Shown here: in pieces, positions 1-64,000 of the stretch
How positions within the stretch are numbered: position 1 is the first letter of the stretch
Layout: each line of letters opens with the position of its first letter
NCBI RefSeq assembly: GCF_031844705.1
Contig: NZ_CP134609.1
Span: 4,650,001-4,714,000 of the forward strand
DNA: 64,000 nucleotides
From: Streptomyces sp. ITFR-16
GTDB taxonomy: Bacteria > Actinomycetota > Actinomycetes > Streptomycetales > Streptomycetaceae
Direction of reading: 5' to 3'
Program-made: the position numbers and the translations under genes
The notes under the pieces: model-generated
Database searches by the model: none
What the model saw: only the letters and a program-made list of their open reading frames with translations
Told to the model about the DNA's origin: nothing

Positions 1-776
1 CCGCGCTGCGCGAGGCGCTGCTGCGCGGGGAGGTGGACTTCGCCGTCCACTCGCTCAAGGACCTGCCGACCGCGCAGCCCGAGGGCCTTGTGCTGGCCGC
101 GGTGCCGGTCCGTGAGGACCCCCGCGACGTGCTGGTGGCGCGGGACGGGCTGACCCTCGGGCAGCTGCCGTCCGGCGCCCGCATAGGCACCGGATCGCCG
201 CGCCGCATGGCGCAGCTCAACGCGTACGCCCGCAGCCACGGCCTCGACATCGAGACGGTGCCGATCCGGGGCAACGTGGATACGCGTATCGGATTTGTAC
301 GAAGCGGTGAACTGGACGCGGTGGTACTCGCCGCGGCCGGGCTCAGCCGCCTCGGCCTGACCGGTGAGGTGACCGACTTCCTGTCGGTCGACACCGTTCT
401 GCCCGCTCCCGGCCAGGGAGCACTGGCGATCGAGTGCGCCGCCGCCGGCGCCGACCTCGCCGCCGCGCTCGCCGAGCTCGACGACCCGTACACCCGGGCC
501 GCCGTGACCGCCGAGCGTGCCCTGCTCGCCGCCCTGGAGGCCGGCTGCTCCGCACCCGTGGGTGCGCTGGCCGACCTCCTGGCCGACGGTCAGGTTGTCA
601 ACGAACTGCGCCTGCGGGGTGTCGTCGGTTCCACCGACGGTTCCTCGCTGGTGCAGATGTCCACCACCGGTCCCGTTCCCACGTCGCACGACGACGCGGC
701 GGCGCTCGGTCGCGAACTCGCGGCCGAGATGCTCGCCAAGGGTGCGGCCGGTCTTATGGGGGAGCGAGCACTTTGA
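1..776 (+). CDS. hemC: Porphobilinogen deaminase (hydroxymethylbilane synthase), 3' part
   Basis: This cytoplasmic enzyme polymerises four porphobilinogen molecules into hydroxymethylbilane in tetrapyrrole synthesis. The window cuts off the N-terminus, and the frame is open from base 3. The family signature VDFAVHSLKDLPT lies at the left edge. The arginines that bind the growing chain are in GTGSPRR, and LPAPGQGALAIE follows. The cysteine that carries the dipyrromethane cofactor is in LEAGCSAPVGA. The stop codon overlaps the TTG start of the next gene (TTGA), so the two are very probably translationally coupled in a hem operon. The assignment is secure; only the start is missing. Confidence 0.97.
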   Translation, partial: ALREALLRGEVDFAVHSLKDLPTAQPEGLVLAAVPVREDPRDVLVARDGLTLGQLPSGARIGTGSPRRMAQLNAYARSHGLDIETVPIRGNVDTRIGFVRSGELDAVVLAAAGLSRLGLTGEVTDFLSVDTVLPAPGQGALAIECAAAGADLAAALAELDDPYTRAAVTAERALLAALEAGCSAPVGALADLLADGQVVNELRLRGVVGSTDGSSLVQMSTTGPVPTSHDDAAALGRELAAEMLAKGAAGLMGERAL

Positions 777-2440
777 GCCCCACCGGCCCCGCCGCATCCG
801 ATTTTCCTGTCCTGTCCGCAGGGCACGTCACCTTCCTCGGCGCCGGTCCCGGCGACCCGGGACTGCTGACTCTGCGCGCCGTCGAGGCGCTCGCGAGCGC
901 GGACGTTCTTGTCGCCGAGCCGGACGTTCTCGGCGTCGTTCGCTGCCATGCGCGGGCAGGCGTAAGCACGCCTGAGCTGACGGTTGTTGACGCGCAGTCA
1001 ACAGCCGCCGGTGTTCCCGTTCTCAGGGATGCGGCCAATCTTGTCATGGAGGCCGCGAAGGGCGGCAGGCGGGTCGTCCGTGCCGTCGCCGGTGATCCCG
1101 GTCTGGACGGGAACGCGGGCGGCGAGATGCTGGCCTGCGCCGCCGCGGGCATTCCCTTCGAGGTCGTGCCCGGTGTCGCCAACGTCGTGGGCGTGCCCGC
1201 GTACGCCGGGGTGCCGCTGCGCGACGCGCAGGGCGCGGACGTCCGGTTCGTCGACGCCCGCACCGCCTCGGACCGCTGCTGGAGCGAGGTCGGCGCGAGC
1301 GACGCCACGTGCGTCATCTCGACGTCGCTCGACGCGGTGGCCGCGGCCGCCGGCGAACTGGTCTCGGCGGGCCGCAAGCCCGACACCCCGCTGACGGTGA
1401 CGGCCGCCGGTACGACGACGCGCCAGCGCACCTGGACGGCGACGCTCGGCACCATCGCCCAGGTCTTCAAGCAGGGCAAGATCCTGCCGTCGCCGGATGG
1501 GCACCAGCCCGTCATAGCCGTGGTCGGGGAGCGCAGCTCCGCCGCCCAGCGCGACCAGCTCGCGTGGTTCGAGTCCAAGCCGATGTTCGGCTGGAAGGTG
1601 CTCGTGCCGCGGACGAAGGAGCAGGCGGCGTCGCTCTCCGACCAGCTGCGTTCCTACGGTGCGGTGCCGCACGAGGTGCCGACGATCGCCGTCGAGCCGC
1701 CGCGTACGCCCCAGCAGATGGAGCGCGCGGTCAAGGGCCTGGTCACGGGCCGCTACGAGTGGATCGCCTTCACCAGCGTCAACGCGGTGAAGGCCGTGCG
1801 GGAGAAGTTCGAGGAGTACGGGCTCGACGCCCGGGCCTTCGCCGGGATCAAGGTCGCGGCCGTCGGTGAGCAGACCGCCGCCGCGCTGGTCGACTTCGGT
1901 GTGAAGCCGGACCTGGTGCCCTCCGGTGAGCAGTCCGCCGCCGGGCTGCTGGAGGACTGGCCGCCGTACGACCCGGTCTTCGACCCGATCGACCGGGTGT
2001 TCCTGCCGCGGGCCGACATCGCCACCGAGACGCTGGTGGCCGGGCTCATCGAGCTGGGCTGGGAGGTCGACGACGTCACCGCGTACCGCACGGTCCGCGC
2101 CTCGCCGCCGCCCGCCGACACGCGTGAGGCGATCAAGGGCGGCGGTTTCGACGCGGTGCTCTTCACCTCGTCCTCGACGGTGCGCAACCTGGTCGGCATC
2201 GCCGGCAAGCCGCACAATGTGACGGTCATCGCGTGTATCGGCCCGGCCACGGCGAAGACCGCCGAGGAGCACGGTCTGCGCGTGGACGTGCTGTCGCCGG
2301 AGCCCTCGGTGCACAAGCTGGCCGAGGCCCTGGCGGAGTTCGGCGCGCGGCGCCGGGACGCGGCGAAGGAGGCCGGTGACCCGGTGACGCGGCCGAGCGA
2401 GCGGCGTCCGGGTGCTCGGCGGCGTCGTACGACGACCTGA
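773..2440 (+). CDS. hemD: Fused uroporphyrin-III C-methyltransferase-like / uroporphyrinogen-III synthase
   Basis: This 555-residue two-domain protein cyclises hydroxymethylbilane to uroporphyrinogen III. The N-terminal part (about 15-260) has the tetrapyrrole methylase fold, with VTFLGAGPGDPGLLTLRA near residue 18. The C-terminal HEM4 domain (about 272-515) begins at GWKVLVPRTKEQA and contains WIAFTSVNAVKAV and VLFTSSSTVRNL. I chose the TTG at 773 because a GGGGGAG ribosome site precedes it and because it overlaps the hemC stop. A longer in-frame ATG upstream would lie entirely inside hemC. The methylase active-site loop normally reads GGDPFVFGRG; here it is GDPGLDGNAGG, so methyltransferase activity is doubtful. 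The arginine-rich tail is probably unstructured. Confidence 0.93.
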   Translation: MSPTGPAASDFPVLSAGHVTFLGAGPGDPGLLTLRAVEALASADVLVAEPDVLGVVRCHARAGVSTPELTVVDAQSTAAGVPVLRDAANLVMEAAKGGRRVVRAVAGDPGLDGNAGGEMLACAAAGIPFEVVPGVANVVGVPAYAGVPLRDAQGADVRFVDARTASDRCWSEVGASDATCVISTSLDAVAAAAGELVSAGRKPDTPLTVTAAGTTTRQRTWTATLGTIAQVFKQGKILPSPDGHQPVIAVVGERSSAAQRDQLAWFESKPMFGWKVLVPRTKEQAASLSDQLRSYGAVPHEVPTIAVEPPRTPQQMERAVKGLVTGRYEWIAFTSVNAVKAVREKFEEYGLDARAFAGIKVAAVGEQTAAALVDFGVKPDLVPSGEQSAAGLLEDWPPYDPVFDPIDRVFLPRADIATETLVAGLIELGWEVDDVTAYRTVRASPPPADTREAIKGGGFDAVLFTSSSTVRNLVGIAGKPHNVTVIACIGPATAKTAEEHGLRVDVLSPEPSVHKLAEALAEFGARRRDAAKEAGDPVTRPSERRPGARRRRTTT

Positions 2441-2458
2441 TCCGGTGTGACGTGCGCG

Positions 2459-2493
2459 GGGCCCGGCCGCTTCTTCGTGAAGCGGCCGGGCCC
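2459..2493 (+). terminator. Hairpin terminator after hemD
   Basis: A perfect 15-bp stem (GGGCCCGGCCGCTTC and its complement) with a 5-nt loop lies 19 bases after the hemD stop. No long T run follows, which is usual for Streptomyces terminators. It separates hemCD from hemB, so hemB probably has its own promoter in the 70 bases before its start. Confidence 0.75.
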
Positions 2494-2565
2494 TTCGTGT
2501 TCTGCGCCGCTTTCCCGGCACAGGTGTCGGCAAGAGCGTGATGTGCACGGGTCTAGTCTCGAAGG

Positions 2566-3564
2566 ATGACTGTGTACGGAAACTTCCCCGGCTCTCGTCC
2601 CCGACGGCTGCGGACGACCCCCGTGATGCGGCGGATGGTCGCCGAGACACGGCTCGACCCGGCGCACCTGATCCTGCCCGCGTTCGTGCGCGAGGGCATC
2701 GACGCCCCGGTCGCCATCTCGGCCATGCCCGGTGTGCAGCAGCACACGCTGGACACCCTGCGGAAGGCCGCGGTCGACGCGGTCTCGGCGGGCGTCTCCG
2801 CGATCATGCTGTTCGGGGTGCCGCTGGACGAGAAGAAGGACGGCCGGGGCACGGCGGGCACCGACCCGGACGGCATTCTGCAGGCCGGTCTGCGCGCGGT
2901 GCGCGAGGAGGTCGGTGACGACCTCGTCGTCATGTCCGACCTCTGTCTGGACGAGTACACCGACCACGGGCACTGCGGGGTGCTGACCGAGGACGGCCGC
3001 ATCGACAACGACGCGACGCTGGAGCGGTACGCGGAGATGGCCCAGGTCCAGGCCGACGCGGGCGCCCATGTGGTCGGCCCCAGCGGGATGATGGACGGCC
3101 AGGTCGGCGTGGTCCGGGACGCGCTGGACCAGACCGGGCACGAGGACGTGTCGATCCTCGCGTACACGGTGAAGTACTCCTCCGCGTTCTACGGCCCGTT
3201 CCGCGAGGCCGTCGGCTCCTCGCTCAGGGGCGACCGCAAGACGTACCAGCAGGACCCGGCCAACGTCCGTGAGTCGATGCGTGAGCTGGCGCTCGACCTG
3301 GCGGAGGGCGCGGACATGGTCATGGTCAAGCCGGCCGGTCCGTACCTCGACGTGGTGGCGAAGGTCGCCGACTCGGTGGACGTGCCTGTCGCCGCGTACC
3401 AGATCAGTGGTGAGTACTCGATGATCGAGGCGGCCGCCGAGAAGGGCTGGATCGACCGGGACGCGGCGATCCTGGAGAGCCTGACCGGGATCCGCCGGGC
3501 GGGCGCGCAGATGATCCTGACGTACTGGGCGACGGAGGTCGCGCAGAAGCTGCGGCGTTCCTAA
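2566..3564 (+). CDS. hemB: Delta-aminolevulinic acid dehydratase (porphobilinogen synthase)
   Basis: HemB condenses two 5-aminolevulinate molecules into porphobilinogen, the substrate of HemC upstream. The 332-residue length is normal. The Schiff-base lysines are visible in [16 protein letters not shown] and [14 protein letters not shown]. The metal-site region reads [14 protein letters not shown], with Asp where zinc enzymes have Cys, so this is the magnesium-type enzyme. The N-terminus MTVYGNFPG matches the usual actinobacterial start, although the GAAGG ribosome site sits very close to the ATG and a GTG at 2572 has better spacing. The TAA stop is supplied by the inserted inverted-repeat element that follows. 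Confidence 0.96.
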
Positions 3565-3725
3565 GGGCTGTCCCGCAATTCCTGACGGGCGCACGACGAC
3601 AGCTACGGCACCTCGCCGCGTTGTCGAAACGCCCGAATACATCCAGTATGCGGGCGCCTCTCCGCCTTGCGATGCACCGCATCTGACGCCGCGCGCTGAT
3701 CCACCAGGAATTGCGGGACAGCCCT
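3564..3725. mobile_element. MITE-like element with 21-bp perfect terminal inverted repeats
   Basis: This 162-bp non-coding element has perfect inverted ends starting AGGGCTGTCCCGCAATTCCT at 3564-3584 and its complement at 3705-3725. A TA dinucleotide flanks both ends (3562-3563 and 3726-3727). That is the target duplication expected for IS630/mariner-type transposition into CTAG. Removing the element restores CCTAGG. There the hemB stop and the stop of the convergent gene would both have been TAG on opposite strands; after insertion both became TAA. A near-palindrome (CGCCCGAATAC with GTATGCGGGCG) lies inside. There is no transposase, so movement would need one in trans. Confidence 0.8.
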
Positions 3726-4069
3726 TAGGGCCAGTCGACCAGGGACATGAAGGCCGTCCACGCGACGGCCACGGTGGCGGGGGCGGCCACGGCGAGGACG
3801 ATCGCGGCCGCCGGCCTGCGCCGGAGGCACAGCCAGCTCGCGATCAGGACGGCCAGGGCCAGCACCAGGCCGGTGCAGGAGACCGTCCAGGCCGGGCCGA
3901 AGCTGCTGTCGAAGCGGTCGGAGTCCGCGTCGGAGCAGGAGTCGCAGGCCATCGGCGCGAGCATGCTGGACACCAGGGCGAAGAACGCCAGCGGAAGCGT
4001 GACGACGGTGGCGATCAGCGGGGCGATCCAGGTGTGGCGCGGGCGGCCGTCCATGACGTTGTGGGACAT
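3725..4069 (-). CDS. Small multi-pass membrane protein, unknown function
   Basis: This 114-residue protein has three hydrophobic segments: IAPLIATVVTLPLAFFALVS near residue 16, WTVSCTGLVLALAVLIASW near 61, and AAAIVLAVAAPATVAVAWTA near 87. The first two are separated by an acidic external-looking loop holding CDSCSDADSD. The last segment is followed by only a few residues. The gene converges on hemB and its stop codon lies in the MITE terminal repeat. I do not recognise a named family. The hydrophobic pattern and codon bias support it as real. Confidence 0.7.
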   Translation of the reverse strand: MSHNVMDGRPRHTWIAPLIATVVTLPLAFFALVSSMLAPMACDSCSDADSDRFDSSFGPAWTVSCTGLVLALAVLIASWLCLRRRPAAAIVLAVAAPATVAVAWTAFMSLVDWP

Positions 4070-4168
4070 GCGTGCGATTCAACCGGGTGTGGCGGCGGGG
4101 CACATGAGTCGTCGTACCTAGGTGGTCGCACCCCCGGACTGTCGTACCCGGCCCCTACGATCCGTGGC

Positions 4169-4576
4169 ATGAGAGCTTCCGGAACCTTCACCGTCACCTC
4201 GTTCGTCCCGGCCGGCCTGAAGCCCGAGCCCGAGGTCACCACCGCGCTGCCCGTCGGGCTCGCGACCATCGTGAAGAGCTTCGAGGGCGAGGTCACGGGC
4301 CGTTCGACGACCCTGTTCACAGCGGCCTTCGACCAGGACTCCGGCGTGGGCACGTATATCGCCATGGAGTCGTTCGAGGGCGCGCTCGACGGGCACGAGG
4401 GCGCGTTCAACTTCGTGCACTCGGCCGCGACGAGCGGCAGCGACCGGGCGAACGAGTTCTTCACGATCGTGCCGTCGAGCGGCACCGGGGCGCTGGCCGG
4501 GATCAGCGGGGGCGGCGGACTCGCCGTCGACGAGGACGGCACGCACCGGATCTGGTTCGATTTCGACCTGGGCTGA
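4169..4576 (+). CDS. DUF3224 domain-containing protein
   Basis: This 135-residue soluble protein resembles DUF3224, a small beta-barrel-like family common in actinobacteria. Typical elements are MRASGTFTVTSFVP at the start, TLFTAAFDQDSGVGTYIAME in the middle, and the C-terminal pair GTGALAGISGGGGLAV and HRIWFDFDL. The ATG at 4169 gives the usual family N-terminus, and longer in-frame extensions lack a ribosome site. The biochemical role is unknown. It stands alone between a convergent-side membrane gene and a lipoprotein gene on the other strand. Confidence 0.88.
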   Translation: MRASGTFTVTSFVPAGLKPEPEVTTALPVGLATIVKSFEGEVTGRSTTLFTAAFDQDSGVGTYIAMESFEGALDGHEGAFNFVHSAATSGSDRANEFFTIVPSSGTGALAGISGGGGLAVDEDGTHRIWFDFDLG

Positions 4577-4635
4577 GTCCGCTGCCGCGATCGCGCATGT
4601 GCTGTCGCCGGCCCGCGGGGTGACGAGTGCGGCCT

Positions 4636-5382
4636 CTAGTAGACCAGCGCGTCGTCCATCTCGCTCTGCCAGTACGTGACATAGCCGCTGTCGCTCCAGT
4701 ACGTACCGGCGGGCAGCGTCAGTTCGGCCGGGGCGGTGTTGGTGGAGCTGTTGTCCCTGGCGGAGAAGTGCACGGCGAGGTGGGTGCCCTTGTACGTCTT
4801 GCCCCCGGGCTCACCGGTGAGCCCGATCGCGGCGTACGCGGACTCGCCCGGGTCCAGCGTCACCACGGCCTGGGGCCTGCTGTCGTCGAGGACCTGGAAG
4901 ACGGCCTGGGCCTCGTCGAAGCGGAGCTTGGGCGCGTGGTAGGCGTAGCAGGTCCGGGAGCCGGTGTTGGTCAGGGTGAGCAGCAGGTGGTTGACCGGGC
5001 GGCTGACCTTGGTGACGGTGAGCCTGGTGTTCTCGCCGACGCAGGTGACGGGGGTCTTCGGGGCGGCCGGGGCGGGCTTGGGCCTGGCCTTGCTCTTGGC
5101 CGGAGGCGCGGTGGTGGCTGCCGGGGCGTCGGCGCCGCTGTCGGTGTCGGTTTCGGCGTCCGTGCCGTCCTTCTGCGGGGCGGCGGACGGGGACGCGGAG
5201 TGGTGGCCGGCGGTGTTCGCGGCCGGTGCGGGCGCCCCCGCCTTGCCGTTGTCGCTGCCGCTGCCGCTGCCGCTGCCGCTGCCGCTGCCGCTGCCGTCGT
5301 CACCGCTGCACGCGGTGAGGGAGAGGGCGGCGACGAGGGCGGTGGCGGCAAGGACGGTGGTGCGGATGCGGTTGGTACGCAT
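4636..5382 (-). CDS. DUF4232 lipoprotein
   Basis: This 248-residue exported lipoprotein has a hydrophobic signal (TTVLAATALVAALSLTACSG) whose lipobox LTAC places the lipidated Cys near residue 24. A perfect Gly-Ser repeat and a proline/alanine-rich linker follow, up to about residue 110. The C-terminal DUF4232 beta domain starts at TPVTCVGENTRLTV and includes HLLLTLTNTGSRTCYAY and VTLDPGESAYAAIG. The family occurs on the outer face of the actinobacterial membrane and has no known function. The Gly-Ser linker is encoded by a tandem hexanucleotide, so its length may vary between strains. Confidence 0.85.
   Translation of the reverse strand: MRTNRIRTTVLAATALVAALSLTACSGDDGSGSGSGSGSGSGSDNGKAGAPAPAANTAGHHSASPSAAPQKDGTDAETDTDSGADAPAATTAPPAKSKARPKPAPAAPKTPVTCVGENTRLTVTKVSRPVNHLLLTLTNTGSRTCYAYHAPKLRFDEAQAVFQVLDDSRPQAVVTLDPGESAYAAIGLTGEPGGKTYKGTHLAVHFSARDNSSTNTAPAELTLPAGTYWSDSGYVTYWQSEMDDALVY
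5250..5297. repeat. Tandem GCCGCT hexanucleotide repeat
   Basis: About seven perfect copies of a 6-bp unit encode the (Gly-Ser)n linker of the DUF4232 lipoprotein on the minus strand. Because the unit is a multiple of three, slippage would change linker length but not the reading frame. Confidence 0.85.
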
Positions 5383-5447
5383 GGTGGTGCTCCCCGTGGT
5401 TCGTCGGTGGTTCTGCGGTGGTTCTTCGGTGGTTCTTCGGTCTGTCT

Positions 5448-5546
5448 TCAGTGGTGGCGGATGAGGATCATGACGACGGATCCGGTCACGATCACGACGC
5501 CGATGGCCAGGGCATCGATCAGCTCGATGCGGAAGAGAGTGCGCAC
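5448..5546 (-). CDS. Possible 32-residue single-pass membrane peptide
   Basis: A short reading frame starting with GTG encodes a basic N-terminus (MRTLFRIELIDA) followed by one strong hydrophobic helix (LAIGVVIVTGSVVMILI) and the tail RHH. A GGGGGA ribosome site lies 6 bases before the start. It sits just upstream of the DUF4232 lipoprotein gene on the same strand and may share its transcript. The helix pattern and ribosome site argue for a real small protein, but nothing shows its function. Confidence 0.45.
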   Translation of the reverse strand: MRTLFRIELIDALAIGVVIVTGSVVMILIRHH

Positions 5547-5721
5547 TGCTCGTCCCCCGTGGGTCTCTGCGGTGTGTCCACAGCCTGCGGGGCGGCGGAT
5601 TCCGGCCGCAACGCCCGCCGCACCATTGGGGATGCTGGAATGCCTGCGCGTACTGTGACCTGGGCAGATTCCACGTGCCTGGAACGGTGTTCTGGGACGG
5701 ACCAGAGGGGGGAACGCTCCA

Positions 5722-7074
5722 GTGGCGACACCGGAGGCCGAGGAATTCGCGGCCCTGCTGAAGGAACTGAAGGGTCGTTCGGGGCGCAGTTACGGGGTGC
5801 TCGCCGGGAAGCTGCACGTCAGTACGTCGACGCTCCACCGGTACTGCAACGGGGACGCCGTGCCGAACGAGTACGCCCCCGTCGAAAGGCTCGCCCGGCT
5901 CTGCGCGGCCACGCCCGACGAGATGGTGGAGCTGCACCGCCGGTGGATCCTCGCGGACGCGGCACGGGGACGGGCGAAGCCGGAGGTTCCGTCCGAGCCG
6001 GAGGCTTCTTCCGGGCCTGAGGTTCCTTCCGGGCCTGAGGTGGCGGAGGTTCCGGAGGCCGCTGAGGCCACTAAGTCTGCTGAGGCCGCTGAGGTCCTGG
6101 AGGTTCCGGAGGTGTCGGCGGGCCCGGAACAGGGCGCCGCCCCCCGCTCGCGGTGGCGGCGGGCCTCCGCCCGTACGCGGGTGCTGCTCGCCGCGGCCGC
6201 CGTCGTCGCGCTCACCGTCCCCACCGCCCTCGCGCTCGGCGAGCTGAGCGGGGACGGTCCCGACACCACGGCGGGCGCACGGGACGGGAAGGGCGCCGAC
6301 ACCGTCTCCGCGCTTCCGGAGCGGGAGAGCGCGTCCGCTTCGACGCCCAGCCCCTCGAAGAGCTCGGGCTCCCCGTCACCGAGCGCTTCGGGAACTCCGT
6401 CCGCACGGGCCTCCGCCTCAGCAACGCCCAGCGGCGGCTCGGCACCGAAGGGCGGCACGGGCCGCCCGCCGACCGTCACGATCAGCTCGTACAACTGGCA
6501 GGAGCCCTGCGGGCAGTACTACCTCCTCAACCAGGCCCCGGACCGCGTGCCCCCGCCGCCCTCGCCGGACAACACGCGTGGCTGGGCGCGGGCGCTCGGC
6601 GGGGTGGACGGCGGCAGCATGCTGCTGGAACTCACCGTCCAGGGCCCCTCGCAGGAGGCGGTCGTCCTGCACGGTCTGCACGTACGGGTGCTGAGCCACC
6701 GGGCACCCCTGGAGCGGACCGCGTACTCGATGGGCGAGGGCTGCGGCAGCGGCATCGAGCCCCAGTCCTTCGCCGTCGACCTGGACGACAGCAGCCCCCT
6801 GCTCAAGCCCGTGGCGGGTCAGCAGGGGGACGAGGTCGTGCCGGCGAAGAACTTCCCCTTCCGGGTCTCCTCCAGCGATGTGGAGGTCTTCGACCTGGAC
6901 GCACACGTGGAGGGCCACGACGTCAGCTGGTACCTGGAGCTGGAGTGGAGCAGCGGCGGCCGCAAGGGGATGCTGCGCATCGACGACGGCGGCAAGCCGT
7001 TCCGCACGAGCAGCATCGCGGGGCGGCCGCTGTACGCCTACCAGTACGACGTCGCCCAGTGGCAGGCCCGCTGA
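5722..7074 (+). CDS. Membrane-anchored helix-turn-helix (XRE-type) protein
   Basis: This 450-residue protein has an N-terminal XRE-like DNA-binding domain (residues 5-70: SYGVLAGKLHVSTSTLHRYCNG). A Glu/Pro/Ala repeat linker follows, then one membrane helix (about 151-172, TRVLLAAAAVVALTVPTALA) and a Ser/Pro-rich stretch. The external domain of about 205 residues contains the cysteines PCGQYY and GEGCGSG. The arrangement suggests a regulator that senses something outside the membrane and binds DNA inside. The GTG start at 5722 follows a purine-rich site GAGGGGGGAACG. The external domain is not one I can name. Confidence 0.82.
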   Translation: MATPEAEEFAALLKELKGRSGRSYGVLAGKLHVSTSTLHRYCNGDAVPNEYAPVERLARLCAATPDEMVELHRRWILADAARGRAKPEVPSEPEASSGPEVPSGPEVAEVPEAAEATKSAEAAEVLEVPEVSAGPEQGAAPRSRWRRASARTRVLLAAAAVVALTVPTALALGELSGDGPDTTAGARDGKGADTVSALPERESASASTPSPSKSSGSPSPSASGTPSARASASATPSGGSAPKGGTGRPPTVTISSYNWQEPCGQYYLLNQAPDRVPPPPSPDNTRGWARALGGVDGGSMLLELTVQGPSQEAVVLHGLHVRVLSHRAPLERTAYSMGEGCGSGIEPQSFAVDLDDSSPLLKPVAGQQGDEVVPAKNFPFRVSSSDVEVFDLDAHVEGHDVSWYLELEWSSGGRKGMLRIDDGGKPFRTSSIAGRPLYAYQYDVAQWQAR

Positions 7075-7199
7075 GGGCTCTCTGCGCTATTGGGGCTCGA
7101 AGCTTGGCTCTCGCTCGGGGGCTGATCGGTCACTCGTTCGAGTGCGGGAACGAGGCGACCCCGACGCGGCCGCGGCCCTCGCCCTGACCGCCCTGCCCG

Positions 7200-7960
7200 T
7201 GGCACGCCACCTGCGGCGCGTGCGGTGAGGGGGACCAGGTGGATTGGGTGTTCCACATGTACTGGTCGCGGACCGCCCGCGACAACGAATGGTAGGCCGC
7301 CCACATCGCGCCCGACCCGGTGCCGGTCGCGGCTGCCGTGCGGCGGCGGGCCCCGAGCCCGACAGCGCGGCATCCTCGCCCGCGTACCGGGTGTCGGCCG
7401 AACTGGGGCACGTGGATGCCCGGCTGGCGCTTTTCGAGGACGACTGCGGGAAGCTGGAGACCTGGCCGCCGACTGATTCGCGCGGGGTATGGACGCGGAC
7501 TACCTCGTCGAAGCCGTGACCGTCGGGCTGCCTGCCACTGAAGGTCGATTCGCCGTTCGGCTTCGTGGACCGCCGCCTGGCAGACAGGTTGGCGCCCGCG
7601 CTGTCCGATCCGCAGCGGCCGGGGATTCTCGTTCCAGCGCGTGATGATGGAGTGCGCGGAATGCGGCACCCCCGGCCCGCTCGACGCACTACCCGACGGC
7701 CTCTGCCCCCCTGCCGCCGACCCTCCACCGAGCCTCGCCCGCCCAACGCATCGTCGGTCTCCGCGGCCTGCTGAAATCCCCCGTACCTCATGGACTGGGC
7801 CGCCAAGAGGTTGCACCGAGGCCTGTCCGCCGAAACGAAGCCGAGCAGAAGGCCCTTCTCGGTCACGCCGAGCCGTGCGCCGACTCCGTCGTCACGCACG
7901 AGCCCCTAACCGAGCAGCCGCAGGCCGCCCTGCACCACTCCGGCATCGGCGTGGGGAGGC
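7200..7960 (+). pseudogene. Decayed plus-strand gene, unknown family
   Basis: Protein-like pieces occur here in shifting frames. One is GDQVDWVFHMYW ending at a TAG near 7292. YRVSAELGHVDARLALFEDD lies near 7380-7440, then DYLVEAVTVGLP near 7500, FVDRRLADRLAPALSDPQRP near 7560-7620, and MECAECGTPGPLDALPDGLC near 7647-7710. The last two are adjacent but in different frames. The order and spacing suggest one ancestral gene broken by several frameshifts and a stop. The CxxC piece hints at a zinc-binding site. I cannot name the family. The surrounding 7.1-13.8 kb is rich in mobile debris. Confidence 0.5.
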
Positions 7961-8077
7961 CCTCCAGCGCTCTCGGGCAGCACCGGCGGTGTCCCGGGCT
8001 CTGGCATGGGGCGCTTGGGCGCGTGTGTGGTCGAGGCTGAAGATGGTCCGGCCGTAGGGGCCAGGCAGCTCTTGCAG

Positions 8078-8114
8078 GTGTGAGGCGGGCCGGACAAGCC
8101 GGCCCGCCTCACAC
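8078..8114 (-). terminator. Strong hairpin terminator
   Basis: A perfect 16-bp stem (GTGTGAGGCGGGCCGG and its complement) with a 5-nt loop lies just past the 3' end of the secreted-protein gene at 8129. It can stop transcription arriving from either side. Confidence 0.8.
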
Positions 8115-8128
8115 AAGCTTTTCGACGA

Positions 8129-8599
8129 TTAGCAGAACGCGGCCTGCTTGCCGCCGCGCATGCTGCCGGAGTCAGCTCCCCAGCTCTGGCTGCCGATCGT
8201 GGCGTAGGCGAAGACCCGGATGCACTTGCTCCCGGCGGTCACGGTGACGGGACCGGCATACTCACCGTACTTGCCGGTGTCCTGGGAGAACGCGCCCGAT
8301 CCGGAGTCGGGCGTGCAGTAGGCGGAAGGGCTAGTCTCGGTGCAACGCTGGACGGACACGGTCATCTCATGCTTCGTGCCGTAGCTCGTCAGCAGGACAG
8401 CGCAGTTCTTCTTGGTCGAGCTGTTCCAGTACACCTCAAGCTTGTGGTACGTGCCCATCTGCTGGTAGTCGACCAGGCTTCCGCTACACACGGAAGAGCC
8501 CGCAACTGTTGCCGCGGCCTGTGCCGGCGCCGTCGGCGCCAGGATGAGCAGGCCGACAGCGACAGCCAGCGTCGTCAGAATTGCACGCAACTTGTTCAT
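8129..8599 (-). CDS. Secreted cysteine-containing protein, unknown function
   Basis: This 156-residue protein has a clear signal peptide (LRAILTTLAVAVGLLILAP, cleavage near APAQAAA). The mature chain of about 127 residues contains six cysteines, suggesting disulfides outside the cell. Motifs include LEVYWNSSTKKNCAVLLTSY, YGEYAGPVTVTAGSKCIRVF and the C-terminal QAAFC. The pattern is loosely like Streptomyces spore-associated protein A, but I cannot confirm that relation. A GGGGGG ribosome site precedes the ATG. The gene lies in an accessory region next to a TlpA-like paralogue. Confidence 0.75.
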   Translation of the reverse strand: MNKLRAILTTLAVAVGLLILAPTAPAQAAATVAGSSVCSGSLVDYQQMGTYHKLEVYWNSSTKKNCAVLLTSYGTKHEMTVSVQRCTETSPSAYCTPDSGSGAFSQDTGKYGEYAGPVTVTAGSKCIRVFAYATIGSQSWGADSGSMRGGKQAAFC

Positions 8600-8744
8600 G
8601 TCCCCCCCGCAGGGGTGAGTGATCAGTCGCCTCAGACCATAGGAGGAGAGATTGAAATCATGGCATGATCACGTAGCGATTGTGACTCATCGCACGACGC
8701 CTTGGAAATCAACCAGCCATATCGTGGCGTTATTTGATTGGGTG

Positions 8745-9350
8745 TCACTCCTTTTCGGCAATCACTGGGTCAATCAAGGAGTGGAGCCGCTCCTCGTCGA
8801 GCGCCTGGAGCGAGCGCGCGGCGATCCGGCCTTCACGATCCAGCACAACCGTCGTAGGGATGCCTTTGGGAGCCACGGTCCCCTTGGGGAACGCCTTGAG
8901 GATCAGCGAGCCGCGTGGGTCGTAGAGGCTCGGGTACGGGACCCCGAAGTCTTCCTCGAAGGCCAGTGCGGGCTGCTTGTTGAAGTCGCGAGTATTGATC
9001 CCGACAAACTTCACGCCCTTACCTTCGACCTCTTTCGAGACCTTGACGAAATGCGGGGTCTCCGCCCGGCACGGCGGGCACCACGAGCCCCAGAGATTCA
9101 GGACGACCACGTTCCCTTTGAGGTTGGCGACGTCAAGCTGGGTGCCCTCCAGCGTCTCTCCTGCCAGCGAACCTGCCTCCTGGCGCTTGCCCTTGGGGAC
9201 GGTTGAGATACCTGTCTCGCTGCTGGTCACAAAGTTCGTGCCAGTTCCGTTCGACTTGGCGTCGCCAGAACTGCAGGCCGATATGACGAGTAGGGCCGTC
9301 AGTGCCCCAGCGGTGAACAGGGCCTGACGGAAGGCGTGTTTAGGGCTCAT
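8745..9350 (-). CDS. TlpA/ResA-like thioredoxin lipoprotein (accessory paralogue)
   Basis: This 201-residue lipoprotein has a signal peptide ending in the lipobox ISAC (Cys near residue 26). A thioredoxin-fold domain follows with the redox site WGSWCPPCRAE. Such proteins reduce disulfides outside the membrane, for example in apocytochrome c. It is clearly similar along its length to the lipoprotein at 41117 in the cytochrome maturation operon, sharing TNFVT or HFVT, GISTV or GIATA, VVVLNxWGSWC, GVxFVGxNTRD and DPxIAEK. Here it stands alone beside an IS element, so it is a diverged extra copy. It may serve another partner or be in early decay, although the frame is intact. Confidence 0.88.
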   Translation of the reverse strand: MSPKHAFRQALFTAGALTALLVISACSSGDAKSNGTGTNFVTSSETGISTVPKGKRQEAGSLAGETLEGTQLDVANLKGNVVVLNLWGSWCPPCRAETPHFVKVSKEVEGKGVKFVGINTRDFNKQPALAFEEDFGVPYPSLYDPRGSLILKAFPKGTVAPKGIPTTVVLDREGRIAARSLQALDEERLHSLIDPVIAEKE

Positions 9351-9731
9351 CCCTGAAGTCTCGCATAAGGAATCGCGGCGCCCTGGGCGGCATGTGGTAT
9401 GGCCCGATCCGGTCAGAGCAACAGCTCGCTCGCACGCAGACCACGGCCCCGATCGGCTGCTCGCGTCGTCGTCGGTGCTCACGTATTCCCTGCTCCCGCC
9501 TGCTGTCGCCGATTCCCGGCGGGGACTTCGGCGTCCCGATCCTGTACGCGACGGTGCGCTTCCGCGACCTGCTGGGCCCCTGTACGCACGCCCGGCGCCG
9601 CGACACAGACAGCGAGGAGATATCGACGGCTGCCGAACTCCGCCGGGGCCGCCGCCCACGTCGTCTGCTGAAACCGTCTTCCTAGGCGACCTCGCCTTGG
9701 GCCCGCGTCCGCCTCGTCAGGCAAGCGGCAA
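9351..9731. other. Intergenic stretch with no confident gene
   Basis: This 380-base stretch between the TlpA paralogue and the IS3 element has no gene I can defend. A plus-strand frame holding DFGVPILYATVRFRDLLGPC near 9520-9590 looks protein-like and may be a leftover of a gene truncated when the insertion sequence arrived, but there is no recognisable domain or start. Confidence 0.3.
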
Positions 9732-9757
9732 GACCGGGCAGGGCGTCCTGCCCGGTC
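9732..9757. terminator. Hairpin terminator beside the IS3 element
   Basis: An 11-bp perfect stem (GACCGGGCAGG and its complement) with a 4-nt GCGT loop lies 15 bases outside the left end of the insertion sequence. It would isolate the element from plus-strand transcription. Confidence 0.65.
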
Positions 9758-9795
9758 CATGAGATCGGGCCTTGACCCCGAATTCTGGACACGGG

Positions 9796-10698
9796 TTATG
9801 CGGCTTGTGCCAGCGTAGTTGGTGTGTGGCGGAGGGCGTTTTCGAAGGTGATCGGTGGTCGTTGTCCGAGGCGGGAGTGTCGGCGTCGGGTGTTGTAGCG
9901 GTGGAGCCATCGGAAGGCGTCGAGTCGGGCCTCGCGCTCGGTCGGCCAGCTCTTTCGTCCTTGCAGGGTCTCGCGTTTGAAGGTCGCGTTGAAGGACTCG
10001 GCGAGTGCGTTGTCCGCGCTGGACCCGACCGCGCTCATACTTCGCCGCACCCCTGCTGACCTGCAGGCTTCGGCGAAACTCCTGCTCGTGTACTGGGCTC
10101 CGTGGTCGGTGTGCATGATCGATCCGGCAAGGCTGCCGCGGGTGCGGATCGCCGCGGCCAGGGCGTCGGTGACGAGATCCGCGCGCATGTGGTCGGCGAT
10201 CGCCCAGCCGACGAGACGGCGCGATGCGAGGTCGATGACGGTCGCCAGGTAGCAGAACTTCCCGCCGGCGACGGGCAGGTAGGTGATGTCACCGACGTAC
10301 TTCGTGTTCGGCTTGTCCGCGGTGAAGTCGCGGCCGATCAGGTCCGGGGCCTTGGCCGCGGCCGGGTCAGAGACGGTGGTGCGGTGCCGGCGCCGCAACC
10401 GGATCCCTTGGATCCCGGACGCCCGCATGATCCTGGCGACGCGCTTGTGGTTGACCGCGACACCGTTCTCCTCGCGGAGCTCGGCGGTGATCCTCGGGGC
10501 TCCGTAGGTGCCGTCCGATTCCTGGTGCACCGCCCGTATCCGGGCTGCCAGGCGGGCGTCGGCCACCTGCCGGGCGGCCCGGTCAGCGGCTGTCCGTTGC
10601 CAGTAGTAGAAGCTCGAGCGGCTGACGCCGAGGATCCTGCAGAGCCGCTTCACGCCGTGACGGCGCTGGAGGTCGGCGACACACTGGAAGCGGTTCAC
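9796..10698 (-). CDS. IS3-family transposase OrfB (DDE integrase core)
   Basis: This 300-residue catalytic subunit has the HTH_21 segment near residue 50 (TYGAPRITAELREENGVAVN), then the rve integrase core. The DDE triad residues are seen in YVGDITYLP, MHTDHGAQYTSRSF and the late glutamate in ADNALAESFNATFKRE. The GTG start overlaps the OrfA stop (GTGA), allowing coupling or a -1 frameshift fusion, as is usual for IS3 elements. It cuts and joins the element ends. Confidence 0.95.
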   Translation of the reverse strand: MNRFQCVADLQRRHGVKRLCRILGVSRSSFYYWQRTAADRAARQVADARLAARIRAVHQESDGTYGAPRITAELREENGVAVNHKRVARIMRASGIQGIRLRRRHRTTVSDPAAAKAPDLIGRDFTADKPNTKYVGDITYLPVAGGKFCYLATVIDLASRRLVGWAIADHMRADLVTDALAAAIRTRGSLAGSIMHTDHGAQYTSRSFAEACRSAGVRRSMSAVGSSADNALAESFNATFKRETLQGRKSWPTEREARLDAFRWLHRYNTRRRHSRLGQRPPITFENALRHTPTTLAQAA

Positions 10699-11000
10699 CA
10701 GCGCGTCTCCCCGGCGAAATACTTCGCCGCCTTCCGCAGGATCTCCCGTTCCTCCTCCAACTCGCGGACCTTCTTTCGCAAGGCGGCGTTCTCCGCCTCC
10801 AGCGGTACCGGCGGCTGGGCCGGTTCTTGCGTCCGTCGTCCTCGGGGACGGCTCACCCCGGCTGCCCTCACCCAGTTCCGCAGGGTCTCCGGGTTGATCC
10901 CCAGATCGGCCGCGACCGACCTGATCGTCGCTTCCGGCCGCGACTCGTACAGCGCGACCGCGTCCGCCTTGAACTCCAGCGGGTAGTTCTTCATGACCAC
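10695..11000 (-). CDS. IS3-family transposase OrfA (HTH, leucine zipper)
   Basis: This 101-residue protein binds the element ends. Its N-terminal helix-turn-helix (KADAVALYESRPEATIRSVA, then LGINPETLRNWV) is followed by a coiled coil (LEAENAALRKKVRELEEERE), the usual oligomerisation zipper. The end AAKYFAGETRW overlaps OrfB by 4 bases. OrfA and OrfB together form the functional transposase. Confidence 0.93.
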   Translation of the reverse strand: MVMKNYPLEFKADAVALYESRPEATIRSVAADLGINPETLRNWVRAAGVSRPRGRRTQEPAQPPVPLEAENAALRKKVRELEEEREILRKAAKYFAGETRW

Positions 11001-11197
11001 GAGATGTCCGTTCTCAGATCCTCAGGATCCAGTGTCTCGTGTGTCCAGGATCAGGGGTCAAGGCCCATCGGCTTCGTGACAGGGTGCCGGCGACGGGCAC
11101 AGCGAGGCTCCGCCAGTGCATCCTCCCCTTGCGTGCTGGCAGGGCGGAGCAGGGTAGCGTGACTTTAGTGAGTAATGCCAATTGGGGGTCTGCTGTG

Positions 11198-11590
11198 ATG
11201 CCGGTCAGGCGTGTGGTGCTTCCGCTGGTCATCTGGGTGGCGGTGGTGCCGTGGCTGCTCGCCACGGTGACGACCATGCTGTGGGGGTTTTCGGAGGAGC
11301 CGGACGGGCTGGTCCTCACGTTCGGCACCCGAATGGTGCTGGTGCCGCTGTTGCTGGCTGGCGAGGTCGTCGGCGTGGTGGCGGTCTTCCGCCGACATGA
11401 CTGGCTGCGCTCCGACTTCTGGCCGGGAGCCGGGCTGACGTTCGCTCTGCTGGCGCTGTTCACCGTGATGGGTGTGGCCGCGACGTGGGGCGAGTGGGGT
11501 GGGGTGCTGTGGATCTGGGCCCTGTACACCGGCTACGTGTTCTTCGTGTTCGGCTTCGGCGGAGTGGCCTGGAAGAAGGTCTTTGCCTAG
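11198..11590 (+). CDS. Membrane protein with four predicted helices, unknown function
   Basis: This 130-residue protein has hydrophobic segments VVLPLVIWVAVVPWLLATV, MVLVPLLLAGEVVGVVAVF, PGAGLTFALLALFTVMGVAA and VLWIWALYTGYVFFVFGFGG. The ATG at 11198 follows a GGGGG site at 9 bases. Earlier in-frame starts run into the IS3 end, which lies only about 130 bases upstream. No family is recognised. Its position directly beside the insertion sequence suggests its native promoter region may have been altered. Confidence 0.65.
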   Translation: MPVRRVVLPLVIWVAVVPWLLATVTTMLWGFSEEPDGLVLTFGTRMVLVPLLLAGEVVGVVAVFRRHDWLRSDFWPGAGLTFALLALFTVMGVAATWGEWGGVLWIWALYTGYVFFVFGFGGVAWKKVFA

Positions 11591-11844
11591 CTCTTCGCGT
11601 GAGGGGGGAAGGACCCCGGCAACGCCCTTCGGGTTTCAGAAGTCGTCGCAACAGCCCAGCTCGATGGGTGCGGTGGAGTCGAGATCCGCCAGAACTCATG
11701 CCGCACCCAAGGCAATGGCATGGCGGCGTCAGATGGGAACGCCTCACTCGCGCCTGCGGAACCCGGCCCCAGTCGGAGTCGCTCTGATTCATGGCGAGCA
11801 TGGGCCGTTTTCTCACCCCCACCGAAGACCCGACACGTGAAGGT

Positions 11845-11879
11845 GCTTCACTTCCCGCCGCACCGACGGGAAGTGAAGC
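11845..11879. terminator. Bidirectional hairpin terminator
   Basis: A perfect 13-bp stem (GCTTCACTTCCCG and its complement) with a 9-nt loop lies between the convergent membrane-protein gene (ending 11590) and the secreted FnIII-like gene (ending 11961). The remaining bases from 11591 to 11844 hold no gene I can support. Confidence 0.8.
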
Positions 11880-11960
11880 AAGACTCCGCAGTCGGCGTCA
11901 CACGATTATCAGCGTGTTGGAACGACCGCTGGGCGCGGCGGCCTTCTCATACTCGGTTGC

Positions 11961-13088
11961 CTACTTGTACTTGCCGTAGTAACCGGTGAGGTTCCTCAGG
12001 TCGCACATCGCGGCACCGACGAGGCACAGCGCGGAAGCGTACTTGCTCTTGTAGACCCAGGTGACGCGGCCACCGTTGTAGATGTAGATCTCATGGTTGG
12101 GCATCTGCCGATGATTGCCGGAGCGGATCTCCCAGCCTCCGCGGGTGATGTGGAACGTCAGTGCACCGTCGATGGCTCCCTTGACCTTGGCTACACCGCT
12201 GCAGAACGGGTTCGTGGAGTGGGTCACCATGCGGATGTCGGCGTATCCGGAGCCGGCGCCGAGTTTCTTGACCTTCATGTCTTTGGTGCTGGCGGTCTTC
12301 TTGGCGACCAGCTTCTTGTTGGACTTCTTGTAGACGTGGGTTGCCTTGACGGAGGTGTATCCGTTGACCTTGCGAGTACTCCAGGTGATGGTGGCGGACT
12401 CGGAGGTCCGGTAGCGGGAGCTCTTCCAGTCGAAGCTGCGGTTGTCGCCGCCGTAAACGTACTTCGAGCCCCAGTACTTGCATGCCTTGGGGATGGGCTG
12501 GTTGATGTACTTCTGGGGAATGAACGTAGTCCACGTCAGGGTGGTGGTGGCTGCCGCCTTGGCACTGGCTGCCTGGGCGGTAGCGGCGTGCTGGACAGAT
12601 GCCGCTTCGGACTCACCGCGGTTGACCTTGGGCACGGCGACAGTGAGGCCCCAGGTGCGGGCGGTGGAGGTGTCCCCCTTGAGCTCGGGGATGATCCGGT
12701 ACTGGTAAGAGGCGCCGGCGGTGGCGGTGGTGTCCTTGAAACCGGCCTGGCCCCTCTCGGTGGTTGCGAGGGGGGTGTCGCCGCGGACGATGGTATAGCG
12801 GGCGTCGGCCGCATAGGGCTTCCAGGACAGCGTCACGGCCCCCGGAGCAGCTGTGGAGGTCACGCCCCGATCTGCCAGGGCGCCGTTGACGAGGGCGGCC
12901 TGGCCCTCGCTGGTACGGCCGATACTCAGGTGCTGTTCGGCCAGGTCAGAGCGCTCCTGAGTACTCAAGGGTGCCTGGGTGTTGGGGGATTCGTCGGCAG
13001 CTGCCGACGAATCCAGTCCGGCGAGGGTGCCAGCCGCGAGCACAACAGCGACCAGGGAAGCTTTGACGCTCGGTATTCCTGACTGCAC
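11961..13088 (-). CDS. Secreted fibronectin type III-like protein, unknown function
   Basis: This 375-residue exported protein has a signal sequence (VKASLVAVVLAAGTLAGLDS, cleavage after SSAAA). A region of about 60 residues follows, then a fibronectin type III-like domain (about 85-150: APGAVTLSWKPYAADARYTI, ending ASYQYRIIPE). The C-terminal 170-residue domain starts near WTTFIPQKYINQPIP and contains YGGDNRSFDWKSS, NPFCSGVAKVKGAIDGALTF and SGNHRQMPNHEIYIYNGG. The GTG start at 13088 follows GAAGGAGAG. The C-terminal domain seems to belong to a Streptomyces secreted family, possibly DUF3238, but I cannot confirm it. It lies in the accessory region. Confidence 0.75.
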   Translation of the reverse strand: MQSGIPSVKASLVAVVLAAGTLAGLDSSAAADESPNTQAPLSTQERSDLAEQHLSIGRTSEGQAALVNGALADRGVTSTAAPGAVTLSWKPYAADARYTIVRGDTPLATTERGQAGFKDTTATAGASYQYRIIPELKGDTSTARTWGLTVAVPKVNRGESEAASVQHAATAQAASAKAAATTTLTWTTFIPQKYINQPIPKACKYWGSKYVYGGDNRSFDWKSSRYRTSESATITWSTRKVNGYTSVKATHVYKKSNKKLVAKKTASTKDMKVKKLGAGSGYADIRMVTHSTNPFCSGVAKVKGAIDGALTFHITRGGWEIRSGNHRQMPNHEIYIYNGGRVTWVYKSKYASALCLVGAAMCDLRNLTGYYGKYK

Positions 13089-13262
13089 ATGCTCTCCTTC
13101 GAGGTGTGACGGGTGGCGCAGGCGGGGCGCGAAGATTTCGAGCCTCTCTTGTCCGCAATGGAGAGATTTGCAACGCGAGATAAACATTCGATTGATGGCC
13201 TGGTGATCGAGGTGCTAGAGCTCGCCGATCCGACTGACGGGCATACCGCCACCTCAGCGACG

Positions 13263-13586
13263 TCATGTGCGCCCTCCATCGATTGGCCAGACCCACGGTG
13301 GAGTGATGGCCGACGCGGTCATAGGCTCGCGGTTGGCCGCGCCGGGGGCAGTGGCGATCGTGTCCCAGGGCTGGTCGTCGGCCAAGACGTCCAGGCGGTC
13401 ACGCAGCCGGTCAAGGGAAGCGGTGACGTCCTCGGAACTGGGGACGGCACGAGCCTCGGCATCCGCGATGTGCCGTTTCCAGTCCTCGTGCGAACCGCTG
13501 GTGTCGTGCCACTCCGGGCCCTCGGCGGCGACCTGCGGCGAGTCGATGGGGTATGCAGGGTGGTGCTGCGCCCGCCGCGGGAGCAC
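13263..13586 (-). CDS. Hypothetical protein or gene fragment
   Basis: This open frame of up to 107 residues includes protein-like stretches (PIDSPQVAAEGPEWHDTSGS and ASLDRLRDRLDVLADDQPWD, which looks helical). The frame remains open upstream to a TGA inside the transposase remnant next door. That suggests the IS insertion and later deletion removed the true start. The GTG used has no well-spaced ribosome site. It is most likely a 3' fragment of a gene of unknown function. Confidence 0.35.
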   Translation of the reverse strand: MLPRRAQHHPAYPIDSPQVAAEGPEWHDTSGSHEDWKRHIADAEARAVPSSEDVTASLDRLRDRLDVLADDQPWDTIATAPGAANREPMTASAITPPWVWPIDGGRT

Positions 13587-13640
13587 GCTCCACGGAGCGA
13601 GGTCGCGTTGGGCGCGGTGAAGGTGTGGCTCTTTTCAACC

Positions 13641-13800
13641 TCACGCCGAGGCGTGGTGGAGGACGAGAACCGCTCTCACGATGTCCGGCCAGCGCCTTGG
13701 TAGGCCCTATCCGTCCAGCACTTGAGCCCCCGCACCGGCGAGTGTGTCGATGACTCCGTGCTGCCGGGCAGCGGTCAGATCGTGATGGTGGGAAGAGGCT
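13641..13800 (-). pseudogene. IS5-family (DDE_Tnp_4) transposase remnant
   Basis: Three C-terminal signatures of Streptomyces IS5-type transposases occur in the right order but in broken frames: HDLTAARQHGVIDTLAGAGA, ending at a TAG, then AYQGAGRT, then DIVRAVLVLHHASA followed by a stop. Intact relatives have about 60 more residues between the second and third blocks, so this copy carries an internal deletion and stops. It is a dead relic marking an older insertion at this site. Confidence 0.7.
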
Positions 13801-13864
13801 CAAGACTCGCTTCGCCTGTCATGGACGCCATGAGGTCAGTCGGCCGAGTCCATCGGAGCTGCGG

Positions 13865-14662
13865 TCAGTCCCACCAGAACGCCCACACCTCCTGGTTCAG
13901 CAGTGCCTTCTCCGCGTATGCCGGGAGGGTGTTGAGCGTCGACTGCTGGATGTTGTCCGGGCAGAACGCGAAGTGTTCGGCCGCCAGGGCCTCCGCCTCG
14001 GCGGTGGTCGTCGGGGGGCGGCTCACCGAGACGATCATCGTGTCGAAGCCGAGTGCCACGACGCGGGCGCCGAAGCGGTCCTCCCAGGAGCGCAGTACGG
14101 CGCAGAGCCTGGCCACGTCGTTCTCGTGGTTGAGCGGGCCCGACCAGCCGATCGCCGCCGGTATGTCCGCGCTGCGGCGGGCGGGGACGAGTCCCGCCCG
14201 TACCCCCGCCATCGGGCCGTCCCGGTCGGTCAACTGGCCCGCTGTCTCCGCCGCGTGGGCGTCGGGAGCGTCGGGGCCCTCCTCGGCCGGTACGGGGGCC
14301 AGGCCCGGCCAGTCCGCCTCCGAGCGGTCGAGGTCCAACTCGTCGGCGGCGTACGCCTCCCACGCCTCGCTCAGTACATCCTCGGCGTCGTGGTCGCCGG
14401 GATAGGACGTCCTGGCCGGCCCGAGGTCCCAGTCCTCGGGCCACTGGACCCGTGTCCCGCCGTCGATCAGCACGGGCAGCAGCCCGACGGGCCGCCCGAG
14501 CGCGCGCAGCGCGGTCCAGGTGCCGGGCGAGGCGGGCTCGTCCCCGTACCAGAGCAGTGGTTCGTGCCACGTGTCGTCGATCGTGGCGTCCACGAGCGTG
14601 CCGGGCGGGAGTTCGAGCCCGGCGGCGGCCGGTGAACGGAGTGGATTCGGGAGCGTCGCCAT
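13865..14662 (-). CDS. DUF4253 domain-containing protein
   Basis: This 265-residue cytoplasmic protein has the C-terminal DUF4253 block from about residue 155: GWSGPLNHENDVARLCAVLR, then RFGARVVALGFDTMIVSVS and HFAFCPDNIQQSTL, ending in AFWWD. The N-terminal half (LELPPGTLVDATIDD, WHEPLLWYGDEP) is typical of the longer members. The ATG at 14662 gives MATLPNPL; an 8-residue longer version lacks support. The function of the family is unknown. It marks the return to conserved chromosome after the mobile-rich stretch. Confidence 0.88.
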   Translation of the reverse strand: MATLPNPLRSPAAAGLELPPGTLVDATIDDTWHEPLLWYGDEPASPGTWTALRALGRPVGLLPVLIDGGTRVQWPEDWDLGPARTSYPGDHDAEDVLSEAWEAYAADELDLDRSEADWPGLAPVPAEEGPDAPDAHAAETAGQLTDRDGPMAGVRAGLVPARRSADIPAAIGWSGPLNHENDVARLCAVLRSWEDRFGARVVALGFDTMIVSVSRPPTTTAEAEALAAEHFAFCPDNIQQSTLNTLPAYAEKALLNQEVWAFWWD

Positions 14663-14672
14663 ATCGGTGACT

Positions 14673-14852
14673 CTAAGTGCCCCCACTGACAGTCGGGTCC
14701 TCAGCGTCGAGCCAGTCGCCAGTGGAGCCCATGACGTAGGCGGCGGCGCCGTTGTTCGGCCCCGTTTCCTTCCGTGTGCCGCAGATGAAGGCGAAGGCCT
14801 GCCCCTCGTCGATGTCCGGTGCCCCCCATCGCGGCCATGTCCGAGTCGGCAT
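14673..14852 (-). CDS. Possible 59-residue protein
   Basis: A short frame starts with ATG behind a very good ribosome site (GGAGGTGG, 5-6 bases spacing). It encodes an acidic peptide containing PDIDEGQAFAFICGTRKETG and YVMGSTGDWLDAEDP. It ends 10 bases before the DUF4253 start, so the two could be co-transcribed. No family is recognised and a second frame over the same bases is also open, so it could be a gene remnant instead. Confidence 0.4.
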   Translation of the reverse strand: MPTRTWPRWGAPDIDEGQAFAFICGTRKETGPNNGAAAYVMGSTGDWLDAEDPTVSGGT

Positions 14853-15015
14853 CGTCCACCTCCGGAAGGCTGGAGAGGGGCAGTATGCGGTCGGGACGAC
14901 GATTGCGCAGGTGGGGCGGTGGTTGGCGGGCGGGGGCGCGGGAAGATGGATTCTGCTTGTTCCGCCAGTCCGCTTGTTCCGCTGTTCCTGCCGGACCGGA
15001 TCGCCGAGGAGAGAC

Positions 15016-16221
15016 ATGACCAGCAGCACGGACGACAGACCGGAGATCCGGGAGGACACGATCCTCGGGGAGCGCACCCAGAGGCTGCGGCGGAGGCTGG
15101 AGCGGCTCATCGGGATCGCCGCGACCGAGGGGAACGTGCTGGTCCCCCTCCGCAACGGTGACGAGATATTCGCCGCGATGCTCGACGGCATCCGGAGCGC
15201 CGAGCACACCGTGGACATGATGACGTTCGTCTACTGGCGGGGCGACATCGCCCGGCGGTTCGCGGACGCGCTCGCCGAGCGGGCCCGGGCCGGGGTGCGG
15301 GTCCGGCTGCTGCTGGACGGGTTCGGGAGCCGGCTGATCGAGAAGGAGCAGCTCGCGGCGATGGACGAGGCGGGCGTGCAGGTGGCGTGGTTCCGCAAGC
15401 CGCTCTATCTCTCGCCGCTGAAGCAGAACCACCGCTGCCACCGCAAGGTGCTCCTGGTCGACGAGGAGACCGCGTTCACCGGGGGCGTCGGGATAGCCGA
15501 GGAGTGGTGCGGCGACGCGCGCAACGAGAACGAGTGGCGCGACACGCATGTGCGGGTGAGCGGTCCGGCCGTGGACGGTCTGGCGGCGGCGTTCGCCCAG
15601 AACTGGGCCGAGTGCCATGCCGAACTCTTCGACGAGCGCGACCGCTTCATCGAGACGAAGGGGTCGGGCGACGCGATCGTCCAGGTGGTGCGCGGGTCGG
15701 CGAGCTTCGGCTGGCAGGACATGCAGACGCTGTTCCGGGTCGTGCTGGAGTCGGCGGAGGAGCGGGTACGGCTCACCACGGCGTACTTCGCGCCGGACGC
15801 GTACTTCGTGGAACTGCTCTGCGCCACCGCGCGGCGCGGGGTCGAGGTGGAGATCCTGCTGCCCGGCCCGCACACGGACAAGCGGGTCTGCCAGCTGGCA
15901 GGGCAGCGCTACTACGAGGACCTCACGGCGTGCGGCGTGAAGATCTACCAGTACCGGCCGACGATGATGCACACGAAGGTCGTCACCGTCGACCGCGTCG
16001 CCTCGCTGATCGGCTCGACCAACTTCAACCGGCGCTCGCTGGACCACGACGAGGAAGTGATGCTCGCGGTGCTGGACCGGACGTTCACCGCGACGCTCGA
16101 CGACCACTTCGACCAGGACATGAAGGTGAGCGAGCTGATCGAGGGCCACCGGTGGCGGCGGCGTTCGGTGGCGCAGCGGCTCCGGGAGGCGGCGGTCGTG
16201 CCGATCCGCCGTTATCTGTGA
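15016..16221 (+). CDS. Phospholipase D-family protein, cardiolipin synthase-like
   Basis: This 401-residue protein has two PLD phosphodiesterase motifs: HRKVLLVDEETAFTGG (about residue 146) and HTKVVTVDRVASLIGSTNFN (about 319). Each holds the catalytic His-Lys-Asp set. Upstream of the first are the supporting blocks VDMMTFVYWRGD and VRVRLLLDGFGS. Such enzymes transfer phosphatidyl groups to make cardiolipin or related lipids at the membrane. Unlike classical Cls it lacks N-terminal membrane helices, so it belongs to the ClsB-like group or a related phosphodiesterase. The ATG at 15016 follows GAGGAGAG. Confidence 0.88.
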   Translation: MTSSTDDRPEIREDTILGERTQRLRRRLERLIGIAATEGNVLVPLRNGDEIFAAMLDGIRSAEHTVDMMTFVYWRGDIARRFADALAERARAGVRVRLLLDGFGSRLIEKEQLAAMDEAGVQVAWFRKPLYLSPLKQNHRCHRKVLLVDEETAFTGGVGIAEEWCGDARNENEWRDTHVRVSGPAVDGLAAAFAQNWAECHAELFDERDRFIETKGSGDAIVQVVRGSASFGWQDMQTLFRVVLESAEERVRLTTAYFAPDAYFVELLCATARRGVEVEILLPGPHTDKRVCQLAGQRYYEDLTACGVKIYQYRPTMMHTKVVTVDRVASLIGSTNFNRRSLDHDEEVMLAVLDRTFTATLDDHFDQDMKVSELIEGHRWRRRSVAQRLREAAVVPIRRYL

Positions 16222-16338
16222 CGGCGGCCGTGGCGTGCGGTGGCGACCTCGGGGCAGGTGGTGCGGGACGGGACACGAGAGTGCGGTACGTGTCCGGGAG
16301 CGATCCCGGAACGGCCGCCGAGGCCAGAGGAGCAGCCC

Positions 16339-16761
16339 ATGAACGAGTCCGTCGAACTCGCACCGGACTCGACCGCGGTGATCACCGAGCAGGTGCCCGA
16401 CCTCCAGCTCCAGCTGCTGATCCAGCTGCTCGACCGGGAGACGCGCTCCGGTCTGCCGCTCACGCTGACCATTCCGGCCGGTGTGCTGCACGGTGAGGTG
16501 ATCGGGCACGAGGCCTGGAAGGCGGAGTGGTCCAGGAGCCTGCGCCAGGTCGAGGGCGAGGGCTCGAACCTGATGGCGGAGTTCCCCGAGACGGTGGACC
16601 AGGGCATCAGCGAACTCCAGGCGGCCCGCCCCGGCCTCCCCCGCTGGATCCACCTGCGGGACGCCACCCTCATCTTCGGCGGCACGGCCCCGCTGCGCCT
16701 GCCACTGTGGCGCGGGCGCCTGTCGGACGTGTCGGGGTGGGCGCTGGGGAGGCCGGAGTAG
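16339..16761 (+). CDS. Small hypothetical protein, loosely GvpU-like
   Basis: This 140-residue protein begins with an amphipathic segment (LQLQLLIQLLDRE), then LPLTLTIPAGVLHGEVIGHE, and ends with PRWIHLRDATLIFGG and LPLWRGRLSDVSGWALG. The order of a beta strand pair with IPxGVLxGE and a late HLRDA block resembles gas-vesicle accessory protein GvpU, but no other gas vesicle genes are nearby, so this is only a hint. An AGAGGAG ribosome site precedes the ATG. Confidence 0.7.
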   Translation: MNESVELAPDSTAVITEQVPDLQLQLLIQLLDRETRSGLPLTLTIPAGVLHGEVIGHEAWKAEWSRSLRQVEGEGSNLMAEFPETVDQGISELQAARPGLPRWIHLRDATLIFGGTAPLRLPLWRGRLSDVSGWALGRPE

Positions 16762-16789
16762 CGGGCTCCGGCCTCCCCGGGGCGCTCGC

Positions 16790-18559
16790 TCAGAGGCGCT
16801 CGGGCGTCCTGATGCCGAGCAGCGCCATGCCCTTGTGCAGGGTGCGGGCGGTGAGGTCGCAGAGGAAGAGCCGGTTCGCGACGACCTCCGCCGCGTTCTC
16901 CTCGCTCAGGACGTGGCACTGGTCGTAGAACGTCGTGTAGAGCGAGGCGAGCTGGTAGAGGTACGCGGCCAGCTTGTGCGGCTCGTAGCCCGCCGCCACC
17001 TCGGACAGCACCTCCCCGAACTGGTCCAGGTGCAGCCCGAGCGCCCGCTCGGCCGGGGCCAGCTCCAGCTCCGGGTGCGCGGCCGGCTCCGCGTCCCCCG
17101 CCTTGCGCAGGATCGACCGGATCCGGGCGTACGCGTACTGGAGGTAGACGGACGTGTCGCCGTGCAGCGACACCATCTGGTCCAGGTCGAACTTGTAGTC
17201 CCGCACGGCGGAGGTCGACAGGTCCGCGTACTTCACGGCGCCGATGCCGACGTACCGGCCGTTCTCGACGATCTCCTCCTCGGACAGGCCGATCTTCCCG
17301 GCCTTCTCCCGGACCACGGCCGTCGCCCGCTCGACCGCCTCGTCGAGCAGGTCCTCCAGCCGGACGGAGACGCCCTCACGGGTCTTGAACGGCTTGCCGT
17401 CCTTGCCGAGGATCGTGCCGAACGCCAGCTGGTGCGCCTTGACGCCGTTATTCAGCCAGCCGGCCCGCCGGGCTGTCTCGAAGACCATCTTGAAGTGCAG
17501 GGACTGCCGTACGTCCACGACGTACAGCAGGGAGTCCGCCTTGAGGTTCTGGACCCGGTCGCGGATCGCGGAGAGGTCGGTCGCCGCGTAGCCGTAGCCG
17601 CCGTTGGACTTCTTGACGATCAGGGGGACCTTGTTGCCGTCCGGGCCCTTCACGTCGTCGAAGAAGACGCACAGGGCCCCCTCGGAGCGGACGGCGACGC
17701 CCGTCTCCTCCAGGATCCGGCAGGTCTCCTCCAGCATGTCGTTGTAGCCGGACTCCCCGACGATGTCGGGGTCGCTGATCTCCATGTCGAGCTTGTCGAA
17801 GACCGAGTAGAAGTAGATCTTCGACTCGTCGACGAACCGCTGCCACATGGCGAGCGTCTCCGCGTCACCGGCCTGGAGCGCGACCACCCGGTCCCGTGAC
17901 CGGGCCTTGAACTCCTCGTCGGAGTCGAACAGGACCCGCGAGGCCTTGTAGAGCCGGTTGAGCGAGGACATGGCGGCCTCGCCGTCGGCCTGGCCGCCCT
18001 CGTGGTTCAGCTCGTCCGGGTGCTCGATCAGGTACTGGATGAGCATGCCGAACTGGGTGCCCCAGTCGCCGATGTGGTGCCGCCGCACGACGGACTCGCC
18101 GGTGAACTCCAGGATCCGCACCATGGCGTCACCGATGACCGCCGACCGCAGATGGCCGACGTGCATCTCCTTGGCCACGTTCGGCTGGGCGTAGTCGACG
18201 ACGGTGGTGCCCGCGGCGGTGTTCACCGGGATGCCGAGCCGGTCGCCGTCGGCGGCGCGCGCGGCCAGCGTCTCGGTGATCGCCCGGTCGGTGAGCGTGA
18301 TGTTCAGGAAGCCGGGGCCGGAGACCTCGATGTCCCTGATCAGCTCGCCCGCCGGGAGGGCGGCCGTGACCTGGGCGGCCAGCTCGCGCGGGTTGCCCTT
18401 GAGCTTCTTGGCGAGCGCCAGGATGCCGTTGGCCTGGAAGTCGGCCCGGTCGCTTCGGCGCAGCAGCGGGTCCGCGGTACCGGCATCCGGCAGAGCTGCC
18501 GTCAGGGCGTCCGCCAGCTGCTGCTGGAGCGTGGAAGCGAGGGGATTGACCGAGGCCAT
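16790..18559 (-). CDS. argS: Arginyl-tRNA synthetase
   Basis: ArgRS charges tRNA-Arg in the cytoplasm. The 589-residue length is normal. The N-terminal Add-1 domain (residues 1-110) precedes the class I catalytic core. That core has the HIGH-type motif in [18 protein letters not shown] near residue 130 and GDWGTQFG shortly after. The usual KMSKS loop is replaced by GKPFKTREG, as in many ArgRS. The DALR anticodon-binding domain ends in [12 protein letters not shown]. The gene is divergent from lysS across 159 bases, a common Streptomyces arrangement. Confidence 0.98.
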
Positions 18560-18657
18560 GAGCCGACTGCCGTTTCCGTAGAGGTACAGGGATGGACTCA
18601 AGTGTCCCACGGCATGTAAAGCCGTTTTCGCGCTGTGGGCGGTACCTGGGAGAATGG

Positions 18658-18684
18658 GGGGCGGCCCCTGTGAGGGGCCGCCCC
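18658..18684 (+). promoter_or_regulatory. Hairpin in the lysS leader
   Basis: A perfect 11-bp GC stem (GGGGCGGCCCC and its complement) with a TGTGA loop lies 34 bases before the lysS start, between the divergent argS and lysS genes. It could be a terminator of upstream transcription or an attenuator for lysS. No T-box-like specifier elements were recognised. Confidence 0.5.
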
Positions 18685-18718
18685 TACGAGTCCTACACGA
18701 GAGAAGGACGTGCCGACC

Positions 18719-20467
18719 GTGGCTCAGAGTCAGAGCAGCACCGAGACCGACTGGGTCTCCCGCTTCGCGGACGAGGTCATCGCCGAATCGGAGCGTCGTG
18801 CGCCTGGCAAACCGGTCGTCGTCGCCTCCGGGCTCTCCCCCTCGGGTCCGATCCACCTGGGCAACCTCCGTGAGGTCATGACCCCGCACCTGGTCGCCGA
18901 CGAGATCAGGCGGCGGGGGTACACCGTGCGGCATCTGATCTCGTGGGACGACTACGACCGCTACCGCAAGGTGCCGAACGGGGTGCCGGGGGTCGACGAG
19001 TCGTGGGCCGAGCACATCGGCAAGCCGCTGACCTCGGTGCCCGCGCCGGCCGGCTCCGCCCATGCGAACTGGGCCGAGCACTTCAAGGCCGCCATGACGG
19101 CGTCCCTGGACGAGCTGGGTGTCGAGTACGACGGGATCAGCCAGACCGAGCAGTACCTCGCGGGGACGTACCGGGAGCAGATCCTGCACGCGATGCGGCA
19201 CCGCGCCGACATCGACGCCGTGCTCGAGCGCTACCGGACCAAGAAGGACCCGGCCGGTGCCAAGGGCGGGAAGAAGCCGCAGCAGAAGAAGGCCGACGAG
19301 GCCGAGCTGGCGGCCGAGGCAGGGTCCGGTGCGGCGAGCGAGGACGACGGCAGCGGCGGTTCGGCCGGCTACTTCCCGTACAGGCCCTACTGCGGCAACT
19401 GCGAGAAGGACCTGACCACCGTCACGTCGTACGACGACGAGAGCACCGAGCTGAACTACACCTGCTCGGCCTGCGGCTTCGCCGAGACGGTCCGGCTGAA
19501 GGAGTTCAACCGGGGCAAGCTGGTCTGGAAGGTCGACTGGCCGATGCGCTGGGCGTACGAGGGTGTGATCTTCGAGCCCAGCGGGGTGGACCACTCCTCG
19601 CCCGGTTCGTCGTTCGTCGTCGGCGGCCAGATCGTCCGCGAGATCTTCGACGGGGTGCAGCCGATCGGCCCGATGTACGCCTTTGTCGGTATCTCCGGCA
19701 TGGCGAAGATGTCCTCCTCCAAGGGCGGTGTGCCGACCCCGGCCGACGCGCTGAAGATCATGGAGGCGCCGCTGCTGCGCTGGCTGTACGCCCGCCGCAG
19801 GCCCAACCAGTCCTTCAAGATCGCCTTCGACCAGGAGATCCAGCGGCTGTACGACGAGTGGGACTCGCTGGCGCGCAAGGTCGCCGACGGTTCGGTGCTG
19901 CCGGCCGACGCCGCCGCGTACGCCCGGGCGATCGGCACTGCCGCCGGTGAGCTGCCGAGCACGCCGCGCCCGCTGCCGTACCGCACGCTCGCCTCGGTCG
20001 CCGACATCACCGCCGGGGCCGAGGACCAGACCCTGCGCATCCTCAGCGAGCTGGACCCGTCGACCCCGCTGACCTCGCTGGACGAGGCCAGGCCGCGGCT
20101 CGACCGGGCCGAGTCCTGGATCACCACCCAGGTCCCGGCCGAGGCCCGTACCGTCGTGCGCGACGAGCCGGACAAGGAGCTGCTCGGCTCGCTCGACGAG
20201 CAGGGCCGCGAGTCGCTGCGGCTGCTCCTGGAGGGGCTCGACTCGCACTGGTCGCTCGACGGGCTGACCACGCTCGTCTACGGCGTGCCGAAGGTCCTCG
20301 CGGGCCTGGACGCCGACGCCAGGCCGACGCCCGAGCTGAAGACCGCGCAGCGGTCGTTCTTCGCGCTGCTGTACCGGCTGCTCGTCAGCCGGGACACCGG
20401 GCCGCGCCTGCCCACGCTGCTGCTCGCGGTGGGGGCGGACCGGGTGCGCAGGCTGCTCGGGGCGTAA
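18719..20467 (+). CDS. lysS: Lysyl-tRNA synthetase, class I
   Basis: This 582-residue class I LysRS, the archaeal-type enzyme used by streptomycetes, charges tRNA-Lys. The HIGH-type motif is in [14 protein letters not shown] near residue 41, and KMSSS is in [15 protein letters not shown] near 330. Between them a zinc knuckle has CGNC and CSAC near 223-250. A charged insert ([20 protein letters not shown]) of low complexity precedes the zinc module. I chose the GTG at 18719 because GAAGGA lies 10 bases upstream; a GTG at 18710 would be too close to that site. Confidence 0.97.
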
Positions 20468-20487
20468 CCGCCCGGCGCACGCATGAC

Positions 20488-20524
20488 GAAGGGCCGCCGT
20501 CCGCTGGTGCGGGGGCGGCCCTTC
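20488..20524. terminator. Bidirectional terminator between lysS and DUF2637 gene
   Basis: An 11-bp perfect stem (GAAGGGCCGCC and its complement) with a 15-nt loop sits between the convergent stops at 20467 and 20545. Confidence 0.75.
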
Positions 20525-20544
20525 GGCCTGTGCCGCCGCGCGCG

Positions 20545-21921
20545 TTACGCGATGTGGTCCGCTTCCAGCTCCGCGTGGTAGCGCTCCTTGAAGTGCGGCA
20601 TCAGCCGGCGGATCAGGGCCTCGCTGCGCGGGTGCCGCACGTTGTGGCCGTCCGTCAGGTGTATGTCGAGGACCGCCACGCTCGGGTAGTCGTTGTTCTC
20701 GGCCACGAACGCCGCGAAGACCTCGTAGGCGATCTCGCTGAACTCCGCGTCCTCCTGAGCCCATTCCTCGGCCCACTCCTCGGCAGCCTCGGCCACGGGC
20801 TGCTCCTGGGGCAGCCGGTCGGCCTGCGGCTCCGCCGGGACCTGCTCGGTGCGGGGGCCGGGGAGCGTACCGACCGTGCCCACGCTGCCCAGCGGGCGGG
20901 TGCGGCCGCCGGGGCCCGACGGGATCATGACCGGGGTGGGCTCCAGGCCCTCGACGAACGTCGGGTTGTACGAGCCCTCGTACGCCCCGTCCGGCGCCTG
21001 CGCCGCGAACCACGGGCTCTCGTGGGTGGGGGGCTGCTGGGGCTGCTGCTGTGCCTGCTGCGTCTGCTGTTGGGCCTGAGGAGCCTGAGGAGCCTGGGGG
21101 GCCTGTTCCTGGGCCTGCTGGGGCGTGTGGGCCTGTTCCGGCTGCGGCTCGTGCCACTCGGCGGGGGCCAGCTCGGGCTGCTGCGCCTGCGGGGGCGCCT
21201 CCACCGCCGCCGGGGCCGGGGGCAGGAGGGCCGGTTCGATGCCCGCGGCGGCCAGGCCGGCGGGGCCGGTGTCCGCGAGCGGGACGCCGTACTTGGCCAG
21301 CCGCAGGGGCATCAGGGACTCGACGGGGGCCTTGCGGCGCCAGTTGCGGCCGTAGCGGGCCTGGAGGCGGGCCTGGTAGATCAGGCGGTCCTGTTCGAGC
21401 TTGATGACCTGCTCGTAGGAGCGCAGCTCCCACAGCTTCATGCGGCGCCAGAGGCGGAAGGTGGGGACGGGGGACAGGAGCCAGCGGGTGAGGCGGACGC
21501 CTTCCATGTGCTTGTCGGCGGTGATGTCCGCGATCCGGCCCACCGCGTGACGGGCGGCCTCGACGGAGACCACGAAGAGCACCGGGATGACCGCGTGCAT
21601 GCCGACGCCGAGCGGGTCGGGCCAGGCGGCGGCGCCGTTGAACGCGATGGTCGCGGCGGTCAGCAGCCAGGCCGTCTGCCGCAGCAGCGGGAACGGGATG
21701 CGCAGCCACGTCAGCAGCAGGTCCAGCGCGAGCAGGACGCAGATGCCCGCGTCGATGCCGATCGGGAAGACCAGGGAGAAGTCGCCGAACCCCTTCTGCA
21801 GGGCCAGCGCGCGCACCGCCGCGTACGAACCCGCGAAACCGATCGCGGCGATCAGCACCGCTCCGGCCACCACGAGCCCGATCAGAATCCGATGCGTCCG
21901 CGTCAGCTGCATCGCGGCCAC
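20545..21921 (-). CDS. DUF2637 membrane protein (SpdB-like)
   Basis: This protein of about 458 residues has four N-terminal helices within the first 130 residues ([77 protein letters not shown]). A basic segment with [20 protein letters not shown] follows. A long Gln/Pro-rich low-complexity region (about 265-310) comes next, then an acidic C-terminal domain with [20 protein letters not shown] that looks like a short winged-helix or ParB-like tail. DUF2637 proteins are linked to plasmid spread (SpdB) but are also chromosomal. Start choice is uncertain: TTG 21927, GTG 21921 and ATG 21912 are all possible; GTG has the best spacing to GGAGG. Confidence 0.85.
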
Positions 21922-22132
21922 CCGCAATCCCCTCCCCGTTTCTTCGTCCCGGACACCAGGTTCCGGACGGCCGTCCTCGACTTCCGGCGGGCACAGCCTG
22001 GCACACGCGGGCGCGGGACGTCGCGCGGGGAGGGGCGGAAGCCCGGTTACCGGAGGGGAACCGGGCTCCCGACACCGCTTTCACGGGCGGGCGTTGGGGC
22101 CTTCCGGGCAGGCCGCCGGGGGCGGCCGGCGG

Positions 22133-22921
22133 TCAGGACTCCTTCTTGGCCGGGGACTTCGAGGCGGCGGGGGACTTCGACGCCTCGGGGGAGCCGCTCG
22201 CCTGCTTGCTCCCGTTGGCGTCGGCGACCGCGGCGACCGCATCCCTGGCCGCCATCCTGGCGCCCTTCAGGATGGTGTCGGCGGAAGGGGTCTTCGAGCC
22301 CGCGTAGCCCGCGCCGTTGTAGTTGACGACGACGACCACGTTCCCCGTACGGGCGACGATCGTCGCGTACTTGAAGTCCTCACCCGTCTTGGCGAGGTCG
22401 TAGGTGATCGTGGTCGCCTGGTCCCCGAGGGAGTCGGCGGGGGCGGTCTCGAGCTTCTTCGCGTCGTCGGTCGCCTTGGCCTTGGCGATCTGCTTCGCGT
22501 AGTCCTGCTCGGCGCGCGCGGCACCGCTGCCCAGCGCCTGGTCCGAGGCGAAGCGGGTGAAGCCGACGTCGAGCCAGCGGTACTGGGAGCCCTTGACGCC
22601 GTTGTCGTCGAGGCCGTTCCAGGAGCAGCTGCCGCGCGCGGACTCGTCGCTGGACTTGCCGCGCGTGCCGCTCTTGTCCTTGGCCGAGGGGACCAGGGAC
22701 TTGACCGTCTTCGCGGCCACCGCCTTGCACGGGTCGGGCAGCTCGGCGAACTTGGCCGGTGCGACCACCGGCGCCGACTTCGACGCGTCCGCCGAGGCGG
22801 ACGCGGACGCGTCCTGGTCCTTCTTGCCGTCGGAGTCCGACGAGCAGCCGGCGACGACGAGCATCACCGGAACGGCGGCGCAGGCGAGTATGCGGGTGAG
22901 TCGCGGAGCTGATCGGTGCAT
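22133..22921 (-). CDS. DUF3558 lipoprotein
   Basis: This 262-residue exported lipoprotein has the signal LTRILACAAVPVMLVVAGCS with lipobox VAGC (Cys near 26). A Ser/Ala/Asp-rich linker follows, and the DUF3558 domain has the typical start PAKFAELPDPCKAVAAKTVK and the second cysteine in ARGSCSWNG. The C-terminal tail is a Lys/Ser/Pro-rich repeat (SPAASKSPAKKES). The family is actinobacterial and of unknown function. A second DUF3558 gene lies directly upstream on the same strand, so the pair may be a tandem duplication. Confidence 0.88.
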   Translation of the reverse strand: MHRSAPRLTRILACAAVPVMLVVAGCSSDSDGKKDQDASASASADASKSAPVVAPAKFAELPDPCKAVAAKTVKSLVPSAKDKSGTRGKSSDESARGSCSWNGLDDNGVKGSQYRWLDVGFTRFASDQALGSGAARAEQDYAKQIAKAKATDDAKKLETAPADSLGDQATTITYDLAKTGEDFKYATIVARTGNVVVVVNYNGAGYAGSKTPSADTILKGARMAARDAVAAVADANGSKQASGSPEASKSPAASKSPAKKES

Positions 22922-23104
22922 GGTTCCTTCACTCGGATGGCGCGGCGGTCGGTCTGCCAGACGGTCGGTGGGCGGTGGGGCGCACGGCGGTGGCCGCCGG
23001 TGGCTCCGGAAGGGCCACGGTACGACGGACGGCCATCGGATGCCGCCTCGGCCGGACGGCGCGAGGGGCGGGCCGCGTGCGCTCCCGGCGGCCCGGGGGC
23101 GGTG

Positions 23105-23947
23105 TCAGCCCCTGATCGATTCGACCAGCTTCCGGCCCAGTGCCTGGGCCTTCTCCTGGAGTTCCCGGCTGTCGGGGTCGGCGGTGGCGAGGGCCGGCTG
23201 CGCGGTGTACTCGATGGTGACGATGACGTTCGATGTGCGGAATACCACGCTCACGGTGTGGTGCTGCGCGGTGGAACCCGCACGGGGGAGCGCGTCGTCC
23301 AGGAACGCGCTGTCGCCGAGCCCGTCGAGCACGCGCGGCTGGAGGTTCTCGGCCGGGCTGCCGTCCGATCCGTCCGGACTGTCCGTGTTCTCGCTCGGGT
23401 CCGCGCTCGGGTCCGTGCCGCCGTCCTGCTTCTCTCCCTTCGCGGGGCCGCCGGTCGCGGACGGCGAGGCCGGGGTCTCGCCGCCGGCGGTGTCGGACGC
23501 GCCGGTCGCCGGGGGGAGGTCGGCCGCCTCCTCCTTCTTCGCGTACACCTCGCGGGCGCGGTCGTCGTCGCTCACCGAGGTGTCGTACGAGACGACGCGC
23601 TCGAAGTCGATGTGGACGCTGCGGACGCCCTCGGGGGCATCGGACTTCCAGCGGCAGCCGACCCTGCGGTCGGTGTCGTAGGTGACCGTGGCGGAGCCCT
23701 CGTAGATCTTCTCCTGCTGGGCCTCGGGCAGTTCCGCGGTGCCGGGCAGGAGGTCCTTCAGGGTGGCGGGCGGGATGGCGGTGCAGGCCTCGGGGAGGCT
23801 GCTGTACTTGCCCGGGGGAGCCGTCGAGGAGGCGACCGCGCCCGGCTTGCTGTCGTCGGCGGAATCACCGGTTCCGGTGTCGCCGCTGCAGCCCGCGGCG
23901 AGCGCGGCGATGAGCACGGCGCCGGTTGCGTACGCCATTCGTCGCAC
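23105..23947 (-). CDS. DUF3558 lipoprotein (second copy)
   Basis: This protein of about 280 residues has a signal ending in LAAGCSGD (lipobox AAGC). The DUF3558 domain begins SSLPEACTAIPPATLKDLLP and has VGCRWKSDAPEGVRSVHIDF. A long acidic, Gly/Ser/Pro-rich insertion (GGETPASPSATGGPAKGEKQ onwards) splits the domain before VFRTSNVIVTIEYTAQP. The GTG at 23947 is preferred because GGGAG lies 9 bases before it; an ATG at 23938 is the alternative. It is divergent from rtcB and lies in tandem with the DUF3558 gene at 22133. Confidence 0.85.
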   Translation of the reverse strand: MRRMAYATGAVLIAALAAGCSGDTGTGDSADDSKPGAVASSTAPPGKYSSLPEACTAIPPATLKDLLPGTAELPEAQQEKIYEGSATVTYDTDRRVGCRWKSDAPEGVRSVHIDFERVVSYDTSVSDDDRAREVYAKKEEAADLPPATGASDTAGGETPASPSATGGPAKGEKQDGGTDPSADPSENTDSPDGSDGSPAENLQPRVLDGLGDSAFLDDALPRAGSTAQHHTVSVVFRTSNVIVTIEYTAQPALATADPDSRELQEKAQALGRKLVESIRG

Positions 23948-24001
23948 GGTCCTGGGCTCCCTTCGTGCGAAAAACGGTTGCCGCTCGATGACGGCCGATG
24001 G

Positions 24002-24012
24002 ACACAATGTGT
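24002..24012. promoter_or_regulatory. Palindrome between divergent DUF3558 and rtcB genes
   Basis: The sequence ACACAATGTGT is a perfect 5-1-5 palindrome midway between two divergent starts. It could be an operator for a small dimeric repressor. There is no direct evidence beyond symmetry and position. Confidence 0.3.
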
Positions 24013-24108
24013 ATCGCACGCGCCGCCGTGAATGCCGGTCGACCGACTCATTTGCCGACCTTGGCACCGGTTTTGCGCTTTCAGACTTTTCGGGGGAATC
24101 GAGGAACT

Positions 24109-25302
24109 ATGTCGTATGCAGAGGTACCGGGGGCGAAGGTCCCGATCCGGATGTGGACCGATCCGGCGTCGGTCGAGGACGTGGCGATGCAGCAGCTGCG
24201 CAACGTCTCCACGCTGCCCTGGATCAAGGGCCTGGCCGTCATGCCGGACGTCCATTTCGGCAAGGGCGCCACGGTCGGCTCGGTGATCGCGATGCACGGG
24301 GCGGTCTGCCCGGCGGCGGTGGGCGTGGACATCGGCTGCGGCATGTCCGCGGTGAAGACCTCGCTGACCGCCAACGATCTGCCCGGGGACCTGTCCGGGC
24401 TCCGGTCCAAGATCGAGCAGGCCATTCCGGTGGGCCGGGGGATGCACGACGACCCGGTGGACCCGGGCCGGCTGCACGGGCTGTCGGCGACCCACTGGGA
24501 CGACTTCTGGGGCCGGTTCGACGGGGTGGCCGACGCGGTCAGGTTCCGTCGGGAACGGGCCACGAAGCAGATGGGAACGCTCGGGTCGGGAAACCACTTC
24601 ATCGAGTTCTGCCTCGACGAGGCGGGTTCGGTCTGGCTGATGCTGCACTCCGGGTCCCGGAACATCGGCAAGGAGCTGGCCGACTTCCACATCGGCCGGG
24701 CGCGGCAGCTGGCGCACAACCAGGGTCTGGTCGACCGCGACCTGGCGGTCTTCCTCGCGGACACCCCGGAGATGGGGGACTACCGCAACGACCTGTTCTG
24801 GGCGCAGGAGTACGCGAAGAACAACCGCGCGATCATGATGGCGCTCTTCCAGGACGTGGTCCGCAAGGAGTTCAAGAAGGCCAAGGTCACCTTCGAGCCG
24901 GTCATCTCCTGCCACCACAACTACGTGGCGGAGGAGCGGTACGACGGCATGGACCTGCTGGTCACCCGGAAGGGTGCCATCCGGGCCGGCTCCGGTGACT
25001 TCGGGATCATCCCGGGCTCGATGGGCACCGGCTCGTACATCGTGAAGGGCCTCGGCAACGAGAAGTCCTTCAACTCCGCCTCGCACGGCGCGGGCCGGAA
25101 GATGAGCCGGAACGCGGCGAAGAAGCGCTTCTCGACGAAGGACCTGGAGGACCAGACGCGGGGCGTGGAGTGCCGTAAGGACTCCGGCGTCGTGGACGAG
25201 ATCCCGGGGGCGTACAAGCCGATCGAGAAGGTCATCGACCAGCAGCGGGACCTCGTCGAGGTCGTCGCGAAGCTGAAGCAGGTCATCTGCGTGAAGGGCT
25301 GA
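24109..25302 (+). CDS. rtcB: RtcB-family RNA-splicing ligase
   Basis: RtcB joins 2',3'-cyclic phosphate or 3'-phosphate RNA ends to 5'-hydroxyl ends using GTP and manganese. The 397-residue length suits the shorter bacterial group. Metal and nucleotide motifs are visible: MPDVHFGKGATVGSVIAM, GVDIGCGMSAVKT, GTLGSGNHFIEFC and LMLHSGSRNIGK. The His that becomes guanylylated is in SASHGAGRKMSR near residue 325. A GAGGAAC ribosome site precedes the ATG. No RtcA cyclase or archease gene is adjacent, so it acts alone in RNA repair or tRNA healing. Confidence 0.95.
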   Translation: MSYAEVPGAKVPIRMWTDPASVEDVAMQQLRNVSTLPWIKGLAVMPDVHFGKGATVGSVIAMHGAVCPAAVGVDIGCGMSAVKTSLTANDLPGDLSGLRSKIEQAIPVGRGMHDDPVDPGRLHGLSATHWDDFWGRFDGVADAVRFRRERATKQMGTLGSGNHFIEFCLDEAGSVWLMLHSGSRNIGKELADFHIGRARQLAHNQGLVDRDLAVFLADTPEMGDYRNDLFWAQEYAKNNRAIMMALFQDVVRKEFKKAKVTFEPVISCHHNYVAEERYDGMDLLVTRKGAIRAGSGDFGIIPGSMGTGSYIVKGLGNEKSFNSASHGAGRKMSRNAAKKRFSTKDLEDQTRGVECRKDSGVVDEIPGAYKPIEKVIDQQRDLVEVVAKLKQVICVKG

Positions 25303-25333
25303 CGCGGGGGCCCGGGTCCGGGGACCCCGCGTC
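25301..25333. terminator. Hairpin terminator after rtcB
   Basis: A 9-bp stem (GACGCGGGG and its complement) around a GC-rich loop begins at the rtcB stop codon and lies between convergent genes ending at 25302 and 25347. Confidence 0.6.
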
Positions 25334-25346
25334 GGGGGCGCGGGGT

Positions 25347-26105
25347 TCAGCCCGTGCGGTGGACCTTGGAGTTGGAGGCCTGGGCGCGGGGGCGGACCAC
25401 CAGCAGGTCGATGTTGACGTGGCTGGGGCGGGTGACCGCCCAGGTGATCGTGTCGGCCACGTCGTCGGCGGTCAGGGGGGCGTCGACGCCCGCGTAGACC
25501 TTGGCCGCCTTCTCGGTGTCGCCGCGGAAGCGGGTGGTGGCGAACTCCTCGGTCTTCACCATGCCGGGGGCGACCTCGATGACGCGGACCGGGGTGCCGA
25601 CGATCTCCAGGCGCAGGGTCTCGGCCAGGACGTGTTCGCCGTGCTTGGCGGCCACGTACCCGCCGCCGCCCTCGTAGGTGGACAGGCCCGCGGTCGAGGA
25701 GAGGATGACCACCGTGCCGTCGCCGCTCGCGGTGAGGGCCGGCAGCAGGGCCTGGGTGACGTTGAGGGTGCCGATGACATTGGTCTCGTACATCTGGCGC
25801 CAGTCGGCCGGGTCGCCGCTCGCGACCGGGTCCGCGCCGAGTGCGCCGCCCGCGTTGTTGACGAGGACGGCGAGCGTGCGGAAGGCCGTGGCGAACTCGT
25901 CGACGGCCGCACGGTCGGTGACGTCGAGGGCGTAGGCGGTGGCCTCGTGGCCCGCTCGGGTGATCTCGGCGGCGAGATCCTCGATGCGGTCCTTGCGGCG
26001 GGCGGTCAGCACCACGCGGTAGCCGGCGGCCGCCAGCTGCCGGGCGGTCGCGGCACCGATGCCGCTGCTCGCTCCGGTGATGACGGCGATGGGGGATGCG
26101 GCCAT
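25347..26105 (-). CDS. Short-chain dehydrogenase/reductase
   Basis: This 252-residue classical SDR has the cofactor motif TGASSGIGAATARQLAAAGY at the N-terminus and NNAGGALGADP in the fourth strand. The catalytic Ser, Tyr and Lys are in ILSSTAGLSTYEGGGGYVAAKH. The Arg-rich segment ARRKDRIEDL after strand 2 suggests NADP preference. It probably oxidises or reduces a small hydroxyl or keto compound of unknown identity, in the YdfG or serine-dehydrogenase-like group. It converges with rtcB and is followed upstream by a small membrane gene on the same strand. Confidence 0.9.
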   Translation of the reverse strand: MAASPIAVITGASSGIGAATARQLAAAGYRVVLTARRKDRIEDLAAEITRAGHEATAYALDVTDRAAVDEFATAFRTLAVLVNNAGGALGADPVASGDPADWRQMYETNVIGTLNVTQALLPALTASGDGTVVILSSTAGLSTYEGGGGYVAAKHGEHVLAETLRLEIVGTPVRVIEVAPGMVKTEEFATTRFRGDTEKAAKVYAGVDAPLTADDVADTITWAVTRPSHVNIDLLVVRPRAQASNSKVHRTG

Positions 26106-26159
26106 GGCGGGCTCCTCGGACAGCTGATCGGTACGGGGCCAGGATAGGCAGGGGCGCCG

Positions 26160-26495
26160 TCAGTGGTTGCGCGGGGCGTACATGATCACGGCCATGCCCG
26201 CCAGACAGATCAGCGCGCCGGTCACGTCCCAGCGGTCGGGGCGGTAGCCGTCGGCGGCCATGCCCCAGGCGATCGAGCCCGCCACGAAGATCCCGCCGTA
26301 CGCGGCGAGCACCCGGCCGAACTCGCCGTCCGGCTGGAGCGTGGCCACGAAGCCGTAGGTGGCCAGCGCGATCACGCCCGCGCCGATCCAGGCCCAGCCC
26401 CGGTGTTCGCGCACGCCCTGCCAGACGAGCCAGGCGCCGCCGATCTCGAAGAGCGCGGCGACGAGGAACAGGGCGAGGGAGCGGAGCACGAGCAT
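26160..26495 (-). CDS. YnfA-family (UPF0060) small membrane protein
   Basis: This 111-residue protein has four helices: [60 protein letters not shown] and [18 protein letters not shown]. The family hallmarks [26 protein letters not shown] and [14 protein letters not shown] are clear. YnfA proteins resemble small multidrug transporters and are thought to export cationic compounds, but the function here is inferred only from family. The ATG at 26495 gives the usual length. Confidence 0.93.
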
Positions 26496-26584
26496 GGGAG
26501 CAGGGTGCCATGCCCGCGTACGACGAGACGCGCCGAACCGGTCGGTAAATACGGATAATTCGGGGTGATCTGTATCTTCAGGGC

Positions 26585-27127
26585 ATGCTAGTGACGCGTA
26601 AGGCTCTGCTGGGGGTGGCCGCTGCGGCGGCAATGGCGTCCGCTGTGGCGCCGGGTGCGGTCGGTACGGCCTCGGCGGTCGGTCCTCCGGTGGTCCGGAG
26701 CCTCGCGCCGGATCCCGCCTCCGATGCGCCGGAGTTCGCGCCGGAGGCGGACGTCTCGCACCACGGGCATGTCTCGCTGTGGGACAGCGGGCTCGGGATC
26801 TGGCTGCGGAGCGAGAACAGCGGGCCCTCGGACCTGCCCGGCGCGACCGTGCGGCTGCGGGTGTCCGTGCCGCTCGACGGCCGCCAGGAGCTGCCCGCCG
26901 CGTGTCTGCAGTCCGACCGGGAGACCGTGCTCTGCCGCACGGGCCCGCTGCCCGCCGACGGCTCGCAGCGGCCGGAGCTCGCGCTCGAACTGCAGCTGCG
27001 GGGGCGGCCCGCCGAGGTGACCGTCCGCATCGACACGGTGTGGAACGGCGGCGCGACGGACCGGAACACGGCCAACAGCGAGCACGAGGTGCTGGCGCCG
27101 GCCACCGGGGACGAGTACGTGTTCTGA
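26585..27127 (+). CDS. Secreted protein, unknown function
   Basis: This 180-residue protein has a Sec signal peptide ([20 protein letters not shown], cleavage near TASA-VG). A single mature beta-rich domain of about 145 residues follows, with [20 protein letters not shown] and [20 protein letters not shown]. Two cysteines (AACLQS and VLCRTG) probably form a disulfide. The pattern resembles an Ig-like or CARDB-like repeat for an exported protein. No enzymatic motif is seen. It is followed by a MarR gene on the same strand, 57 bases away. Confidence 0.75.
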
Positions 27128-27184
27128 GGCCGGGAGGGGGCGGAAGGCGGCCGGGGCGCGGTGTGCGCTCCGTACACTCTCCGC

Positions 27185-27664
27185 ATGCCGCAGAAGCCCT
27201 CCGCCGCCCGCCGTACCGCTCTGCTGGCCGAGCTCTCCACCACGTCGCGCCGGTACATGGCCGCCTACGCCCTGTTCAACCAGGCCGTCGCCGACCATCT
27301 GGGGCTCCACCCCACCGACCTCCAGTGCCTCAATCTGCTCGGCCTGGAGGCGGCGCCGGTCACCACGGGCCGCATCGCCGAGCTCACCGGGCTGACCACG
27401 GGGTCGGCGACCCGGCTGGTCGACCGGCTGGAGCGGGCCGGCTACGTGACGCGCGCCCGGGACACGGCGGACCGGCGGCGGGTGCTCGTGACCACCGTGC
27501 CCGCGCGGATGGCGGAGTTCGGCGCGGTCTGGGAGCGGCTGAACGGCGACTGGGCGGCCATGTTCGAGGCGTACGACGACGACGAGGTCGCCCTGCTCAT
27601 CGCCCATATGCGGCGGACGGTGGAGCTGAGCGCGGCGCAGGCCGCCCGGCTGCGCGAGGTGTAG
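27185..27664 (+). CDS. MarR-family transcriptional regulator
   Basis: This 159-residue winged-helix regulator has the recognition region [20 protein letters not shown] followed by the wing [17 protein letters not shown]. An N-terminal helix ([20 protein letters not shown]) and a C-terminal helical pair would form the dimer. It probably represses neighbouring or distant genes in response to an aromatic or lipophilic ligand. No paired operator was identified close to it. The ATG at 27185 lies in the usual position 20 residues before the first domain helix. Confidence 0.9.
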
Positions 27665-27679
27665 GGCGCCGGTCGTCCG

Positions 27680-28414
27680 TCAGGTGCGGGTGGCGCCGAA
27701 GTCGCGGACGGCCTCCGCGACGATCGCCTCCAGACGGGCGTGGTGGGCGCCGCGCCAGTACACCCGCTCGCACTCCGTGCACTGCGCGAAGACGTCGTAC
27801 GAGCGCTGCGTGCCGTCCTCCAGGCGCGGGCCGACCGAGTCCTTGTCGGCGGCCGCCAGCAGTCCGTTGCAGGCCGTGCACCGCGTCCACGGGTCCAGGC
27901 GCGGCGCGAACCGCTCCAGTACGTCGCGCAGTTGGTCCTCGGGCCGGTCGCTGTAGACGTACGCCCCCGCCCAGATCTCCCGCCGGTGCAGCAGCCCCCG
28001 GTCCCGCGAGAGCAGCACGCGCCGCTCCTTCGCCGACAGCGCGGCCAGGGCCGGATCGCCGAGGTCCTCGCTCTCGTAGGCCGCGTCGACCCCGAGCAGC
28101 CGCAGCCGCCGGGCGAGGGTGCCGAGGTGGACGTCGAGCAGGAACCGCAGGGGCGCGCCCGGCACCTGCTGGGGCCGCCGCACGGGGCGTACCTCGACGA
28201 CTTCGCCGGCCGCCGGAATGTGCGAGACCGGCACCGGGCGGCCGTCGACGAGCAGCTGTCCGGCCTCGGTGAGCGGGATGCCGAGCGACTCCACGACATG
28301 GCCGAGCGTGGACGAGCCGTCCGTGGTCACGGGTGTCCGCCCCAGCCGCCGCCCGTGTGCGACGAAGAGCCTGAGCCCGGGGGCGACTTCGAGGTGGATC
28401 TCCGGTCCGTTCAC
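27680..28414 (-). CDS. Mut7-C RNase-domain protein with ubiquitin-like N-terminus
   Basis: This 244-residue protein has an N-terminal ThiS/MoaD-like ubiquitin fold (residues 5-85, GHVVESLGIPLTEAGQLLVD). The Mut7-C (PIN-like) domain follows: RFLLDVHLGTLARRLRLLGV with the acidic DVHLG, then LLSRDRGLLHR. The C-terminal zinc ribbon has CTAC and CTEC pairs in RCTACNGLL and QCTECERVYW. Mut7-C proteins are thought to be RNases. The GTG start lacks a strong ribosome site, so the N-terminus could be slightly different. Confidence 0.87.
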   Translation of the reverse strand: MNGPEIHLEVAPGLRLFVAHGRRLGRTPVTTDGSSTLGHVVESLGIPLTEAGQLLVDGRPVPVSHIPAAGEVVEVRPVRRPQQVPGAPLRFLLDVHLGTLARRLRLLGVDAAYESEDLGDPALAALSAKERRVLLSRDRGLLHRREIWAGAYVYSDRPEDQLRDVLERFAPRLDPWTRCTACNGLLAAADKDSVGPRLEDGTQRSYDVFAQCTECERVYWRGAHHARLEAIVAEAVRDFGATRT

Positions 28415-28485
28415 CGGCTCAGGATGCCATCGGGCCACGCGCCGCAGCGAGGGATTTCGGGCGCGGGGGAGGGGGACGGGGGAGG

Positions 28486-29325
28486 TCAGGGGCGGAAGGC
28501 GGCGGCGTTCTCGGCGGCCCAGGCGGCGAACGTGCGGGCGGGCCGGCCGGTCAGCTTCTCCGTCTCGCCCGTCACCTCGGCCGGCAGGCCGTCGGTGGCC
28601 GCCCAGTAGGACAGCAGCCCCTCGGCGATCTCCTCCGGGACGAAGGGGGCCACGGCCTGCTTCCAGGCGTCCCGGCTCACGGTGCGGACGGTGACGGGGG
28701 TGCCGGACGCCGAGGCCAGGACGGCGACCTGCTCGGCCGCGGTGAGCGATTCCGGGCCGGTGAGGTGGTAGGCGGCGCCCTGGAGCCGCTCGTCGGTGAG
28801 GACGGCGAGCGCCGCCTTGGCGATGTCGGTCTCGTCGATGGGGCTGCCCCCGCTGTGCGGGTAGGGCAGGTCGACGGGGCGTCCGGAGCGGAAGGCCTGC
28901 GACCACTGGTACGCGTTGCCCGCGAAGGCGCCGGGGCGCAGGAGGGTCGCGGTGAGGGGCGAGGCGGTCAGGGCCCGCTCCACCGCGTGGTGGGAGGCGG
29001 CGATCGGGTTGGACGCGGCGTCCGGGGCGAGGACCGCGCTGGAGGAGAGCAGCACGATGTGCCGTACGCCCGCGGCCCCGGCGGCGTCGAGGAACGCGTC
29101 GATGCCGGACGGCTCGGCGTAGAGGAAGACGGAGTCGACGCCCGCCAGGGCGGCGGGGAAGGTGGCCGGGTCGCCGAGGTCGCAGGCGACGGCCGGGACC
29201 CCGGGCGGCAGGGAGAGCTGGTCCGGGTTGCGCGAGGCGGCGCGCACGCCGTGGCCGCCCGCGTGCAGGAGGGCGGCGAGCGCGGAGCCGACGCGGCCGC
29301 GGCAGCCGGTGACGAGAGTGAGCAT
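28486..29325 (-). CDS. NmrA-like NAD(P)-binding protein
   Basis: This 279-residue atypical SDR of the NmrA/QOR2 type starts with the nucleotide motif LVTGCRGRVGSALAALL. It has IVLLSSSAVLAPDAAS, LLRPGAFAGNAYQW and the late AYHLTGPESLTAAEQVAVLA. The catalytic Tyr/Lys pair of true SDRs is not evident, so it may be a quinone reductase-like enzyme or a redox sensor. A promoter-proximal pair of palindromes lies upstream at 29357-29387, hinting at tight regulation. Its stop is 71 bases from the Mut7-C gene start. Confidence 0.87.
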   Translation of the reverse strand: MLTLVTGCRGRVGSALAALLHAGGHGVRAASRNPDQLSLPPGVPAVACDLGDPATFPAALAGVDSVFLYAEPSGIDAFLDAAGAAGVRHIVLLSSSAVLAPDAASNPIAASHHAVERALTASPLTATLLRPGAFAGNAYQWSQAFRSGRPVDLPYPHSGGSPIDETDIAKAALAVLTDERLQGAAYHLTGPESLTAAEQVAVLASASGTPVTVRTVSRDAWKQAVAPFVPEEIAEGLLSYWAATDGLPAEVTGETEKLTGRPARTFAAWAAENAAAFRP

Positions 29326-29356
29326 GGCGGTGAGTCCCCTTCGGTACGAGTGATAT

Positions 29357-29387
29357 ATGCGTAACGCATCATCTGTGCGACGCAGAT
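29357..29387. promoter_or_regulatory. Two adjacent palindromes upstream of the NmrA-like gene
   Basis: ATGCGTAACGCAT (29357-29369) is a perfect 6-1-6 palindrome. ATCTGTGCGACGCAGAT (29371-29387) is a second, imperfect one in which the outer five bases pair. They lie 32-62 bases before the NmrA-like start in an AT-richer patch, as expected for an operator overlapping a promoter. The cognate regulator is not known. Confidence 0.5.
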
Positions 29388-29432
29388 AAATATCCAGGAG
29401 AGCCCCGCGCCCGTCAAACGGATTCGAGCGGG

Positions 29433-29960
29433 TCAGCTGTCCGGGCGCTCCGGGTGGAGGTCCAGCCGCCAGTCGTTCGTCAGCAGGGGGTGGCCCGGCG
29501 GGTACTCCACCTCGCACTCCCCGATCAGGACGAACCCCGCCTTGCGGCACACCCCGTTCGACGGGCCGTTGTCCACGGACGGGTAGGCGTGCAGATAGCG
29601 GTGCTTGTTCTCGGCGCGGGCGCGCTCGGCCACCGCGCGGGTCGCGGCGGACGCGATGCCCCGGCCCTGGAACTCCGCGAGGACGGCCCACCCCGTCTCG
29701 TACACCTCGCGGCCCTGCCAGGTCCGCTCCCAGAAGCCGATCGTGCCCACGGCGTCGGCGACGCCGGGCAGCGCGATGCGGAACATCCTGCCCCGGCCCG
29801 TCCGGTCCGCGCTGAGCGCCACATAGCGGCTGTGCCGCCCGGCCAGTGCCTCCTCCGTCTCGGGGCCGCCCAGATGGTCCATCAGTTCCGGGGCGTTGGC
29901 CCGGCGCAGTAGCTCGAAGTCGTCGTCCGACCAGGGCTCGATCCGTACGGAAGATGCCAT
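29433..29960 (-). CDS. GNAT-family N-acetyltransferase
   Basis: This 175-residue GNAT acyltransferase has the acetyl-CoA pyrophosphate loop GRGIASAATRAVAERARAEN after VLAEFQ. It also has VGTIGFWERTWQGREVYETG in the core and SVDNGPSNGVCRKAGFVLIG near the end, typical of RimJ/RimL-like members that modify protein N-termini or small amines. I prefer the ATG at 29960 because GGAG lies 6 bases before it; an upstream in-frame ATG at 29972 has no ribosome site. Confidence 0.9.
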   Translation of the reverse strand: MASSVRIEPWSDDDFELLRRANAPELMDHLGGPETEEALAGRHSRYVALSADRTGRGRMFRIALPGVADAVGTIGFWERTWQGREVYETGWAVLAEFQGRGIASAATRAVAERARAENKHRYLHAYPSVDNGPSNGVCRKAGFVLIGECEVEYPPGHPLLTNDWRLDLHPERPDS

Positions 29961-30043
29961 GCTGTGCTCCATACCGGCACTGTAGGACGGGGCACTGACA
30001 GTCAACGGGTGGTGAGCGCGGTCGGCGGACATGACCGGGGATC

Positions 30044-30313
30044 CTACGGCGCGGCGTGCACGGCGTCGTCGGCCGGAAGGCGGGTGTCCGGCGCGCCCGG
30101 CCCGTCGTAGAGCCCGCCGAAGGTCTCGTAGGCCCCGTCCACGATCCGCTCCGCGTCCACCAGCATCGCCTCCTCGGCCAGCCGGGCGGCCTGGTGGGTG
30201 TGCGGGGACGGGGGCGCCGGATGCCGGCGCCGCCACCAGGTGTCGACCGCGGCATAGATCCCGCCGCCGAAGACCAGCACGGGAATGGACAGGGCCGGCA
30301 GAATGTCGCCCAT
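30044..30313 (-). CDS. Small hypothetical protein with N-terminal membrane helix
   Basis: This 89-residue protein starts with a hydrophobic segment (LPALSIPVLVFGGGIYAAVD), then WWRRRHP and a soluble acidic tail with RLAEEAMLVDAERIVDGAYE. A strong AAGGAGG ribosome site precedes the ATG at 7-8 bases. No family is recognised. It is the last conserved-looking gene before the NLR block begins. Confidence 0.7.
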   Translation of the reverse strand: MGDILPALSIPVLVFGGGIYAAVDTWWRRRHPAPPSPHTHQAARLAEEAMLVDAERIVDGAYETFGGLYDGPGAPDTRLPADDAVHAAP

Positions 30314-30517
30314 GGCAGGCCTCCTTCAGTGTCGGTGCCTCCTGCATCGGCAGGTTTCACAGGTCGACTGAAGATCCTTCTTCGGCCAATGAATGGCCGG
30401 ATACCGCTGGCCGACGGACGCCTTTCATGCAGGTCAGGGCGAGGCGGTACCGCTGGGGCGTGTGTTCGGCGCGAGTGTGTTCAGGGCCGGATCCGGGACC
30501 GGGAACCGGGCTGGGAC

Positions 30518-30554
30518 CAGGGCCGGACGAGGCGGTACGCCTGGTGCCCCGAGT
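30518..30554 (+). repeat. Imperfect 37-bp direct repeat, left copy
   Basis: Bases 30518-30554 match 36652-36688 at 31 of 37 positions, with the core GTACGCCTGGTG identical. The right copy is the 3' end of the gene at 36651. Read on the minus strand, both encode GHQAY followed by LV. The two copies enclose the NLR block. Confidence 0.55.
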
Positions 30555-30595
30555 ACCTTCTGCGCATGGTGGATCAGCGAGGCCGGGGCAACGAG

Positions 30596-31234
30596 ATGAG
30601 CGGTGGCCATGTCAATGGGGCCGTGATTCAGGCAGGAGCCGTGCACGGCGACGTGTCCGTGACGGCACCTGTGCATGAAACGGTGAATACAGTGATCCGG
30701 GAAGTGCGGACCATGCGCTTTGGTCCCGCGCTGTACCGGGTTCTGGCGTCGCTTGCCGGGTGCTCGGCCGTGTACGGAGCCGCTCACGGCGACAAGCCGC
30801 TCTTGGGGGCCGCCGCCGCATGCGAGGCACTCGGTATTCCCTCCGGCTGGACGGCGCCTGCCGCGGCCTGGATCGCCGGCCGAACCGATTTCCTGGGCGG
30901 TCTGGCCACGTTGCTCGTCCTGGTCGGCCTCCTGACTGTGCCGAAGCCGGAGGCCCTCGGTGGCGACCTGGCTGAAACGCTGCAATGGCGTGGCCCGTCG
31001 TCAACGGTGCTGGGGCTTGCTGTCCTGGCTCAGTGTGGATTGATATGGCAGCCGTTGCTGAACATCGCTCCCTTCGTCGCATTCGGGATCTGGGTGGCCG
31101 GTCGGCAAGAGGAGTACGGCAGCCGGTCAGGCCGTGTCGCAGTGGCGGTACTTGGTGTGCTGCTCGCCCTGGCGTTCGCGCCCCTCTACGCGTTTCTGTG
31201 GCTGTTCGGCCGTGATGCGAACAGGGCGGCCTGA
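30596..31234 (+). CDS. Membrane protein with N-terminal amyloid-like (BASS/RHIM-like) motif
   Basis: This 212-residue protein opens with a glycine-rich motif, HVNGAVIQAGAVHGDVSV, spanning residues 4-22. It matches the N-terminal motif of the NLR-like gene at 32212 and the C-terminal motif at 31253. Four or five hydrophobic helices follow (FLGGLATLLVLVGLLTVP, TVLGLAVLAQCGLIWQPL and VAVAVLGVLLALAFAPLYAF among them). The layout suggests a membrane partner recruited by motif-templated assembly. The ATG at 30596 is behind a weak GGGG site; an ATG at 30566 would add ten residues. Function is inferred from motif and context only. Confidence 0.72.
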   Translation: MSGGHVNGAVIQAGAVHGDVSVTAPVHETVNTVIREVRTMRFGPALYRVLASLAGCSAVYGAAHGDKPLLGAAAACEALGIPSGWTAPAAAWIAGRTDFLGGLATLLVLVGLLTVPKPEALGGDLAETLQWRGPSSTVLGLAVLAQCGLIWQPLLNIAPFVAFGIWVAGRQEEYGSRSGRVAVAVLGVLLALAFAPLYAFLWLFGRDANRAA

Positions 31235-31252
31235 GGCCGGCGGCCTCCGCGG

Positions 31253-31675
31253 TCAGCGGTCGTCGTCCCTGGACATGTTGAACGTGAGGCTTGAGAAGTC
31301 CCGGCCCTGGAGTACGGGGCCGTTCTGGGTTCCTCCGCTGATGCTGTTGTGCACCTCATGGCTCGAACCGCTCTGCGCTTCCTGCCACCACTCGGCGAGC
31401 GACGCACGGAACTCCCCGTCCAGGGCGGCACGCACGCCGAGAGCGGTGGCCAGAGCCTGGGCGCGCACCGGGTCGCCCGGATTGTTCTCCAGTTCCGCGA
31501 CCTCCAGCTCGCCCGAGCTGATGCCGGGTGACCCCTCGGTCTGGGCGTCCTCTGCCGATCCGCGCCGGAACGGACGCCTCACCAGCGTGTTGAGACCCTG
31601 CCACGCCTGGCGGCCGGCATCGCCGCCGACACTTCCGGCCAAGGCCGTGAGGGCCGCTGCGGTGATCGGGTCCAT
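31253..31675 (-). CDS. Bell-like helical effector with C-terminal amyloid-like motif
   Basis: This 140-residue protein has an N-terminal helical segment (MDPITAAALTALAGSVGGDA, then WQGLNTLVRRPFRR) and a helical middle (DPVRAQALATALGVRAALDG). It ends in NSISGGTQNGPVLQGRDF then SSLTF. This is the layout of small Bell-domain proteins reported to pair with NLRs in Streptomyces: a membrane-acting helical domain plus a C-terminal amyloid signalling motif. The ATG at 31675 follows GGGAG with 6-base spacing; a longer frame has no ribosome site. It is tail-to-tail with the membrane protein gene, 18 bases apart. The cell-death role is inferred from family architecture. Confidence 0.75.
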   Translation of the reverse strand: MDPITAAALTALAGSVGGDAGRQAWQGLNTLVRRPFRRGSAEDAQTEGSPGISSGELEVAELENNPGDPVRAQALATALGVRAALDGEFRASLAEWWQEAQSGSSHEVHNSISGGTQNGPVLQGRDFSSLTFNMSRDDDR

Positions 31676-31708
31676 GCCGGGCTCCCTGGGTAGGTGTCTG
31701 ACCGTCAC

Positions 31709-32211
31709 AGCCTAGGTCCACGGCACGGAGCGACGCAGGGGTTCCGGTGCATCCAGGGGGCTTCCCTCCACCACCGGACCCTCTGCCCGGGAATACGGCG
31801 ACCCATCTCGGGTGCGAGGCAATGCTGTTGACGCTCGGTCGACGAGACGCGCAACACCCTGGACGGACGTGCGGACGTGGTCGTTCAGGCCGGACGCACC
31901 GGAGAGCTGCATCAGCATCCGCGCGGCGCCGATGTTCCGGCGCGGCCGGTTCCGTTCCGCTGCCGTCGGCACATGCGCGGATTTCGAGAACAGACATGAC
32001 GAGCGGGAGCGCATCGCGAGCGGTCCGAGGCGCACGGGTCCCGCGCGGGGCCGCTCGTCGTCGCGCCGACCGGGCGGCCGAGGGCCGCGGCGCAGAGGCC
32101 TGTGAACGGGTCTGGTACGAGGCCGTCCGGACGCGTCGGCGGAACGCCTTCCTCCCCGCCGTGGGTCCAGTACCGTGGGCTCTGGTCGGCGATCTGAACA
32201 GGCGGTGGTCC
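31709..32211. other. 500-base stretch without a confident gene
   Basis: Between the Bell-like gene and the NLR-like gene there is no gene with a convincing start and domain. A minus-strand frame (31712-32035) contains [20 protein letters not shown], which looks protein-like, but codon use is irregular and there is no ribosome site. The promoters of the two divergent genes probably lie here. Confidence 0.3.
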
Positions 32212-34385
32212 ATGAGCACGCGAGGTGAGCCGGAACGCCCCGTGGCGCCTGGGGTCATGAACAGTCTCTCCGGCCATGTCGATGGGCAACTGGCCCAAGT
32301 GGGGTCGTCCACGGGGGCATTTCCTTCAATTACCAAGCCGCGCCGACCGCGGAACACGCGGGACGGCGCGTCGACCAGGTACCGAGACCACCCCGTGGGT
32401 TCGTCAACCGTCACGACGCCCTGGCCGCACTCGACGACTTATTCGGCAAGGGCGACGTCCCCGAATGCCCGATCGGCGTGTTCAGCGGGATGCCCGGCAT
32501 CGGCAAGACAGCGGCGGCCAGCCAATGGGCCCACAGCAACCAGTCGCTCTTCCCCGACGGCCAGCTTTTCGTCGACTTCAGCGCGCTGCGCTCCGGGACC
32601 GGCGGGGACGTCTCCGAGGCGCTCGCCACCTGCCTGAGGTCTCTCGGGGTCGCGGATCAGTTCCTCCCCGCGGGGCTCGCCGACCGGACGGCCCTCTACC
32701 GGGACCTGTCCGCCGAGCGCCGGATGCTGGTGGTGCTTGACGACGTGACGCGCCCGGCGCAGGTCACCACCTTGCTGCCGCAGGGGCCGGGCTGTGCCGT
32801 GCTGGCGACCAGCACGTGGCAGCTCGGTGAGCTCGTCCTCGACGGCGCGTCTCTGCTCCACCTCGACGTCCTCGGCGTCGACAGCGGCCTGGAACTTCTC
32901 TCGGCCCTCTGCGGCCCGCAGCGCATCGCGCGCGAACCCGCCGCCTCCGCGAGGCTGGTGAACATGTGCGGTGGACTGCCGATCGCCCTTCGCATCTGTG
33001 GCGCGCGGTTGCTGACACACCGCCGCCTGACAGTCAGCGCGCTCGTCGATGAGCTGTCCGATGAGCAGCGCCGCCTCAGCCGATTCACCGTGTCCTCAGC
33101 CCACGAGGAGCGCACCGTGTCCGCAGCCCTTGAAATCGCCTACCGTGACCTGCCCGAATCCGCCGCGCGCATGTACCGCGTCCTCGGCCATGTTCCAGGC
33201 CTCAGCTTCGACACCGCCCTCGCTGCGCTGGCCGCCGGGCTCGACACGGCCGAGGCGGCCCAGGAAGCGCTGGACGTGCTGGAGACCGCCAGTCTGCTGT
33301 CCATCACTGACGAGCGCAGATACGCGTTGCACGGCCTGGTACGACTCCATGCCCGGGATGTGTCCGGGACCGTCGACCCACCGGGCACCGAACAGGAAAT
33401 CGTCCGCAGGGTCACCGGCCACTACCTCGCGCTGACAGCCGTGGCCGACCGCGCCATCCGCGCCGACCGGCTTCGGATCGCGGGGCTGGAGGAGATCTTC
33501 GGGGCCGTCGGTCGCTCGGCCGACAACGACCCGTTCGCCACGGCCGACGATCCCGGTGACGATGCGATCAGCTGGCTGGAAGCCGAACGTGCCAACATCC
33601 TGGCCGTGCTCCGTACCGCGTCCCGGTTCGGCTTCGAGCGCCCCGTGTGGCAACTGGCGGAGGCGTTCACGGCCCTCTTCTTCCATCACCGGCACCTCGC
33701 GGACTGGCGGGAGTCGCTCGAACTGGGTGCCGACGCCGCACGACGCGACGGCAACGCCGCAGCCGAGTCCAGACTGCGCAGCCTGCTGTCACGGCCTCTG
33801 CTCGACCTGGGACAGGACGAGCCGGCGAAGACACAACTTGACATCGCCGAGCGGCTGGCCGTGGAGTCGGGGCATCCGGTCCTCCACGCATCGGTGCAGG
33901 AGTTCCTGGGTCGCTACTGGGATCTGCACGATCCTGCCCGGGCGGTCGCCGCGTACCGTACCTCGCTGGCTCTGAACGCCGAGGCCGGGGAGGAACGAGG
34001 AGAGGCCCTGGCCCGGTACTTCCTCGGCCGAGCCCAGAGCGTGGTCGGTGACCACGCCGCCGCTCTGGCGGATCTGGCCCTGGCCCGGGACGTGTTTCTC
34101 ACCCTCCACGACCAGCGGATGGCGGCTCGGGTCCTGGCCGATGCCGGCCGGGTCAAGGCCCGGCTCGGTGACGTCGTGGGTGCGGTTTCCGACCTCACCC
34201 AGGCCGCCGACGCCCTGCGGCAGGCAGGAGCCTCCCACTACGAGGCGCAGGCTCTGGAGGATCTGGCGGACCTCTTGGACGACCCGGACGAGGCGCGGGA
34301 CCACCTGCGTCGGGCCCTCACGGTCTACGAGGAGGGCGGGAGCCCACGGGCGGCGGACGTCCTCGCCCGGCTGAACTCCGGCTGA
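32212..34385 (+). CDS. NLR-like NB-ARC/TPR ATPase with N-terminal amyloid-like motif, frameshifted near the start
   Basis: If one G is restored in the run at 32301-32304 this gene encodes about 724 residues. The N-terminal motif NSLSGHVDGQLAQVG continues, after the shift, as VVHGGISFN. The NB-ARC core follows, with Walker A GMPGIGKT, Walker B RRMLVVLDDV and the GxP motif GGLPIALRICGARL. Then come a winged-helix region (YALHGLVRLHARD) and TPR-like helices to the end (ALARYFLGRAQSVVGDHAAA and similar). As sequenced, the core frame opens only at a GTG at 32478, directly before Walker A, which cannot be a natural start. The likely role is a sensor that nucleates motif assembly in its partners. 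A sequencing error, programmed shift or real mutation are all possible. Confidence 0.8.
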
Positions 34386-36079
34386 GCCGTCGGAGGACTC
34401 GCCGGGCGGAACAGCAGCCGTTGCCGGCGTGCCCCGTGACGCAGGACTGGCGTCGCGCCTTCGAACGGTGTGCCGAGACGCAGGAAGGCGTATACCGCGG
34501 CCGCAGCCGTACCGGGGTCCGGGCACGGCCCGTGCTGGGCACCGACGTTCACGAGCCGTCCGTCCCGTACTCCGACCAGGCATCCGTCCTCCCCCGGCAC
34601 TGCGGCGATGCGGGCCCCGGGGAAATCGGTCAGCAAGCCCTCGATGCGCTGTCTCCCCGCCTCCGGAGAGAAGAGTCCCGAAACGGAACAGACGACGGTG
34701 GCGCTCTCCGTGAGCCGGGTGTCCGGCTCGTCGATGTCGCAGGCGAGGTGCCAGAACGAGGCCTTTCCCTCTCCCGTCTCCCCGGCCAGAGCGGCGGGGA
34801 AGCGGCGGACATCCACATGGATCTCCGCCCCGCCGTTCCGTACGACAGAGGTGTTCACCATGAAGGACCGGGCACGTGGGCTGTCCGCGGGAGGAAGAGG
34901 GAACGCGCGGGTGCTGCGGACCGGGTGTTCGGGCCGGGACAGGCCAAGGAGGCTGTAGACCACCTCGCGCAGACGTCGCAGGGAATCCCCGGGCTCCGCG
35001 AAGGCCCCGGCGGAGACCGCGGCATATCGGTCCTCATGGTGCCCAGCCATCGCGGCCTCCACCTGTGTGCGCAGCGGCAGGCTCGCGTCCAGCCGCCCCG
35101 CCGCCGCGCGGAGCACGTCCCCCGCCGTACCCGGCACAGCCTCGGAGCCGAACGCGCCGAGCAGCACGGGCCGCCCGATCGCTGCTCCGTAGAGCGTCAC
35201 CGAGCCGTGGTCCCCGATCACCAGATCGGACGCCACCAGGGTCTGCTGCCAGCCGTCCGTGGGGTCGACGACGATCAGTCCTGCCTCCACTGCGGTTCGC
35301 TGCATGACCCGGATCTGCCAGGTGCCGTGGCCGGACCAGACGTTCGGGTGAAGGACGAGCGCCACCCGGAACTCGTCGGCCGGGAGCTGGGCCAAGAGCT
35401 GCGCGGGAAGCCCCGGACACGATCCGGCCAGCGATTCCTCACCCCAGGTCGAGCTCACCAGAACCAGTTGTTGTCCGGGGTGTACCCCGAGGGCGGACCG
35501 GTATCGGTCCCGCCACAGGGCGCTGGCCCGAAGCCGGTCGAAGCAGGGATCGCCCACGAGAACCGTTCTCCCGGCCGTCGCCGGGTGAGCTGCCGCCAGC
35601 TGCGTCGACTGAACGGGGTGCGACACGGCCAGCCAGGCCCGGCGCGTCGCCAGCAGATCCTCGGGAACGAGCCCGGAGAGCCGGGTGCCGGGGCCGGCCG
35701 ACTCGGGGACCTGCTTCTGGAACCCGACTCCATGCGGCAGTACCAGCACCGGATAGTCGCCGACGGGGACCGTGACGTTCTCGGAGGCGGAGATCAACAG
35801 GTCCGGTGTGACATCGGGGAGTTGGGACCATGGGAGGGTGCGGCAGCCCGTTGAGCGGAGCAGGTCGAGCACACCGTCGTTGAAGGCCGATGCCGGATCG
35901 TACGCGAACACCACGGTGATCCGAGGATCGTCGTGCACGACCTCGGGCACCACGTCCAGTACGCGCACGAGCGAGGTCACTGTCCTCGCCGCCACGATCA
36001 GGGTGCGGTCGCCCCCGAATGTTCGCCAGCGTGCGGCGTCGGGTCCTACGGGGACGACAATGCTCTCATTGGGCTCCAT
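34325..36079 (-). CDS. GT-B-like protein, CDP-glycerol glycerophosphotransferase-related fold
   Basis: This 584-residue cytoplasmic protein has a strong start (GGAGGT 5 bases before ATG). Its first 340 residues resemble GT-B enzymes of the TagB/TagF kind: VLPHGVGFQKQVPE near 115, TVLVGDPCFDRL near 173, VALVLHPNVWSGHG near 243 and LVIGDHGSVTLYGAAIGRPV near 291. The C-terminal 200 residues (HVDVRRFPAALAGETGEGKA) are not recognised. Such proteins are sometimes mislabelled translation initiation factor 2 in streptomycetes. The stop overlaps the NLR 3' end by 61 bases on the opposite strand. The leader contains about 50 copies of a 7-bp repeat. Partnership with the NLR module is inferred from position. 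Confidence 0.7.
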   Translation of the reverse strand: MEPNESIVVPVGPDAARWRTFGGDRTLIVAARTVTSLVRVLDVVPEVVHDDPRITVVFAYDPASAFNDGVLDLLRSTGCRTLPWSQLPDVTPDLLISASENVTVPVGDYPVLVLPHGVGFQKQVPESAGPGTRLSGLVPEDLLATRRAWLAVSHPVQSTQLAAAHPATAGRTVLVGDPCFDRLRASALWRDRYRSALGVHPGQQLVLVSSTWGEESLAGSCPGLPAQLLAQLPADEFRVALVLHPNVWSGHGTWQIRVMQRTAVEAGLIVVDPTDGWQQTLVASDLVIGDHGSVTLYGAAIGRPVLLGAFGSEAVPGTAGDVLRAAAGRLDASLPLRTQVEAAMAGHHEDRYAAVSAGAFAEPGDSLRRLREVVYSLLGLSRPEHPVRSTRAFPLPPADSPRARSFMVNTSVVRNGGAEIHVDVRRFPAALAGETGEGKASFWHLACDIDEPDTRLTESATVVCSVSGLFSPEAGRQRIEGLLTDFPGARIAAVPGEDGCLVGVRDGRLVNVGAQHGPCPDPGTAAAAVYAFLRLGTPFEGATPVLRHGARRQRLLFRPASPPTAQPEFSRARTSAARGLPPSS

Positions 36080-36125
36080 CGCGTACCTCCGCCTGACGGC
36101 AGGATCGCACACAACGGTTTCAGAT

Positions 36126-36495
36126 GGCTCCCGGCTCCCGGCTCCCGGCTCCCGGCTCCCGGCTCCCGGCTCCCGGCTCCCGGCTCCCGGCTCCCGGCTC
36201 CCGGCTCCCGGCTCCCGGCTCCCGGCTCCCGGCTCCCGGCTCCCGGCTCCCGGCTCCCGGCTCCCGGCTCCCGGCTCCCGGCTCCCGGCTCCCGGCTCCC
36301 GGCCCCGGCTCCCGGCTCCCGGCTCCCGGCCCCGGCTCCCGGCTCCGGCTCCGGCTCCCGGCTCCCGGCTCCCGGCTCCCGGCTCCCGGCTCCCGGCTCC
36401 CGGCTCCCGGCTCCCGGCTCCCGGCTCCCGGCTCCCGGCTCCCGGCTCCCGGCTCCCGGCTCCCGGCTCCCGGCTCCCGGCTCCCGGCTCCCGGC
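36126..36495. repeat. Heptanucleotide tandem repeat, about 50 copies of GGCTCCC
   Basis: This 370-base array of a 7-bp unit is nearly perfect, with a few shortened or GGCCCC variants around 36301-36360. Seven is not a multiple of three, so all six frames stay open and encode heptapeptide repeats (REPGAGS on the minus strand, RLPAPGS on the plus). It ends about 46 bases before the ATG of the GT-B-like gene, inside its probable leader. On that mRNA each unit contains GGGAG, a Shine-Dalgarno-like core. Slippage could change expression of the gene. Confidence 0.97.
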
Positions 36496-36545
36496 CAGCT
36501 TCTCTATCGTATCTATGGGTGCTGGGCAACCGCTCCACCCGCTTT

Positions 36546-36575
36546 CTCTCCCGGCAAGGCTACTTGTCGGGAGAG
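36546..36575 (-). terminator. Hairpin after the conserved hypothetical gene at 36651
   Basis: A 12-bp stem with one mismatch (CTCTCCCGGCAA against TTGTCGGGAGAG) and a 6-nt loop lies 75 bases beyond the stop of the minus-strand gene at 36651. It may also separate that gene from the repeat array. Confidence 0.55.
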
Positions 36576-36650
36576 GGCCGCGAGGAACGGGGCCGCCGCG
36601 TGGGCGAATGCGCCGGAGCGCGGTCACGGCCGCCCTTGGAAAACCTCAGG

Positions 36651-37082
36651 TCAGGGCCATACAAGGCAGTACGCCTGGTGTCCCGCGTCATGCAGACGAT
36701 GGCTGAAATCCTGCCACTCGTGCAGCAACTGGTAGACGTTGAACGCGTCGCGCGGGCCGCCCCGGTCCGGGACCGTCGACCAGATGAAGGCGGCGGCGCC
36801 CACCGACTCCTCGCCGACGCCGCGCAGCGGGTCCACGACCGTCATCGGGAGCTTGACCACCGCGTAGTCGGGGTGCAGGACGACCAGCTCCAGCGGCGGG
36901 ACCCTGTGCAGAGGTATGCCCTGTATGCCGGTGAGGACCATCGCGGCCACCGTCTCGGGCTTGATCTTGGTGAACATGCCGCCCATGCCCAGCTCGTCGC
37001 CGCCGAGCTCCTCCGGGCGCATGGAAATGGGCACGCGTGCGGCCGTGGCCCCGTTGGGAGCACCGAAATACTTGTAGGTCAC
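36651..37082 (-). CDS. Conserved hypothetical protein upstream of hemL
   Basis: This 143-residue protein of unknown function looks strongly conserved: [20 protein letters not shown] at the N-terminus, then [60 protein letters not shown] and the end [14 protein letters not shown]. No catalytic motif is evident. I use the GTG at 37082; an ATG at 37247 would add a Gly/Arg-rich, compositionally odd stretch that is probably not translated. The last 37 bases form the right copy of a direct repeat that brackets the NLR block. Confidence 0.78.
36652..36688 (+). repeat. Imperfect 37-bp direct repeat, right copy
   Basis: This partner of the copy at 30518-30554 (31 of 37 identical) starts within the stop codon of the gene at 36651 and runs into its 3' end. 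A duplication of a gene 3' end is typical of the attachment site of an integrated element. Confidence 0.55.
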
Positions 37083-37386
37083 CCCCACCCGGCCACCACT
37101 CCTGTTTCCGGCTCCGCCGCCCGCCTGCGCGCCACCGGCCTGTATGCCCTGCTTGCGCTCAGCCTCACGCCGGTGCCGGCCCCGCCGGGCAGGCTCGGGC
37201 CCCAGACCGCCGTTGGTCCCTTCGCCCACTCCGCCACCGCGATGCATATCTCATCCACCCGACTACTAACTAGGAGGCACAGCCCCCGCCGCGCAACCCG
37301 ATCATCGTGTCAGTGACCTCCCCCACGGGCGTGCGGTGAAACACCTGTCCGCAAAGACCGTCCGTGGCTCTGACACCATGGCATGT
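37083..37386. other. Region upstream of hemL and the divergent hypothetical gene
   Basis: These 304 bases hold the alternative N-terminal extension of the minus-strand gene and then a divergent promoter region. A GAGGCACAG stretch lies near 37274 but no gene follows it. No riboswitch was recognised. Confidence 0.35.
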
Positions 37387-37434
37387 GTGAGCTTTCCCTA
37401 TGACGCCCCAGTTTCGCAGACGCGAGGGGGCTGA
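37387..37434 (+). pseudogene. Duplicated fragment of the hemL N-terminus
   Basis: A 15-codon frame starting with GTG encodes VSFPYDAPVSQTRGG and then stops. The block YDAPVSQT copies the hemL N-terminus YEAPVSQT 144 bases downstream. The DNA match covers GCCCCAGTTTC and CAGACGC with one change between. It is a partial duplication, or a short upstream reading frame left by it. Confidence 0.6.
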
Positions 37435-37530
37435 CGCCCTTCGTCATACGAGGAGAACACGCTCCCCGCTCACCGGTGGCCGAAATTCCGGCCCGGCCCT
37501 CCGACCCTCGAATCGCAGATCAGGACCAAA

Positions 37531-38838
37531 GTGGCGTATTCATACGAAGCCCCAGTTTCACAGACGCTTTTCGACCGCGCGTCCCTCGTGACGCCCGGCG
37601 GCGTGAACTCACCGGTCCGTGCCTTCCGGGCCGTGGGCGGTACGCCCCGGTTCATGGTGTCCGGTACCGGTCCGTACCTCACTGATGCCGACGGTCGTGA
37701 GTATGTCGACCTCGTCTGCTCGTGGGGGCCGATGATTCTCGGCCATTCCCACCCCGATGTCATCGCCGCAGTTCAGGACGCCGTCGCCCGCGGCACCTCG
37801 TTCGGTACGCCCGGTGAGGGCGAGGTCGCGCTCGCCGAGGAGATCGTGGCCCGCGTCGAGCCGGTGGAGCAGGTGCGGCTCGTGTCCTCCGGCACCGAGG
37901 CGACCATGTCCGCGATCCGCCTCGCCCGGGGCTTCACCGGCCGGGCCAAGGTCGTGAAGTTCGCCGGCTGCTACCACGGACACGTCGACGCGCTGCTCGC
38001 CGCCGCCGGGTCCGGGGTGGCCACCTTCGGCCTGCCGGACACCCCGGGCGTCACCGGCGCCCAGGCCGGCGACACGATCGTGCTGCCGTACAACGACCTG
38101 GAGGCCGTGCGCGCCGCGTTCGCCGCGCAGCCCGGCGAGATCGCGTGCGTCATCACCGAGGCGTCGCCGGGCAACATGGGCGTCGTACCGCCGCTGGACG
38201 GTTTCAACGCGGGGCTCAAGGAGATCTGCGCCGCCAATGGCGCGCTGTACATCTCCGACGAGGTCATGACCGGGTTCCGTACGTCGAAGGCCGGCTGGTT
38301 CGGCATCGACGGGGTGCGGCCCGACCTGATGACGTTCGGCAAGGTCATGGGCGGCGGCTTCCCGGCCGCGGCCTTCGGCGGGCGCGCCGACGTGATGGCG
38401 CACCTGGCCCCGGCCGGGCCGGTCTACCAGGCGGGCACGCTGTCCGGTAACCCGGTCGCCACCGCCGCCGGGCTCGCCCAGCTGCGGCTGCTGGACGACG
38501 TCGCGTACGCGAAGGTCGACGCGGTCTCCGCGGAGATCCGGGGGCTGGTGAGCGCCGCCCTGGACAAGGAGGGCGTCGCGCACACCGTGCAGGCGGCGAG
38601 CAACATGTTCTCCGTGTTCTTCACGGGCGGGCCCGTCCGTGATTACGAGGACGCCAAGCGGCAGGAAGCCTTCCGCTTCACGCCGTTCTTCCACTCGATG
38701 CTGGCGCAGGGTGTCTACCTCCCGCCGTCCGCGTTCGAGTCGTGGTTCGTCTCCACCGCCCACGACACCCGGGCCGTCGAGCGCATCGCCGCCGCGCTGC
38801 CGGCCGCCGCCCGCGCCGCTTCGGAGGCCACCGCATGA
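37531..38838 (+). CDS. hemL: Glutamate-1-semialdehyde 2,1-aminomutase
   Basis: HemL converts glutamate-1-semialdehyde to 5-aminolevulinate with pyridoxal phosphate, the step before HemB. The 435-residue length is normal. Class III aminotransferase features are clear: [20 protein letters not shown], then [36 protein letters not shown] follows, then the Asp of [11 protein letters not shown] and the PLP lysine in [19 protein letters not shown]. The GTG at 37531 gives [11 protein letters not shown]. The phosphatase-like gene downstream overlaps its stop by 4 bases, so the two form an operon. Confidence 0.97.
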
Positions 38839-39542
38839 GCGAGACCAGCCAGACCGCAGGCAACGGACGCGGGGACATCACCGTCGTCCATCTGATGCGC
38901 CACGGAGAGGTGCACAACCCGGAGGGCGTGCTCTACGGGCGCCGCCCCGGTTACCACCTCTCCGAGCTCGGCCGGCAGATGGCCGACCGGGTCGCCGAGC
39001 ACCTGGAGAAGCGCGACATCACCCATGTCGTCGCCTCCCCGCTCGAGCGCGCCCAGGAGACGGCGACGCCCGTCGCCAAGGCGCACGGCCTTGACCTGGC
39101 GACCGACGCCCGGCTCATCGAGGCGGCCAACGTCTTCGAGGGCAAGACCTTCGGGGTCGGCGACGGCGCGCTGCGCAAGCCCGACAACTGGAAGCACCTG
39201 ACGAACCCGTTCCGGCCGTCCTGGGGCGAGCCGTACATCGAGCAGGTCGTCCGGATGATGGGCGCGCTGGACGCGGCGCGGGACGCGGCCCGGGGGCACG
39301 AGGCGGTCTGCGTCAGCCACCAGCTGCCGATCTGGATCGTGCGCAGCTTCGTCGAGCGGCGCAGGCTGTGGCACGACCCGCGCAAGCGGCAGTGCACGCT
39401 CGCCTCGCTGACGAGCTTCACGTACCAGGGCGACAAGATCGTGTCCGTCGGCTACTCGGAGCCGGCCCGGGATCTCGTGCCGGCGCATCTGCTGGCCGGG
39501 GCGAAGCCGGTGAAGGGGGCCTCCAAGGGGGTCGGGGCGTAA
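38835..39542 (+). CDS. Histidine phosphatase (phosphoglycerate mutase-like) protein
   Basis: This 235-residue histidine-phosphatase fold protein has the catalytic signature [20 protein letters not shown], with the RHG histidine. The second active-site region is [16 protein letters not shown], and the late histidine is in [14 protein letters not shown]. The family dephosphorylates small metabolites or proteins; the substrate here is unknown. The ATG overlaps the hemL stop (ATGA), implying coupled translation. A very long terminator hairpin follows. Confidence 0.92.
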
Positions 39543-39559
39543 CGGCCCTCTCGGTCCTG

Positions 39560-39609
39560 GCCCGCCCCGGTCGCGGTCGGGGGCGGGCCCGACCGCGACC
39601 GGGGCGGGC
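39560..39609 (+). terminator. Very strong 21-bp hairpin terminator
   Basis: A perfect 21-bp stem (GCCCGCCCCGGTCGCGGTCGG and its complement) with an 8-nt loop lies 18 bases after the phosphatase gene stop and closes the hemL operon. Confidence 0.85.
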
Positions 39610-39783
39610 GATTTGTCACGATAGGTCCGATGTAGGAGTTAGGACCTGTGTTCGGTCATGGCTGAGGTCTGGTTACGTAAAGAATTGTGTGTTAATTCGA
39701 GGAACCCCCGTGTTGCTTCACCCATCTAAGCCTTTGCCAGTTTGTATGGACTTGAGGCAAAACGACCGCAGATGGGAACCCGC

Positions 39784-41049
39784 ATGCGTGACATCAGCCG
39801 AAGGGGTCTGCTCGGAGCCGGACTAGGGGCCGCGGCCGCCGCCGGGTTGGCGGGATGCAGTTCCTCCGACTCCGGTACCGGAGGGGCGGGACCAGACAAG
39901 GGGTCCACCGGCCATCAGGCCGCCGGCGGAACCGCCAAGGGCACGGGCAAGGGCACCGGCAAGAAGGGCGTCAGGGCCATCGGGGACGGTTCCACGGCCG
40001 ACACCGGCAAGCAGCCGCACCAGCCGGCCGCGCCCGTCCCGCTCGAACCCGGCCAGAAGCCGCCGCAGTTCGTGATCTTTTCCTGGGACGGCGCCGGCGA
40101 GGTCGGCAACGGACTCTTCCCGCGTTTTCTGGAACTCGCCCGGCAGCACGACGCGACGATGACCTTCTTCCTCTCCGGGCTCTATCTGCTGCCCGAATCG
40201 AAGAAAACGCTCTACCGCCCGCCCAACAACCCCATCGGCGCCTCCGACATCGGTTATCTCACCGACGGTCACATCAAGGAGACACTGAAGAACGTCCGGC
40301 AGGCCTGGCTCGACGGCCATGAGATCGGCACGCACTTCAACGGGCATTTCTGCGGCGGTTCCGGATCGGTCGGCAACTGGACGGCCTCCCAGTGGCAGAG
40401 CGAAATCGATCAGGCGATCTCCTTCGTCATCGAATGGCGCACCAATACCGGGTGGAGCGACCTCGACCCGCTGCCTTTCGATTACCGCAAGGAACTCGTC
40501 GGCGGCCGCACCCCCTGTCTGCTCGGACAGGACAATCTGCTGCCCACCGCGAAGAAGAACGGCTGGCGCTACGACGCCAGCTCGCCCGGCGGCACCCAGG
40601 TCTGGCCCACCAAGCGCATGGACGTCTGGGACCTGCCGCTCCAGGGCATCCCGTTCCCCGGGCACACCTTCGAGGTCCTCTCCATGGACTACAACATCCT
40701 GGCCAACCAGTCGCAGAATTCGACCAAGGGAATGCCGTCGCGCTATCCCGGCTGGCGCGAGCAGGCCACGCAGTCGTACATCAACGGTTTCAAGCGCGCG
40801 TACGAGACGAACCGCGCCCCCTTCTACATCGGAAACCACTTCGAGGAGTGGAACGGCGGCATCTACATGGACGCCGTCGAGGACGCGCTCAAGCACATCG
40901 CGGGGAAGCCCGACGTGCGGCTCGTATCCTTCCGGCAGTTCGTCGACTGGCTCGACGTCCAGGACCCGGCGGTCCTTGCCAAGCTCCGTACGCTGGAGGT
41001 CGGCCAGGCACCCGCGGGCGGCTGGAACGCCTTCTTTAAACAAGCCTGA
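39784..41049 (+). CDS. Tat-exported lipoprotein, polysaccharide deacetylase-like
   Basis: This 421-residue protein has a twin-arginine signal (DISRRGLLGAGLGAAAAAGL) ending in the lipobox LAGC. A Gly/Thr/Lys-rich linker follows, then a CE4/NodB-like fold from about residue 98. The first motif reads QFVIFSWDGAGEVGNG. The usual catalytic Asp position holds Trp, while one Asp remains. The metal motif HEIGTHFNGHFCGG keeps both histidines. A later block is YASSPGGTQ-like (YDASSPGGTQVWPT). Normal members deacetylate cell-wall or exopolysaccharide sugars; the altered motif suggests modified or lost activity. I prefer the ATG at 39784 (GGGA at 9 bases); an in-frame ATG at 39772 is possible. Confidence 0.82.
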   Translation: MRDISRRGLLGAGLGAAAAAGLAGCSSSDSGTGGAGPDKGSTGHQAAGGTAKGTGKGTGKKGVRAIGDGSTADTGKQPHQPAAPVPLEPGQKPPQFVIFSWDGAGEVGNGLFPRFLELARQHDATMTFFLSGLYLLPESKKTLYRPPNNPIGASDIGYLTDGHIKETLKNVRQAWLDGHEIGTHFNGHFCGGSGSVGNWTASQWQSEIDQAISFVIEWRTNTGWSDLDPLPFDYRKELVGGRTPCLLGQDNLLPTAKKNGWRYDASSPGGTQVWPTKRMDVWDLPLQGIPFPGHTFEVLSMDYNILANQSQNSTKGMPSRYPGWREQATQSYINGFKRAYETNRAPFYIGNHFEEWNGGIYMDAVEDALKHIAGKPDVRLVSFRQFVDWLDVQDPAVLAKLRTLEVGQAPAGGWNAFFKQA

Positions 41050-41062
41050 CAACGGGCTTTAC

Positions 41063-41082
41063 GGGCACCGAGGGGGGTGCCC
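41063..41082 (+). terminator. Weak hairpin between the deacetylase-like gene and the cytochrome operon
   Basis: A 7-bp stem (GGGCACC and its complement) with a 6-nt loop lies 13 bases after the lipoprotein stop, 35 bases before the tlpA start. Confidence 0.45.
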
Positions 41083-41116
41083 AAGATCCCCGAAACCGCC
41101 ATGCGAAACTTTTCAC

Positions 41117-41725
41117 ATGAGCCATGGCCGCGCACCCCGACGCCGCTTCACCCTGCTCGCCGCCCCCGCGGCGGCCGTCGCGCTCGCACTGACGCTCAGC
41201 GCGTGCGATTCGGGCGACAAGACCAGCGGTGGCGGCGACACGCACTTCGTCACGGGCAACAGCGGGATCGCGACCGCCGCCAAGGGCGAGCGCGCCGAAG
41301 CCCCGAAGCTCGACGGCGAGGGGCTGGACGGCAAGAAGATCGACCTCGCCGACTACAAGGGCAAGGTCGTCGTCCTCAACGCCTGGGGCTCGTGGTGCGC
41401 CCCGTGCCGGCTGGAGGCGAAGTACTTCACCAAGGTGGCCAAGGCCACCGAGGGCAAGGGAGTCCAGTTCGTCGGGGTCAACACCCGTGACCCGGAGCGG
41501 GCCCAGGCCGTCAGCTTCGAGAAGGACTTCGGCGTCACCTACCCCAGCTTCTACGACCCGACCGGCAAGCTCCTGCTGCGCTTCCCCAAGGGCACCTTCA
41601 AGCTGCAGTCCATCCCGTCGACCGTCGTCATCGACCGGGAGGGCAAGCTGGCCGCGCGTTTCGTGGGCCCGCTCGACGACACCCAGCTGCACAAGATGCT
41701 CGACCCGTTGATCGCGGAGAAGTGA
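41117..41725 (+). CDS. TlpA/ResA-like thiol-disulfide lipoprotein of the cytochrome c operon
   Basis: This 202-residue lipoprotein has a signal ending in LTLSACDSG (Cys near 31). Its thioredoxin domain carries the redox motif VLNAWGSWCAPCRLEAK. It should reduce the haem-binding cysteines of apocytochromes c outside the membrane, using electrons passed by CcdA, whose gene starts 4 bases later. Context makes the role firm. The accessory paralogue at 8745 shares the whole layout but has WCPPC. Confidence 0.93.
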   Translation: MSHGRAPRRRFTLLAAPAAAVALALTLSACDSGDKTSGGGDTHFVTGNSGIATAAKGERAEAPKLDGEGLDGKKIDLADYKGKVVVLNAWGSWCAPCRLEAKYFTKVAKATEGKGVQFVGVNTRDPERAQAVSFEKDFGVTYPSFYDPTGKLLLRFPKGTFKLQSIPSTVVIDREGKLAARFVGPLDDTQLHKMLDPLIAEK

Positions 41726-41729
41726 TCAG

Positions 41730-42488
41730 GTGATCACCCTCGCCGCCACACAGAACGAGACGGTCCTGAGCGGGGCCCTTCTGGTCTCCCTGCCCATCGC
41801 CCTGCTCGGCGGGCTCGTCTCCTTCTTCTCGCCCTGCGTCCTGCCGCTCGTCCCCGGCTACCTCAGTTACGTCACCGGGGTCAGCGGCGCCGACCTCGCC
41901 GAGGCCCGGCGGGGCCGGATGGTCGCGGGGGCCTCGCTCTTCGTGGCCGGGTTCACCGCCGTGTTCGTCTCCGGCGGCGCGCTCTTCGGCTACTTCGGCG
42001 ACACGCTCCAGGCGAACAGCGGCCCGCTCACCAAGTTCCTCGGCGTCCTGATGATCCTCATGGGGATCTTCTTCATGGGCCTGATGCCGTGGATGACCCA
42101 GCGCGAGTTCCGTATCCACAAGAAGCCGGTGACCGGTCTGGTGGGCGCCCCGCTGCTCGGCGCGCTCTTCGGCATCGGCTGGACGCCCTGCCTGGGACCG
42201 ACGCTCAGCTCCGTGAGCATGCTCGCGATGAACGAGGGCACCGCCGGACGCGGGGCGATACTGACCGTCGCGTACTGCGCCGGGCTCGGCCTGCCCTTCG
42301 TGCTCGCCGCCGTCGCCTTCCGCAAGGCCCTCGGCGCGTTCGGCTGGGTCAAGCGCCACTACGCCTGGGTCATGCGCATCGGCGGCGGCATGATGATCGT
42401 GACCGGGCTGCTCCTGCTGACCGGCGCGTGGGGCAGCATGATGCAGGAACTGCAGGGCTGGTCGACCGGCTTCACGGTGGGGATCTGA
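41730..42488 (+). CDS. ccdA: Cytochrome c biogenesis protein CcdA
   Basis: This 252-residue membrane protein has six predicted helices and the two conserved redox cysteines, in SFFSPCVLPLVPGYLSY and GIGWTPCLGPTLSSVSM. It carries reducing power from cytoplasmic thioredoxin across the membrane to the TlpA/ResA protein encoded just upstream. The GTG start at 41730 lies 4 bases after that gene stops. It belongs to a compact four-gene System II set. Confidence 0.96.
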   Translation: MITLAATQNETVLSGALLVSLPIALLGGLVSFFSPCVLPLVPGYLSYVTGVSGADLAEARRGRMVAGASLFVAGFTAVFVSGGALFGYFGDTLQANSGPLTKFLGVLMILMGIFFMGLMPWMTQREFRIHKKPVTGLVGAPLLGALFGIGWTPCLGPTLSSVSMLAMNEGTAGRGAILTVAYCAGLGLPFVLAAVAFRKALGAFGWVKRHYAWVMRIGGGMMIVTGLLLLTGAWGSMMQELQGWSTGFTVGI

Positions 42489-42494
42489 GTACCG

Positions 42495-44252
42495 ATGAGC
42501 AACACCAAGTCCAACCCCGCCCAGGAGCGCGAGCGCCCCGACGAGCGGGAGGTACGCGCCGAGCAGGACCGGGAGACCGCCCGTGAACTGGGCGCCGCCG
42601 GCTCCCAGCTCTCCACGGCCCCGCGCGAGGAGGCCCTCGCGAACCTCCCCGCGATGGGGGTCATCGGCTGGGCCCGCTGGTTCTGGCGCCAGCTGACCTC
42701 CATGCGGGTCGCGCTGATCCTGCTCTTCCTGCTGTCGCTCGGCGCCATCCCCGGCTCGCTGATCCCGCAGAACAGCGTCGACGAGCTCAAGGTGCAGACC
42801 TTCAAGGGGCTGCACCCCACGGTCACGCCGATCTACGAGAAGCTCCAGTTCTTCGACGTCTACAGCTCGGTGTGGTTCTCCGCGATCTACATCCTGCTGT
42901 TCGTCTCGCTCATCGGCTGCATCGTGCCGCGCACCGGCACCTTCGTCGGCCAGCTGCGCAGCCGCCCGCCGGGCGCCCCCAAGCGGCTGACCCGGCTGCC
43001 CGCGTACACCACCTGGCGCACCGAGGCCGAGCCCGAGCAGGTCCACGAGGCCGCGCTCGCGATGATGCGCCGGCGCCGCTACCGGGCCCATGTCGACGGG
43101 AACGCCGTCGCCGCCGAGAAGGGCTATCTGCGCGAGGCCGGGAACCTGATGTTCCACATCGCGCTGATCGTGATGCTGGTGGCCTTCGCCGTGGGGCAGC
43201 TCTTCAAGTCGGAGGGCGCCAAGCTGGTCGTCGAGGGCGACGGGTTCTCCAACACCATCACCCAGTACGACGACTTCAAGTCCGGCTCGCTCTTCGACAC
43301 CGACTCGCTGGCACCCTTCAGCTTCACCCTCGACGACTTCGTCGGTACGTACGAGCGCCAGGGCCCGCAGATCGGCACGCCCCGCACGTACGAGGCGCGC
43401 GTCACCTACTCCGACGGCGCCTACGGCAAGCCGAAGAAGACCGTCATCAAGGTCAACGAGCCCCTCGTCGTCGACGGCACCAAGGTCTACCTCAACGCCC
43501 ACGGCTACGCACCCGTCGTCTCCGTCAAGGACGGCCGGGGCAAGGAGGTCTACAAGGCCGCCGTGCCGCTGCTGCCCCTCGACAACAACGTCACGTCGAG
43601 CGGGGCGATCAAGGTCCTGGACGGCTACCGCGACAAGAGCGGCAAGAAGGACCAGCTGGGCTTCCAGGCCTTCTTCGTGCCGACCTTCGCCGGCAACGGC
43701 AAGGGCACGATGTTCTCGCAGTTCCCGGCCGCCGACATGCCCGTCCTCGCGCTCAACGGCTACCACGGCTCCCTCGGCGTCGACTCCGGCATCGCGCAGA
43801 ACGTGTACCAGCTGAACACGTCCAAGATGAAGGAGTTCAAGGACTCCCAGGGCAAGCAGCTCAAGCAGCGGCTGCTGGTCGGCGAGACGATGAAGCTGCC
43901 CGGTGGGGCCGGCTCCATCACCTTCGAGGGCCTTCAGGAATGGGCCAGCTTCCAGATCTCCGAGCAGCCCGCCAGCGGCTGGGCGCTCACCGGCGCCATC
44001 GGCGCCATCGCCGGGCTCGCCGGCTCGCTGTTCATCCAGCGCCGCCGGGTCTGGGTCCGGGCCGTGCGCGGCGAGGACGGGGTGACCGTCGTCGAGATGG
44101 CCGGGCTCGGCCGCAGCGAGTCCGCGAAGCTTCCCGAGGAGCTGGCCGATCTCGCGGTCACGCTCAACGCCGAGGCGCCCACCGCGCCCGGCCCCGACAC
44201 CGACGCCGCCGAGGCGTCATCCGCAGAACCTGCCGAAGGGGCTGAGAAGTGA
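42495..44252 (+). CDS. resB: Cytochrome c biogenesis protein ResB (Ccs1)
   Basis: This 585-residue membrane subunit of the System II haem lyase has a cytoplasmic acidic N-terminus. Helices follow near residue 73 (SMRVALILLFLLSLGAIPGS), 132 (SAIYILLFVSLIGCIVPRTG) and 220 (LMFHIALIVMLVAFAVGQLF). A large external domain of about 270 residues comes next, then a last helix (GAIGAIAGLAGSLFIQRRRV). It works with CcsB to deliver haem to apocytochromes c. The stop overlaps the ccsB start by 4 bases. Confidence 0.95.
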   Translation: MSNTKSNPAQERERPDEREVRAEQDRETARELGAAGSQLSTAPREEALANLPAMGVIGWARWFWRQLTSMRVALILLFLLSLGAIPGSLIPQNSVDELKVQTFKGLHPTVTPIYEKLQFFDVYSSVWFSAIYILLFVSLIGCIVPRTGTFVGQLRSRPPGAPKRLTRLPAYTTWRTEAEPEQVHEAALAMMRRRRYRAHVDGNAVAAEKGYLREAGNLMFHIALIVMLVAFAVGQLFKSEGAKLVVEGDGFSNTITQYDDFKSGSLFDTDSLAPFSFTLDDFVGTYERQGPQIGTPRTYEARVTYSDGAYGKPKKTVIKVNEPLVVDGTKVYLNAHGYAPVVSVKDGRGKEVYKAAVPLLPLDNNVTSSGAIKVLDGYRDKSGKKDQLGFQAFFVPTFAGNGKGTMFSQFPAADMPVLALNGYHGSLGVDSGIAQNVYQLNTSKMKEFKDSQGKQLKQRLLVGETMKLPGGAGSITFEGLQEWASFQISEQPASGWALTGAIGAIAGLAGSLFIQRRRVWVRAVRGEDGVTVVEMAGLGRSESAKLPEELADLAVTLNAEAPTAPGPDTDAAEASSAEPAEGAEK

Positions 44253-45331
44253 ATCTCGCCGCCGCAACCAACGAGAATCTGGCACACACCAGCAATGTGC
44301 TGATCTATTCGTCGATGGCCGTCTACACCCTGGCCTTCTTCGCGCACATCGCGGAGTGGGTGTTCGGCAGCCGCAGCAAGGTCGGCCGCACCGCAGCCGC
44401 GCTGACCACCGAACAGGCCGCAGCGGGCACGGTGAAGGTCCAGGTGGCGCAGCAGGGCGGGGCCACCGCCGTACTGGAACGCCCGAAGATCGTCACCCGC
44501 TCCGCGGCCGGTACCCGGGACGTCCCGGACGGGCCCGGCGCGGCCGGCGGCACCTTCAAGGGCGACCTCTACGGGCGGATCGCGGTCTCCCTGACCGTGC
44601 TGGCGTTCCTCGTCCAGGCCGGCGGCGTCGTCGCCCGCGCCCTGTCGGTGCAGCGCGCCCCCTGGGGCAACATGTACGAGTTCTCCATCACGTTCTCCGT
44701 GGTGGCGGTCGGCGCCTACCTGATCCTGCTCGCGCTGCGGAAGAACGTCCGCTGGATGGGGCTGATCCTGGTCACCACCGTCCTGCTGGACCTCGGCATC
44801 GCGACCACGGTGCTCTACACCTCCAGCGACCAGCTGGTGCCCGCGCTGCACTCGTACTGGCTGTGGATCCACGTCTCCACCGCCATCATCTGCGGCGCGG
44901 TGTTCTTCATCGGCGGGGCCGGCACGCTGATGTACCTCTTCCGCGACAGCTACGAGAGCAAGCTCGCCAACGGGGGCCGGCCGGGCGCGTTCGCCGACTC
45001 CGTGCTCTCCCGGCTGCCGTCCGCGTCGAGCCTCGACAAGTTCTCGTACCGGATCAACGCGGCCGTCTTCCCGCTGTGGACGTTCACGATCATCGCGGGC
45101 GCGATCTGGGCGGGCGACGCCTGGGGCCGTTACTGGGGCTGGGACCCCAAGGAGGTCTGGTCCTTCATCACCTGGGTCGCGTACGCCTGCTATCTGCACG
45201 CCCGCGCCACCGCCGGCTGGAAGGGCCGCAAGGCCGCCTACCTGGCGCTGATCGCCTTCGGCTGCTGGATCTTCAACTACTACGGCGTCAACATCTTCGT
45301 CACCGGCAAGCACTCCTACGCCGGCGTCTGA
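44249..45331 (+). CDS. ccsB: Cytochrome c biogenesis protein CcsB (CcsA-type haem handling protein)
   Basis: This 360-residue multi-pass protein has the haem-handling tryptophan-rich motif GRYWGWDPKEVWSFITW near residue 291. Conserved histidines lie in the helices (ALHSYWLWIHVSTAIICGAV and CYLHARATAGW). It exports haem and, with ResB, attaches it to CXXCH cytochromes such as those of the bc complex. A 50-residue insertion after the first helix (TEQAAAGTVKVQVAQQGGAT) is typical of streptomycetes. The GTG overlaps the resB stop. Confidence 0.95.
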   Translation: MNLAAATNENLAHTSNVLIYSSMAVYTLAFFAHIAEWVFGSRSKVGRTAAALTTEQAAAGTVKVQVAQQGGATAVLERPKIVTRSAAGTRDVPDGPGAAGGTFKGDLYGRIAVSLTVLAFLVQAGGVVARALSVQRAPWGNMYEFSITFSVVAVGAYLILLALRKNVRWMGLILVTTVLLDLGIATTVLYTSSDQLVPALHSYWLWIHVSTAIICGAVFFIGGAGTLMYLFRDSYESKLANGGRPGAFADSVLSRLPSASSLDKFSYRINAAVFPLWTFTIIAGAIWAGDAWGRYWGWDPKEVWSFITWVAYACYLHARATAGWKGRKAAYLALIAFGCWIFNYYGVNIFVTGKHSYAGV

Positions 45332-45353
45332 GACCCGCACCGCACGCACGCGA

Positions 45354-45384
45354 CTGCCCGCCCCCGGGATCCGGGGGCGGGCAG
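45354..45384. terminator. Bidirectional terminator after ccsB
   Basis: A perfect 14-bp stem (CTGCCCGCCCCCGG and its complement) with a 3-nt loop lies between the convergent stops of ccsB (45331) and the aldehyde dehydrogenase gene (45392). Confidence 0.8.
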
Positions 45385-45391
45385 CGGTGTG

Positions 45392-46699
45392 TCAGGCCGG
45401 CATCGGGGTGTCCAGGACGGCCTTGCGGTGGCTGAACGTCTCCAGCGAGTAGCGGCCGTGGTAGCTGCCCATGCCGCTCTCGCCGACCCCGCCGAACGGC
45501 AGGTCCGAGACGGTGAGATGGGCCAGCGGCAGGCCGATGCCGACCGCGCCCGACGAGGTCTCGGTGATCAGCCGCCGGCGTACGGCGTCCGAGTCGGTGA
45601 AGGCGTACAGCGCGAGCGGCTTGTCGCGGTCGTTGATGAACGCGATGGCCTCGTCGAGCCCGGCCACCGTGACGATCGGCAGCACCGGGCCGAAGATCTC
45701 CTCGCGCATCACGGGAGCGTCCGGCGCCACATCGGCCAGCACGGTCGGCGCGATGTACTTGCTGTCCCGGTCGTACGTCCCGCCGGTCACCGTGCGTCCC
45801 GAGTCCAGGAGTCCGGCCAGCCGGTCGAAGTGGCGCTCGTTGACGATCCGTCCGTACTCCGGGTGCTGCGAGGCGTCCGCCCCGAACAGCCCCTCGACCG
45901 CGCCGGCGAGCGCGTCCGCGAGGGCGGCGGCGGTCTCCGGGTCGGTCAGGACGTAGTCGGGGGCGACGCAGGTCTGGCCCGCGTTGAGGAACTTTCCGGC
46001 CGCCAGCCGGGCCGCGACCGCCCGCACGTCCGTGTCCCGGTCCACGAAGACGGGGGACTTGCCGCCCAGTTCGAGCGTCACCGGAGTGAGGTTCTTCGCC
46101 GCGGCGGCCATCACGATCCGGCCCACTGTGCCGTTGCCCGTGTAGAAGATGTGGTCGAAGTGCTCGGCCAGCAGCTCGGTGGTCTCCGGGACGGCCCCCT
46201 CCACGACGGCGACCGCGTCCGTGTCCAGATACAGCGGCAGCAGCCGGGCGACGGCGGCGGAGGTGGCGGGCGCCAGCTCGCTCGGCTTGGCCACCACCGC
46301 GTTGCCCCCGGCCAGCGCGCCCGCGAGCGGGGCCAGCAGGAGCTGCACCGGGTAGTTCCAGGGCGCGATGACCAGGACGAGGCCGAGCGGGTCCTGCACG
46401 GTGTGGGCCGTCGCCCCGCCCAGCGAGGCCGGTACGGGGGCGGGCTCGGGCCGCAGCCAGTCGGCCAGGTGCTCCAGGGTGTGGTCGATCTCCCGGACCG
46501 TGAAGTCGATCTCGGTGCGGTAGGCCTCTTTGCGGCTCTTGCCGAGGTCGGCGCGGAGCGCGTCGGCCAGTTCGTCGCCGCGCTCGGTGAGCAGGGCCCG
46601 CAGCTGCCGGAGCTGCCCTGTGCGCCAGTCGAGGCTCTTGGTGCGCCCGGTGCGGAAGGTGGTGCGAAGGCGGTCGACGGTCTCGGGTACGGAGGGCAT
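45392..46699 (-). CDS. Aldehyde dehydrogenase family protein
   Basis: This 435-residue NAD(P)-dependent enzyme oxidises an aldehyde to an acid. It lacks the N-terminal extension of many relatives. Key motifs are VLVIAPWNYPVQLLLAPLAG, FYTGNGTVGRIVMAAAAKNL, the glutamate motif LELGGKSPVFV and the catalytic cysteine in NAGQTCVAPDYVL. EEIFGPVLPIVTV and PFGGVGESGMGSYHG follow. It looks like the fatty or aromatic aldehyde group (ALDH3-like). It is divergent from a MarR gene, with two matching palindromes between them, so it is very likely that regulator's target. Confidence 0.95.
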   Translation of the reverse strand: MPSVPETVDRLRTTFRTGRTKSLDWRTGQLRQLRALLTERGDELADALRADLGKSRKEAYRTEIDFTVREIDHTLEHLADWLRPEPAPVPASLGGATAHTVQDPLGLVLVIAPWNYPVQLLLAPLAGALAGGNAVVAKPSELAPATSAAVARLLPLYLDTDAVAVVEGAVPETTELLAEHFDHIFYTGNGTVGRIVMAAAAKNLTPVTLELGGKSPVFVDRDTDVRAVAARLAAGKFLNAGQTCVAPDYVLTDPETAAALADALAGAVEGLFGADASQHPEYGRIVNERHFDRLAGLLDSGRTVTGGTYDRDSKYIAPTVLADVAPDAPVMREEIFGPVLPIVTVAGLDEAIAFINDRDKPLALYAFTDSDAVRRRLITETSSGAVGIGLPLAHLTVSDLPFGGVGESGMGSYHGRYSLETFSHRKAVLDTPMPA

Positions 46700-46774
46700 G
46701 GGGGTACTCCCTGCGGTGGGCGGTGTGCGGGTGAACGGCCTGTCGGGAAACGGCCTGCGGGGGCGGGCCAGAGC

Positions 46775-46787
46775 TTGATATGCTCAA
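46775..46787 (-). promoter_or_regulatory. MarR-type operator box 1
   Basis: On the minus strand this reads TTGAGCATATCAA, a TTGA-N5-TCAA palindrome. It differs by one base from box 2 at 46816. It lies 76-88 bases before the aldehyde dehydrogenase start. Confidence 0.6.
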
Positions 46788-46815
46788 GCAATTACTTCCA
46801 TGTAACTGCCAATCA

Positions 46816-46828
46816 TTGAGCATGTCAA
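46816..46828 (+). promoter_or_regulatory. MarR-type operator box 2
   Basis: TTGAGCATGTCAA, a TTGA-N5-TCAA palindrome whose centre is 41 bases from that of box 1, about four helical turns. Together the two boxes would let one MarR protein control both divergent genes. Confidence 0.6.
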
Positions 46829-46866
46829 ATAAAGGTCGGCAGTCGCCGATCGAAGAATGGCCGACC

Positions 46867-47334
46867 ATGACCACCGAACCGACGCCCCGCGCCGCCACTG
46901 CTCCGGACGATCGCGCCGCGCCCACCCCGGACGACCTGCTGGAGCCCCTGGCCCTCGTCGTGCGCGGCCACCACGACGACCTCACCGCCGTCGCCGCCCG
47001 GCACGGTCTGTCCACCTCGCAGGCCCGCGCGCTGATCGCCCTTCACGCGCCCATGCCGATGAGCGCCCTCGCCGCCCACCTCGTCTGCGACGCGTCCAAC
47101 GCCACCGGGCTCATCAGCCGCATGGAGGCCCGGGGTCTGGTCACCCGGGCCCCCGCCCCCGGCGACCGCCGCTCCAAAGTCGCGAGCCGCACCCCCGAGG
47201 GGACGCGGCTCGCCCACACCATCCGCGCCGAGATGCGCGCCGTGCACGGCGCGCTGGAGGCGCTCACCCCCGAGGAGCGCACAGCACTGCTGCCCCTGCT
47301 CAACCGGCTGGGGCAGCTGCTGTACGCCTCCTGA
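46867..47334 (+). CDS. MarR-family transcriptional regulator divergent from the aldehyde dehydrogenase
   Basis: This regulator of about 155 residues has the winged-helix core LSTSQARALIALHAPMPMSA, ALAAHLVCDASNATGLISRM and the wing RAPAPGDRRSKVASRTPEG. The recognition helix and the ARG in the wing suit palindromic DNA. The start is uncertain: ATG 46867 gives MTTEPTPRAA, while an ATG at 46822 lies inside operator box 2, which would itself be translated. It likely represses itself and the aldehyde dehydrogenase until an aldehyde or phenolic ligand binds. Confidence 0.88.
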   Translation: MTTEPTPRAATAPDDRAAPTPDDLLEPLALVVRGHHDDLTAVAARHGLSTSQARALIALHAPMPMSALAAHLVCDASNATGLISRMEARGLVTRAPAPGDRRSKVASRTPEGTRLAHTIRAEMRAVHGALEALTPEERTALLPLLNRLGQLLYAS

Positions 47335-47360
47335 GGCCCCGTCGGACCAGAGTGTGTGTC

Positions 47361-47759
47361 CTACGAGGCGGGCGGGGTCGAGCCCTCCGGCCCGCTCTCC
47401 CGCCGCTTGAGCTCCTCCTCGCGGCGGCGCAGGTCGGCCTCCCAGTCCTTGAGGAGGGACTCGTCCTTCTTGTTCTCTTCCTTCAGCGACTTGAGGAAGT
47501 CGGGATTGTCGTCCGGCGCCACCCACTGCTGCCGGTGGCCGCGGTGCCACTCGGAGGGCGTACGGCCTCCGGCGGGCACCTCGCGCACCTTGCCCGCTGC
47601 CAGCCACACGATCGGGCCGACGATCCAGAACAGCAGGATGATGAAGACCCAGGCGATCTTCGGCAGGTGCTTGGCCTCGTCCTCCGGGGTGTTCAGGCAG
47701 TCGATGAACGCGAAGATCGTCAGCGCCAGCGGCAGGAGGTAGATCAGAGCCCGGAGCAT
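47361..47759 (-). CDS. PLDc_N domain membrane protein
   Basis: This 132-residue protein has two N-terminal helices (LIYLLPLALTIFAFIDCL and IAWVFIILLFWIVGPIVWLA) of the PLDc_N type, the segment that precedes cardiolipin synthases but also occurs alone. A charged coiled-coil tail follows (FLKSLKEENKKDESLLKDWE then RREEELKRRE). It is probably a small membrane anchor or assembly factor. It is divergent from the UbiD-type gene. Confidence 0.85.
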   Translation of the reverse strand: MLRALIYLLPLALTIFAFIDCLNTPEDEAKHLPKIAWVFIILLFWIVGPIVWLAAGKVREVPAGGRTPSEWHRGHRQQWVAPDDNPDFLKSLKEENKKDESLLKDWEADLRRREEELKRRESGPEGSTPPAS

Positions 47760-47848
47760 GGTGGAAAAGTCCCCCCGAGGAGAGTTGGCGGGGCAATGTC
47801 CCGCCCCGGTGACGGGCCCAGAGTAGCGGGTGGCAGATACTTGTCCGT

Positions 47849-49306
47849 ATGGCTTACGACGATCTTCGATCCCTGCTCCGGGCTCTGGAGCGCGAGGGCG
47901 AGCTCAAGCGCATCAAGGCCGAGGTCGACCCGTATCTGGAGGTCGGTGAGATCGTCGACCGGGTGAACAAGGCCGGCGGGCCCGCGCTGCTCTTCGAGAA
48001 CGTCAAGGGCTCGTCGATGCCCCTGGCCATGAACGTGTTCGGCACCGACAGGCGGCTGCTGAAGGCGCTCGGGCTGAAGTCGTACGCCGAGATCAGCGAC
48101 AAGATCGGCGGGCTGCTCAAGCCGGAGCTGCCGCACGGCTTCGTCGGGGTCCGGGAGGCCTTCGGGAAGCTCGGCACGATGGTGCACGTACCGCCGAAGA
48201 AGGTGAAGCCGGAGAACGCGCCCGTCCAGGAGGTCGTCCTCACCGGCGACGACGTGGACCTCGACCGGCTGCCGGCGCTGTTCACCTGGCCCAAGGACGG
48301 CGGCTCGTTCTTCAACCTCGGGCTCACGCACACCAAGCACCCCGAGACCGGCGTGCGGAACCTGGGGCTCTACCGGCTCCAGCGCCATGACCGCCGCACC
48401 ATCGGGATGCACTGGCAGATCCACAAGGACAGCCGCAACCACTACCAGGTCGCCGCCCGGCGCGGTGAGCGGCTGCCGGTCGCCATCGCCTTCGGGGCCC
48501 CGCCCGCGGTCACCTACGCCTCCACCGCGCCGCTGCCCGGGGACATCGACGAGTACCTCTTCGCCGGGTTCATCCAGGGCAAGCGCATCGAGATGGTCGA
48601 CTGCAAGACCGTGCCGCTCCAGGTCCCGGCCCATGCCGAGGTCGTCATCGAGGGATGGCTGGAGCCCGGGGAGACGCTGCCCGAGGGGCCGTTCGGCGAC
48701 CACACCGGGTTCTACACCCCGCAGGAGCCGTTCCCGGCGCTGACCATCGACTGCGTGACCATGCGGAAGCGGCCGCTGCTCCAGTCCATCGTGGTCGGCC
48801 GGCCGCCGACCGAGGACGGTCCGCTGGGGCGGGCCACGGAGCGGTTCTTCCTCCCGCTGCTCAAGATCATCGTGCCGGACATCGTGGACTACCACCTGCC
48901 GGAGTCCGGGGGCTTCCACAACTGCGCGATCGTCTCGATCGACAAGAAGTACCCGAAGCACGCGCAGAAGGTGATGAGCGCGATCTGGGGCGCGCACATG
49001 ATGTCGCTGACCAAGCTGATCGTCGTCGTGGACGCGGACTGCGACGTCCACGATCTGCACGAGGTGTCCTGGCGGGCGCTCGGCAACACCGACTACGCGC
49101 GCGACCTGACGGTCGCCGAGGGCCCGGTCGACCACCTCGACCACGCCTCGTACCAGCAGTTCTGGGGCGGCAAGGCGGGCATCGACGCGACGAAGAAGTG
49201 GCCCGAGGAGGGCTACACGCGGGACGGGGGCTGGCCGGACATGGTCGAGTCCGACCCGGAGACGGCGGCGAAGGTCGACCGCCGGTGGAAGGAATACGGA
49301 CTGTGA
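47849..49306 (+). CDS. UbiD-family decarboxylase for menaquinone synthesis
   Basis: This 485-residue prenylated-FMN-dependent decarboxylase has the family start LRSLLRALEREGELKRIKAE. It also has PKDGGSFFNLGLTHTKHPET near 150 and EVVIEGWLEPGETLPEGPFG near 270, and ends in WPDMVESDPETAAKVDRRWK. Next to a UbiA-type prenyltransferase, a UbiX-type flavin prenyltransferase and mqnE, its substrate should be the naphthoate-derived intermediate of the futalosine pathway (MqnL-like role). The GTGA overlap with the next gene shows coupling. Confidence 0.94.
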   Translation: MAYDDLRSLLRALEREGELKRIKAEVDPYLEVGEIVDRVNKAGGPALLFENVKGSSMPLAMNVFGTDRRLLKALGLKSYAEISDKIGGLLKPELPHGFVGVREAFGKLGTMVHVPPKKVKPENAPVQEVVLTGDDVDLDRLPALFTWPKDGGSFFNLGLTHTKHPETGVRNLGLYRLQRHDRRTIGMHWQIHKDSRNHYQVAARRGERLPVAIAFGAPPAVTYASTAPLPGDIDEYLFAGFIQGKRIEMVDCKTVPLQVPAHAEVVIEGWLEPGETLPEGPFGDHTGFYTPQEPFPALTIDCVTMRKRPLLQSIVVGRPPTEDGPLGRATERFFLPLLKIIVPDIVDYHLPESGGFHNCAIVSIDKKYPKHAQKVMSAIWGAHMMSLTKLIVVVDADCDVHDLHEVSWRALGNTDYARDLTVAEGPVDHLDHASYQQFWGGKAGIDATKKWPEEGYTRDGGWPDMVESDPETAAKVDRRWKEYGL

Positions 49307-50220
49307 GCGCCGCCGAAGCGACCCTGGGCTCCGGGCCCGCACAACCGAGCAGCAAGGTCAGGGCGTTCCTGCGGCTCGTGATGATCGAGCACTCGATCTT
49401 CGCGCTGCCCTTCGCGTACATCGCCGCCCTGACCGCGATGTTCCTGGACGACGGCTCGATCCACTGGGTGACGCTGCTGCTGGTCACCGTCGCGATGGTC
49501 GGGCTGCGGACGTTCGCGATGGCCGCGAACCGGATCATCGACCGCGAGATCGACGCCCGCAATCCGCGTACCGCCGGCCGGGAGCTGGTGACGGGTGCGG
49601 TGTCGGTGAAGTCGGCCTGGACGGGGGCGCTCGCCGCCGTCGTGGTGTTCCTCGGGGCGGCCGCCCTGCTGAACCCGCTCTGTCTGGCGCTGGCGCCGGT
49701 CGCGGTGATCCCGATGGTCGTCTACCCGTACGGCAAGCGGTTCACGAACTACCCGCACGCGATCCTGGGCCTCGCGCAGGCCATCGGGCCGGTCGGTGCC
49801 TGGCTGGCGGTGACCGGCAGCTGGTCGTGGGACGCGGTGATCCTGGGGCTCGCCGTCGGCATCTGGATCGGCGGCTTCGACCTGATCTTCGCCTGCCAGG
49901 ACGTGCAGGCCGACCGCGCCCACGGGGTGCTGTCCTTCCCGGCGCGCTTCGGCATCCCGGCCGCGCTGTGGGGCGCGCGGGTCTGCCACGCGGTGACGAC
50001 CGGCCTGCTGGTCTGGTTCGGCCTCGCCACGGAGGCGGGGCTCTTCTACTGGATCGGCATGGTGATCGTCGCGGTCGCCTTCGTTTACGAGCACCGGGTG
50101 GTGCGCCCGCACGACCTGTCGCGGCTGAACCGGGCGTTCTTCTCGGTGAACGGCTTCATCGGAATCGCCCTGTTCGCGTGCGCGCTGCTGGATCTGCTGG
50201 TGCGGGGCCTGACGGTCTGA
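49303..50220 (+). CDS. mqnP: UbiA-family prenyltransferase for menaquinone synthesis (MqnP)
   Basis: This 305-residue integral membrane enzyme joins an isoprenoid chain to the naphthoquinone precursor. The first Asp-rich motif is ANRIIDREIDARNPRTAGRE and the second is FDLIFACQDVQADRAHG, which bind the magnesium-diphosphate. Eight or nine helices fit the family (LLLVTVAMVGLRTFAMA, AALLNPLCLALAPVAVIPMV and others). The GTG overlaps the UbiD stop. The last 65 bases overlap the 3' end of the rhomboid gene on the other strand. Confidence 0.94.
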   Translation: MSAAEATLGSGPAQPSSKVRAFLRLVMIEHSIFALPFAYIAALTAMFLDDGSIHWVTLLLVTVAMVGLRTFAMAANRIIDREIDARNPRTAGRELVTGAVSVKSAWTGALAAVVVFLGAAALLNPLCLALAPVAVIPMVVYPYGKRFTNYPHAILGLAQAIGPVGAWLAVTGSWSWDAVILGLAVGIWIGGFDLIFACQDVQADRAHGVLSFPARFGIPAALWGARVCHAVTTGLLVWFGLATEAGLFYWIGMVIVAVAFVYEHRVVRPHDLSRLNRAFFSVNGFIGIALFACALLDLLVRGLTV

Positions 50221-50800
50221 GCCCGGCGCGGGTGGACCGGCGCAGGGCGAACGCGGCCAGCACCCCGCCGATCAGGCCGAAGATATGGCCCTGCCAGCTG
50301 ACGCCCGGGTCGGTGGGCAGGACACCCTGGAGCAGGGAGCCGTACACCGCGGCGACGACCAGGCCGACGACCACGTCCAGCGGGCGGCGGTCCACGAAGC
50401 CGCGGACGAGCAGATAGCCGAAGAGGCCGAAGACCACGCCCGACGCGCCGAGCGTGACCGTGTTCGCCGGGGCGACGAGCCAGACGCCGAGGCCACCGGT
50501 CACGATCACGGTGAGCACCACGCCGGCGAAGCGGCGCAGTCCGCCAAGGGCGGCTATGAAGCCCAGGACCAGCAACGGGACGCTGTTCGACGAGACATGG
50601 GCCCAGCCGTCGTGCAGAAAGGCGGCGGGCACGATGTCGAGCAGCTCGCCCGGCTCGCGCGGGCTGATGCCATGGCTGTCGAGGCCGTGGCCGGTCGCGA
50701 GATCGACGGCCTCCAGGGCCCAGAGCAGCGCGATCCAGCCCAGCATGACCGCGCCGGCCATGAGGGCCCGGTTTCCGGCCCCCGTACGTGTGCCGTCCAT
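50156..50800 (-). CDS. Rhomboid-family intramembrane serine protease
   Basis: This 214-residue membrane protein has the rhomboid active-site serine in VTLGASGVVFGLFGYLLVRG and the catalytic histidine in GVSWQGHIFGLIGGVLAAF. The upstream conserved helix is HDGWAHVSSNSVPLLVLGF. It cleaves membrane-spanning segments of unknown substrates. I use the ATG at 50800; a longer frame adds only an odd Arg-rich lead. Its 3' end overlaps the prenyltransferase gene by 65 bases. Confidence 0.92.
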   Translation of the reverse strand: MDGTRTGAGNRALMAGAVMLGWIALLWALEAVDLATGHGLDSHGISPREPGELLDIVPAAFLHDGWAHVSSNSVPLLVLGFIAALGGLRRFAGVVLTVIVTGGLGVWLVAPANTVTLGASGVVFGLFGYLLVRGFVDRRPLDVVVGLVVAAVYGSLLQGVLPTDPGVSWQGHIFGLIGGVLAAFALRRSTRAGLRPSGPAPADPAARTRTGRFR

Positions 50801-50894
50801 GAGACACGCCCCCCTTCGTCCGCCCTGCATCCTTGGGAACGTGCGGAGCCCCTCGTGCGGTCCCGGCCGCCGTGCGCCGGATAGGCTCGGGGGT

Positions 50895-51578
50895 GTGGAT
50901 TCCGGGACTTCAGTGAGTCAGCAGCGGCGAACGCCTTGGATTGTCGGGGTTTCGGGCGCTTCGGGTACGCCATTCGCCGCTGCCGTGCTGCGCGGGCTGC
51001 TGGCCGCCGGGGAGAGTGTCGATCTGGTCGTGAGCCGGGCGTCGCGGCTGACGCTGCTGGACGAGACCGGGATCGCGTTCCGGGACGCGCACTGGCGGGA
51101 GGATCTGGCCGCCTGGCTGGCGCGCGGGGCGGACGGGAAGCCGCACACCTTCGACGCGGACGTGTCCGGCGTACGGCACTGGGCGGCCGGCGACCTGGCC
51201 GCGGGCCCGTCCTCGGGGTCGTACCCCGCGAAGGGGATGCTGATCGTCCCGGCGTCGACGGCATGCGTGGCCGGCGTGGCGCTCGGGCTCTCGAAGGACC
51301 TGCTGCAACGGGCCGCGAGCGTGACGCTCAAGGAGCGGCGGAAGCTGGTCGTCGCGGTGCGCGAGACGCCGCTGAACGGCCAGACGCTGAAGCACCTGGT
51401 GACCCTGGACGAGGCGGGCGCGGTCGTGCTGCCCGCCTCTCCGGCGTTCTACGCGGGTGCGACGCACATCCAGGATCTGGTGGATTTCGTCGCGGGGCGG
51501 GTGCTGGACGCGGCAGGGGTGCCGCACCGGCTGTACCGCCGCTGGGAGGGGGAGCTCGGTGGTGGCTCCCGTGACTGA
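50895..51578 (+). CDS. ubiX: UbiX-family flavin prenyltransferase
   Basis: This 227-residue enzyme makes prenylated FMN, the cofactor needed by UbiD-type decarboxylases such as the one at 47849. Typical motifs are PWIVGVSGASGTPFAAAVLR at the N-terminus, MLIVPASTACVAGVALGLSK near 115 and LKERRKLVVAVRETPLNGQT near 145. AVVLPASPAFYAGATHIQDL follows, with the FVAGRVLD end. The GTG at 50895 suits the length. It lies in the futalosine cluster. Confidence 0.95.
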   Translation: MDSGTSVSQQRRTPWIVGVSGASGTPFAAAVLRGLLAAGESVDLVVSRASRLTLLDETGIAFRDAHWREDLAAWLARGADGKPHTFDADVSGVRHWAAGDLAAGPSSGSYPAKGMLIVPASTACVAGVALGLSKDLLQRAASVTLKERRKLVVAVRETPLNGQTLKHLVTLDEAGAVVLPASPAFYAGATHIQDLVDFVAGRVLDAAGVPHRLYRRWEGELGGGSRD

Positions 51579-51595
51579 CCCGGTGGGGGCCGGTG

Positions 51596-51724
51596 CTACT
51601 TCGGGGTGCGCGGGTTGCGGGTCTTGTCGACCCGGTGGGCCGCGGCGGGCTGATGGGCACGCGAGCGGTTGGCCAGGTCCTGCAGCTCGCGCATCCGGGC
51701 GTAGGCCATCTCGATCGTGTACAC
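51596..51724 (-). CDS. 42-residue conserved-looking small protein
   Basis: A GTG-started frame encodes YTIEMAYARMRELQDLANRS near the start and a basic tail DKTRNPRTPK. AGGAG lies 10 bases before the start. The amphipathic N-terminal helix with the YARM...LQ pattern looks like a Streptomyces small-protein family. It is divergent from the Lrp gene and convergent with the UbiX gene, 17 bases away. Function is unknown. Confidence 0.6.
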   Translation of the reverse strand: MYTIEMAYARMRELQDLANRSRAHQPAAAHRVDKTRNPRTPK

Positions 51725-51865
51725 GGTGTTCTCACTCCTGAGGATTCTGAAGATTCGAAAGCATTTTTTGGATGCTCTGGAAGATTTACAGGCTCTGATG
51801 CCTGCACGCCTTAGATTCTACACGTAGACTTGCGATACTGCTGAACAATGGAAGGTTCCAGACAC

Positions 51866-52321
51866 ATGGACGCGGTGGACAGGCAGCTCATCCAGGCCCT
51901 CAGGGAGAACGGCAGGGCCTCGTACGCCGAGCTGGGGCGGCTCGTGGGGCTCTCCGGGCCCAGCGTCACCGACCGCATCAACCGGCTGGAAACCGCCGGT
52001 GTCATCACCGGCTACCGCGCCACCGTCGACGCGGCCTCGCTCGGCCTCGGGGTCACGGCCCTGATCGGCATCTCGCTCTCCGACGCCGCCGACCACGAGG
52101 ACGTGGCGCGCCGGCTGAAGGACCTCGCGGAGATCGAGGACGCCTGGTTCATCGCGGGCGACGACTCCTACATGCTCAAGGTGCGCGTCGGTGACGTGGA
52201 CGGTCTGGAGAAGACCATCCGCCGGCTCAGCGGCACCAAGGGCGTCTCGCGCACCCGTACCACGATCGTGCTCTCCACCAAGTGGGAGAACCGGGTCGGA
52301 GACCTCCCCGAAGAGGGCTAG
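51866..52321 (+). CDS. Lrp/AsnC-family transcriptional regulator
   Basis: This protein of about 151 residues has an N-terminal helix-turn-helix (DAVDRQLIQALRENGRASYA, then SGPSVTDRINRLETAGVITG). A C-terminal RAM ligand domain follows (GVTALIGISLSDAADHEDVA, then DAWFIAGDDSYMLKVRVGDV). Such regulators respond to amino acids. Its target may include the mqnE gene just downstream or the divergent small gene. I use the ATG at 51866 behind GGAAGG; an upstream ATG at 51848 is less well placed. Confidence 0.92.
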   Translation: MDAVDRQLIQALRENGRASYAELGRLVGLSGPSVTDRINRLETAGVITGYRATVDAASLGLGVTALIGISLSDAADHEDVARRLKDLAEIEDAWFIAGDDSYMLKVRVGDVDGLEKTIRRLSGTKGVSRTRTTIVLSTKWENRVGDLPEEG

Positions 52322-52369
52322 GCGTACGGTGGGCGGAGTCTGTTACACGGAGATATGGGAGGCGCCCTA

Positions 52370-53533
52370 GTGGACGCGGGACTCAAGCGCGAGCTGGAGC
52401 AGAAGGTCAGGGGCGGTGAGCGGCTGACCCGCGAGGACGGGATCGCGCTCTACGAGTCCGACGACCTGGCGTGGCTCGGCGGTCTGGCCCATGAGGTGCG
52501 TACGCGCAAGAACGGCGACGTCGTCCACTTCAACGTCAACCGGCACCTCAACATGACCAACGTGTGCACCGCGTCCTGCGCGTACTGCTCGTTCCAGCGC
52601 AAGCCGGGCGAGAAGGACGCGTACACGATGCGCATCGAGGAGGCGGTGAAGCTCGCCAAGGCGATGGAGGGCGAGAGCCTCACCGAGCTGCACATCGTCA
52701 ACGGGCTGCACCCCTCGCTGCCGTGGCGCTACTACCCGCGCTCGCTGAGCGCGCTGAAGGAAGCGCTGCCGCAGGTCTCCCTGAAGGCGTTCACCGCCAC
52801 CGAGATCCACCACTTCGAGACGATCTCCGGGCTCTCCGCCTCCGAGATCCTCGACGAGCTGATCGAGGCCGGCCTCGAGTCGCTGACCGGTGGCGGCGCG
52901 GAGATCTTCGACTGGGAGGTCCGCCAGCACATCGTCGACCACCGCACCCACTGGGAGGACTGGTCGCGCATCCACCGGCTCGCCCACGAGAAGGGGCTCA
53001 AGACCCCGGCGACGATGCTGTACGGGCACATCGAGGAGCCCCGGCACCGCGTCGACCACGTGCTGCGGCTGCGTGAGCTCCAGGACGAGACCGGCGGCTT
53101 CCAGGTCTTCATCCCGCTGCGCTACCAGCACGACTTCGTGGACATGAAGGACGGCAAGGTCCGCAACAAGCTCCAGGCGCGTACGACGATGGCGACCGGT
53201 GCCGAGGCGCTGAAGACCTTCGCGGTCTCCCGGCTGCTGTTCGACAACGTCCCGCACGTCAAGGTGTTCTGGGTGATGCACGGCGTACAGACCGCCCAGC
53301 TCGCCCTTCAGCACGGCGCGGACGACATGGACGGCTCGGTCGTCGAGTACAAGATCACGCACGACGCGGACAACTACGGCACGCCCAGCAAGCTCGGCCG
53401 CGAGGATCTGCTGGACCTGATCCGCGACGCCGGCTTCCGGCCCGTCGAGCGCAACACCCGGTACGAGATCATCCGCGAGTACCCGGGCCCGGACGCGGAG
53501 CGCCGCGAGTCGCCGCAGCCCATGCGGGTCTGA
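52370..53533 (+). CDS. mqnE: Aminofutalosine synthase (radical SAM)
   Basis: MqnE joins 3-[(1-carboxyvinyl)oxy]benzoate to S-adenosylmethionine to form aminofutalosine, the first committed product of the futalosine route to menaquinone. The radical SAM cluster cysteines are in NVCTASCAYCSFQRKPGE near residue 68. The middle has FTATEIHHFETISGLSASEI and TGGGAEIFDWEVRQHIV, and YRY-type strands follow. The 387-residue length from the GTG at 52370 (GGAGG 8 bases before) is normal. It closes this quinone cluster. Confidence 0.95.
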   Translation: MDAGLKRELEQKVRGGERLTREDGIALYESDDLAWLGGLAHEVRTRKNGDVVHFNVNRHLNMTNVCTASCAYCSFQRKPGEKDAYTMRIEEAVKLAKAMEGESLTELHIVNGLHPSLPWRYYPRSLSALKEALPQVSLKAFTATEIHHFETISGLSASEILDELIEAGLESLTGGGAEIFDWEVRQHIVDHRTHWEDWSRIHRLAHEKGLKTPATMLYGHIEEPRHRVDHVLRLRELQDETGGFQVFIPLRYQHDFVDMKDGKVRNKLQARTTMATGAEALKTFAVSRLLFDNVPHVKVFWVMHGVQTAQLALQHGADDMDGSVVEYKITHDADNYGTPSKLGREDLLDLIRDAGFRPVERNTRYEIIREYPGPDAERRESPQPMRV

Positions 53534-53580
53534 AGCGGCGCGCGCCCCGCGTGTCCTGCTGTACTGCTGTACTGCTTCAC

Positions 53581-53615
53581 GAGAGCTCCGGCCGCCGTCC
53601 CCGGCCGGAGCTCTC
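53581..53615 (+). terminator. Hairpin terminator after mqnE
   Basis: A 13-bp perfect stem (GAGAGCTCCGGCC and its complement) with a 9-nt loop lies 47 bases after the mqnE stop. Confidence 0.8.
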
Positions 53616-53668
53616 TCGCGTTCCGGACGGTGGTTGAGCCGATGGCTCGTAATGGTTAATCTGCCTCT

Positions 53669-54193
53669 ATGGCGCTTACATTCGAGCTGGATCCGAAGTT
53701 CGACCGGTCCGTGCGGGACGGGATAGCCGAGCTTTGGGCCGATGTGTCCAACGCGGGCGGGGCGGTGGGCTTCGTGCCGCCCGTCTCGGCCGACGACGTC
53801 CGGCCCGAGCTGGTCAAGCACCTCGTCGCGATGGCCGAGGGGCGCACCCGCCTGCTGGTGGGCTACGACGAGGGCGGGGCCGTCGCCGCCACCGCGTTCC
53901 TCACGCACAACACGCACCGGCTGATGACGCACTGGCTCTGGCTCTACACGGTGATGGTCCACCCCCGCCACCAGGGCCGGGGCTACGGCCGGGATCTGAT
54001 GGCGGCCGCCGCCGACGCGGCCCGGGGGATCGACGGCATCGAGGCCATCCGGCTCACCTGCCGCGGCGGCACGGGTGCCGACCGCTTCTACGCCGCCTGT
54101 GGGTACAAGGAGGTCGGCCGGGTGCCGGGCGCGATCCGGGTGGCCGACGGCGACGACCGCGACGACGTCATCATGCTGCTGCCGCTCGGCTGA
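53669..54193 (+). CDS. GNAT-family N-acetyltransferase
   Basis: This 174-residue GNAT enzyme has the acetyl-CoA motif VMVHPRHQGRGYGRDLMAAA in the usual position near residue 93. Beta strands include TRLLVGYDEGGAVAATAFLT before it and IEAIRLTCRGGTGADRFYAA after it. The F-Y-A-A-C-G-Y element near the end is typical of the fold. The acyl acceptor is unknown. It stands alone between the mqnE terminator and a small DUF4229 gene. Confidence 0.93.
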   Translation: MALTFELDPKFDRSVRDGIAELWADVSNAGGAVGFVPPVSADDVRPELVKHLVAMAEGRTRLLVGYDEGGAVAATAFLTHNTHRLMTHWLWLYTVMVHPRHQGRGYGRDLMAAAADAARGIDGIEAIRLTCRGGTGADRFYAACGYKEVGRVPGAIRVADGDDRDDVIMLLPLG

Positions 54194-54307
54194 GGGCGCC
54201 GCGCCGGGCCGGCCCGCCCGCGCTTGGCGCGGCCCTCCGAACTGATCGATTGTGGGGCATGCTTCACTGGTCGGGCAGGACTGTCGTACGTAGAGAGAAG
54301 GCGAGCT

Positions 54308-54604
54308 GTGTCCGCTGCCAAGCCGAGCGCAACGATCCGGTACACCGCGATGCGTCTCAGCATCTTCGTCGGCTGTTTCGTCGTCGCCGCCATCGCGGTC
54401 AACTACGGGGTGATTCCTTCCGGGGCCGGGGGATCCAACATCGTCTGGGTCATCCTGCTCGCCCTGGTGCTCTCCGCGCCGCTCAGCTACGTCCTGCTGC
54501 GCAAGCAGCGCGACGAGATGTCCGAGCAGATCGTGTCGAAGGTCGACCGCGCCAAGGCGCGCCTGGAGGCCAACCGCACGCGTGAGGACGGCGTCACCCA
54601 GTAG
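54308..54604 (+). CDS. DUF4229 small membrane protein
   Basis: This 98-residue protein has two helices (RLSIFVGCFVVAAIAVNYGV and IVWVILLALVLSAPLSYVLL). A charged C-terminal helix follows (LRKQRDEMSEQIVSKVDRAK) on the inner side. The order matches DUF4229, a widespread actinobacterial family of unknown role near respiratory and menaquinone genes. The GTG start follows GAGAAGG. A terminator lies 84 bases downstream. Confidence 0.9.
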   Translation: MSAAKPSATIRYTAMRLSIFVGCFVVAAIAVNYGVIPSGAGGSNIVWVILLALVLSAPLSYVLLRKQRDEMSEQIVSKVDRAKARLEANRTREDGVTQ

Positions 54605-54687
54605 CGGCCGGGAGTGGCCGGTGGTGACCCGGTGAGGGTCGGGTAAGGGAAATGTAAACCTGATCACACCCACCTCCTTTCTTCGTC

Positions 54688-54728
54688 AAACCCCAGCGCG
54701 GGAGCGAACGCTCCTGTACTGGGGTTTT
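54688..54728 (+). terminator. Rho-independent terminator with T run
   Basis: Outer stem AAACCCCAG with CTGGGGTTT and inner stem GGAGCG with CGCTCC, followed by TTTT. It is the clearest classical terminator in the window, between DUF4229 and the leader peptide of the transporter. Confidence 0.85.
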
Positions 54729-54834
54729 CGCGCACCCAGGGGCAGTTGAGGCGTCCGGGCGGGGCGCGGAGCCGCGCTCCGGGCCCAAAGAAGACCTTTG
54801 AGGTTCTCAAAGTTCAAGTGTTAACGTGTTCGAC

Positions 54835-54942
54835 ATGAAGACAGCTGTGCGCCTCCGACCTGCCACGAGCATCCCGCTCGTGGAGCGCCTTCATGTCGAT
54901 CTCTGCCGCTGTATGTCCGCGGTCTGTTGCCGCACCGTCTGA
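54835..54942 (+). CDS. Cysteine-rich leader peptide (attenuator candidate)
   Basis: A 35-residue frame starting with ATG encodes SIPLVERLHVDLCRCMSAVC near its end, followed by CRTV. The block VERxHVDLxRxxSAxC is the signature of short actinobacterial leader peptides found before sulfur and cysteine genes. Four cysteine codons sit in the last third. Two hairpins are present: one inside the frame (54863-54883) and one after it (54956-54983). Ribosome pausing at Cys codons could switch read-through into the transporter gene, so cysteine shortage would raise expression. This is inferred from family and position. Confidence 0.7.
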   Translation: MKTAVRLRPATSIPLVERLHVDLCRCMSAVCCRTV

Positions 54943-54955
54943 TACCGGCATCACA

Positions 54956-54983
54956 GCGGCGCCGCCCCTGACGCGGGCGCCGC
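54956..54983 (+). promoter_or_regulatory. Hairpin between leader peptide and transporter
   Basis: An 8-bp stem (GCGGCGCC and its complement) with a 12-nt loop lies just after the leader stop. It is a candidate attenuator that a paused ribosome on the Cys codons could prevent from forming. Confidence 0.45.
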
Positions 54984-55043
54984 ACCCCCGTCCCCCGCAC
55001 ACCGTCCCCGTGCGTCCCGATGCGTCACATCTGGAGTGTGTCC

Positions 55044-56390
55044 GTGTCCGCGAACCCCGCGTCCGCCACCACCGAAGAGCCCTCGGGCTCCGGTTTCCGC
55101 ATACCCAAGGTCCCGTTCTGGGCCCAGATCGTCGCCGGTCTGGTCCTCGGTGTCCTGCTCGGCTGGCTCGCCCGCAGCCAGGACATCGACTGGCTCTACA
55201 CCACGCTCGACAAGGTCGGCCACATCTTCGTCCAGCTGCTGAAGCTGGCCGTGGCGCCCCTCGTCTTCTTCGCGATCCTGGTGTCGATCACCAACCTGCG
55301 CAAGGTCAACAACGCCGCCAGGCTGGCCGGCCGCACGGTCCTCTGGTTCATGATCACCTCGCTGATCGCGGTCGCCATCGGCCTCGCGATCGGCCTGATC
55401 ACCAACCCGGGCTCCGGCACCGGCCTCACCCCGAAGGACGGCAAGCTCCCGGAGCACGCGGGCTCCTGGCTCGACTTCCTGACCGGTATCATCCCGCAGA
55501 ACGTGATCTCGCCGTTCACCGAGCTGAACGTCCTCCAGATCGTCTTCATGGCCGCCGTCGCCGGGATCGCCGCCCTGCAGCTCGGCGAGAAGGCACAGCC
55601 GATCCTCAACCTCAGCGAGGCCGTCCTGGAGCTGCTCCAGAAGGCCCTGTGGTGGGTCATCCGCCTCGCCCCGCTCGGCACCATCGGCCTCATCGGCTAC
55701 GCCATCGCCGACTACGGCTGGGACCTGATCGGCAAGTACGCGACGTTCACCGCCGACGTCTACATCGGCTGCGCCCTGGTGATGTTCGGCGTCTACCCGC
55801 TGCTGCTCGCCACGGTCGCCAAGGTCAGCCCGCTCCAGTTCTTCAAGGGCGCCTGGCCCGCGATCCAACTGGCCTTCGTCTCGCGCTCCTCGGTCGGCAC
55901 CATGCCGGTCACCCAGCAGGTCACCGAGCGCCTCGGCGTCCCGAAGGAGTACGCCTCCTTCTCCGTCCCGTTCGGTGCGACCACCAAGATGGACGGCTGC
56001 GCCGCGATCTACCCGGCGCTGGCCGCGATCTTCATCGCGCAGATCTTCGACGTGCAGCTGGGTGTCGGTGACTACATCCTGATCGCGTTCGTCTCGGTGA
56101 TCGGCTCCGCCGCCACCGCCGGTCTCACCGGCGCCACGGTCATGCTGACCCTCACCCTGTCGACGCTGGGCCTCCCGCTGGAGGGCGTCGGTCTGCTGAT
56201 GGCCATCGACCCGATCCTGGACATGATGCGTACGGCGACGAACGTGGCAGGCCAGGCGCTGGTCCCGGTCATCGTCTCGGCCCGGGAGAAGATCCTCGAC
56301 CACGACAAGTACAACTCGGCGTCGGCCTCCCCGGTCGACGAGGCCGAGGTCCGCGACACCGAGCAGGGGCGCGTGCCGGTCCCCGCGTGA
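55044..56390 (+). CDS. Dicarboxylate/amino acid:cation symporter, TcyP-like (cystine uptake)
   Basis: This 448-residue DAACS-family transporter has eight helices and two re-entrant loops. The substrate loop reads VPFGATTKMDGCAAIYPALA, and the late ion and substrate helix has AIDPILDMMRTATNVAGQAL. Those two elements look more like cystine permeases such as TcyP than like DctA, whose loop usually carries NLDG. The cysteine-rich leader upstream supports cystine or cysteine as the substrate. The GTG at 55044 follows GGAG with 7-base spacing; an ATG at 55020 lies before it. The acidic tail is cytoplasmic. Confidence 0.87.
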   Translation: MSANPASATTEEPSGSGFRIPKVPFWAQIVAGLVLGVLLGWLARSQDIDWLYTTLDKVGHIFVQLLKLAVAPLVFFAILVSITNLRKVNNAARLAGRTVLWFMITSLIAVAIGLAIGLITNPGSGTGLTPKDGKLPEHAGSWLDFLTGIIPQNVISPFTELNVLQIVFMAAVAGIAALQLGEKAQPILNLSEAVLELLQKALWWVIRLAPLGTIGLIGYAIADYGWDLIGKYATFTADVYIGCALVMFGVYPLLLATVAKVSPLQFFKGAWPAIQLAFVSRSSVGTMPVTQQVTERLGVPKEYASFSVPFGATTKMDGCAAIYPALAAIFIAQIFDVQLGVGDYILIAFVSVIGSAATAGLTGATVMLTLTLSTLGLPLEGVGLLMAIDPILDMMRTATNVAGQALVPVIVSAREKILDHDKYNSASASPVDEAEVRDTEQGRVPVPA

Positions 56391-56406
56391 TCGCTCACCG
56401 CCCGCC

Positions 56407-56443
56407 CGAGGGCCCCTTCTCCGCTGCGGAGAGGGGGCCCTCG
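56407..56443 (+). terminator. Two-part hairpin terminator after the transporter
   Basis: Outer stem CGAGGGCCCC with GGGGCCCTCG and inner stem TCTCCGC with GCGGAGA form one long hairpin 17 bases after the stop. Confidence 0.85.
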
Positions 56444-56580
56444 CGCATGTCCGGCGGACGGGGCCGGGGCGGGGCGATCCGGCCACCGGGTGGCCGGGGG
56501 TCTCCGTGTGGGCGGCGTGGTCCGGGCCCGCGCCGTAGTCTTACCGAGGAGTAGCGCAGCGGGGGCGGGAGGAAGTCGAC

Positions 56581-57225
56581 GTGGGTGCTGTGAAGAGCAA
56601 ACGGATGCCGCGCGCGGTGCGCGAGCAGCAGATGATGGACGCCGCGGTGCAGACCTTCGGACAGCGCGGATTCCGTGCGGCCTCGATGGACGAGATCGCG
56701 GAGCTGGCCGGGGTGTCCAAGCCGCTGGTCTACCTCTATCTGAACTCCAAGGACGAACTCTTCTCCGCCTGCATCAGGCGGGAGGCGAACGCGCTGGTCG
56801 AAGCGGTACGCGCGGGGGCGGAGCCGGGTCTTCCGGCCGACCGGCAACTGTGGTCGGGGCTGCGGGCGTTCTTCACGCACACGGCGCAGAACCCGGACGG
56901 CTGGGCCGTGCTGTATCGCCAGGCACGGACGCACGGGGAGCCGTTCGCCACCGAGGTGAACGTGATGCGCGAGGAGATCGTTGCGTTCGTGACGGGTCTG
57001 ATCGGCGCCGCGGCCCGCGAGGTCCACCAGGATCCGGCGCTGGCGGACCGCGATGTGGCGGGTCTCGCGCAGGCGCTGGTGGGCGCCGCGGAGTCGCTCG
57101 CCGGCTGGGCGAACGAGACCCCGGGCGTCTCGGCCAAGGAGGCGGCGGCCACCTTGATGAACTTCTCGTGGGCGGGCCTGGAGAACCTTATGAACGGCCG
57201 TCCCTGGCAGCCGCCGTCCCGGTGA
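56581..57225 (+). CDS. TetR-family transcriptional regulator
   Basis: This 214-residue repressor has the N-terminal TetR helix-turn-helix (DAAVQTFGQRGFRAASMDEI, then AELAGVSKPLVYLYLNSKDE). A helical ligand domain follows, with AVLYRQARTHGEPFATEVN. The gene faces the fatty-acid genes at 57188-60693, overlapping the 3' end of the MaoC-like gene. It probably binds the two palindromes at 59368-59397 and responds to an acyl-CoA or lipid. The GTG at 56581 follows GGAGG with 8-base spacing. Confidence 0.92.
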   Translation: MGAVKSKRMPRAVREQQMMDAAVQTFGQRGFRAASMDEIAELAGVSKPLVYLYLNSKDELFSACIRREANALVEAVRAGAEPGLPADRQLWSGLRAFFTHTAQNPDGWAVLYRQARTHGEPFATEVNVMREEIVAFVTGLIGAAAREVHQDPALADRDVAGLAQALVGAAESLAGWANETPGVSAKEAAATLMNFSWAGLENLMNGRPWQPPSR

Positions 57226-58015
57226 GGTGGACGCGGTCGCCGCTGCGGAGCTGGAAGGCGGTGCCGTCCGAGGCGTAGGTGACGGTGCCGGGCAGCAGGA
57301 CGGGGGCCCGGAAGTCGGCCCGTACGGAGTGGACCGGAGGGGTCCCGGGCACCTCGGCGAGGCAGCGGGCCACGGTCCACATGCCGTGCGCGATGGCGCG
57401 CGGGAAGCCGAACAGCCGGGCGGTCAGCGGGTGGAGGTGGATCGGGTTGCGGTCGCCCGAGGCGGCCCCGTAGCGCCGTCCGAGGTCGGCGGGCAGCCGC
57501 CACTCGGCGACGGCGGGGAGCGGGGGCTCGGGCGCCGGGGCCGCCGGCCTGGTGCTCGTACGGACCGTGTGGCGGGAGAGATAGCCGCTGCGGGACTCCC
57601 ACACCAGCTCGCCCGACAGCCGCGCCTCGGTCACCACGGTGACCTCGGTGCCCCGCCGGTGCGGGGTCAACTCCTGTGCGTACACCGTGAGGTCGAGCCG
57701 GTCGGTGGGGTGCAGCGCCCGGTGGGCGGTGATCTCGATCCAGGTGTGGACGAGCCCGGTGACCGGCAGCGGGAAGCTCCACCGGGTCATCAGCCGCATG
57801 GCCGACGGGAAGGCCAGGACGTGCGGGTACGTCACCGGCAGCGGGCCGGACTCCGCGAAGCCGCAGATCCTGCTGTACGCGGCCAGCGGGCCGGGCGCGA
57901 TCGGGGCGGCCGGGAGGTGCTGCCGGCCGGCGGGCAGGACGGCGCCCGGCCGGCCCGCCCGCTTGAAGGGAGAGGTCAGCCCGCCGCGCAGCAGCGAGAG
58001 CGTCAGGCTCGGCAC
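57188..58015 (-). CDS. MaoC-like dehydratase (HtdX-like)
   Basis: This 275-residue double-hotdog protein has the hydratase motif in the C-terminal hotdog: RRYGAASGDRNPIHLHPLTA followed by FGFPRAIAHGMW, with catalytic Asp and His. The N-terminal hotdog is degenerate. Such enzymes dehydrate 3-hydroxyacyl thioesters. The gene starts 4 bases after the FabG-like stop, in the order seen for htdX and fabG4 of mycobacteria, and its 3' end overlaps the TetR gene on the other strand by 38 bases. The GTG at 58015 follows GGGAG. Confidence 0.9.
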   Translation of the reverse strand: MPSLTLSLLRGGLTSPFKRAGRPGAVLPAGRQHLPAAPIAPGPLAAYSRICGFAESGPLPVTYPHVLAFPSAMRLMTRWSFPLPVTGLVHTWIEITAHRALHPTDRLDLTVYAQELTPHRRGTEVTVVTEARLSGELVWESRSGYLSRHTVRTSTRPAAPAPEPPLPAVAEWRLPADLGRRYGAASGDRNPIHLHPLTARLFGFPRAIAHGMWTVARCLAEVPGTPPVHSVRADFRAPVLLPGTVTYASDGTAFQLRSGDRVHLTGTAAARDGRS

Positions 58016-58019
58016 GGGG

Positions 58020-59339
58020 TCACGCTCCCAGCAGGCTCTGGCCGCAGACGCGGACGACCTGGCCGTTGACGGCCGTGGACGCGGGCTGGGCGAACCAGGC
58101 GGTGGTCTCGGCGACATCGACCGGAAGGCCGCCCTGGGAAAGGGAGTTCATCCGGCGGCCGGCCTCCCGGATGAAGAGCGGGACGGCCGCGGTCATCTTG
58201 GTCTCGATGAAGCCGGGGGCGACCGCGTTGACCGTGACGCCGTGGTCGGCGGCGGCGCGCGGGGCGAGTGAGCGGACCAGGCCGATGATGCCGGCCTTGC
58301 TGGCCGCGTAGTTGGTCTGGCCGTTGTTGCCCGCGATGCCCGCGATGGAGGCGGTGGCGACGATCCGGCCGCCCCGGTTGAGGGTGCCGGCCCTGAGCAG
58401 GGCGTCTGTGGTGCGCAGGACGCTGTCGAGGTTGACGTCGATGACCGAGGCCCAGCGGTCGGCGGCCATGTTGGCGAGCCGCCGGTCGCGGGTGATCCCG
58501 GCGTTGTGGACCAAAATGTCGAGGCCGTCGGGGGCCGCTGCGGCGATGCGCTCGGCCGCGTCGTCCGCCGTGATGTCCAGCGGCAGGGCGGTGGCGCCGA
58601 GCAGGTCGGCGGTGCGCACCAGGTCCTCCTGGGCCTGCGGGACGTCCAGGCAGATGACCCGGGCGCCGTCCCGGGCCAGCACGGAGGCGACCGAGGCGCC
58701 GATGCCCCGGGCCGCGCCGGTGACCAGCGCGGTGCGGCCGGCGAGCGGGGCGGACCAGTCGGCGACGGTGCCGGGGGCGGCGGCGGTGACCTCGATGACC
58801 TGGCCGCTGATGTACGCGGACCGGGGTGAGAGCAGGAAGCGCAGGGTGGACTCGGCGCCCGCGGCCGCGCCGGGCGCGAGGCGCAGCAGCTGCACGGTGG
58901 CGCCCCTGCCGATCTCCTTGCCGAGCGAGCGCACGAACCCTTCCAGCGCCTGCTGGGCGGCGGCCTGGTGGTGGTCGTCCGGGGAGGGCCGCACGCCGAG
59001 GACGACGACCCGGCCGCTCGGGGCGAGCGAGCGGACGACCGGGTGCAGGGCGGCGTGCACGGCGCCGAGTCCGGCGGCGGTGCCGACGCCCGTCGCGTCC
59101 AGCACGATGCCGGCCGGGCGGTCGGCGCCGGCGGTGATCTCCAGGCCGGTCGCGGCGAGGATCGCCCCGAGCTCGTCCGTGACGGCGGAATCCCCGGCGG
59201 TGAGGTGGAGGACCGGGCCGGCCAGGTCCGGGGTCCGGGGGGTCCAGCGGCGCAGCCGGGCGGGCTGCGGGAGGCCGAGCCTGCGGGTCAGAAATCGGCC
59301 GGTCGCTGTGCCGGTGAGGTGCAGATAGCGGTCGGCCAT
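58020..59339 (-). CDS. High-molecular-weight 3-oxoacyl-(ACP/CoA) reductase, FabG4-like
   Basis: This 439-residue two-domain SDR has an N-terminal non-catalytic Rossmann half (residues 1-200, VVVLGVRPSPDDHH). The catalytic C-terminal half has GRTALVTGAARGIGASVASV near residue 205 and LVHNAGITRDRRLANM. The Ser, Tyr and Lys are in ATASIAGIAGNNGQTNYAAS and the following KAG. It reduces 3-oxoacyl groups with NAD(P)H. The layout and neighbours match the mycobacterial fadA2-fabG4-htdX group. The ATG at 59339 faces the thiolase gene across a short operator region. Confidence 0.93.
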   Translation of the reverse strand: MADRYLHLTGTATGRFLTRRLGLPQPARLRRWTPRTPDLAGPVLHLTAGDSAVTDELGAILAATGLEITAGADRPAGIVLDATGVGTAAGLGAVHAALHPVVRSLAPSGRVVVLGVRPSPDDHHQAAAQQALEGFVRSLGKEIGRGATVQLLRLAPGAAAGAESTLRFLLSPRSAYISGQVIEVTAAAPGTVADWSAPLAGRTALVTGAARGIGASVASVLARDGARVICLDVPQAQEDLVRTADLLGATALPLDITADDAAERIAAAAPDGLDILVHNAGITRDRRLANMAADRWASVIDVNLDSVLRTTDALLRAGTLNRGGRIVATASIAGIAGNNGQTNYAASKAGIIGLVRSLAPRAAADHGVTVNAVAPGFIETKMTAAVPLFIREAGRRMNSLSQGGLPVDVAETTAWFAQPASTAVNGQVVRVCGQSLLGA

Positions 59340-59367
59340 TGTCCGGACTCCCTGATCGGTCGTAGAT

Positions 59368-59381
59368 TTACTCCAGAGTAA
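59368..59381. promoter_or_regulatory. TetR-type operator 1
   Basis: TTACTCCAGAGTAA is a perfect 6-2-6 palindrome in the 76-base gap between the divergent FabG4-like and thiolase genes. Confidence 0.65.
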
Positions 59382-59383
59382 GG

Positions 59384-59397
59384 TTACTCAAGAGTCA
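59384..59397. promoter_or_regulatory. TetR-type operator 2
   Basis: TTACTCAAGAGTCA repeats operator 1 with one mismatch in the right arm, 16 bases downstream. The pair could bind two TetR dimers and control both divergent units. Confidence 0.6.
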
Positions 59398-59415
59398 GGA
59401 GCTGGTCGAGATGAG

Positions 59416-60693
59416 TTGGTCGAGTTGATCCCCCTCGCACTCCCGCAGCCCCGCCGGGTCGCGGTCATCGGCGGCAGCCGTATCCCGTTCGCCCGCTCCG
59501 ACGGCCCGTACGCACAGGCCTCCAACCAGCAGATGCTGACCGCCGCGCTGGACGGCCTGGTCGAGCGGTTCGGGCTGGCGGGGCAGCGGATCGGTGAGTT
59601 CACCGCCGGCGCGGTCCTCAAGCACAGCCGGGACTTCAACCTGGCCCGGGAGACCGTGCTCGGCTCCCGGCTCGACCCGCGCACCCCCGCGTACGACATC
59701 CAGCAGGCCTGCGGCACCGGGCTCCAGGCGGTGATCACGGCCGCCGACAAGATCATGCTCGGGGCCGTCGACTCCGCGATCGCGGGCGGCGCGGACACCA
59801 CGAGCGACGCCCCGCTCGGCGTCAACGACGAGCTGCGCAGGCTGCTGCTGGCGGCCCGCCGGGCGAAGTCGGCGGCCGGCCGGGTCAAGGCGCTGGCAGG
59901 CGTACGCCCCCGCCATCTCGTCCCGGACATCCCGCGCAACGCCGAACCCCGCACGGGCCTTTCGATGGGCGAGCACGCGGCGGTCACCGCCCGCCGGTGG
60001 GACATCGGCCGGGCGGAACAGGACCTCCTCGCCGCCACCAGCCACCAGCGGCTCGCCGCCGCCTACGAGCGGGGCTTCCTGGACGACCTCGTCGTGCCGT
60101 ACCTCGGCCTGGACCGGGACCAGAACCTGCGCCCCGGCTCCACGGTCGGGAAACTCGCCGCGCTGAAGCCGGTGTTCGGCGCGGACCACCCCGACGCGAC
60201 GATGACCGCGGGCAACTCCACCCCGCTCACGGACGGCGCCGCGACCGTGCTGCTGGCGAGCGAGGAGTGGGCCGAGCGCCGCGGCCTGGAACCGCAGGCG
60301 TATCTGTCCCTGTACGAGACGGCGGCCGTCGACTACGTGGGCGGCGAGGACGGGCTGCTGATGGCGCCCGCGTACGCGGTGCCGAGGATGCTGGAGCGGG
60401 CCGGGCTGGGCATCGAGGACTTCGACCTCTTCGAGGTGCACGAGGCCTTCGCGTCCCAGGTGCTCGCCACCCTGGCCGCCTGGGAGAAGCAGGGACTCGC
60501 CCCCGTCGACCGGGAGAAGCTCAACGTCGCGGGGTCCTCCCTCGCGACCGGGCACCCCTTCGCCGCGACGGGCGCCCGGATCGTCGCCACCCTCGCCAAG
60601 CTCCTCGCGGAACGGGACGCCCCGGGGCGGGGCCTCATCTCGATCTGCGCGGCGGGCGGCCAGGGCGTGACGGCGATCCTCGAACGTGTGTGA
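59416..60693 (+). CDS. Acetyl-CoA acetyltransferase (FadA2-like thiolase)
   Basis: This protein of about 425 residues is a thiolase with the nucleophilic cysteine in DIQQACGTGLQAVITA. The His of the late loop is in LFEVHEAFASQVLATLAAWE and the second Cys in ISICAAGGQGVTAIL. It cleaves or condenses acyl-CoA and 3-oxoacyl-CoA. Start choice is unsure: TTG 59416 is used here and TTG 59425 is an alternative, both weakly supported. Together with the reductase and dehydratase it would form a short-chain acyl cycle. Confidence 0.93.
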   Translation: MVELIPLALPQPRRVAVIGGSRIPFARSDGPYAQASNQQMLTAALDGLVERFGLAGQRIGEFTAGAVLKHSRDFNLARETVLGSRLDPRTPAYDIQQACGTGLQAVITAADKIMLGAVDSAIAGGADTTSDAPLGVNDELRRLLLAARRAKSAAGRVKALAGVRPRHLVPDIPRNAEPRTGLSMGEHAAVTARRWDIGRAEQDLLAATSHQRLAAAYERGFLDDLVVPYLGLDRDQNLRPGSTVGKLAALKPVFGADHPDATMTAGNSTPLTDGAATVLLASEEWAERRGLEPQAYLSLYETAAVDYVGGEDGLLMAPAYAVPRMLERAGLGIEDFDLFEVHEAFASQVLATLAAWEKQGLAPVDREKLNVAGSSLATGHPFAATGARIVATLAKLLAERDAPGRGLISICAAGGQGVTAILERV

Positions 60694-60789
60694 CGCGCAA
60701 AGAAGTTGAGCACGGTTCGGCGACGGCGTCAGGGCCGGTCGCCGGACGGATCAGGTGAACCGCCCGACCCCGATGCCGAGGAGCCGCAC

Positions 60790-62703
60790 GTGTCCACGCC
60801 ACCCGCCACTTCCCCCGCACCCGCCACCCCCGTCCTGGTCGAGCCCGCGAAGGTCAGGGCCGCCGACGGCAGCGTCCGGCAGGTCTCCGTACCGGCGTTC
60901 GCCCCGCCCGTGCGCCGGGGCTCGCTCGCGGAGATCCCGTTCGACAACGCCCGCTAAGCCCCCGAGGAGGCCGTCCTCAGCCGCAAGCAGCCGGACGGCA
61001 GCTGGCGGGACGTCACGGCGGCGGAGTTCGGGGCCGAGGTGCTCGCCGTCGCCAAGGGCCTGATCGCGGAGGGCCTGCGCGGCGGCGACCGCCTCGCGAT
61101 CATGGCCCGGACGACCTACGAGTGGACGCTGCTCGACTTCGCGGCCTGGGCCGCCGGCCTCGTCACCGTCCCCATCTACCCGACCTCCTCCGCCTTCCAG
61201 GCCCGCTGGATCCTCCAGGACTCGGGCGCGGTCGCCTGCGCGGTGGAGACGGCCGAACAGGGCCGCCTCATCAGCCAGGAACGCAAGCAGCTCGGCGACC
61301 TCACGCATCTGTGGCAGTTCGACACCGGCGTGCTCGGACGGCTGAAGAAGCTGGGCCGGGACATCCCCGACGACGCCGTCGCCGCCCGCCGCGCCACGCT
61401 GGAACCGGAGACCCCGGCCACCCTCATCTACACCTCGGGCACCACCGGCCGCCCCAAGGGCTGTGTGCTGACCCACGGCAACTTCTTCGCCGAGGTCGAC
61501 AACGCCATCGAGCTGCTGCACCCGGTCTTCAAGTCGGTCAGCAAGTACCCCGCGTCCACCCTGCTGTTCCTGCCGCTGTCGCACGTCTTCGGCCGGATGG
61601 TCGCGATCGGCTGTCTGCGCGCCCGGGTCCGCCTCGGCCACGCCCCGTCCATCGGGACCGAGGACCTGCTCGCCGACCTGGCCGGCTTCAAGCCGTCGTT
61701 CCTGCTGGCCATCCCGTACGTCCTGGAGAAGGTCTACAACACCGGCCGGGCCACCGCCGAGAAGATGGGCCGGGCCTCGTCCTTCGACCGGGCCGCCCGG
61801 ATCGCCCAGCGGTACGGGCAGGCCGTCGAGGCCGCCGAACACGGCACCGGACCCGGCCCCGGGCTCGGCCTGCGGGCGGCCCGCGCGCTGTACGACCCGC
61901 TGGTCTACCGCCGCATCCGGGCCGCGCTCGGCGGGCAGGTGCGGTACGCGATCTGCGGCGGCTCCCCGCTGGGCCGCCGGCTCGCCGCGTTCTACGCGGG
62001 CGCCGGCATCGAGATCTTCGAGGGCTACGGGCTGACGGAGACCACGGCCGCCGCCACCGTCACCCCGCCCCTGCGACCGCGCCTGGGCACGGTCGGCTGG
62101 CCGATGCCGGGCACCGCCGTCCGCATAGCCGAGGACGGCGAGGTGCTGCTCAGCGGCGGCCAGGTCTTCCAGGGCTACTGGGACGCGGAGCGCGGCGCGC
62201 CCGTCCCCGTACTGGACGGCGGCTGGTTCGCCACCGGTGACCTGGGCGCGCTCGACGAGGACGGCTACCTCACGATCACCGGCCGCAAGAAGGACATCAT
62301 CATCACCTCGGGCGGCAAGAACGTCACCCCGGCCCCGCTGGAGGACTGGCTGCGCGCCCACCCCCTGGTCAGCCAGTGCATGGTGGTCGGCGACAACCGT
62401 TCGTTCATCACCGCCCTGATCACCCTGGAGCCGGACGGACTCGACCACTGGCGCCGGATGAAGAAGAAGCAGGGCATCCCGATCCGCGACCTCGTCCACG
62501 ACGAGGACCTGCGCACGGCGCTCCAGCGCGCGGTCGACGAGGCCAACCGCCTGGTCTCGCGGGCCGAGTCGATCCGCAAGTTCACCGTGCTCCCGGTGGA
62601 CTTCACGGAGGAGGGCGGCCATCTGACGCCGTCGCTGAAGCTGAAGCGGGACGCGATCACGCGGGACTTCGATGCGGAGATCGAGGACCTGTACCGGAAG
62701 TAG
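60790..62703 (+). pseudogene. Long-chain acyl-CoA synthetase gene with an in-frame stop
   Basis: The gene starts at GTG 60790 (GAGGAG 6 bases before) with PVLVEPAKVRAADGSVRQVS and AEIPFDNAR, then meets TAA at 60955-60957. The same frame continues as APEEAVLSRKQPDGSWRDVT for 581 more codons, with the AMP-binding motifs YTSGTTGRPKGCVLTHG, EIFEGYGLTETTAAATVTPP and FATGDLGALDEDGYLTITGR. The late lysine region is TPSLKLKRDAITRDF. A single change from GAA or GAG to TAA would explain it. A restart at GTG 61039 would lose the conserved N-terminal 83 residues. As read, full-length enzyme is lost unless the stop is read through or is a sequencing error. Confidence 0.85.
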
Positions 62704-62842
62704 GGCCGGGGGCCGGGGTGTGAGGTCCCCCCCTCGCCCCCGCTCCCCCACGACTTTCGGCTCATTCCCGGATACTTTCGCCCGGCGGTCGTCGTCCATC
62801 GGCCGATGTCCGCCGGGTGGGGGCCGTCCTAGCGTCGGCGGT

Positions 62843-63853
62843 ATGGCTATCGACCGCGCACACCACCACCGCCTCCGGTCGGCGCTCGGTCTGTTCGTGC
62901 TGGCTCCGCTGATCGGGGAGTTCCTTCTCGGCAATCAGCCGGTCACCGCCCTGCCCTCGGTGTTCCTGCTCGCCCCTCTGTACGGCGGCGGCGCACTGCT
63001 CGTGCGTGAGGCCGCCCGGCGGGCCGGGCGGGGCTGGCCGACGATGATCCTGCTCGGGGCGGCCTACGGGCTGTTCGAGGAGGGGCCCGTCGACCAGATG
63101 CTGTGGAACCCGCACTACGGCGGCTTCGATCTGGCCGCCGCGTACGCCGGGCCGCGCGTACCCGTGCTGGACACGTCCGTCCAACTGCTCCAGGACGTGC
63201 TGACCCTGCACACCGTGTGGAGCATCTGCGTGCCCATCGCCCTGGTCGAGGCCTTCGCGCGGGGCGGCGACCGCACCCGGCCGTGGCTCGGTCTCCCCGG
63301 TCTCTCCGTGACCGCCCTCGTGTTCGTCGGGGGCTCCGGCTTCCTCGCCCTGGCCCAGGTGGAGTCCGAGGACTTCGTGGCCGCGCCGGGGCAGTTCGCC
63401 GCCGCCGGGTGTGTGATCGCCGTGCTGGTCGCGGTGGCGTTCCTGATCCGGCCGACGGGCGGGCGCGGTGCGGCCCCGCTGCCGCGCCCGTGGGTGGTCG
63501 GGGCGTCCGCCTTCGCCGCCACCAGTGCCTACTGGGGCCGGGAGCATCTGCCCGACGGGGTGCCGGCGGCCGTGCCGGTGCTCGGCTGGGCGGTGCTGCT
63601 GGCGGCGGTCCTGGTGCCCTGCGTGCGGTGGTCCCGGAGCGCGGGGTGGGGCGGGGCGCACCGGACGGCGCTCGCCGGGGGCGCGCTGCTCACATACGTC
63701 TGGGTGGGGTTCGAGCAGAGCCGCTATCTGGAGGTGTCGCGCGCCACGCAACTCCTCGGCAGCGCGCTGTTCGCGACGGGCGCGCTGGTGCTGCAGGCGG
63801 TGGCCGTGCACCGGAGCGGGCGCCGGGAGGGTTCGGACCCGCCTCTTGTCTGA
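62843..63853 (+). CDS. Multi-pass membrane protein, unknown function
   Basis: This 336-residue protein has about nine hydrophobic helices, for example LGLFVLAPLIGEFLLGNQPV, SVFLLAPLYGGGALLVREAA and GWPTMILLGAAYGLFEEGPV. The acidic segment FEEGPVDQMLWNPHYGGFDL after the third helix is conspicuous and could be a functional loop (metal or protease-like sites are not obvious). The C-terminus is basic. The ATG at 62843 is the first in frame after a non-coding gap of 139 bases. The family is not recognised. Confidence 0.78.
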   Translation: MAIDRAHHHRLRSALGLFVLAPLIGEFLLGNQPVTALPSVFLLAPLYGGGALLVREAARRAGRGWPTMILLGAAYGLFEEGPVDQMLWNPHYGGFDLAAAYAGPRVPVLDTSVQLLQDVLTLHTVWSICVPIALVEAFARGGDRTRPWLGLPGLSVTALVFVGGSGFLALAQVESEDFVAAPGQFAAAGCVIAVLVAVAFLIRPTGGRGAAPLPRPWVVGASAFAATSAYWGREHLPDGVPAAVPVLGWAVLLAAVLVPCVRWSRSAGWGGAHRTALAGGALLTYVWVGFEQSRYLEVSRATQLLGSALFATGALVLQAVAVHRSGRREGSDPPLV

Positions 63854-63933
63854 TGGCACGTCAGGTACGACGATGTCCCCGCACCACCGGACATGACGAT
63901 GTGTCAGATCAGTGCAGGGGAAGGAGGCCGCCG

Positions 63934-64000
63934 GTGCCGATATCGCCCGCCGGGCCGCTGTCGTACGGGATGCAGCTCCCGGTCCAGTCGCAGAGCGCCA
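63934..64000 (+). CDS. Probable LLM-class F420-dependent oxidoreductase, 5' end
   Basis: Only 22 residues fit in the window: a GTG start behind a strong GGAAGGAGG ribosome site, then PISPAGPLSYGMQLPVQSQS. The block YGMQLPVQSQS is typical of the first strand of actinobacterial luciferase-like, F420-dependent oxidoreductases. The rest lies outside the window. Confidence 0.5.
   Translation, partial: MPISPAGPLSYGMQLPVQSQSA

Follow-up and report, generated by a model that had tools for sequence, protein, structure and literature searches.

A one-base gap in the N-terminal motif of a Streptomyces NLR probably reflects a recent natural inactivation within a bacterial amyloid-signalling cassette that was already in decay

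Introduction

In Streptomyces sp. ITFR-16, the gene of an NLR receptor (NLR1) carries its N-terminal amyloid-like motif in one reading frame and its NB-ARC ATPase core in another, which raises the question of whether the two frames reflect a genetic switch, a receptor that has lost its function or an error in the record. The initial annotation of the 64,000-nucleotide stretch analysed here (the window; contig NZ_CP134609.1, positions 4,650,001 to 4,714,000) had offered three such readings side by side: an on/off switch of the receptor, a loss of function that tames a toxic module, and a sequencing error.

The kind of system to which the locus is compared, BASS, for which ten profiles have been published, was reportedly first described by Dyrka et al. 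in 2020. In the excerpts considered of four sources (PMC7889193, PMC8086366, PMC12261475, PMC9815663), BASS are pairs of NLR and BELL-domain genes of filamentous bacteria. Among the literature matches listed, we recognised no paper about this locus.

Results

A single base is missing within the NLR1 motif

The cassette comprises the following features, in window coordinates.

30596..31234 (+): membrane protein, 212 aa, putative effector; open frame with the N-terminal amyloid-like motif MSGGHVNGAVIQAGAVHGDVSV (30596-30661)
31253..31675 (-): BELL-like protein, 140 aa, putative membrane-targeting effector; helical domain and C-terminal motif NSISGGTQNGPVLQGRDFSSLTFN (about 31277-31348)
31838..32074 (+): fossil N-terminus from another receptor in tandem (NLR2), including an amyloid-like motif of its own, located by tblastn with NLR2 of Streptomyces sp. 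RKAG290
32212..32637 (+): NLR1 start frame, 31 N-terminal residues that include the opening part of the motif (32260-32304), followed by out-of-frame residues; from frame reading and alignment with relatives
32301..32304 (+): site of the missing base, GGGG, one base short compared with other loci in the DNA alignment
32304..32477 (+): VVHGGISFN (32304-32330), which completes the motif, and linker RPPRGFVNR; read in the core frame, with no usable start
32478..34385 (+): NLR1 core, NB-ARC ATPase and TPR-like repeats; open from GTG 32478, supported by Pfam NB-ARC (E 1.4e-10) and by relatives

The frame that opens at ATG 32212 reads MSTRGEPERPVAPGVMNSLSGHVDGQLAQVG, followed by unrelated residues until TGA at 32635 (141 codons), while the core frame, open from a stop near 32226, reads GVVHGGISFNYQ...RPPRGFVNRHDAL...GMPGIGKTA. 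The claim that motif and NB-ARC core lie in different frames, parted at the GGGG of 32301-32304, was thus borne out with every coordinate correct, as was the claim that the core frame offers no usable start before 32478: its first ATG, GTG or TTG is GTG 32478, and the only rarer start codons upstream of it are ATT 32319, CTG 32421 and ATC 32472. In a DNA alignment with the ten closest loci the window is one base short between GGG and GTC, which agrees with the proposal that one extra base at the GGGG restores a smooth protein. Along the whole gene (2.2 kb), the motif gap is the single indel relative to locus L045 whose length is not a multiple of three. One base is therefore absent from an otherwise whole gene, and the two frames did not part by chance. 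The repeat domain of the receptor is recognised by TPR_12 with an E-value of 2.2e-5, below the curated cut-off. An unusually stable RNA hairpin is predicted at 32305-32400 (z -3.1); it is absent from the other ten loci and we take it to be a chance structure.

Relatives carry the same receptor in one frame

A scan of GTDB species genomes yielded 18 loci, of which the ten closest (L042-L049, L054 and L055) share 69-79% identity with the window in the best segment. Nine of these ten have motif, linker and NB-ARC in one open frame, as exemplified by S. inusitatus (NSIPGHVEGQLVQAGVVHGGITFNYHEVREPHLGRRPDQVPRPPRGFVNR). The nine loci L043-L049, L054 and L055, from Streptomyces sp. PR69, S. eurocidicus, S. 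inusitatus, S. huasconensis and others, carry the same receptor, motif and linker as the window, and a BELL-like gene is present in 8/9 of their genomes; they differ from the window in that motif and ATPase share an open frame. The position of the G run is interrupted by another base in other loci (GGCGTC, GGTGTC, GGAGTC). A degenerate DNA pattern for the motif, run across the window's own genome, returned one match, which we took to be unrelated.

Two of the relatives depart from the common form in other ways. In L048 (CC208A) motif and ATPase share a frame, but this stretch contains no ATG. In L054 (S. huasconensis) motif and NB-ARC are in frame, and the core changes to a different frame past a GASG-type, repeat-like insertion near residue 345 (about 5050-5350); apparent breakage of NLR1 hence also occurs outside the motif. 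An insertion close to this position is found in L049 as well, where it keeps the frame.

The assembly of the nearest relative tends to lose bases; the coding frames of the window genome show no such tendency

The exception among the ten is the nearest relative, Streptomyces sp. RKAG290 (L042, genome G295), where the frame of the NLR1 motif breaks 12 nt further downstream, at a different G run. Its locus shares with the window the membrane protein (74%), the BELL-like protein (80-81%), NLR1 (79%) and a similar downstream repeat array; it differs in that NLR2 is present, that the cassette lies at another chromosomal place and that the NLR1 break is displaced by those 12 nt.

As a control on both assemblies, we aligned 660 kb of the window genome with 680 kb of RKAG290, which, with a minimum alignment length of 700 columns, gave 464,474 columns (overlaps included; 449,794 bases of the window genome covered). 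Gaps of 1-2 bases were counted where they were isolated by 90 columns and had a clear codon phase on both sides; the count left out opposite-strand alignments and those shorter than 700 columns, together with any gap that exceeded 2 bases, had another gap within 90 columns or was of unclear codon phase, and the 90-column rule also excludes the NLR1 motif itself, whose two gaps are 12 nt apart. The count gave 20 isolated breaks of a coding frame, all single-base deletions, and in 20/20 RKAG290 is broken and the window genome in frame. Two of these rows are one RKAG290 site matched by two copies in the window genome, which leaves 19 distinct sites. Under the same rules, the number of isolated coding-frame breaks in the window genome is 0. 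In an earlier and smaller pass with looser rules, some multi-base or clustered gaps did seem to shift the phase of the window genome (G000), among them a 4-base gap near 4607430 and a group of gaps near 4584125.

The lengths of G/C runs were compared with coding and non-coding sequence pooled, taking only runs that were equal or one base shorter. Five-base runs are one base shorter in 20/343 cases in RKAG290 and 2/322 in the window genome, and four-base runs in 8/1758 and 3/1761, respectively; for six-base runs there is no difference (3/38 in RKAG290, 3/37 in the window genome). The window genome is assembled into 3 contigs (8.12 Mb) with completeness 100 and contamination 0.09. The break in RKAG290 is probably an assembly error, because that assembly is rich in one-base deletions and tends to lose bases at G runs, and the missing base of the window is probably real, because the coding frames of the window genome show no such deletion tendency. 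Our guess is that the RKAG290 assembly stems from long-read sequencing of a type that readily makes these errors.

A convergent, real loss in RKAG290 was also considered; it is weakened by the fact that all 19 distinct breaks, together with the 20/343 shortened five-base runs, belong to that assembly. Frame breaks in the RKAG290 record need to be read with caution.

A fossil of a second receptor lies directly upstream

In RKAG290, NLR2 follows the BELL-like gene as an open frame (G295:C1:3865612-3867705), and 3713 bp of this region are replaced by 64 bp in the window. What the window retains aligns by tblastn with RKAG290 NLR2 at 55% over 83 aligned positions (E 1e-19), with one internal stop. 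The start codon is lost, there are indels besides the stop, and the similarity ends at GPLVVAPTG just before Walker A, whereas the intact NLR2 protein continues past this point into Walker A. Mismatches of the fossil number 10, 20 and 19 at the first, second and third codon positions, with no third-position bias. NLR2 was found in five relatives including RKAG290; in S. eurocidicus, S. inusitatus, CC208A and R302 (L044, L045, L048, L055) it stands upstream of NLR1, and the proteins are 70-76% identical and stop-free over the 582-634 residues compared. Judged from these alignments, loss has struck the receptor side of the cassette a second time and independently; the NLR2 remnant is more worn, and its loss thus looks the older of the two.

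The NLR1 core shows no sign of relaxed constraint

Compared with RKAG290, mismatches in the NLR1 core number 88, 64 and 218 by codon position, and comparison with L045 revealed no frame-breaking lesion besides the motif gap. Maximum-likelihood (ML) branch lengths, calculated for 9/11 sequences (L054 and L055 left out) on a tree with some weakly supported inner nodes, gave no indication of relaxed constraint on the window branch of the core: the ratio of positions 1+2 to position 3 is 0.283, within the 0.19-0.43 of the other tips. The lack of relaxed constraint by ML and of any further frame-breaking lesion indicates either that the break is recent or that the core is still used. Relaxed selection on NLR1 had been suggested by a cruder parsimony count (45:39 against 42:69 for positions 1+2 : 3; Fisher p 0.03), and was set aside when the ML analysis disagreed.

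Two putative effectors remain open

The BELL-like gene has homologues of 60-81% identity in 9/10 related genomes, which by their coordinates lie near NLR1 or the NLR2-NLR1 pair (about 2 kb downstream in A1277). No Pfam, PADLOC or NCBIfam model matches the product at the curated cut-off or with a significant E-value. The name BELL-like follows in part the description in the excerpt considered of PMC7889193, and not a profile. Its structure model consists of helices and a low-confidence, disordered tail that carries the motif (mean pLDDT 65.6); a fold comparison with this low-confidence model gave 9 rows of Z at least 2 among 77 chains (best Z 4.1), with no HeLo-type entry among those rows. The membrane protein, which shows hydrophobic 19-residue peaks after its N-terminal motif, was found only in the window genome (1/61 genomes) and RKAG290 (1/10 related genomes), with no match in the other 60/61 genomes and 9/10 related genomes. 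Both effector genes appear to have been kept over the divergence from RKAG290, because mismatches fall mainly at third codon positions (34, 31 and 82 by codon position for the membrane protein; 19, 11 and 47 for the BELL-like protein).

That the NLR1 motif of the window resembles the motif of the membrane protein, as the initial annotation had noted, is supported by shuffling: with the two halves of the split motif scored apart, the observed score was reached by 8/2000 and 43/2000 shuffles. The same halves match the BELL-like protein more weakly (206/2000 and 83/2000). For each of four NLR1 orthologues, 0/2000 shuffles reached the score against the membrane-protein motif, and against the BELL-like motif the result in those four genomes is uneven (19, 6, 128 and 0 of 2000). 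The NLR2 motif of RKAG290 scored 77/2000 with the window BELL-like protein and 376/2000 with the membrane protein. By sequence comparison, the membrane-protein motif is the best candidate partner of the NLR1 motif.

A second cassette is present elsewhere in the genome (G000:C1:4280222-4284631), with a receptor at G000:C1:4280222 whose motif NEISGEATLNGPAIQAREVHGGIHFH is in frame. About 2 kb from this receptor, at G000:C1:4284221-4284631, lies a paralogue of the BELL-like protein (82% identical), and the second cassette may still use the effectors of the window.

Surroundings of the cassette

Downstream of NLR1, at 36126-36495, a 7-bp unit (GGCTCCC) is repeated about 53 times. This array stands upstream of a gene on the minus strand whose match to a glycerophosphotransferase is weak (PF04464; E 5e-4, below cut-off). 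A stretch 97-100% similar to the array lies downstream of the RKAG290 NLR (G295 about 3873551-3874087). With a unit of 7 bp, changes in the length of such an array could shift frames. The RKAG290 counterpart of the whole cassette (30553-36566) lies elsewhere, about 240 kb off on the chromosome of that strain, while both flanks are syntenic, and the cassette thus seems to move or to be exchanged.

Discussion

The organisation of the locus resembles that of BASS. NLR1 has the NB-ARC ATPase and repeat domain of such receptors, its gene adjoins a small gene (31253-31675, minus strand) for a helical, BELL-like putative effector, and short amyloid-like motifs are found at the N-terminus of the receptor (in the relatives) and the C-terminus of the effector. 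It differs from BASS in three ways: the receptor motif, which shares a frame with the ATPase in 9/10 closest loci, is split in the window by the loss of one base; the second receptor is a fossil; and an extra membrane protein bears an N-terminal motif that matches NLR1 better than the BELL-like protein does. The locus looks like a decayed instance of an already known kind of system rather than a genetic switch.

We consider a recent natural loss of function, in a cassette already decaying, to be the probable explanation of the split motif, because nine of the ten closest loci are in frame, a single indel breaks the frame, the assembly control is clean and a receptor fossil lies directly upstream. 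Points against it are that RKAG290 has its own break only 12 nt away, for which assembly error is no more than a partial explanation, that six-base runs do not set the two genomes apart, that the core shows no relaxed constraint by ML, and that the NLR1 and BELL-like motifs match unevenly. Of the three readings offered at the outset, loss of function is the one strengthened, by the in-frame relatives, by an assembly clean in the stretch tested and by the fossil receptor; the further suggestion that the loss tames a toxic module would be a supposition, and plain decay explains the loss equally well.

It is unlikely that the living strain has an unbroken NLR1 and that the base was dropped in assembly. 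G and C runs are where assemblies lose bases, the break of the nearest relative sits at such a run in an assembly that shortens its five-base runs at the frequency given above, six-base runs come out one shorter as often in the window genome as in RKAG290, and the core looks constrained, all of which would fit an error. Against this stand the lack of any isolated coding-frame break in the window genome over the 464 kb in which the same method found 19 in RKAG290, an assembly of few contigs, complete and nearly free of contamination, and the loss of the adjoining NLR2, which cannot be an error of such kind; the sequencing-error reading was in this way made unlikely. Distinctly less probable is a recurrent inactivation of the receptor motif, whereby an intact motif would carry a cost in the presence of the extra membrane effector, and selection would favour losing the motif while keeping the core. 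NLR1 is broken in the motif, at different bases, in 2/2 strains that have the motif-bearing membrane protein and in 0/9 loci that do not; this idea presupposes that the RKAG290 break is real, and hangs on that doubtful record.

Slipped-strand changes at the G run that toggle the receptor are highly improbable, despite two sister strains being broken within 12 nt in G runs of the same motif. Contingency genes are marked by a long homopolymer or short tandem repeat conserved among relatives; the tract here is only four Gs, of a kind that occurs 3811 times (as four-base G/C runs) in the covered part of the window genome, the position holds no long homopolymer in other loci, being broken up there by other bases, and nine of the ten closest loci are unshifted. 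The sole other motif break sits at a different site, in an error-rich assembly, and the on/off switch is not supported. We attach just as little weight to the truncated core having been kept as a motif-less NB-ARC protein, a decoy or brake made from the internal start. GTG 32478 does stand directly before the P-loop of an open and apparently constrained frame, but by eye no clear ribosome-binding site precedes it, a protein started there would lack the conserved stretch ahead of the P-loop, and other loci do not have such a form, the doubtful break of RKAG290 apart. Programmed -1 frameshifting, which would yield a low level of full-length receptor, is barely credible. The shift needed is indeed -1, and the predicted hairpin begins 3 nt after the run and is stable (0/200 shuffles; z -2.99 on repeat). 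Such sites combine a slippery heptamer with downstream structure, both of them conserved; here no X XXY YYZ heptamer is in frame at the run, the spacer is short, and the hairpin is unmatched in the other ten loci (z -1.01 to +1.24). We dropped this explanation, as the hairpin is private to the window among 11 loci and nine other loci need no shift.

Natural loss of function, our preferred explanation, can be set within the model published for such cassettes, on which the seeding mechanism is based (PMC7889193, PMC8086366, PMC12261475 and PMC9815663, in the excerpts considered). In the intact relatives, by analogy, a trigger sensed by the NB-ARC/TPR receptor would lead it to oligomerise and expose its N-terminal motif; templated by that motif, the motif of the neighbouring effector (the BELL-like protein, and here also the membrane protein) would take on the same fold, and the seeded effector would attack the cell's own membrane. 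In this strain, NLR2 was lost by deletion, with the fossil N-terminus left behind, and the seeding motif of NLR1 is short of one base midway along its length; the NLR1 loss would be the later one, because NLR1 is without other damage. The product from ATG 32212 would have half a motif and no ATPase, and that from GTG 32478 would have the P-loop, without the motif and without the conserved stretch before the P-loop. With half a motif lacking the ATPase and a core lacking the motif, the local sensors would, by the published model, be unable to seed the effectors, the genes for which stay open.

New in this study are the NLR2 fossil, the motif-bearing membrane protein as the best candidate partner of NLR1, and the finding that the sole other motif-broken copy stems from an unreliable assembly. 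The last of these carries a warning: frame breaks in single GC-rich assemblies are not to be read as switches. A natural state in which the receptor of an amyloid NLR cassette is broken and its effectors are open, with in-frame relatives at hand, would be useful to ask whether such effectors are silent without their receptor, and whether the second cassette of this strain can drive them.
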